DNA of 23,943 bases from a virus, in the IMG/VR virus record IMGVR_UViG_3300023284_000224, positions 1-23,943 of that record; one strand, given 5' to 3'. Of the stretch, positions 1 through 23,943 are shown piece by piece. The notes under the pieces were generated by a model. That model searched no databases. It was not told where the DNA came from and worked only from the letters and a program-made list of their open reading frames with translations. The number at the start of each line of letters is the position of its first letter. Position 1 is the first letter of the stretch. The translations under genes and the position numbers were made by a program.

Positions 1-357
1 GAACTTGATAAGTACAAAGCTGACACCGATGCTGCTGTGAAGAAGTACCAGACCGATGTCAGTGCCGAGACTCAACTGGCTATTGCTGCAGGTAAGGACG
101 ATCAACAGATCAATCTAGAGACGGTCAGAGCGCGACTAAAGAACGCTCCTATAGAATTGGGTAATGAGATGATTCTGGAAACCAGCCAGGCAGTTGTTTT
201 GCTCACATCCAGTATGAGCAGTGCTATTGCTGAACTTAACGAAGCCATTGACGAGATCAAATCCAATGCCACGGCACCCCGTAAGCTCATACGTGAGAAC
301 GGTAAGATCGTTGGCGCAGAGGTAAATGGTCAGGTGATAAGGCTGGATGACGCATGA
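1..357 (+). CDS. Partial structural protein C-terminus, possibly portal
   Basis: The frame is open from the first base, so the gene begins upstream; the GTG at 37 is probably internal. The visible 118 residues are mostly charged, coiled-coil-like helix, with a stretch rich in A, E and I near residues 85-95. They end in a small PRKLIRENGKIVGAEV-type segment. I recall such tails on C-termini of podovirus portal/connector proteins, and the position ahead of scaffold and capsid fits, but no diagnostic portal core is visible. It could equally be a separate coiled-coil head protein. The next gene starts 23 bases after the stop with its own ribosome binding site. Confidence 0.55.
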   Translation, partial: ELDKYKADTDAAVKKYQTDVSAETQLAIAAGKDDQQINLETVRARLKNAPIELGNEMILETSQAVVLLTSSMSSAIAELNEAIDEIKSNATAPRKLIRENGKIVGAEVNGQVIRLDDA

Positions 358-380
358 TTTTACAATCATAGGAGTTTGAC

Positions 381-797
381 ATGAGTGCGGCTGTTCACAA
401 TTTGACGAATCGGGATATTTCAGATAATTATCGAGATGTTGAGGTTTACATGATGCGCAAGGGCTTTACTGGGCCATTCGCGAATTGGGTGGTGCAACAG
501 AGTCCATATGATGTTCCTGATATTACTGCGGCGTTGGCTGGCTTCAACGATTATGTCAGCGTGCTGATGGGCGACGAGGAGGTCAAAAAGTTTGATTACG
601 AGGAACTGAATATGCTCATTAACGAGGAAGCGTTTGAGAAAATTCCTGCGGTGCTGGCACTGAATGTGCCCAAGATAACGTCAGGGCCTCGTCCCACGAT
701 GCCGCATCCTGACTACGATTTCATAGATCTTGATGCACTTGCTAGGAACGTCTTTTATGACATTGTTCGCAATCATATTAACTGGGATACATCGTGA
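381..797 (+). CDS. Hypothetical head-region protein, 138 aa
   Basis: The ATG is preceded by AGGAG at 370-374 with good spacing. The protein is acidic and soluble, with no signal peptide, membrane segment or Cys motif. It has an aromatic N-terminal half (residues 15-55, several Y/F/W) and a Pro-rich linker around residues 100-112. It lies between the putative portal end and the scaffold, so a role in head assembly or packaging is plausible from position only. Its stop overlaps the next start (GTGA), indicating translational coupling. I do not recognise the family. Confidence 0.7.
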   Translation: MSAAVHNLTNRDISDNYRDVEVYMMRKGFTGPFANWVVQQSPYDVPDITAALAGFNDYVSVLMGDEEVKKFDYEELNMLINEEAFEKIPAVLALNVPKITSGPRPTMPHPDYDFIDLDALARNVFYDIVRNHINWDTS

Positions 798-1042
798 CCG
801 GTAAGTCAGACAGAGTATTGCGTCTGGTTCAAGACCCGGACATTAAGGAAGCCTTTCAAACCGTTCGTGAATACTGGCGTGACAAGATCGAGGAAACCCC
901 TTTGGACAATCCAGAGGTATTATTTGATATACGCAAGATGTTGCATCTACTCCGTGATGTCGAGGACGCCCTTCAGACCGTTATTGATGACGGTCATCTG
1001 AAGGACTATCGCGCTGCGGAGCAGCAGAGGAAAACATTATGA
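794..1042 (+). CDS. Small helical hypothetical protein, 82 aa
   Basis: This starts at a GTG overlapping the previous stop (GTGA) and ends in an ATGA overlap with the scaffold gene, so it is embedded in a coupled head-gene operon. The product is all-helical in appearance and rich in charged residues (D, E, K, R), with no Cys motif or membrane segment. Small proteins in this position are often head-assembly factors, but nothing in the sequence assigns a function. The tight overlaps on both sides are the best evidence that the gene and its GTG start are real. Confidence 0.65.
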   Translation: MTGKSDRVLRLVQDPDIKEAFQTVREYWRDKIEETPLDNPEVLFDIRKMLHLLRDVEDALQTVIDDGHLKDYRAAEQQRKTL

Positions 1043-2001
1043 GTGAAGAAGTACAAGCAGCGCAGGACAAGGCAGCCGACTTTATTTTTGGAGAAATCCC
1101 CAAAGAACCAGAAGCTAAGGTAGAGGCTGAGCCAGTAGTAGAGCCTGTCGAGGAGTCTGTAGAAGAGCCCGAAGAGACAGAAGGCGATGAGTACCAGCCT
1201 GATCCCAAGCCCGTTGTTGAGGGTGATGAGCCTGAAGCAGTTGAGTTTGAGTGGGATGGTCAGCTAATCGAGGCCCCACAGAACATCAAAGATGCGCTGA
1301 TGCGCACCAAGGACTATACCGAGAAAACCCAGGAAGTAGCCACTGCCAGAAAAGAGCTTGAAATCCAGTCTGTCAACCTAAAACGGGTGAATGCACAATA
1401 TGAATTTGCCATGCAGGTGCAGGACGATGTGATGAAGGCACATCAACTGGATCAACAGGTTGAACAAGCCAGGGCCTATATGCGAGAGAACATCGACACC
1501 TTATCGCATATGGATATGGAGAAAATACGCCTGGCAATGGATGACACACGGCTGGAACGTGATAAGATCATTAATGGAGTAAACAGCAAGAACAAAGAAT
1601 TTCAGCAGGCGCACGAGCAGACCGTCAAGGAACTCGTGGACAAGAGCACTGAGGTTCTGCGGCAGAAAGTCCCCGGATGGGATGATTCTCACGAAACTCA
1701 GATAAAAGACTATGCGTTGTCTCTGGGAATACCGGAGCAGGCGTATAACTCGGTTATCGAGCCGATTGAGAAGTTCATACTGTACAAGGCAATGCAGTAT
1801 GATGCGCTCAAGTCCGGCGTGACATCTGCTGTCAAAACGCTCAAGGGCGTACCCACGATCAAACCAAAGTCCCGTAGTCCTATGCCACAGGAAACGCAGG
1901 ACAGGTTGAATCTTCGTAAGAAGATCAAAAGCTCAAAACGCTCGGCAAAGGACAAGTCAGTTCTTATTGGCGAGGACATAGCCAGCCGACTGAAGTTATA
2001 G
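1039..2001 (+). CDS. Capsid scaffolding protein
   Basis: This 320-residue protein has the composition and place of a phage scaffold. Residues 1-75 are very acidic and low-complexity (runs of E, V, P). Residues 85-110 carry a conserved-looking W-D-G...K-D-A-L...K-D-Y-T-E-K segment. Residues 100-210 are long amphipathic coiled coil, and the C-terminus (about 275-310) is strongly basic (repeated K/R/S), as expected for capsid-binding tails. It lies directly before the major capsid gene, nine bases apart. Scaffolds organise capsid subunits during prohead assembly and then leave the head. No protease motif is visible. The assignment rests on composition and synteny. Confidence 0.8.
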   Translation: MSEEVQAAQDKAADFIFGEIPKEPEAKVEAEPVVEPVEESVEEPEETEGDEYQPDPKPVVEGDEPEAVEFEWDGQLIEAPQNIKDALMRTKDYTEKTQEVATARKELEIQSVNLKRVNAQYEFAMQVQDDVMKAHQLDQQVEQARAYMRENIDTLSHMDMEKIRLAMDDTRLERDKIINGVNSKNKEFQQAHEQTVKELVDKSTEVLRQKVPGWDDSHETQIKDYALSLGIPEQAYNSVIEPIEKFILYKAMQYDALKSGVTSAVKTLKGVPTIKPKSRSPMPQETQDRLNLRKKIKSSKRSAKDKSVLIGEDIASRLKL

Positions 2002-2010
2002 GAGCCAATT

Positions 2011-3018
2011 ATGGCTACATTGACAGGAACAACGCTGACATATGGCGTGACTTCTGCAGGTGGTAACCGGGAGGATCTGTCAGACACCATTTACGATCTG
2101 TTCCCCGACGACACCTATTTTCTAACCAACCTGGCTAAAACATCAGCCTCTGCAACGCTGCACGAGTGGCTGGGCGATACCATTGTTGCAGCGTCCACCA
2201 ACATCAACCGCGAAGGTAATGAGGGCGAGTTCTCCAGTATCGTCTCTCCGATCCGATATGCGAACCACACGCAGATTTTCAAGAAAGAGTTCATCATTTC
2301 CGATACGCAGGAAAAGGTGGCCAAAGCTGGCAGGCGTACTGAGGGCGCACGTCAGACAGTCAAACAGATGCGCGAGCTCAAGAACGATGTAGAGTTTGCA
2401 CTGGTTCAGAATCAGTTAGGCACTGCAGGTGGTGCTACTACCGGTCGTTCTCTGGCTGGGATGGAAAACTGGATTGGTGCCGGTCGTACCGCATCATCCA
2501 CAGCGGCCACCTCTCATGTGCTGGCAACCGCAGGCACGGGAGCAACTACAGCGGCCATCGCGGCTAAGTTGCCTGGCGCTGTCACGGATGCGTCTGCGGG
2601 TTCTGGTGGTGCCATTACATCAGTTGCTCTTGATCTGGCACTCGAAGGCGCATGGGATGAGGGTGGTGATGTTGACATCATCGCGGTATCGGCAACGGTC
2701 AAAAGCGTTATTAATGCCTTTACCGGTGTAGCAACTCGAAACGTCGAGTTGAACAAAACCGATCAGGCGATTATCACCCAGGCTGCGGACATGTATGTCA
2801 GTTCATTTGGCGTGCATCAAATCCTGCTGCATCGTCATGTCAGAACCAATGTTGCGCTTTGTCTCGATACCAGCCTTTGGGCTGTTAGTGCATTGCGTGA
2901 TTTCTTCATCGAGCGACTGGCGAAGACCGGTGATGGTCATAAGTATGCAATCCGCTATGAAGGTACACTGGAGTCTAGGAATTTCCTTGGTAACTCCAAG
3001 ATATCGTCCATCGCGTAA
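2011..3018 (+). CDS. Major capsid protein, SU10-like
   Basis: This 335-residue protein is preceded by a GGAG ribosome binding site ending about nine bases before the ATG. The N-terminal pattern (R-E-D-L-S-D, then I-x-x-L-F-P-D-D-T-Y-F), the following L-x-E-W...D-T-I-V-A-A-S, and the F-x-K-E-F-I-I-S-D-T-Q-E-K-V-A-K-A-G-R block around residue 90 match what I recall of the SU10-like/DUF5309 major capsid family (HK97-fold). A Gly/Ala/Thr-rich insertion lies at about residues 135-205. It forms the icosahedral shell. It follows the scaffold gene and is followed by a rho-independent terminator, consistent with very high expression as a separate 3' end. Confidence 0.88.
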   Translation: MATLTGTTLTYGVTSAGGNREDLSDTIYDLFPDDTYFLTNLAKTSASATLHEWLGDTIVAASTNINREGNEGEFSSIVSPIRYANHTQIFKKEFIISDTQEKVAKAGRRTEGARQTVKQMRELKNDVEFALVQNQLGTAGGATTGRSLAGMENWIGAGRTASSTAATSHVLATAGTGATTAAIAAKLPGAVTDASAGSGGAITSVALDLALEGAWDEGGDVDIIAVSATVKSVINAFTGVATRNVELNKTDQAIITQAADMYVSSFGVHQILLHRHVRTNVALCLDTSLWAVSALRDFFIERLAKTGDGHKYAIRYEGTLESRNFLGNSKISSIA

Positions 3019-3053
3019 AGCACAGCAAGGCGTTGATCTTAAGCGTCCTTTTA

Positions 3054-3080
3054 GCCCACCCTTCGGGGTGGGTACTTTTT
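3054..3080 (+). terminator. Rho-independent terminator after the capsid gene
   Basis: A 7-bp GC-rich stem (CCCACCC/GGGTGGG) with a TTCG tetraloop is followed, two bases on, by TTTTT at 3076-3080. It lies 35 bases past the capsid stop. Genes continue rightward, so it probably works as a partial terminator or RNA 3'-end stabiliser that boosts capsid mRNA over downstream genes. Confidence 0.88.
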
Positions 3081-3093
3081 AGGGAGATCATTA

Positions 3094-3117
3094 ATGGCCG
3101 AGTTTTTAAAGGATTGA
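3094..3117 (+). other. Seven-codon leader ORF, possible gene-start relic
   Basis: A good ribosome binding site (AGGGAG, 3081-3086) precedes an ATG that encodes only MAEFLKD before a stop; the next ATG is one base past the stop. The first four codons match those of the gene at 3309 (MAEF). This reads either as a translated leader coupling into the gene at 3119 or as a leftover copy of the 3309 gene start. Confidence 0.45.
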
Positions 3118-3118
3118 A

Positions 3119-3316
3119 ATGAACCAATCACTTGGAATGTTTGACGAGCTTGTAACTGGGCTTGTTGATTTCTTTTCATTTAAACAGAGATGTGATTTCT
3201 GTAATGATGAAAAGCGCTTGGATGATGAACCCTTGAGAAAATATGGCACTCGATTTTCTGGTGAAGACAGAATGTATTGTAGTCATTGTGTTGATTGGTG
3301 GGAGTCTCATGGCTGA
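3119..3316 (+). CDS. Small zinc-finger-like protein, 65 aa
   Basis: The product has two Cys pairs, C25-x2-C28 and C54-x2-C57, separated by 25 residues: a likely four-Cys zinc-binding unit. Residues 8-21 are hydrophobic/amphipathic. There is no strong ribosome binding site of its own; translation may be coupled to the seven-codon leader ending one base earlier. The stop lies inside the start of the next gene (8-bp overlap). The gene is AT-rich compared with the capsid genes and sits between duplicated copies of a gene start, which suggests a recent moron-type insertion. The function is unknown; nucleic-acid or protein binding is possible. Confidence 0.6.
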   Translation: MNQSLGMFDELVTGLVDFFSFKQRCDFCNDEKRLDDEPLRKYGTRFSGEDRMYCSHCVDWWESHG

Positions 3317-3641
3317 GTTCTTTGGTTGGAATCCTGAACGTGGAGTCTGGTATGAGGTTGAAGACGACCCACAGACCGGCGGCATTATCATCCACACCAA
3401 GCAGGACATTCAGCCGCATCTGGACTGGGCCAAAAAGCAGCGGGCCTCCGGTGTCAATGATTCTGGAGGTGTCAGGGATAAGAACGATATCAAGCACTAT
3501 GCCCACATTCCCACTCATGTGGAGCTTGAATTGCGTCAGAAGGGGCTCAACATTTACGATAAGAACAACACCAAACGACTTATTCGTGAAATTGAGACAA
3601 ACTACCCGCTATGCAAAGTAACCAACCGCAAGATTCTCTAA
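3309..3641 (+). CDS. Conserved podovirus protein next to capsid gene, 110 aa
   Basis: I place the start at the ATG at 3309, preceded by GGGAG at 3300-3304, rather than further upstream, because the protein then begins MAEFFGWNPERGVWYEVEDD. This resembles a family I recall beside capsid genes in many podoviruses: N-terminal Y/W-N/D-P-x-x-G, then a D-x-x-T-G-G-x-x-I-H-T-x-Q-D-I-x-P-x-L-D-W block, and later H-Y-A-H-I-P. Such proteins have no assigned biochemical role that I know; a part in head completion is an inference from position. The C-terminal third is basic. The next gene overlaps it by 31 bases. Confidence 0.75.
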   Translation: MAEFFGWNPERGVWYEVEDDPQTGGIIIHTKQDIQPHLDWAKKQRASGVNDSGGVRDKNDIKHYAHIPTHVELELRQKGLNIYDKNNTKRLIREIETNYPLCKVTNRKIL

Positions 3642-3880
3642 TCCCAAACCAGCGAATTAATGGTTTTCTTTCTCACCAGGAAGCTCTTGAAGAATGTGAT
3701 CTTCGCAATCAACGAATTGCAAAACTGCAAAGAGAGGTTTCATTTCTTAACGATGTAATAGAGAATTTTGAAGAAGATCTTATGATGACCTCGCCAAAAC
3801 TTTATGAGGCTGCTTGTAACAAATGGATTGAACTACGTGATGAGCATTATCCAGAAGAAGTAGAAGAAGTAGATGACTGA
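3611..3880 (+). CDS. Coiled-coil hypothetical protein, 89 aa
   Basis: The first ATG lies 31 bases inside the previous gene; no strong ribosome binding site is visible, so coupling is likely. Residues 22-55 are heptad-like (L, I, F spaced among charged residues) and the tail is acidic (E/V/D repeats). No metal-binding or membrane motifs are present. The gene is AT-rich relative to the following glycosyltransferase gene and overlaps it by 8 bases. It resembles small accessory (moron-like) proteins scattered through this operon. The function is unknown, and the exact start is uncertain. Confidence 0.55.
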   Translation: MQSNQPQDSLIPNQRINGFLSHQEALEECDLRNQRIAKLQREVSFLNDVIENFEEDLMMTSPKLYEAACNKWIELRDEHYPEEVEEVDD

Positions 3881-5351
3881 TGCTCTGAGAGACAAAGAAC
3901 TAGCCCACGCCAGGGCCGCCTCCAATAAGGGTGATTGGGAGCAGGCTTACGACATAGCGTACAAGTGGCTTAAGCTCGATCCAACGGATGCTGACGCACT
4001 CAATGTTATTGCCCATATCATGCTCAACACCGATAAGGTGGCGATAGCCTATCCCCTGTTGAAACACTTATTGACCCTGGCACCGACCAACTCTCTGGCC
4101 TGGTTGAATATGGGCATGGCGGCCTCTGATTTATGGCGTTATAACGAGGCCATAAGATCGTATAAAAAGGGCATTAGGTTTGCCAAGGATGATCGTCAGA
4201 AGTCCATGCTGTGCGTAAACATGGCCTCTGTGATGGTCGATCACGGTCAGTTCGAACAGGCTGAGCCTTATTGCCTTAGGGCGATTGAACTGCAACCGGA
4301 CACCGTTAAGGGCAAGGCGAATTTAGGCTTCTGTCAGCTTGCCCAACGCAACTGGGATGGCTGGAAGAATTATCGTTATTGTATAGATACCGAATGGCGT
4401 CCGCTGATTCAGTATAATGACGAACCACTATGGGATGGCAAAGAAAAAGGCAAAATCTGTATTTATTCTGAACAGGGTCTGGGCGATGAGATTTCATTTG
4501 GGCAGATGTTGCCGGACATGAAAGCATGGTGTGATGCTAATGACTCGACCCTGGTTGTTGATGTCAATCCGCGCCTTGAGAGTTTGTTCAAACGCAGCTT
4601 CCCGGACATTGAAGTTCATGGCACACGAGGCATTAAAAAGATCAGCTGGGACCCACGGGATATCAAGTATTCCTTGCCGATGGCACAGCTGGGCGAGTAC
4701 TTTCGCATCAGGGATGAGGACTTTACCGGCAAGCCCTATCTTGTTGCTGATGCAGACCGGGTGTGGCAATGGCTATCTTTGTTTGACACTAAGAAAAAGC
4801 CTGTCATCGGACTGGCTTGGCGATCAGGCGTCTGGAAGACCGGTGCCAAGTATCGGCAGCTGGACTTAGAACAGTTGTTGCCCATACTAGAGTCGGTTGA
4901 TGCACATTGGGTATCACTGCAATACAAGTCCGCTGCCAAGGAAATTGCCGCTTTCAAAAAAGAGCATCCCGAGATAGATATCGTTGAGTATCCGTTCTGT
5001 ACCTTATCGAACGACTTCGACGATACGGTGGCCATGATTGCCACACTTGACATGGTTATTTGCATGCACACCACCGTGGTTCATGTTGCCGGAGGCTTGG
5101 GCATACCATGCTGGACTTTTGTACCGAAGTCCTCTCAATGGCGCTATGGTCAACAAGGTGAAGACCTGCCGTGGGCCGAATCGGTGAGAATCATACGTCA
5201 GACAAAGCACGGTGAATGGGCTGATGTAATGCAGAAAACAGGAGAAGAACTTGCACCCTTCAGAAAGAATGTTGATGGAAAAGGGACTTCGTTGGCACAT
5301 GCCGTATCGAAAAAAAGGGTTAACGGTAGTGGGGACAGGGCTTCCGCTTGA
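3873..5351 (+). CDS. TPR-glycosyltransferase fusion (GT9/GT41-like fold)
   Basis: This 492-residue protein has two parts. Residues 7-155 are about four tetratricopeptide repeats (D-W-E-Q-A, L-D-P-T-D-A-D-A-L, Y-N-E-A-I-R-S-Y-K-K-G, G-Q-F-E-Q-A-E-P-Y). Residues 185-450 look like a GT-B glycosyltransferase: L-W-D-G-K, then I-Y-S-E-Q-G-L-G-D-E-I-S-F near 198-209, I-G-L-A-W-R-S-G near 317, and the heptosyltransferase-like C-terminal M-H-T-T-V-V-H-V-A-G-G-L-G-I-P. TPR-GT9-like fusions transfer sugars to protein or glycan acceptors. It opens a sugar/methyl-transfer cassette inside the virion operon, so virion glycosylation or host-surface modification is inferred. The sugar donor is unknown. The last 30 residues are basic and not part of the fold. 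Confidence 0.82.
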   Translation: MTDALRDKELAHARAASNKGDWEQAYDIAYKWLKLDPTDADALNVIAHIMLNTDKVAIAYPLLKHLLTLAPTNSLAWLNMGMAASDLWRYNEAIRSYKKGIRFAKDDRQKSMLCVNMASVMVDHGQFEQAEPYCLRAIELQPDTVKGKANLGFCQLAQRNWDGWKNYRYCIDTEWRPLIQYNDEPLWDGKEKGKICIYSEQGLGDEISFGQMLPDMKAWCDANDSTLVVDVNPRLESLFKRSFPDIEVHGTRGIKKISWDPRDIKYSLPMAQLGEYFRIRDEDFTGKPYLVADADRVWQWLSLFDTKKKPVIGLAWRSGVWKTGAKYRQLDLEQLLPILESVDAHWVSLQYKSAAKEIAAFKKEHPEIDIVEYPFCTLSNDFDDTVAMIATLDMVICMHTTVVHVAGGLGIPCWTFVPKSSQWRYGQQGEDLPWAESVRIIRQTKHGEWADVMQKTGEELAPFRKNVDGKGTSLAHAVSKKRVNGSGDRASA

Positions 5352-5526
5352 AGATTATGAACCACCCATTGACTACACGTTGGTCTATCAGGGTGGTCAC
5401 CACAATGTTTACTGCAATGGTGAAAAGCATATATATACTCGTGGTGGAGGGACTACAAAGATAACCATTGCTGGCTATGATCGCGAAGGCTGCTGTGATT
5501 GTGAAAGGTGGAAAAATGTTGATTAG
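5251..5526 (+). CDS. Small Cys-containing hypothetical protein, 91 aa
   Basis: A TTG at 5251 has a strong AGGAGAAG ribosome binding site just upstream; an in-frame ATG at 5269 preceded by AGAAAG is an alternative, giving 85 residues. Either start lies about 80-100 bases inside the 3' end of the glycosyltransferase gene, where both frames are coding. The C-terminal half has Y-Q-G-G-H-H-N-V-Y and ends in a C-C-D-C cluster. This could bind metal, but there are only three Cys. The gene is followed by, and slightly overlaps, the methyltransferase gene. No family is recognised; I infer only that it travels with the glycan cassette. Confidence 0.5.
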   Translation: MHPSERMLMEKGLRWHMPYRKKGLTVVGTGLPLEDYEPPIDYTLVYQGGHHNVYCNGEKHIYTRGGGTTKITIAGYDREGCCDCERWKNVD

Positions 5527-6076
5527 CGAAGACTATCGCAAACAACAACAAGCCATGCACAATAGTAAGAAAATCAATTATGGCACAGTAGGTGAAAAGT
5601 ATGGCGAAACAGTTGGTCAAATGGTTGATGTTATGGAAATTGACCATTTGTTGGATTACGGTTGTGGCAAAAACCTTTCCCTCAAAAAAACCCTGAAGCC
5701 GGAACGAAACTTCATATACCAAGCATACGATCCTGGTGTTTCTCAGTATGCGGATGATCCGATTCCGGCCCAGATGGTCGTCGCGATTGACATCCTCGAA
5801 CACATTGAACCAGAGTGTCTTGAAGAGGTTCTCGATCATCTTGAAGACTTAACTGAAAAGGTTTTGTTTGCCACCGTGCATACCGGTCCTGCCGGGAAAA
5901 AGCTACCAGATGGCCGTAATGCACACCTGATCCAAAAGCCCTATGACTGGTGGCTGCCATTGTTTATAGATCGCTTTCAGTTACAGGGCTTTCATATGCG
6001 GGGTAATGGCTTTGAGGTAATATTGCTGGCACATGATTACGATAGCGGGATCGGGGCCATCAACGGAGCTGATTAA
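5516..6076 (+). CDS. Class I SAM-dependent methyltransferase-like protein
   Basis: I start at the ATG at 5516 (AAAGGTGG upstream) rather than 5468, because the region before it is the previous gene. The 186-residue product has motif I as L-L-D-Y-G-C-G-K at residues 45-52 and a later V-V-A-I-D-I-L-E-H-I-E segment typical of class I methyltransferases, plus an aromatic C-terminal region. In this context it may methylate a sugar or nucleotide-sugar intermediate made or transferred by its neighbours. The length is short for the class, consistent with a minimal Rossmann domain. The substrate cannot be told from sequence. It overlaps the next gene by 44 bases. Confidence 0.72.
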   Translation: MLISEDYRKQQQAMHNSKKINYGTVGEKYGETVGQMVDVMEIDHLLDYGCGKNLSLKKTLKPERNFIYQAYDPGVSQYADDPIPAQMVVAIDILEHIEPECLEEVLDHLEDLTEKVLFATVHTGPAGKKLPDGRNAHLIQKPYDWWLPLFIDRFQLQGFHMRGNGFEVILLAHDYDSGIGAINGAD

Positions 6077-6500
6077 GCATGTTGATGTAGCCACCAAGAA
6101 ACGATCAATAACATCAGATCATGTGTTTTGTCGCTTCCCTTTTGCGCATAACCTGAAGAACAAAGGGGATGCCACACCGCTGATGATTTATTACAATCGT
6201 GGCCGATGTGGTTGCGGACAATGTGGGCATATAGAGAGATACCTTATAGATTCCAGGAGGTGGAACAGCTACTACAAGCAGTTTAGTAAAAGAAAACCCT
6301 CAAGCGGCTTGTGTGCCGTTTTTGGTGCAGTAGAGCGATGGGAACCTAAGACGATAGGACTTATCGGCTTCGACTGGATTCTGGACGGGAATCCCGGTTG
6401 GACACACGACGCCAGTGCTGAAAAGCAGGCAATATTGTCTTTAGTCAACATTGAGGATCTCAGAAATGATTCCACTCTACATCGGTTACGATCCCCGTGA
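6033..6500 (+). CDS. DUF115/GT42 sialyltransferase-like protein
   Basis: The 155-residue product opens with I-T-I-A-G-S-G-P-S, the glycine-rich N-terminal motif of DUF115/GT42-like proteins. Near its end it carries S-S-G-L-C-A-V-F-G-A-V followed by I-G-L-I-G-F-D-W, matching the family's T-G-x-x-A...I-x-L-x-G-F-D pattern. A C-G-C-G-Q-C-G-H cluster in the middle is unusual and could bind zinc. Such proteins move activated nine-carbon or other sugars, or are related nucleotide-sugar binders. It is shorter than typical members, so activity is uncertain. It overlaps the methyltransferase gene by 44 bases and the next glycosyltransferase gene by 35. Confidence 0.62.
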   Translation: MITIAGSGPSTELIKHVDVATKKRSITSDHVFCRFPFAHNLKNKGDATPLMIYYNRGRCGCGQCGHIERYLIDSRRWNSYYKQFSKRKPSSGLCAVFGAVERWEPKTIGLIGFDWILDGNPGWTHDASAEKQAILSLVNIEDLRNDSTLHRLRSP

Positions 6501-7221
6501 AGCGGCAGTGTTTCATGTGTTCTGTCAATCTGTCATTGAACATGCTTCAGGACCAGTTCAATTCATTCCCCTGCACAAACCTATGCTGGATGATTTTGAA
6601 GGCCAGCAAGACGGCTCCAATGCCTTTACATTCTCACGCTATTTAGTGCCGTCTCTGCAGGATTATGAAGGTTGGGCGATTTTCTGTGACGGTGATATGC
6701 ACGTCACTGACGATATTTATGAATTGTGGAAATTGCGGGATGAGTACAAGGCCGTACAAGTAGTCAAGCACGATTACAAATGCACAGCACGAAAATACAT
6801 TGGCACACCGTTAGCAAACGACAATATCGACTATAAAAGAAAGAACTGGTCCTCGGTAATGTTGTTTAATTGCTCACACCCTTCCAATAAATTGCTCACA
6901 CGAGAGTATGTAGCGACCGCCGGCGCTTCAGTCATTCACCGTTTTGGCTGGCTCAATGATGATGAAATAGGAGCCTTACCAACAGAATGGAACTGGCTTG
7001 AGACTGAATATTTAGATAATCCAGATGCTAAACTGGTACATCAGACTTTAGGTTCACCGGGATTTACCTTTTATTCCAAATCGCCCTCGGCCAGGCAATG
7101 GAACCGGTATCTTCTCAATATGCTGAATATGGATGGTGAGAGGCAAACCGAGATTGTGCGTAGAGCGTCCTGGAACTGTGTGGCATACTGTGCCGAAGGA
7201 GAACTCCAATCGCAGTTATAA
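6466..7221 (+). CDS. GT8-like glycosyltransferase (GT-A fold)
   Basis: I choose the ATG at 6466, with GAGGA about eight bases upstream, over the TTG at 6451. The 251-residue protein begins M-I-P-L-Y-I-G-Y-D-P-R-E, a signature of a phage/bacterial GT8-like group. It has S-N-A-F-T-F-S-R-Y-L-V-P near 51-62 and a metal-binding D-G-D at 75-77 inside an I-F-C-D-G-D block. Later, N-W-S-S-V-M-L-F-N-C and an E-W-N-W-L segment match the family's acceptor side. It should transfer a sugar from a nucleotide donor with Mn/Mg. It closes the glycan cassette and its stop overlaps the next start (TAATG). Confidence 0.78.
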   Translation: MIPLYIGYDPREAAVFHVFCQSVIEHASGPVQFIPLHKPMLDDFEGQQDGSNAFTFSRYLVPSLQDYEGWAIFCDGDMHVTDDIYELWKLRDEYKAVQVVKHDYKCTARKYIGTPLANDNIDYKRKNWSSVMLFNCSHPSNKLLTREYVATAGASVIHRFGWLNDDEIGALPTEWNWLETEYLDNPDAKLVHQTLGSPGFTFYSKSPSARQWNRYLLNMLNMDGERQTEIVRRASWNCVAYCAEGELQSQL

Positions 7222-7631
7222 TGGATCTCATAAAAGGTAAAAAAGTCACTGTTCAGTCAGGTGAAAGCATTGTCTATTTTTCTGGTGGTGAGGATGGAAA
7301 AGACTACGAAATCGGTGAATATTGCTTTTGGACAGCAATAGGAAAAGATGAATTTGGTCCGTGGCAGGTCATTGGGCGAGGACTAAGAGAGCTTCCGGCT
7401 TGTGATCGATTCCAAAGAATGGATCAAGACAGGCTAATGTCACCGGCTGGTGAAGATCGTATTGCATATCAGATGATGTGGGATAGATTCGATACAATAG
7501 AACTTGTTCGTCCGTCTTATATGCGCGAAATTGTTAGATGGTTTGAAACTCATAAACGAGAAGGTGAATTTGCTGGCGTTTATGCTTACTTGGATGGTGA
7601 ACCAATGCTGATACCAAGAGCGATGGTCTAA
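7221..7631 (+). CDS. Hypothetical protein, 136 aa
   Basis: This is joined to the genes on both sides by one-base TAATG overlaps, which fixes the start and supports translation by re-initiation. The protein is acidic, with several W/Y/F residues (for example Y-C-F-W and G-P-W-Q-V-I-G-R-G), no membrane segment and a single Cys pair too far apart to suggest a finger. Composition is somewhat AT-rich compared with the adaptor gene that follows. It lies between the glycan cassette and the head-tail adaptor. I do not recognise it and assign no function. Confidence 0.65.
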   Translation: MDLIKGKKVTVQSGESIVYFSGGEDGKDYEIGEYCFWTAIGKDEFGPWQVIGRGLRELPACDRFQRMDQDRLMSPAGEDRIAYQMMWDRFDTIELVRPSYMREIVRWFETHKREGEFAGVYAYLDGEPMLIPRAMV

Positions 7632-8242
7632 TGGCAGTTATAACGGATCTTGCTACCTTACAGACCGCCATTGCCGATTATCTGGCACGGGATGATTTGA
7701 CCTCGTTCATTCCAAATTTTATCCAGAACACCGAAAACAAGCTGTTGCGGACGTTAAACCTAAGAGATGAGGAAACCGCATTAAGTGTCTCAATATCCGC
7801 AGGGTTGGCCACTGTTCCAACAGATTTCAAGGCGTTGAGATTTGCTTATTATGATGCAACTCCGGTCAGTCCGTTAACGTGGGTGCCAATTGATGAGTTG
7901 TATCGGGACTTTCCCGACAGATCAGACACCACAGACACACCGTCAGTTATCTCACGGGAGGGACTCAGTTTTATCTTTGGCCCGGTCGCCTTGGATGGCA
8001 CCTTAAGAGGTATTTATTACGCCAAACAAGACCCGTTAAGAACTACCGATCCCTCAAATTATGTCACCAATCAACCCGAGGTTTTATTGTACGGTTCTTT
8101 ACTGGAGGCTGAGCCTTTTATTCAGGACGATCCACGCATTCCTGTCTGGAAGGACTTTTTTGCAGAGTCCATTCAAACTTTGAAAGACGAGAAAGACAAC
8201 GCAGATGCTTCTATGGGGCAGTTATACCAGAGAGCGTCATGA
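7631..8242 (+). CDS. Head-tail adaptor protein, SU10-like
   Basis: The 203-residue product starts with a helix pair (L-x-x-A-I-A-D-Y-L-A-R-D-D-L...I-P-x-F-I-x-N-T-E-N-K-L-L-R) followed by beta-rich sequence with V-P-T-D-F and an L-R-G-I-Y-Y-A-K segment, then helices to the C-terminus. This order matches the SU10-type adaptor proteins that bind the portal ring and seat the tail in short-tailed phages. The length (about 200) is usual. Its place just before the nozzle genes fits. The start overlaps the previous stop (TAATG) and its own stop overlaps the next start (ATGA). Confidence 0.8.
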   Translation: MAVITDLATLQTAIADYLARDDLTSFIPNFIQNTENKLLRTLNLRDEETALSVSISAGLATVPTDFKALRFAYYDATPVSPLTWVPIDELYRDFPDRSDTTDTPSVISREGLSFIFGPVALDGTLRGIYYAKQDPLRTTDPSNYVTNQPEVLLYGSLLEAEPFIQDDPRIPVWKDFFAESIQTLKDEKDNADASMGQLYQRAS

Positions 8243-8697
8243 CTCAGGTTCGCTTTGATTTTCTGAATTTAGCCCCGGATATAGAGGACACCGAGAATCA
8301 GGGGTTGACGGTTGCTCAGAATGTCGTTCACGACACCGAGGGTTATAAACCAGTTCATTTAGGCAGTACGGGTTCGTTCGCTACCACAGGGGGATTGGCT
8401 GCGAGTAATGCCACCGTGACATCCATCATTGCAAAACCCGTGGGTGTTGGTAATGATTTGTTTTGTGCCTGGCTTGCCGGTGATACGCTTCACGTCGGTC
8501 TTAACGGCGTTACTGCGGCATCCGATACTACGAACTTTCCGGTGTCTTTTTCTACCTCAGGATCCAGCCAGGAGATTGTAGCATTTGATGTAGCAGAGTT
8601 AGCCGATAAGATATTCTTTGTTGTTCAGGCACAGCAAACCGAAGCCGTACCCTCTACCACGGCGACGTTAACCACCACTGGGCATATGAATTACTAA
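8239..8697 (+). CDS. Tail nozzle protein, N-terminal piece
   Basis: The first of three consecutive reading frames that together look like one podovirus tail nozzle/stopper protein. This 152-residue part has the usual N-terminal pattern: F-D-F-L-N-L-A-P-D-I, N-V-V-H-D-T-E-G-Y-K-P-V and Thr/Ser-rich beta strands. It ends at residue 152 where an intact homologue would, as I remember the family, continue without a break. The stop overlaps the next ATG by one base (TAATG), so ribosomes could re-initiate on the second piece. The alternative is that each piece is an independent protein. The nozzle closes the tail channel below the adaptor. Confidence 0.65.
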   Translation: MTQVRFDFLNLAPDIEDTENQGLTVAQNVVHDTEGYKPVHLGSTGSFATTGGLAASNATVTSIIAKPVGVGNDLFCAWLAGDTLHVGLNGVTAASDTTNFPVSFSTSGSSQEIVAFDVAELADKIFFVVQAQQTEAVPSTTATLTTTGHMNY

Positions 8698-9188
8698 TGA
8701 CCAAACCCTCTAATCCTTCAGATCCACCCACAGGTAGTAATTATACAGTCATCGGCCCTGATGGATTGGCATGTGCAACTGTTCGGGATTTTATTGTTAT
8801 CGGTGGTCTTTTGAGTGATCGCTTTGCCATTCAATGGTGTGCTATTGGTGATCCTACCGATTGGCCTACACCGGGAACTGATGATGCACGCTCTAAACAA
8901 GCCGGATTACAGTCGTTCCCAACCAAATTTGGTTGGGTCACTGGAATAGCTGGCAATGATTTCTATATGTACGTATTTCAGACGCAGGCTATAACCAAAG
9001 GGACTTATGTCGGTGGTGATGTGGTGTGGTCATTCGACATCTTTGAGGAAGATCGAGGCTGTGTCAGACAAGGCATGTTGGAAACGATTGATGATTTAGT
9101 CGTTTTTGAATCAGCTCGTGGCAGGCATTTATTACAAAATGATCAGATCGTGGATATTGGTTATGGCTTGATGGATGATACCTTCTAA
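8697..9188 (+). CDS. Tail nozzle protein, middle piece
   Basis: This 163-residue reading frame carries what I regard as the most conserved centre of the nozzle family. It has V-R-D-F-I-V-I-G-G, then R-F-A-I-Q-W-C-A-I-G-D-P-T-D-W-P, A-R-S-K-Q-A-G-L-Q, I-T-K-G-T-Y-V-G-G-D and a G-C-V-R-Q-G-M-L-E block, ending at L-M-D-D-T-F. Intact relatives continue past the D-D-T-F with the region found here in the next frame. The start and stop are both TAATG overlaps, each a shift of one base backwards. A 20-bp perfect palindrome lies at 8918-8937 inside this gene. Confidence 0.68.
   Translation: MTKPSNPSDPPTGSNYTVIGPDGLACATVRDFIVIGGLLSDRFAIQWCAIGDPTDWPTPGTDDARSKQAGLQSFPTKFGWVTGIAGNDFYMYVFQTQAITKGTYVGGDVVWSFDIFEEDRGCVRQGMLETIDDLVVFESARGRHLLQNDQIVDIGYGLMDDTF
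8918..8937. repeat. 20-bp perfect palindrome in nozzle gene
   Basis: The bases CCCAACCAAA are followed immediately by their reverse complement TTTGGTTGGG, with no spacer. It codes for part of F-P-T-K-F-G-W-V in the middle nozzle piece. It could be a dimeric-protein site, an RNA hairpin or chance; no poly-T follows. Confidence 0.85.
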
Positions 9189-9712
9189 TGGCGTTAGGAC
9201 AATTCAAACAACTAAATATTGCGGTGAATAAATCACGTCATCTGATCTTTTTTGAAGGCAGTGAAACTTGCTACAATTACAAGACTCAGCAATGGACACA
9301 AATACCGGCTTATCTGGATTTTGGGTTTTTCTCGTTTAGCAGTAAAACGGCGTCTATTGGTTTGGTGAGGTTTTCATCCGGTTCTGTTGATTTACAGGAA
9401 CAACTGACCACATTTGTTGCACAAACTGCCTTATTGACAACTGGAGCGCCCAACATCAATCAGGGCGGCAGAGCCGTAGTTAATGGGGTCAGACCGATTG
9501 TTAACGGTGGTACCTATTCGTTACGAGTCGGTGTGCAGGACGATATCGATGATGCTGTGTCGTTTTCTGCCGCTACGGTTATCAATGCTCGTTCCAATAC
9601 GGCTAATTTTCGCGCGGAAGGTCGTTATCATCGTGCCGAGTTGACAATAACCGGTGGTTTTACGACCGCCAATGGTGTTGACGTTGATTTCGCTGCAGCA
9701 GGACGCGTATAA
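9188..9712 (+). CDS. Tail nozzle protein, C-terminal piece
   Basis: The third frame (174 residues) starts at a TAATG overlap right after the D-D-T-F of the previous piece. Its start, with N-K-S-R-H-L-I-F-F-E-G and C-Y-N-Y-K-T-Q-Q-W-T-Q, corresponds to the region where nozzle proteins describe a folded strand pair with a Y-N-Y...W. The end, R-A-E-G-R-Y-H-R-A-E-L-T-I-T-G-G-F then A-N-G-V-D-V-D-F, looks like the family's usual C-terminus (R-Y-x-R...G-V-x-V). The three pieces add to 489 residues, close to a single nozzle protein. It overlaps the next gene by 41 bases. Confidence 0.65.
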   Translation: MALGQFKQLNIAVNKSRHLIFFEGSETCYNYKTQQWTQIPAYLDFGFFSFSSKTASIGLVRFSSGSVDLQEQLTTFVAQTALLTTGAPNINQGGRAVVNGVRPIVNGGTYSLRVGVQDDIDDAVSFSAATVINARSNTANFRAEGRYHRAELTITGGFTTANGVDVDFAAAGRV

Positions 9713-10088
9713 GCTGCGCTGTTATTCGTCCGATCAGATTCCCGCTATCTGGGACCAAGCCAGACCCTTTATCAAAACAGCCCTTGATCATGGCTCTGAT
9801 TACACTCTGGATGATATCTATGAGGGTCTTTGTGCTAAGCAAATGCAGCTGTGGATGTACGATGACGCTGCACTCGTTACCTCACTTCAAACCGATGCGA
9901 GAAATAAGTTCTGTTTGTTGGTAACATTGGGTGGACAGCGCATGTCTGACTGGTTTCAATATCTTCCGATTGTGGAGGCTTGGGCCAAAGACCAGGGCGC
10001 TAAGGAGATGCGATTATATGGCAGAATAGGGTGGGCGAAACTCACCGGATATGAGGTTCAATGGACCAAAATGAGTAAACAATTGTGA
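9672..10088 (+). CDS. GNAT-like phage protein in tail region
   Basis: I place the start at the ATG at 9672, within the nozzle C-terminal gene; a GTG at 9654 is possible and the true start is uncertain. The product (about 138 residues) has an I-P-A-I-W-D-Q-A-R-P-F-I-K helix, a C-A-K-Q-M-Q-L-W-M-Y block and a C-terminal I-V-E-A-W-A-K-D-Q-G-A...L-Y-G-R-I-G-W-A-K-L-T-G-Y-E-V. This is the pattern of GNAT-like proteins often encoded beside podovirus tail genes. Family members are called acetyltransferases, but a substrate has not to my knowledge been shown. It ends in a GTGA overlap with the next gene. Confidence 0.62.
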   Translation: MVLTLISLQQDAYKLRCYSSDQIPAIWDQARPFIKTALDHGSDYTLDDIYEGLCAKQMQLWMYDDAALVTSLQTDARNKFCLLVTLGGQRMSDWFQYLPIVEAWAKDQGAKEMRLYGRIGWAKLTGYEVQWTKMSKQL

Positions 10089-10903
10089 GCAGCGGACCCA
10101 AGTCAGTCACCAGCACTACCAATGTCGAGCCGCCCGGTTTCTTACTGAGGCCATTAACCACAGCTGCCAATGCTGCACAGTCAGCGTTTGGTGGCTTTCC
10201 TGGTGGTGGCGGCGGATTGCCTGGCGGTGTTCGTGGTGGTCGTGGTGGAGGTCGCGGTGGGTTCGGCTTGGATGGTTTTGGTGGCGGCGGATTTCCCGGA
10301 CAACAAGCCGGGGGTCTTGCCAGCGCTGCTGGCGGCCCTGGTGCTGGTCTTATTGGCCAAGGTCAAGACCTGATTAGCCAGACTTTAGGTGGTGATTTCC
10401 TAGATCCATCAAGCAATCCATTTCTACAAAGCACCTTTAATCGTGCTGCTGACTTAACTCGTGGTCGTCTCGATACTGAGTTTGCCGGTGCTGGCCGTAA
10501 TTTAGGTGCAGCACAACCGGCACGTTCGGAGGAATTACAAACACTGGCGTCTAATATCTTCGGGCAGAACTTCCAGAACGAAAGAGATCGACAGATCAAT
10601 GCACTCGGAAGCGCACAAGGATTTGATCCACTTAATATATTGATTAACCGACTCGCCGGTATTATTCCTGGTGCTGGTGGTGTTACAACTGCTACACAGC
10701 CGGTATTCAAAACAGGAATATTCTCTGATCGACGTTTGAAGACAAACATTAAGCGTATCGGAACAGTCAAGGATTATCCGTGGTATTCGTTTGATTATAT
10801 CTGGGGTGAGAGTTCACAGGGCTTTATGTCTGATGAAATTCCACAACAGCATGTCTGGCAGAGATTCGGCTTTGACGTAATTGATTACGGAAGTATTTTG
10901 TAA
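10085..10903 (+). CDS. Gly-rich virion protein with S74-like C-terminus
   Basis: This starts at a GTG overlapping the previous stop (GTGA). The 272-residue protein has a very Gly-rich segment (residues 36-90), then a helical region with F-L-x-x-x-F-N-R-A-A-D-L-T-R-G-R-L. The last 60 residues begin S-D-R-R-L-K-T-N-I-K-R-I-G, the hallmark of the endosialidase-chaperone (peptidase S74) domain, and end in V-I-D-Y-G-S-I-L. This version is much shorter than classic auto-cleaving chaperone domains, so self-cleavage is unlikely. It is probably a virion component near the tail tip or an ejected protein. It ends in a TAATG overlap. Confidence 0.7.
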   Translation: MSSGPKSVTSTTNVEPPGFLLRPLTTAANAAQSAFGGFPGGGGGLPGGVRGGRGGGRGGFGLDGFGGGGFPGQQAGGLASAAGGPGAGLIGQGQDLISQTLGGDFLDPSSNPFLQSTFNRAADLTRGRLDTEFAGAGRNLGAAQPARSEELQTLASNIFGQNFQNERDRQINALGSAQGFDPLNILINRLAGIIPGAGGVTTATQPVFKTGIFSDRRLKTNIKRIGTVKDYPWYSFDYIWGESSQGFMSDEIPQQHVWQRFGFDVIDYGSIL

Positions 10904-11364
10904 TGCCTTTCCACGGTGAGACAGCGCAACTCATCAATGCACTATTTGGCAAAGAGTTAGGTGGTCAAGCCCCTGCACCCCAACCCGGCCAATCTCTGGG
11001 TGTGGGTGGTGGTCTTTTCGATACCCTGCAAGCCATACAACAATTCGCACCACAACAACAAGACCTTGCTGGTTTAATAGGCCCACTGGGGCCTCAAGGT
11101 GAGGAACTACCACCACAAACACGTCCTGAAGACTTTGTTGGGCCTCCTATATTAGGACAAGGTTCGCCGGACGAGGTTGGGCCACCTATTGAACGACAAG
11201 GACAACAACAGGGTCCGTTTGGCAGTTTCTTCGGTAACCTGGATCAGAACTTACAAAGTCCTTCCAAAGTCTTAGGGCTGGGATTATTGAATCAGCTTGA
11301 TCCACGTCTGGCTGGTTTAGGATTGTTTGCGGGTGGTCTTTTCGGACAGAACAAGTTGTTTTGA
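10903..11364 (+). CDS. Q/G/P-rich virion-type protein, 153 aa
   Basis: The start overlaps the previous stop (TAATG). The protein is low-complexity, rich in Gln, Gly and Pro, with repeated G-P-P-I and Q-Q-Q tracts between residues 60 and 110. A short N-terminal helix (T-A-Q-L-I-N-A-L-F) and a Leu/Gly-rich C-terminus (L-G-L-G-L-L-N...L-A-G-L-G-L-F-A-G-G-L-F-G) could touch membrane. It lies in a run of large virion/ejection-type genes, so a role in the tail tip or DNA ejection is inferred from place only. I do not recognise a family. Confidence 0.6.
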   Translation: MPFHGETAQLINALFGKELGGQAPAPQPGQSLGVGGGLFDTLQAIQQFAPQQQDLAGLIGPLGPQGEELPPQTRPEDFVGPPILGQGSPDEVGPPIERQGQQQGPFGSFFGNLDQNLQSPSKVLGLGLLNQLDPRLAGLGLFAGGLFGQNKLF

Positions 11365-11365
11365 T

Positions 11366-12436
11366 ATGGCAAGCGCACTGGATTTATTATTTGGTCCTCC
11401 CTTTAGTCGAGCGGGTAAACGTGGCGTCAACCCTAATGCACCCGATCCACGTCCGGGTACAGCCAAGCCGCCCAATCCTTTAGACCAGTTTCTCGGTTCT
11501 CCGGGTGGCAGTTTACTGGTTAATCTTCTCAGTCAGTCCGGGTTTTCTCCGTTTCCGCAAAGTCAGATAGGCGCTTTGGGTCGAGGATTATTACAAACTC
11601 AACAGCAAGGCCAGCAAAGACAGCGTTCAGGGCTTGAAGATGATCTGTTACGGGCCAGAATTGGTTTGGCTCAAGCACAATCTGTAGGTGGAGGGGCAAC
11701 GGCGGGCAATGTTCAAACGACCTTCAAGGGCGCTAATGGCAATATGCACATTGTAACCCGCAGAGGTGATGTGAAAGACACCGGCATAGCATTCAATGAA
11801 AATGTGAAATTCTTCACTCAGGGAGATGGTTCTGTAATTGGTGTTGATGCCTCTACGGGTGATCAATTAGGTACGGTTATTAGCGCAAAAGAGGCCGCAG
11901 CAGCGACTACGAGAAAGAAACAGACAGAGGCTGCATTTACGCTTCCTAAAGACCTAGCAGGATTAGATACAACAATTCGTAAAGTGGATAACACTATTAG
12001 GAATGTTGAGCAAGCTATTGGATTAGTAAGCCCAACCACTACAGGGGCTATAGGTGAGGCGAGGAAGAATATTCCCGGTGTTGTAGGTGGTGAGGCCAGA
12101 ACATTAAGAAATCAGATTAAGGTTATTCAGGCTAACTTAGGTTTTGATGAATTGACCGCTATGAGAGCAGCATCCAAGACTGGTGGCGCATTGGGGCAAG
12201 TATCTGAAAGAGAATTAGATTTATTGGTTTCTGCAAAACAAGCTTTGGATCAAGGCGGAGATGATGAGGTCTTGAGGGATAATTTGCTTAAGGTAATAGA
12301 GCATTACAATAATTATAAGCGTGAAATAGAGATAATGAAAGATGCTATGAGGGGACAAGCTGGGGTAACAACTGAATTGCTAACGGACGAACCCAAGATA
12401 ATAGATTTCAGGGATCTGCCAAATGGCGGAAGTTAG
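11366..12436 (+). CDS. Internal virion/ejection-type protein, 356 aa
   Basis: I start at the ATG at 11366, one base past the previous stop, rather than at an upstream TTG. Residues 1-60 are Pro/Gly-rich; residues 190-345 are helical. The central block near residues 255-300 (L-R-N-Q-I-K-V-I-Q-A-N-L-G-F-D-E-L then A-S-K-T-G-G-A-L-G-Q-V-S-E-R-E-L-D-L-L) is a conserved signature I recall in proteins of podovirus tail/ejection clusters. Such proteins are thought to enter the cell with the DNA or line the channel. The exact function is not shown by the sequence. It overlaps the next gene by 14 bases. Confidence 0.68.
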   Translation: MASALDLLFGPPFSRAGKRGVNPNAPDPRPGTAKPPNPLDQFLGSPGGSLLVNLLSQSGFSPFPQSQIGALGRGLLQTQQQGQQRQRSGLEDDLLRARIGLAQAQSVGGGATAGNVQTTFKGANGNMHIVTRRGDVKDTGIAFNENVKFFTQGDGSVIGVDASTGDQLGTVISAKEAAAATTRKKQTEAAFTLPKDLAGLDTTIRKVDNTIRNVEQAIGLVSPTTTGAIGEARKNIPGVVGGEARTLRNQIKVIQANLGFDELTAMRAASKTGGALGQVSERELDLLVSAKQALDQGGDDEVLRDNLLKVIEHYNNYKREIEIMKDAMRGQAGVTTELLTDEPKIIDFRDLPNGGS

Positions 12437-14021
12437 ATTAGAAGATGGCACTATAGTAACAAATGTACCTGAAGGGATAACCCAACAGGAATTGTTGCGC
12501 GCATTGGGTCGTGAAGCGCCGCCTCAACCCTCACAACTCCCGCCAGGATTACAGGGATTTCTGGCATCTGAGGAACCGTCTGCTCCCACCAATCTAGGTG
12601 GATTCTTTGATGCGCTTGGCTCCGTGGGTCGGGGTGGACTTGATTTGTTCGGCAAGGCACTTGGAGGTCTTGCTGGTGGTATTGCCGCCGCCCCGGTAGC
12701 TTTTGAACCTGAAGCACCTGACATTCTTAGTCGTGTGTCTGAGGCCGTTTCGGCACCCTTTGCTGCATCAACTGAGGCAGGTCGTGGTGTATCTGAGGCG
12801 CTGTCTTTTCCTTTCCAGGCATTAGCCAAAGGCGCTGATGTTCTTGGTGAATTGACACCGGGAGGTCCGGGTCCACAGACCGCAGTCAAAACTACACTAC
12901 TCGGAATACCTGCTTTAGCGGCTCCCGGCAGACAAGTTGCACGCACCGGACGAGTCGTCGGTGAAAGGCCACTCACTCTAAAGCAAAACATACTTCAGGA
13001 AGCACAGGCAGAAGGTCTTGTGGTGCCTGCCAGTGATGCGGTTCCAACCAGTGTTGCCAGAGGTACAGTTGAAGGCTTAGCAGGTAAGCCCAGACTTAAT
13101 GAACAAGCCTCTTTTCGTAATACGCAGACATTCAATGATATAGCGGCCAAAGAACTAGGTTTGCCGGAAGGTGCCGAGGTGACTTTGGTGTCATTGGATG
13201 CTGTACGCCGTGAGGCAGGTAAGGCATACAGTGTGCTGGAAAATGCCGGAACTATTTCACCTACGGTTATTTTTAGACGTGATCTTGCCAAAGCAACTGG
13301 TGATCTTAGAAGCGCATCAAAAGAGTTCCCTGTGTTAGCTAAAGCAGAAAGCCCGGTTGCTGCTGTGATTGAAATGGCGCAAGGACTGAATAAGCCAACA
13401 TTCCAGGCCAGTTCTGCAATCACCGCTATTAAAGTTCTGAGAGACAAAGCAAAGGAGTCTTTCAGGGACAATAAACCAAAAGTCGGTAATGCTTACAGAG
13501 ATATATCCAAGGCCCTTGAGGATGCCGCTGAGTTACATCTGTCACGTGTTGGCGAGCCTGCTGCGGTTCAGGCATTCAAAGATGCACGAGTACGAATAGC
13601 AAAATCGTTCTCGGTTGAAAAAGCATTGACAGGGGATGGCTTTGTATCTGCTGCTAACCTTGCACGACAACGCTCAAGACGTGATCCATTAACCGGGGGC
13701 TTGGATTTGATCGCTCGATTTGCAGAACAATTTCCTAAAGCCTCAAAAGTCGTTAAAACACCACCTATTCAAACCGGTCGCTTGAGTGCGATTCTTGCGG
13801 GACTTGGTTTAACAGGCGCGACGCTGGCTGGCTCACCAATAGCAGCCATTCCAATGTTAGCTTTGGCCTTTGGAGGGCCTGCTACAAGAGCGAGTATATT
13901 ATCTCGATTTGGACAGTCAACTTTAGCTAAACCACGTCCTGAATTAACGGGTGTTGGAGCCGCAGAGCTAGGAATATTGGAGTCAGCATTACTGGCAGAT
14001 CAAGATGCCGGCATCCAGTAA
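12423..14021 (+). CDS. Internal virion/ejection-type protein, 532 aa
   Basis: The N-terminus has V-R-L-E-D-G-T-I-V-x-N-V-P-E-G-I-T-Q-Q-E-L, a short domain I recall at the start of several phage virion proteins. Residues 40-170 are Gly/Ala/Pro-rich with amphipathic stretches; 180-440 are helical and charged. Residues 455-490 are a hydrophobic A/G/L-rich stretch (G-L-G-L-T-G-A-T-L-A-G-S-P-I-A-A-I-P-M) that could be a membrane segment. That mix of helical body and hydrophobic end suits an ejection protein crossing the cell envelope. The assignment depends on position after other virion genes and composition. It overlaps the tailspike gene by 17 bases. Confidence 0.66.
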   Translation: MAEVRLEDGTIVTNVPEGITQQELLRALGREAPPQPSQLPPGLQGFLASEEPSAPTNLGGFFDALGSVGRGGLDLFGKALGGLAGGIAAAPVAFEPEAPDILSRVSEAVSAPFAASTEAGRGVSEALSFPFQALAKGADVLGELTPGGPGPQTAVKTTLLGIPALAAPGRQVARTGRVVGERPLTLKQNILQEAQAEGLVVPASDAVPTSVARGTVEGLAGKPRLNEQASFRNTQTFNDIAAKELGLPEGAEVTLVSLDAVRREAGKAYSVLENAGTISPTVIFRRDLAKATGDLRSASKEFPVLAKAESPVAAVIEMAQGLNKPTFQASSAITAIKVLRDKAKESFRDNKPKVGNAYRDISKALEDAAELHLSRVGEPAAVQAFKDARVRIAKSFSVEKALTGDGFVSAANLARQRSRRDPLTGGLDLIARFAEQFPKASKVVKTPPIQTGRLSAILAGLGLTGATLAGSPIAAIPMLALAFGGPATRASILSRFGQSTLAKPRPELTGVGAAELGILESALLADQDAGIQ

Positions 14022-15801
14022 AGTTCATTATGTAGGTCAGTTACAACAGGCCAGTGGCAGGCCAGAGAACATTGAACTTGTTGTCGAAGAGCGCGCCAAT
14101 ATAACGACAGAAGAACGTGCTGCCGGTATTAAATGGGTTGATTCACGCTATGAACCCGGGTTCCTTCTTAGATATGGAACCAACACCACTCCGGGCACCA
14201 CTGATATGACCACGGCGCTGACCAATGCTTTGGCTGGTAATGCTGGAGATATTGTGTCACTTCCCGCAGAAATTATTCTTACCGGTCCTCAAGCATTAGA
14301 TACGTTAACTGGCGGTATTAAAATCGTTGGTAAAGGTCGTGGACTGACTACATTGAAGTTAAAAGAAACTTCCGGCAGTCCGGAGATATTTGGATCAACT
14401 GATAACGATCTTTCTGACATTTCAATTCGAGATCTGACAATAGACTGCAATCTTGCTGTACATGGTTCAGGTGGGTCGGCCCCAAATACAAATGTTACTG
14501 GTATCAGATTAGGTGATACTACAGTTTCAGGAGATACGTCCTCAAATATTACCGTTGACAATGTCGAGATCATCGAGCCAACTCAGCACGGGATCGTAAT
14601 AACCAGGTGTATCAACCCAAAGGTTTCCGGTTGTTATATAAATGGATTTGAGGGGTTTGGGATACTCTATTTTCGAGGGTGTGAAGACGGAGTTATAGCG
14701 CACAATCGGGTTGCTACAAAAGGGGTATCTGCATCTATTGGAATACAAGTTGATGACAGATCAACAACCAGTACTACTCCAGAGGCCAATAAATATATAA
14801 CGGTTATTGGCAATACTATTGATGGCAATAGCGAGCTAAGCAACGGAATTAAGTCTGTTGCCAGCTTGGGCGTAACTATTTCTGGGAATACGGTTCAATT
14901 ATGCGGTGTAGGGATATACACAGGTGCAAATGAATCGAATAGCACAACCTTAAGAGATGGCTCTGAGTGTGTTATTTCCGGCAACGTAATTGGAGATTCA
15001 TATTCTACCGGCAACGATAGCGGCGGCATTTTAATTGAAGGAAGCCACAATACTGTTGTAGGAAATGTTGTAAAAGATGGTGCGGGAAATGGCATAGCAT
15101 TCAAGGTTGGCCATGCATCGCTCACCATGACCGGCAATGTCCTAAAGGGCAATGTCCTAAAGGACAATAACACAACCAACGGTGCAGAGATCCTAGTGCA
15201 ACTGGGACAAAATGTTTCGATTGAGGGCAACGCTATTTCTGCTGGTGGTTATGGAATACGGATCGCTTCTTTTGATGCCGCAATAAAGGGTTGTCAGGTA
15301 AAAGGCAATACCATTAAGGCTGGAACTGAACATGCGATTGAGATCAGGAACGACAGCGGAGACGTGACTGAAATCACTCTTGACGGAAATGAAATCACAA
15401 ATGTAGCATCGGCAAAAGATGGTATCTCCATAAATGATGTCAGTGCTAACGCGCTAAATGACATCGTTATTTCTCACAACTCAATCCATGATGAAGCTGC
15501 GGCTAGCGATGGCATAGCAATTCTGGACGCGGGTATTGCAGATATACGAGTTGAGTTCAACAACATTGATTGCACCACACCATTCAACGATTCCACAACC
15601 AATGCTGACATTGTGTTTCGATACGGCAACAGCTTTGATCGTCGTGTTGTGTATGGCACTGCAGCACCCACTGGCGGAACCTGGACTGCTGGTGATGAAG
15701 TGCAACGTCTGACGCCGGTAGCAGGTGGCAAACGCGGATTTCTTTGTACCACTGGCGGAACTCCAGGCACTTGGAAAGAATGGGGCGTGATAGACGCATA
15801 A
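14005..15801 (+). CDS. Tailspike with right-handed beta-helix (pectate-lyase-like)
   Basis: This 598-residue protein has a short N-terminal virion-binding part (residues 1-75), then many short parallel beta-helix rungs from about 100 to 530. They show repeated I-x-G-N-x-I/V and V-x-G-N-V patterns (for example V-I-G-N-T-I-D-G-N and I-S-G-N-T-V). The C-terminal segment (G-T-A-A-P-T-G-G-T-W...G-T-P-G-T-W-K-E-W-G) is a tail domain shared by unrelated phage spikes. Such spikes bind and often depolymerise surface polysaccharide; no catalytic residues can be picked by eye. It follows the ejection-type genes and precedes the endolysin, as in many podoviruses. A 15-bp tandem duplication adds one G-N-V-L-K unit. 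Confidence 0.85.
   Translation: MPASSKVHYVGQLQQASGRPENIELVVEERANITTEERAAGIKWVDSRYEPGFLLRYGTNTTPGTTDMTTALTNALAGNAGDIVSLPAEIILTGPQALDTLTGGIKIVGKGRGLTTLKLKETSGSPEIFGSTDNDLSDISIRDLTIDCNLAVHGSGGSAPNTNVTGIRLGDTTVSGDTSSNITVDNVEIIEPTQHGIVITRCINPKVSGCYINGFEGFGILYFRGCEDGVIAHNRVATKGVSASIGIQVDDRSTTSTTPEANKYITVIGNTIDGNSELSNGIKSVASLGVTISGNTVQLCGVGIYTGANESNSTTLRDGSECVISGNVIGDSYSTGNDSGGILIEGSHNTVVGNVVKDGAGNGIAFKVGHASLTMTGNVLKGNVLKDNNTTNGAEILVQLGQNVSIEGNAISAGGYGIRIASFDAAIKGCQVKGNTIKAGTEHAIEIRNDSGDVTEITLDGNEITNVASAKDGISINDVSANALNDIVISHNSIHDEAAASDGIAILDAGIADIRVEFNNIDCTTPFNDSTTNADIVFRYGNSFDRRVVYGTAAPTGGTWTAGDEVQRLTPVAGGKRGFLCTTGGTPGTWKEWGVIDA
15133..15162 (+). repeat. 15-bp tandem duplication in tailspike
   Basis: The unit GGCAATGTCCTAAAG occurs twice back to back (15133-15147 and 15148-15162), both exact. 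It keeps the frame and gives two copies of G-N-V-L-K in the beta-helix, so it lengthens a rung or loop by five residues. It looks recent because the copies are identical. Confidence 0.9.
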
Positions 15802-15802
15802 T

Positions 15803-16261
15803 ATGAGATTTTCGAAAAACTTTACATTAGATGAATTTCTGGTCAGCCAAACGGCTGAACGGAATGGAATCGACATGGAGCCACCACAAGAGATCATCGA
15901 TAATCTGCAACGCCTGGTCACTGGCTGTCTGCAGCCGTTACGTGATGATATTCTCTCGCCTATCTTCATCTCTTCTGGTTGGCGACCGCTAGAGCTGAAT
16001 ACCCTGATCGGCGGATCTGACAGCTCAGAGCATGTCAATGGCAATGCAGTGGATTTCATCGTCGTCAGGCAGCGGCCATTCGATACTTGTGAATTGATAG
16101 TGGCGATGGGTTTGCCCTTTGATCAGGTAATCCATGAGTTTGGCCGATGGGTTCACATGGGCGTCCGTGATATTCTGCGCGGCCAGCAACTCACGGCTTA
16201 CAAGAAAGACGGTAAGACACGTTACGTTAACGGCATAATTAAGATGGAGGATCTGACATGA
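15803..16261 (+). CDS. Endolysin, M15A-type zinc peptidase
   Basis: The 152-residue protein matches the peptidase M15A/D,D-carboxypeptidase-like family. It has an N-terminal F-T-L-D-E-F-L-V-S-Q-T-A, then S-S-G-W-R-P-L-E-L-N at 57-66. The zinc site is S-S-E-H-V-N-G-N-A-V-D-F (H77, D84), with H118 in W-V-H-M-G. The length is usual for phage versions. It should cut peptide cross-links of peptidoglycan at lysis. There is no signal peptide, so it needs the holin to reach the wall. The start is one base past the tailspike stop, and its own stop overlaps the holin start (ATGA). Confidence 0.88.
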   Translation: MRFSKNFTLDEFLVSQTAERNGIDMEPPQEIIDNLQRLVTGCLQPLRDDILSPIFISSGWRPLELNTLIGGSDSSEHVNGNAVDFIVVRQRPFDTCELIVAMGLPFDQVIHEFGRWVHMGVRDILRGQQLTAYKKDGKTRYVNGIIKMEDLT

Positions 16262-16527
16262 AAGAGTATATTCCCACTCTCGTTGCGCTATTGGCTGGTG
16301 TTGTTGTGCATATTGCTAAAAAAGCGATGACAGCTCGACAGGCTAATGAAAACTTCAGTCTGAAGGATTACTTGCTTGGTCATCCGTATCAAACCTTTCT
16401 CACCTTTGCATCTGCTGGTGGTGTGTATCTGGGATTACTCAGCGGTGATGCACTTACTCTATCATCGGCCTTCCTCGGTGGTGTGGCCGCAAACTCATTA
16501 GGTGATGTGGCGTCCGGTAATAGATGA
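16258..16527 (+). CDS. Holin-like membrane protein, 89 aa
   Basis: A small protein with hydrophobic stretches at about residues 5-19, 45-62 and 66-83, separated by a charged stretch (K-K-A-M-T-A-R-Q-A-N-E-N). This is the layout of a class II/III-like holin. It follows the endolysin with an ATGA overlap and precedes the spanin-like gene with an ATGA overlap. Holins open the inner membrane at a set time so the endolysin can act. Family membership cannot be confirmed by eye; topology and place are the evidence. Confidence 0.75.
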   Translation: MKEYIPTLVALLAGVVVHIAKKAMTARQANENFSLKDYLLGHPYQTFLTFASAGGVYLGLLSGDALTLSSAFLGGVAANSLGDVASGNR

Positions 16528-16856
16528 TGAAGTGGCTCAAGTCACTGAGTTGGGTTGCAATCGCTGGAGCAATAGGCACCGCAATTATGATGATTTTAAA
16601 TGCCCGCCGTGCTGGTGCAATGGAAGCAACAGTCGCGCATCACGAGGATCACATCAAAGAGCTTCAGCAAGGATCAGCAGTAGATATCCAGGAAGCTAAG
16701 AAGTTGCAATCCAATATTACTGCCAAGAAGATCAAGGCACGAACAGTCAGAAAGAAGTCCGAGGCAAGTATGGAGAGGTTAGGTCAAGATGAAACAATGG
16801 CTGATATTGCAAAAAGATTTAACGGAAAACGGGTAAGGCGTAGGTCAAGTTCGTGA
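16524..16856 (+). CDS. Inner-membrane spanin-like protein (Rz-like topology)
   Basis: This 110-residue product has one N-terminal membrane segment (residues 8-25, with W-V-A-I-A-G-A-I-G). A charged coiled-coil (40-85) and a basic C-terminus (K-R-V-R-R-R-S-S-S) follow. This is the architecture of i-spanins, which link the inner membrane to an outer-membrane lipoprotein partner at the last step of lysis. It comes right after the holin. The last residues lie over the 3' end of the antisense HNH gene (12-base overlap). This suggests the endonuclease gene was inserted exactly at the end of this gene without breaking it. The identity as spanin is inferred from topology. Confidence 0.6.
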
Positions 16857-17261
16857 GTTTCGTCTGTTTGCTTGTTGTTGCTTACGTGTTGCCCAGCGGC
16901 AATTTTCAGGTGAGTAATCACTGTCATTATCAATTCTGTCGATTGTGTGTTTTTTAGTAGGCGGGTAACCCATATCTTTGAAGAAGTGTTCAAAACTATG
17001 AACCCAACGATCACAAACTTTTATGCCTCTATCTCCGTAATATTTTCGGTATTGATAATGGTTACTGTAGCAGCGCTGTTTTATATTTATCCATGTTGTA
17101 TAAATTCTAGTTCTGCTCATACCGTGAGTTGTACTATTTAGTCGGCTAATGGAGTAATTGAGTTTATGAACATTTCCATGCCTCTTTTTTCGCCAGTAAT
17201 GCATACTACAAAGGCGTTTTGCTTTGGTTGGTTTCGAGCAGTTTTTTATAGAACATTTCAT
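16845..17261 (-). CDS. HNH-type homing endonuclease-like protein
   Basis: This is the only leftward gene in the late region. The 138-residue protein has an N-terminal C3/C8/C18/H21 finger-like unit (C-x4-C-x9-C-S-M-H-Y-W-R). The centre is aromatic ([13 protein letters not shown]), followed by an HNH-like block H105-T-I-D-R-I-D-N-D...[10 protein letters not shown]. These are features of phage free-standing HNH endonucleases that spread by cutting DNA lacking them. There is no Shine-Dalgarno sequence before its ATG; an extended -10 sequence lies just upstream. The region is AT-rich compared with the lysis genes, consistent with acquisition. The nuclease activity is inferred from the motif. Confidence 0.83.
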
Positions 17262-17654
17262 GCAATCATTATAACACTAATAATAAACGGATGCGCAGCA
17301 GACCCCATACAGCTTCCTGATTTCGAGGAAGCCGCAAGATCCGATGAGCAGGTAACAGATCCTGTTGCTCTCATAGAACTGTGCGAAATACCTTGGAACA
17401 GTGCAGATTGCTGGCAGCGTCTTGATGTATTTGAAGACATTGCAATCGGCAATACAGAGACCGCCCAACTCAATGCCGATATCGCACGTGACAGCGATCT
17501 AGCGTACGATTTCATCCTAAGCGGTGCCAAAAGACAGCAGCAGATTGCTCAGATACGTGAGGACATGCTACAGGCTGAGCGTAAGGATCACTTCTTGGAT
17601 AATCTGTGGCATCGAGGCGTGATCGTTCTGATTGGTTTGGGGGCAGCACTATGA
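17166..17654 (+). CDS. Lipoprotein/spanin-like lysis protein
   Basis: The 162-residue frame starts at an ATG with GGAG about 11 bases upstream; ATGs at 17178 and 17199 are alternatives. A hydrophobic [11 protein letters not shown] stretch ends at Cys43, a plausible lipobox. A Pro/Asp-rich linker (P-D-F-E-E-A), an alpha-helical region (90-145) and a short C-terminal hydrophobic end ([12 protein letters not shown]) follow. An N-terminal lipid anchor with a C-terminal membrane segment is the plan of unimolecular spanins; it may instead be the partner of the protein at 16524. The first 32 codons lie opposite the HNH gene, so the original start may have been replaced. Confidence 0.55.
17268..17276 (-). 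promoter_or_regulatory. Candidate extended -10 promoter for HNH gene
   Basis: Read leftward the sequence is TGTTATAAT, a perfect TATAAT with the TGn extension. Transcription would begin about seven bases on, at or next to the ATG at 17261, giving a leaderless mRNA. No good -35 box is seen at 17 bases. No ribosome binding site is present, which agrees with a leaderless start. Confidence 0.45.
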
Positions 17655-18301
17655 ACAGATACAACCCACCACGAGTACATCTGATCTGGCTGATTGTTGC
17701 CGCGATTCTGATGGTAGCGATTGTCTTTAAGGCGGCTGATGCCAGTGACCACTACTACAGAGATGATGACAATATCGAGGTCTCTACTGATGTCGTCACA
17801 GGCGACAACATCAACACTGGCAGCACTCACCGATCATTGGCCTTAGCTAATGCTCTGGGTAATGTCGATATCAATGATTGTGTCATCAGCAAACAGATCA
17901 GCATCGCTGTTCTTTATGCCCGGCAGTCTTACGACTACAATCTGTGGTGTATGGCCGGTAAACTAGATGCCATCAGCAAGCATGATGAGGCAGCTACTCT
18001 GCGCTGTCGCATACCCGATATCAAGAAAGCATTTCCTGCCGACTGTGAGCATTCCATGCGCTTTGAGCCGGAGATTGTAGAACCACCAGACCTCACCGAG
18101 CTGTATGCACAATCCGCACAGCATAACGATGACGAGGAAGAACGTCAGCAGGTGCGCGAGGAACAGCAGGCCGATATTGACATTCTGATGGACAAGTTTG
18201 CAGCGCTTGAGAGGCGAGCCAGTCGGTATGCTGCGGCAGAACGAGAGAAGCGTGAATATGCCAGGGCAGAACTTGAGCGACTGAAGGAGTATCGACAATG
18301 A
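17651..18301 (+). CDS. Membrane-anchored coiled-coil protein, lysis region
   Basis: The start is the ATG at 17651, overlapping the previous stop (ATGA). The 216-residue protein has one N-terminal hydrophobic segment (residues 9-27), either signal peptide or anchor. A central domain follows with V-D-I-N-D-C-V-I-S, L-Y-A-R-Q-S-Y, W-C-M-A-G-K and A-A-T-L-R-C-R-I-P. A long charged coiled coil (155-216, E/R/Q-rich) ends the protein. I recall similar proteins in the lysis regions of other podoviruses, with the Cys residues kept, but know no assigned role. It probably works in the envelope with its neighbours. The stop overlaps the next start (ATGA). Confidence 0.62.
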   Translation: MNRYNPPRVHLIWLIVAAILMVAIVFKAADASDHYYRDDDNIEVSTDVVTGDNINTGSTHRSLALANALGNVDINDCVISKQISIAVLYARQSYDYNLWCMAGKLDAISKHDEAATLRCRIPDIKKAFPADCEHSMRFEPEIVEPPDLTELYAQSAQHNDDEEERQQVREEQQADIDILMDKFAALERRASRYAAAEREKREYARAELERLKEYRQ

Positions 18302-18558
18302 CACTTGCAGAGGCAGGCAAGAAAGCTGGAGAACTCACAGCCATAACGGTGGTGTTAGCTGTCATTGGCAGTCTGTGGATTGATCGAGAAGTCGAGCGAC
18401 GTATGGATGAACTGGCTACTGATCCTGCTGATATTCCTGAGATCGTGGCGCTGACCACTCAGATGACAAATGTCGAGGCTGCAATTGTGCGTGTTGAGGG
18501 CAAGGTTGATGCTTTCAGTCAGTCCTTCATTTCTTACCTCGAAAGACAGTCTCAATGA
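18298..18558 (+). CDS. Small membrane/coiled-coil protein, 86 aa
   Basis: This is the last gene of the rightward operon. One membrane segment (residues 12-28, A-I-T-V-V-L-A-V-I-G-S-L-W-I) is followed by a helical tail with V-A-L-T-T-Q-M-T-N-V-E-A-A-I-V-R-V-E-G-K-V heptads. It starts in an ATGA overlap. The layout is again spanin- or antiholin-like, but nothing proves either. Its stop is only three bases from the stop of the first leftward gene, and no terminator separates them. Confidence 0.62.
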   Translation: MTLAEAGKKAGELTAITVVLAVIGSLWIDREVERRMDELATDPADIPEIVALTTQMTNVEAAIVRVEGKVDAFSQSFISYLERQSQ

Positions 18559-18561
18559 TGT

Positions 18562-18972
18562 TCAAGTCTGTGGTTCTTCCCATTTGTCCTGGCAATCTGG
18601 ACATTCAATTTCCCGACCATACTGAATGGCATTCGGGTGCTTACAGGGTTCGTGTTCTTCCGAGACAGCGGCCTTGATCTCATCTCTGGTGAATCTCTCA
18701 GACTCGCAAGCGGCTGGCTGAACCTGTCGGGTGGAATCAGAGTCAATTCCCATTGCTTTTCTCATCTTGCTACAATAATTACAGCGATGTTGTGTCGCTG
18801 AATCCCACGGAAGACGGTATCCAATACAATCTCTGCCGCTACAGACATGAGTGCTCATTGAGACCAGATCATAAACGGCCTGGAGGCGTGAGTTCTCAGC
18901 AGTCAAAGTCGATACAAGTTCTCGCAAGTGATCTATTTCAGACAAGCAAGCATCAGTGCTTGGACGTTTCAT
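18562..18972 (-). CDS. Multi-Cys zinc-ribbon-type early protein, 136 aa
   Basis: I start at the ATG at 18972, which overlaps the stop of the upstream gene (ATGA), rather than at an upstream ATG. A short Leu-rich coiled coil (residues 10-35) is followed by C-S-G-R-D-C...C-N-Y-C and, at the end, C-K-H-P-N...C-P-D-C: two candidate zinc-binding units. The last one resembles the N-terminus of the product at 20117. The protein is soluble and probably made early. It may bind nucleic acid or a host protein; no enzyme motif is visible. It is the promoter-distal gene of the leftward operon. Confidence 0.65.
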   Translation of the reverse strand: MKRPSTDACLSEIDHLRELVSTLTAENSRLQAVYDLVSMSTHVCSGRDCIGYRLPWDSATQHRCNYCSKMRKAMGIDSDSTRQVQPAACESERFTRDEIKAAVSEEHEPCKHPNAIQYGREIECPDCQDKWEEPQT

Positions 18973-19199
18973 TCTTGATTGCCTGAGACAGCGGCATTCT
19001 TTTTGGCGCACCATTCGCATTGTTGCAATTCCGCATTAGTAGATGACATCTTGATCATGTAGGCCCCGGAACCATCACAGTTGGGACATTGGGCAGCATT
19101 GAGTAAGCCAATTAAAACTCTGACTTCACAAGACAGTCTCTTATTTTCCCGTGTTAGCCGAATAATCTCATCAGTCCTAGCCATCTGGATATCATTCAT
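18969..19199 (-). CDS. Small DnaJ-type Cys-pair protein, 76 aa
   Basis: The protein has a basic helical/coiled-coil N-terminus (I-I-R-L-T-R-E-N-K-R-L), then C-P-N-C-D-G-S-G-A-Y, a C-x-x-C-x-G-x-G unit like that of DnaJ zinc centres, and a second pair C-E-W-C. Together they would make one four-Cys zinc site. A GAGAGA-type ribosome binding site lies about ten bases upstream. Its stop overlaps the next start. I recall similar small phage proteins but not a function. It follows the 28-codon membrane peptide gene after 12 bases. Confidence 0.65.
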   Translation of the reverse strand: MNDIQMARTDEIIRLTRENKRLSCEVRVLIGLLNAAQCPNCDGSGAYMIKMSSTNAELQQCEWCAKKNAAVSGNQE

Positions 19200-19211
19200 T
19201 TTTTATTCTCT

Positions 19212-19298
19212 CTAAGTCAAAATCACCGCAGCAATAACTATGGCCCAAGCAATCGCCCACAAGCCACGGCTGATGAAAAGCGCAGCCTTGTCGCTCAT
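19212..19298 (-). CDS. 28-residue membrane micropeptide
   Basis: This small gene reads MSDKAALFISRGLWAIAWAI then eight more hydrophobic residues and a stop. Residues 5-27 form one membrane helix with two Trp; the N-terminus is charged. Evidence that it is real: its ATG overlaps the upstream stop (ATGA), as in nearly all genes of this operon, and the next gene follows 12 bases after its stop. A perfect 8-bp-stem hairpin ends right at the base before its ATG. It may act on the inner membrane or on a host membrane protein. No experimental function is known to me. Confidence 0.6.
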   Translation of the reverse strand: MSDKAALFISRGLWAIAWAIVIAAVILT

Positions 19299-19597
19299 TT
19301 CTGACCTTGTCTGGTCAGAAGCAGCTTGATCCAATGATTATGTTCGGCATCCACACATTTGATCCAGTCCTGATGCGTCAAACCTGAACAAACCGACTCC
19401 GGCTGCTTTTCAAGATGACAGTCTGGACATCTGCCAAGTTCTGAATGGCTTGGTGATTTAATCACCGGCTGTTTGAGCACAAGCGGTTCAACCATGCCGA
19501 GCATGAACAAAATATACAGGCTGAATCCACCGACAACTGCTCCGATGATTGCAGCAATCAGCACTTCTGTTTCGTCCCTTAGCTTTGGCATGTTCAT
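19295..19597 (-). CDS. Membrane protein with Cys-pair tail, 100 aa
   Basis: The start at 19597 overlaps the previous stop (ATGA); a second ATG two codons on is possible. One long hydrophobic stretch (residues 13-34, A-A-I-I-G-A-V-V-G-G-F-S-L-Y-I-L-F-M) is followed by a soluble tail with C-P-D-C-H-L-E-K and further Cys residues (C-S-G, K-C-V). The Cys-pair tail may bind zinc. An inner-membrane location with the tail inside or outside cannot be decided. Its stop overlaps the start of the 28-residue peptide, suggesting the two membrane proteins are made together. Confidence 0.62.
   Translation of the reverse strand: MNMPKLRDETEVLIAAIIGAVVGGFSLYILFMLGMVEPLVLKQPVIKSPSHSELGRCPDCHLEKQPESVCSGLTHQDWIKCVDAEHNHWIKLLLTRQGQK
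19299..19320 (-). promoter_or_regulatory. Hairpin abutting the micropeptide start codon
   Basis: TTCTGACC and its complement GGTCAGAA form an 8-bp stem with a six-base loop. On the leftward transcript it ends at the base before the ATG at 19298, so it would cover the ribosome-landing site. It may make translation of the micropeptide depend on ribosomes finishing the upstream gene. Confidence 0.55.
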
Positions 19598-19968
19598 GTG
19601 GTGCTGTTCCCGGCGGACTCAAGCGCCTCGGCCGCAATCTTGCCGACACCCTCAACCACATGCCGCATATTGCTGGCGCTCACTCGGCTCAATATCTTGC
19701 TGCCGAGCATTCGATCCACTTCTTTCCAGTTAGGCTCGGGAAATACTTTCAGCGGGTATGCATTTGCCCAATTGACAACTTGTTGTAGGCTATCCTCAAT
19801 GGCATAGATACGGTCCTGCGCCTGTTCCAGTGCGTCAGCAACATGACCGTAATCATCGAGTAACATTTTGTATTGAGTCCACCCGACATCATCCTGCATA
19901 TCGTCAGGACAGTTATCTACGTCGTGATAATGACAAAGTTCTGAATGTTTTTCTTTATGGTCAGTCAT
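19594..19968 (-). CDS. Hypothetical early protein, 124 aa
   Basis: The start overlaps the stop of the 51-residue gene (ATGA) and its own stop overlaps the next start (ATGA). The N-terminus has H-x-C-H-Y-H and D-N-C, a possible metal site; residues 45-65 are helical (A-D-A-L-E-Q-A-Q-D-R-I-Y-A-I-E-D). The end is helical and Ala-rich. I do not recognise a family. It is part of a chain of small, coupled early genes and is probably a host-takeover or accessory protein. Confidence 0.6.
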   Translation of the reverse strand: MTDHKEKHSELCHYHDVDNCPDDMQDDVGWTQYKMLLDDYGHVADALEQAQDRIYAIEDSLQQVVNWANAYPLKVFPEPNWKEVDRMLGSKILSRVSASNMRHVVEGVGKIAAEALESAGNSTT

Positions 19969-20120
19969 CCTGTTGTTCTCTCGATAATCACATCATCGCC
20001 CTCTCGCCAGTGGAGCCGGAAGCCACGCCAGTGATGCTGCTTCATGTAATCTCGGATCTGGTTGAGGCTCCATCCGGTGCAATCGACATAACGAATGAAG
20101 GGAATTACTTGTGCGGTCAT
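19965..20120 (-). CDS. Short basic protein, 51 aa
   Basis: A 51-codon leftward gene fills the otherwise empty stretch between its neighbours, with ATGA overlaps at both ends. The product begins M-T-A-Q-V-I-P-F-I-R-Y and has a basic, aromatic middle (K-Q-H-H-W-R-G-F-R-L-H-W-R) before an acidic patch and V-I-I-E-R. The exact fit of both ends to the neighbours is strong evidence for a real gene. The basic/aromatic middle suggests nucleic-acid or protein binding, but no function is known. Confidence 0.65.
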   Translation of the reverse strand: MTAQVIPFIRYVDCTGWSLNQIRDYMKQHHWRGFRLHWREGDDVIIERTTG

Positions 20121-20458
20121 TCTGGTTCCTGATCAGGCTGGACAGAAACCAGATTTACTAATCCACCTTCGGTTGGGTTTACTGGCCCCCATAGTGCATC
20201 GTGAGCAATTTGCAATGCAGCACGAAAATCTGAAATTCTCCGGCCTGTAGCACTATCCGTATGCTGTTCACCGATTCTCAATATATTTCGGAGCGCAGTT
20301 TCGTATTCTTTTTTAGTGCCGATGGGTTTTGCGGACCGTAATGCTCCAACTTTGTCGTCGTCTATTTGCTGTTCGCAATCTGGACACCATTCAAATTCGT
20401 TACCAAGCCTATCTCGGTCTGTATAAACATTTTCATGCTTGCATTGTTTATAAGTCAT
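20117..20458 (-). CDS. Zinc-ribbon early protein, 113 aa
   Basis: The N-terminus carries C-K-H-E-N-V-Y...W-C-P-D-C, a Cys/His set suited to one zinc ribbon. The middle (K-K-E-Y-E-T-A-L-R-N-I-L-R-I-G) and the following D-F-R-A-A-L-Q-I-A-H-D-A-L are helical. The C-terminus is hydrophobic/polar without structure hints. The start overlaps the nuclease stop (ATGA). The zinc part resembles that of the protein at 18562, suggesting a shared domain. The function is unknown. Confidence 0.65.
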   Translation of the reverse strand: MTYKQCKHENVYTDRDRLGNEFEWCPDCEQQIDDDKVGALRSAKPIGTKKEYETALRNILRIGEQHTDSATGRRISDFRAALQIAHDALWGPVNPTEGGLVNLVSVQPDQEPE

Positions 20459-21126
20459 TTTGCTCGTTTCTCTGTTTGCTGTTGAAGACGATAGAGTTTC
20501 ACCATCTGTGGAAATGCTGCAACCTGCTCGTCGAGTTCCGGGTAATAACGATGCACGAAATCTCCAGTATCCTTGGCAAAACGCACCACATGAAACCCTT
20601 TAATCTTAATCTCTGGAAAGTTTTCCTCAACAATGATTTTGTAAGCAGCAACCTGGAATAATGCAGATCCGAACACGCCTCCGGTCTTCCAGTCCAGAAT
20701 CACATGATTGCCCTGATGGTCTTTGCCTAGGGCATCCGGTGTACCGCCGCACTGCATATTCTCGGATACTAAAGGTTTCTCGGTCCAGACGATTTCCATG
20801 TCAATGCCTTCAAACCATTGAATAGCCGCTTTTTGTGCTGTCTGTGCTTTGGTGATTTCTCCGACTTCGTAATTGTCAAAGCTAACACTGGGAAATGACT
20901 CGTCATTCATGCAGTTCTGATGCAGGTATTGCTCAAACAAATCGTGGCCCAAGGTGCCAATGTTAGCGGCTTTGGTGTACCACTCGTCCTGTATGTTCTT
21001 ACCGTTCAGACCGAGCCTGTTGGCTGCATAAATGATGCCACCCTTGTCACCAAACCAGCTCAATGCGGTCGTAACGCCTGAGACACGCTTGCCGTTGGTG
21101 TTCTGATAGCCTGTTTTTGGTCGCAT
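20455..21126 (-). CDS. PD-(D/E)XK nuclease (RecB/Cas4-like)
   Basis: This 223-residue protein has the ordered motifs of the RecB-like PD-(D/E)XK group: G-T-L-G-H at 57-61, G-G-T-P-D-A-L-G with D131, I-L-D-W-K-T-G with D145 and K147, and Q158...Y162 on the following helix. The metal site would be H61, D131, D145 and K147. Such phage enzymes are exonucleases or recombination nucleases working with an ssDNA-binding/annealing protein, here probably the product of 21785. No Cys cluster for an iron-sulfur centre is visible, unlike many Cas4 proteins. It overlaps both neighbours (TGATG and ATGA). Confidence 0.85.
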   Translation of the reverse strand: MRPKTGYQNTNGKRVSGVTTALSWFGDKGGIIYAANRLGLNGKNIQDEWYTKAANIGTLGHDLFEQYLHQNCMNDESFPSVSFDNYEVGEITKAQTAQKAAIQWFEGIDMEIVWTEKPLVSENMQCGGTPDALGKDHQGNHVILDWKTGGVFGSALFQVAAYKIIVEENFPEIKIKGFHVVRFAKDTGDFVHRYYPELDEQVAAFPQMVKLYRLQQQTEKRAK

Positions 21127-21413
21127 CAGGGTTTCCCCGCAAGGCCGCAGTAGCCAGCAGGCTTACCTTTTTGCGGAACATGCACAGCAGTTGTCATCGC
21201 TGGGTCAGGTTCGGGCAAAAACTCATTATCTGTTGCTCGCCACGCCATGCACTCAGAGCCAATACATTTTGATTCGTTTGCAAAACTAAACTCATTATCT
21301 GCATCTGCTTCGGCCATACGATTACCAATTTCTTGCCAGTTATTCCCGTCAGCGATAAATACTCGCGTGAACGGACACCACTTGGTTTTGGTTTTGGCTT
21401 CTTCTTCGGTCAT
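21126..21413 (-). CDS. Cys-rich phage protein, 95 aa
   Basis: The protein has a K-T-K-W-C-P-F opening, a central C-I-G-S-E-C-M-A-W-R and a late G-Y-C-G-L-A-G-K-P, giving four Cys in fixed surroundings. I recall this pattern in a small family of phage early proteins of unknown role. Four Cys could bind zinc. It lies between a small hypothetical gene and the PD-(D/E)XK nuclease, with one-base overlaps on both sides (TAATG and TGATG). It may work with the nuclease, but that is an inference from position. Confidence 0.68.
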   Translation of the reverse strand: MTEEEAKTKTKWCPFTRVFIADGNNWQEIGNRMAEADADNEFSFANESKCIGSECMAWRATDNEFLPEPDPAMTTAVHVPQKGKPAGYCGLAGKP

Positions 21414-21646
21414 TAAGATTCCTCATCATCGCTCAAGGCTTTCGGTGTCTCAATAGTCAGCATTGGACTATTGATTCCATTTAGAGCTTCAGCTGCCGCT
21501 GTATTGGCAACAGCCAGCGCCGTTACTGCAGCACAAACCTCGCCACTTGGCGATCCGTTAAATGTGCATCCTTCGATGCGAGTGCCGGTCGATACCAGAT
21601 CGCGCAGCAAGTCGTTTTCTTTCTGTAAATCATCTTTTATTTTCAC
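21413..21646 (-). CDS. Hypothetical helical protein, 77 aa
   Basis: This starts at a GTG preceded by GGAG with seven-base spacing, and ends in a TAATG overlap with the next gene. The N-terminus is a short charged coiled coil (K-E-N-D-L-L-R-D-L); residues 38-55 are Ala/Val-rich (V-T-A-L-A-V-A-N-T-A-A-A-E-A-L) and the end is acidic. No family is recognised. It is the first gene after the structured spacer at 21647-21784, so its expression may depend on that RNA. Confidence 0.58.
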   Translation of the reverse strand: MKIKDDLQKENDLLRDLVSTGTRIEGCTFNGSPSGEVCAAVTALAVANTAAAEALNGINSPMLTIETPKALSDDEES

Positions 21647-21784
21647 TACTTATCTCCACAATAATTCAATGACCCGTTGTCGGAGTAACTCCGAGTGCGG
21701 CCAGGTGGGTCAGTCCTGTTCTTGGGCGCATCCCAGCGGAAGGTAAGGATGCTGGCTGCCGCTTTTTTGACCTGCGAGGTCAAA
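21647..21784 (-). other. Structured 138-bp intergenic spacer
   Basis: There is no gene here, but several inverted repeats: TGACCC/GGGTCA (21670-21675 with 21707-21712) enclosing a perfect 7-bp-arm hairpin TCGGAGT/ACTCCGA (21680-21694); GCATCC/GGATGC (21728-21733 with 21747-21752); and an 8-bp-arm hairpin TTTGACCT/AGGTCAAA (21766-21784) starting right after the stop of the upstream gene. No poly-T follows any of them in the leftward direction. It could be an RNA processing site, regulatory leader, small RNA or protein-binding region. Confidence 0.55.
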
Positions 21785-22429
21785 TTAGAACGGAATAGAT
21801 TGATCGTATTCATCGTATTGATCGCCCAGTGCTGGCATAGACTGATCCTGAGATTCCGCTGTGCCTTGCATTGCCAGTGCAGCGCCTTGCTCTATTTTCT
21901 TGCTCATCCATTCCGGTAATTTTGCCAGATTGCCGATGGTTGAGTCATCATGCGGTGAATACTTCAACAATTCGCCCTCACGATCCGGCACCTCTGTACC
22001 TTTCGGACAGCGCATGATGGCGGCAATGTTGGCATAGGTTTTTGTACCGTCTGCCGAGGTGTTGTGAACCACCGAGATCATGCAGGGTGCGTCCAGCACA
22101 TTGAACAGATCCCAACCCTCCAACTGCTTTTCAGTGAAGGCCCGACCACGCCAGGATTCGAGCGCCTTGCGCAGATTGGCCTTCTCGTTGAGCGAGTTGG
22201 TGAAGCGCTGACCGATCAGTGCTGGCCCCTCATGGTGTTTATCGTCCTTGTCAGTCCACTCAACGCGCACAGCAGCGACTTCAAAGCCTAAATAAACCTG
22301 GCTCTTGGGTTCCCACTTGGTCTCCTGCAGGCCGAAGTCAACCACGCTGATACAGCGGGCGACATATGAGCCAGCTGGAACAGGGTCAAAGTCACCTGAC
22401 CCTCCGGTGTTCTTGCTTAATAAAGGCAT
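21785..22429 (-). CDS. ssDNA-binding/replication protein, NGO0469-like
   Basis: The 214-residue protein opens with L-L-S-K-N-T-G-G-S-G-D-F-D-P-V-P-A-G-S-Y-V-A-R-C, continues with N-S-L-N-E-K-A-N-L-R-K-A-L-E-S-W-R-G-R and L-F-N-V-L-D-A-P-C, and then has V-V-H-N-T. This is the pattern of the NGO0469/DUF669-type phage replication proteins thought to bind single-stranded DNA. The last residues, D-E-Y-D-Q-S-I-P-F, resemble the acidic C-terminal tip of bacterial SSB (D-D-D-I-P-F). A very strong GGAGGAG site lies just before the ATG. It has spacers on both sides, unlike the other genes of the operon, so it is probably expressed strongly and separately. Confidence 0.76.
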   Translation of the reverse strand: MPLLSKNTGGSGDFDPVPAGSYVARCISVVDFGLQETKWEPKSQVYLGFEVAAVRVEWTDKDDKHHEGPALIGQRFTNSLNEKANLRKALESWRGRAFTEKQLEGWDLFNVLDAPCMISVVHNTSADGTKTYANIAAIMRCPKGTEVPDREGELLKYSPHDDSTIGNLAKLPEWMSKKIEQGAALAMQGTAESQDQSMPALGDQYDEYDQSIPF

Positions 22430-22591
22430 TTTATCTCCTCCGATTTTTTGCCTGTGAAATGATTTGAAGGTGGCTCAAGGTGTTCACTGCTACCTTACGG
22501 CTCCACAAGGAACGCATTCGGGCTACCTTACCCCTGATCCCCACCCAAGGGTGTTATAGAGATTTAGAACCACCATCAAATCACTCCATAT
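22430..22591 (-). other. Structured 162-bp leader before the ssDNA-binding gene
   Basis: No gene is present. An inverted repeat of 14 bases with one mismatch (22460-22473 with 22570-22583) encloses 96 bases. Inside are a CUUG-loop hairpin (CACC/GGTG) near 22541-22552 and two direct copies of GTAAGGTAGC (leftward; 22522-22531 and 22489-22498), 33 bases apart. The GGAGGAG ribosome binding site (22433-22441) is outside the closed unit. A weak promoter-like TATAAC (22553-22558) with TTGATG 15 bases away is present but unconvincing. The layout suggests a folded RNA leader. Confidence 0.6.
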
Positions 22592-22894
22592 TTAGTCCTC
22601 GTCAGTGTCACTTCCGTTGAGCCAATTGCTGACTGCTTCCGGTGAGCCCCAAATTCCAGATGCTCGACCGGGTGCGTAGTTATAGAGCCACATCACATAA
22701 TGGTGCATCGAATGTTTGTTTGTCTGATCAGCAAACATGAATGCTGCCATGAGATCATTTTCCAGAACCGCCCGCAGAAAGTCACCAGTTGGAATACGTT
22801 CATTGAAGTAACGGATTAGACCACCCTGCATATAATCAGGAATGCCAACTTCGGACATTTTCCCAATTGCCTCATCGTTTAATTGAATGCTCAT
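22592..22894 (-). CDS. Small phage early protein, 100 aa
   Basis: The product has I-P-D-Y-M-Q-G-G-L-I-R-Y-F, then P-T-G-D-F-L-R-A-V-L-E-N-D-L-M-A-A-F-M-F-A-D and, near the end, N-Y-A-P...W-G-S-P-E-A-V-S-N-W. I recall this as a small conserved phage family whose members sit in early regions; the function is not established. It has no Cys or membrane segment. The start overlaps the previous stop (ATGA). It is the last gene before the folded leader of the ssDNA-binding gene. Confidence 0.7.
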   Translation of the reverse strand: MSIQLNDEAIGKMSEVGIPDYMQGGLIRYFNERIPTGDFLRAVLENDLMAAFMFADQTNKHSMHHYVMWLYNYAPGRASGIWGSPEAVSNWLNGSDTDED

Positions 22895-23142
22895 TTATAC
22901 GGATACTCCCCGTTGGTTTGCTGTTCGATGTATTCCTCGTCCTGATTTATTGATTGCCACCAATTCAGAGTCTGTTCGTTTTCTTCGGCATCTTGTTCGT
23001 CATTAATAAGCGTAGCAAGATGTTTTTGTGCGGCACTTTTCGTTTCGAACCATCCAGGGATGATTTGCTTATCTTTGCAAATAGCATATCCCTTAGCAGC
23101 CACGCAGGAATTGCTGGTGTTCTTGATGATTTCATATTTCAT
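22891..23142 (-). CDS. Hypothetical protein, 83 aa
   Basis: I place the start at the ATG at 23142, with AGGA about ten bases upstream and 11 bases overlap with the previous gene. The longer frame from 23193 would overlap by 62 bases. The product begins M-K-Y-E-I-I-K-N, has G-W-F-E-T-K-S-A-A-Q-K-H-L in the middle (an R/K-A-x-x-x-L pattern common in short beta-beta-alpha phage proteins), and is very acidic in its last 40 residues. No function is recognised. It is coupled to the next gene by an ATGA overlap. Confidence 0.6.
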   Translation of the reverse strand: MKYEIIKNTSNSCVAAKGYAICKDKQIIPGWFETKSAAQKHLATLINDEQDAEENEQTLNWWQSINQDEEYIEQQTNGEYPYK

Positions 23143-23368
23143 TCTGTGCTGTCCTGTGAGTGCTGAGAAGTTCTTCCTTGGCGTCTTTATCAACTGGTTC
23201 TTGTATTCGTTCGGGCCACCATTCGCGATTGTCTCGTGGTTTGATTTGTCGAATTTGAAATATTGAATTTTTATCGCTAATTATTGGACGCATCCATCTA
23301 TCGGACATTTTGAAACGATTCCAGTACCAACCTGGTATAGTTGGTGCATCTTTTATCCATTCGCTCAT
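23132..23368 (-). CDS. Hypothetical Trp-rich protein, 78 aa
   Basis: The start is the ATG at 23368, overlapping the stop of the previous gene (ATGA), rather than an upstream ATG. The short protein is rich in Trp, with M-S-E-W-I-K-D-A-P-T-I-P-G-W-Y-W at the N-terminus. This recalls the small W...P-x-x-P-G-x-Y-W phage proteins (DUF551-like) of unknown function. The middle has R-E-W-W-P-E-R. No Cys or membrane segments are present. Confidence 0.6.
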   Translation of the reverse strand: MSEWIKDAPTIPGWYWNRFKMSDRWMRPIISDKNSIFQIRQIKPRDNREWWPERIQEPVDKDAKEELLSTHRTAQNEI

Positions 23369-23505
23369 TTCTGTTTCCCTCGTAATTGCTGTCCCACCCG
23401 ATGCCACATTTTCCGATAGCCCTGATCATCGAACTGCTGTTTGCTGTCTGGCAATCCTTGCTGCCGATATCTACGCACGTTCTTTTCGGGTGATGGGGTT
23501 TTCAT
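23365..23505 (-). CDS. Short basic protein, 46 aa
   Basis: I start at the ATG at 23505, which overlaps the upstream stop (ATGA), giving M-K-T-P-S-P-E-K-N-V-R-R-Y-R-Q-Q-G. The protein is basic, Arg/Gln/Lys-rich, and ends R-G-K-Q-K. The longer frame reaching back to 23637 runs through the coding region of the previous gene and is not needed. A small basic protein of this kind could bind nucleic acid. No family is recognised. Confidence 0.55.
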   Translation of the reverse strand: MKTPSPEKNVRRYRQQGLPDSKQQFDDQGYRKMWHRVGQQLRGKQK

Positions 23506-23900
23506 GTTAGGGCGTTTACACAAGCCTCTATGATGGCGCGAGGAAGTGATTCGCTTGACCGATCCAGATAGACGCCATAGGTGGGTGTGGCAGAACTGGC
23601 AACACACGCATCGAATCGTTCTAGTGAAGGCATCCAAGATCCAGAAACACAGCGCAAGTCTATCTTATCGTCTTTGATGGTTTTCTCTATCAGTGCACCA
23701 GCTACCCGCCAGTCACGGACGAATCGTTCTGCAGCAACCGGATAATTGGCTTTTTGTGAGTAATAACGCCGATTTCCATGTTGATCGGTGTCGTAAAGTT
23801 CACCAACCCCAAGCGCCACAACCTGGTCCGCAAGCCACTTGTCGTCGTGTGCCTGATCTGCTTTTGCGGTGACGTTATAGCTGTCTGTTGGGTCAGTCAC
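23502..23900 (-). CDS. Phage ABA-sandwich-like protein, 132 aa
   Basis: The start is the GTG at 23900, overlapping the stop of the upstream gene (GTGA); an ATG further up would run into that gene. The product begins M-T-D-P-T-D-S-Y-N-V, has W-L-A-D-Q-V-V-A-L-G-V-G, R-D-W-R-V-A-G-A-L-I-E-K and a final L-P-R-A-I-I-E-A-C-V-N-A-L. That pattern resembles the phage ABA-sandwich domain (alpha/beta, found in many early regions). The biochemical role is unknown. The match is by memory of the pattern only. Confidence 0.55.
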   Translation of the reverse strand: MTDPTDSYNVTAKADQAHDDKWLADQVVALGVGELYDTDQHGNRRYYSQKANYPVAAERFVRDWRVAGALIEKTIKDDKIDLRCVSGSWMPSLERFDACVASSATPTYGVYLDRSSESLPRAIIEACVNALT

Positions 23901-23943
23901 GATTCCAAATCCCCGCTGCCACACTCAGGACACCAGACCAGTG
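23897..23943 (-). CDS. Partial zinc-ribbon protein, C-terminal end
   Basis: The window ends within this leftward gene. The last residues read W-C-P-E-C-G-S-G-D-L-E-S and stop in a GTGA overlap with the next start. The C-P-E-C-G pair is the second half of a zinc ribbon; the first Cys pair is probably outside. The GTGA overlap supports the frame. Confidence 0.5.
   Translation of the reverse strand, partial: LVWCPECGSGDLES

What the first reader, a model, noticed from the sequence alone, without database searches (positions are those of the whole stretch)
22430..22591. Folded RNA leader before the ssDNA-binding-like gene
In an operon where most genes overlap, the ssDNA-binding-like gene has a 162-base spacer ahead of it. 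The spacer is closed by a long-range inverted repeat (22460-22473 with 22570-22583, 13 of 14 paired), has a CUUG-loop hairpin inside, and carries two exact 10-base repeats 33 bases apart. The very strong GGAGGAG site lies just downstream of the closed unit. This looks like a regulatory RNA, protein-binding leader or processed 5' end. I do not recognise a known riboswitch or ribozyme core. The pairing could also act as DNA, for example an origin or operator beside a replication gene.
Basis: partly seen in the sequence, partly recalled or inferred. Interest (0 to 1): 0.68.

Follow-up and report, generated by a model that had tools for sequence, protein, structure and literature searches.

The report
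Orphan hairpin spacer before phage gene
The gap ahead of a phage gene for a DNA-binding protein very probably folds, as RNA, into one large hairpin-closed unit, but no related phage or other searched genome carries it, so its job (most likely cutting and protecting the messenger RNA) can only be inferred.

Summary
In the RNA of the minus strand, 22567-22588 pairs with 22455-22476: 18 Watson-Crick pairs, 3 G-U pairs and one U-U mismatch. It is the best stem on either strand of the 24-kb window; 0 of 2000 local shuffles and 1 of 40 whole-window shuffles reach it. The spacer folds at z -2.9 on the minus strand, -1.2 on the plus strand. It is the longest of three gaps over 40 nt. Small reading frames inside it score like non-coding DNA.

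The stem's pairing probability is near 1; the inner hairpins, including the CUUG one, are uncertain. The Shine-Dalgarno lies outside the stem. There is no Rfam match and no relative: homologues of the downstream OB-fold protein (94 distinct upstream stretches folded), the nearest capsid relatives and 398 bacterial genomes lack it. Covariation, the decisive test, is therefore impossible.

Best reading (0.42): a lineage-specific intercistronic RNA element whose two-turn duplex is an RNase III-type processing or stability site, giving the downstream gene its own 5' end. Main rival: an operator for autogenous repression, as in T4 gene 32. Modest interest.

The parts
22567..22588 (-). 5' arm of closing stem P1 (UGGAGUGAUUUGAUGGUGGUUC)
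   Evidence: pairing probabilities 0.95-1 for all pairs except the outermost (0.74-0.76) and the U-U mismatch, also in 700 nt of context
22455..22476 (-). 3' arm of closing stem P1 (GAGCCACCUUCAAAUCAUUUCA)
22537..22563 (-). Inner hairpin P2, which can contain CACC-CUUG-GGUG; uncertain, competes with an alternative pairing of 22530-22552
   Evidence: outer pairs 0.54-0.65, CUUG hairpin about 0.2, alternative about 0.25
22520..22533 (-). Inner hairpin P3 (GGGU-AAGGUA-GCCC), contains repeat copy 1; uncertain
   Evidence: probability about 0.5
22497..22517 (-). Inner hairpin P4 (UUCC-UUGU-GGAG core)
   Evidence: core pairs 0.8-0.92
22477..22496 (-). Inner hairpin P5 (AAGGU ... ACCUU), contains most of repeat copy 2
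   Evidence: 0.58-0.81
22522..22531 (-). 10-nt repeat copy 1, GUAAGGUAGC
22489..22498 (-). 10-nt repeat copy 2, GUAAGGUAGC
22430..22454 (-). A-rich linker 3' of the stem with Shine-Dalgarno GGAGGAG (22435-22441)
   Evidence: sequence; in 162 nt alone the SD is mostly unpaired except three G's, in wider context a weak local hairpin takes part of it
21785..22429 (-). Downstream gene: NGO0469-family 'phage replication initiation protein' with predicted OB fold
   Evidence: NCBIfam NF046043 E 6.5e-53, 178.8 bits against cut-off 75; model pLDDT 87, best fold match PrgE, an OB-fold ssDNA-binding protein, Foldseek E 3e-4, Z 7.8
22592..22894 (-). Upstream gene, 100 aa, unknown function; its stop codon lies 3 nt before the stem
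   Evidence: no Pfam or PHROG match; relatives in L037-L039, none followed by a leader

Best explanation
The spacer is a structured intercistronic RNA element in the leftward operon. A 22-position duplex (about two helical turns) closes a domain of about 90 nt of smaller hairpins and fills the gap from 3 nt after the upstream stop codon to just before the A-rich ribosome-binding site. Most likely it works as mRNA punctuation: a double-strand-specific RNase (RNase III type) cuts in the duplex, or the duplex simply blocks exonucleases and ribosome read-through effects, so that the downstream OB-fold protein gets a separate, stable message with an open, strong Shine-Dalgarno. Shown: the inverted repeat, its statistical excess, the strand bias of its wobble pairs, the non-coding character of the spacer. 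Inferred: folding in the cell, cleavage, and any effect on expression.
For: Best stem of the whole window, 0/2000 local and 1/40 whole-window shuffles. Minus-strand fold z -2.9 against -1.2 for the plus strand. Three of the four departures from Watson-Crick pairing are G-U on the transcribed strand; if mismatches were random the chance of 3 or more of 4 being G-U is about 0.016 (my arithmetic). The structure sits exactly in the longest gap of a packed genome and leaves the start site outside it, which argues for punctuation over occlusion. Frames inside the spacer have wrong-frame codon statistics. [quoted passage not shown]
Against: No homologue, so no covariation; no transcript data; RNase III determinants were not tested; the host is unknown. 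About 1 in 40 shuffled windows holds an equal stem, so chance is unlikely but not excluded.
Confidence: 0.42

Rival explanations
1. Translational operator: the OB-fold protein binds its own leader (structured part as nucleation site, A-rich unstructured ribosome-binding region as landing strip) and shuts off its own translation, as T4 gp32 does.
For: Architecture resembles gene 32: a folded 5' element followed by a less structured stretch with the start site (PMC535899). The downstream protein is predicted as an OB fold closest to the ssDNA-binding PrgE.
Against: The structure here is a 22-bp-closed multibranch domain; no pseudoknot was shown or searched for. RNA binding by this protein family is not known. 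About 94 homologous genes have no such leader; but gene 32 leaders also vary, RB49 lacking the pseudoknot (PMC535899).
Confidence: 0.2
2. The stem is neutral: a chance inverted repeat or the decayed remnant of a gene or insertion in a spacer under no selection.
For: Not present in any relative; whole-window shuffles reach the stem score once in 40; three windows fold as well or better after correction for GC.
Against: Local p below 1/2000, exact fit to the only large gap of the operon, G-U bias on the transcribed strand.
Confidence: 0.2
3. A small regulatory RNA of about 90-140 nt cut out of the operon transcript by cleavage in P1.
For: Long closing duplex around a multibranch domain, the arrangement of processed precursor RNAs (general knowledge).
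Against: No conserved core, no Rfam match, no promoter above chance there, inner hairpins not well defined.
Confidence: 0.1
4. A DNA element: replication origin, operator or a terminal-inverted-repeat insertion next to a replication gene.
For: Downstream gene is filed as 'phage replication initiation protein, NGO0469 family', a name that goes back to a weak similarity (PMC1931599). Inverted and direct repeats are present.
Against: No GC-skew switch, only two 10-mers and no iteron array, single copy, no match in phage or plasmid DNA, no clear target duplication, wobble pairs on one strand only.
Confidence: 0.05
5. The spacer encodes small peptides: 17 aa (22523-22576, GGAG 7 nt upstream) and 28-37 aa (stop 1 nt before the next start).
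For: Tight packing of the two frames and start signals; both 10-mers fall in one frame (K-V-A).
Against: Codon scores at the level of wrong frames (only 0.5% and 1.2% of true gene segments score as low), no homologue in the loci fetched; a 28-aa frame in the other gap scores higher.
Confidence: 0.03

Closest known systems
RNase III processing sites between cistrons of phage T7 early mRNA
   Same: Long RNA duplex in an intercistronic gap of a phage operon, start site of the next gene outside it
   Different: Here the duplex closes a multibranch domain of about 90 nt instead of a simple hairpin (T7 hairpin form from general knowledge); cleavage is not shown; single site; no sequence relationship tested or claimed
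T4/RB69 gene 32 leader (autogenous operator with RNA pseudoknot)
   Same: Structured RNA followed by a less structured start region, ahead of an OB-fold ssDNA-binding-type gene
   Different: No pseudoknot shown, no UUAAA repeats, much larger structure, protein of another family
Processed precursor RNAs closed by a long stem (such as pre-rRNA)
   Same: Long closing stem around a multihelix domain
   Different: No known RNA inside; the shared 9-mer with 23S rRNA is what chance gives

Membership tests
Any Rfam family | Match at or above the gathering score | tested here: not met
   None in the window; permissive scan of 401 nt found only a meaningless plus-strand RydC match, 15.3 bits against 48
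RNase III intercistronic processing site | Duplex of about two turns in the transcript between cistrons | tested here: met
   22 positions, 21 pairs on the minus strand, between two genes
RNase III intercistronic processing site | Cleavage by RNase III | not testable with these tools
   Needs RNA from infected cells or in vitro cleavage
T4 gene 32 type autogenous operator | Downstream gene codes for an ssDNA-binding OB-fold protein | tested here: inconclusive
   Predicted OB fold, best match PrgE Z 7.8; binding not tested; Z under 8 may be only a common arrangement
T4 gene 32 type autogenous operator | RNA pseudoknot 5' of an unstructured start region with UUAAA/UAAA repeats | tested here: inconclusive
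   No pseudoknot prediction was made; the linker is A-rich (CAGGCAAAAAAUCGGAGGAGAUAAAAUG) with one UAAA only
T4 gene 32 type autogenous operator | Protein represses its own mRNA | not testable with these tools
   Needs an experiment
Conserved structured RNA family | Several homologues with compensatory changes | tested here: not met
   No homologue found by protein-anchored, pattern, BLAST or covariance-model searches
Intrinsic terminator | GC-rich hairpin followed by a U run on the transcribed strand | tested here: not met
   No terminator-like site there; the stem is followed by an A run on the minus strand
Iteron-type origin | Array of several long direct repeats, often with a skew switch | tested here: not met
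   Two 10-mers only; GC skew negative throughout the operon

The most novel reading that the evidence does not exclude
A new class of phage leader RNA in which an NGO0469-family OB-fold replication protein binds a stem-closed multibranch domain in its own mRNA and controls its synthesis, found so far in one phage lineage only.
Probability: 0.15. Interest if true: 0.5.

Novelty: new member of a known kind. Interest (0 to 1): 0.25.

Why it matters
If the fold is functional, it adds one more case of phage mRNA punctuation or autogenous control ahead of a replication protein, here in an uncultivated SU10-type podovirus-like phage and a protein family with an unproven function. It also shows that such leaders can be lineage-specific: homologues of the downstream gene do without it, so it is not a part of the gene's basic regulation.

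Tried and rejected
Exact-pattern searches for the paired 10-mers or 8-mers in IMG/VR gave coding coincidences, several of them K-V-A peptides; the pattern with the inner stem arms gave nothing. A resemblance of UAAGGUAGC...CCUUG to 23S rRNA helices 69-71 came to mind; it was tested and dropped: local alignment no better than shuffles (120 of 300 as good), and a 9-nt exact match is the commonest value for shuffles. Homologues L089, L096, L108 and L140 fold at z below -3 upstream of the gene; I read L108 and it is coding sequence, the others were not read; none has a stem like this one (scores at most 34 against 43). Upstream-gene relatives are not followed by a leader. Exonuclease-anchored search found no relative. 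The near capsid relatives (80-88%) are fragments, or lack the downstream gene. A single-sequence covariance model has limited reach, and the absence of hits in 398 genomes drawn from one phylum is weak evidence. One leader frame scores mildly positive for codons but has four stops in 53 codons.

Full report
What is there. The window is a 23,943-base virus record with an SU10-type major capsid protein. Genes 18562-23924 run leftwards and are packed. With my gene list only three gaps exceed 40 nt: 3019-3118, 19200-19294 and 22430-22591, the longest. The finding concerns the last one.

The stem. On the minus strand 22567-22588 (UGGAGUGAUUUGAUGGUGGUUC) pairs with 22455-22476 (GAGCCACCUUCAAAUCAUUUCA): 18 Watson-Crick pairs, 3 G-U pairs, one U-U mismatch. 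With a simple stem score it is the best stem of the whole window on either strand. No local dinucleotide shuffle of 2000 reached it, and 1 of 40 shuffles of the whole window did. Folding energy is -54.9 kcal/mol, z -2.9, 1 of 200 shuffles as good; the plus strand has z -1.2. After correction for GC it ranks third among 160-nt windows of both strands. The stem keeps probabilities near 1 when 700 nt of context are folded. The inner part is less certain: P4 and P5 are moderately supported, the CUUG hairpin has a probability of only about 0.2 and competes with another pairing.

RNA or DNA. On the plus strand the three G-U pairs become A-C mismatches. If the four departures were random mismatches, three or more G-U pairs would be expected about 1.6% of the time (arithmetic, not a tool result). 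That and the energy difference favour selection on the leftward transcript. There is no skew switch, iteron array or second copy that would point to DNA function.

Coding? The spacer holds a 17-codon frame with a good Shine-Dalgarno and a 28-37-codon frame ending 1 nt before the next start. Their codon scores (-0.19 and -0.18 to -0.22 per codon) match wrong frames (mean -0.195) and not genes (mean +0.181), and no homologue appears in 1 Mb of fetched loci. The frames are short, so this is strong but not absolute. As a comparison, a 28-aa frame in the other gap of the operon scores +0.089.

Neighbours. The downstream protein is an NGO0469-family protein. The name 'replication initiation' rests on weak similarity in the original annotation, whose authors suggested a primase (PMC1931599). 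An AlphaFold2 model (pLDDT 87) has an OB fold; the best match is PrgE of plasmid pCF10, Foldseek E 3e-4 and Z 7.8, an OB-fold protein that binds ssDNA and dsDNA (PMC11137577). So 'ssDNA-binding-like' is reasonable, not proven. The upstream gene has no known family.

Conservation. Homologues were fetched from viral contigs (80 kept of 427) and from genomes (27). Of the 80 viral loci most have the gene overlapping or within about 30 nt of the previous one, and none has the 10-nt motif or leader. Of 94 distinct upstream stretches none has a comparable stem, and no DNA match or covariance-model match was found. The nearest homologue, L041 at 49% identity, overlaps its upstream gene. Near capsid relatives are fragments or lack the gene.

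Mechanism. The start site lies outside the closed unit, and the unit begins right behind the upstream stop codon. That suits a site which separates two messages: cleavage by RNase III or protection from exonucleases. [quoted passage not shown] An autogenous operator like that of T4 gene 32, a pseudoknot followed by a weakly structured start region (PMC535899), with RNase E processing 71 nt upstream (PMC3014915), is the main alternative because the downstream protein may bind single strands. I give 0.42 to punctuation, 0.2 to autogenous control, 0.2 to a neutral stem, and the rest to a released small RNA, a DNA element or small peptides.

Verdict. Observation confirmed; interpretation as a folded RNA leader plausible and favoured; function undecided; no known RNA family; no relatives.

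Noticed in passing
window 3019-3118: Directly after the capsid gene lies a strong hairpin followed by U's (CCCACCCTTCGGGGTGGGTACTTTTTAG), looking like an intrinsic terminator behind the major capsid gene; lowest GC-corrected folding energy of the window.
   Followed up: partly
window 19212-19298 (-): The only other large gap of the leftward operon holds a 28-codon frame, MSDKAALFISRGLWAIAWAIVIAAVILT, with the look of a small single-pass membrane peptide.
   Followed up: partly
window 16845-17261 (-): A 138-aa frame on the minus strand between rightward late genes reads like an HNH-type endonuclease (judged by eye from the sequence; no family search).
   Followed up: no
window 3917-4073 (-): Second-best stem of the window (score 41), antisense inside gene 3873-5351.
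   Followed up: no
L129/L130 (IMGVR_UViG_3300044676_006277): A phage with 80% identical capsid protein has no detectable homologue of the downstream OB-fold gene in its 33-kb record: the replication module appears to be exchanged between close relatives, although the record may be incomplete.
   Followed up: partly
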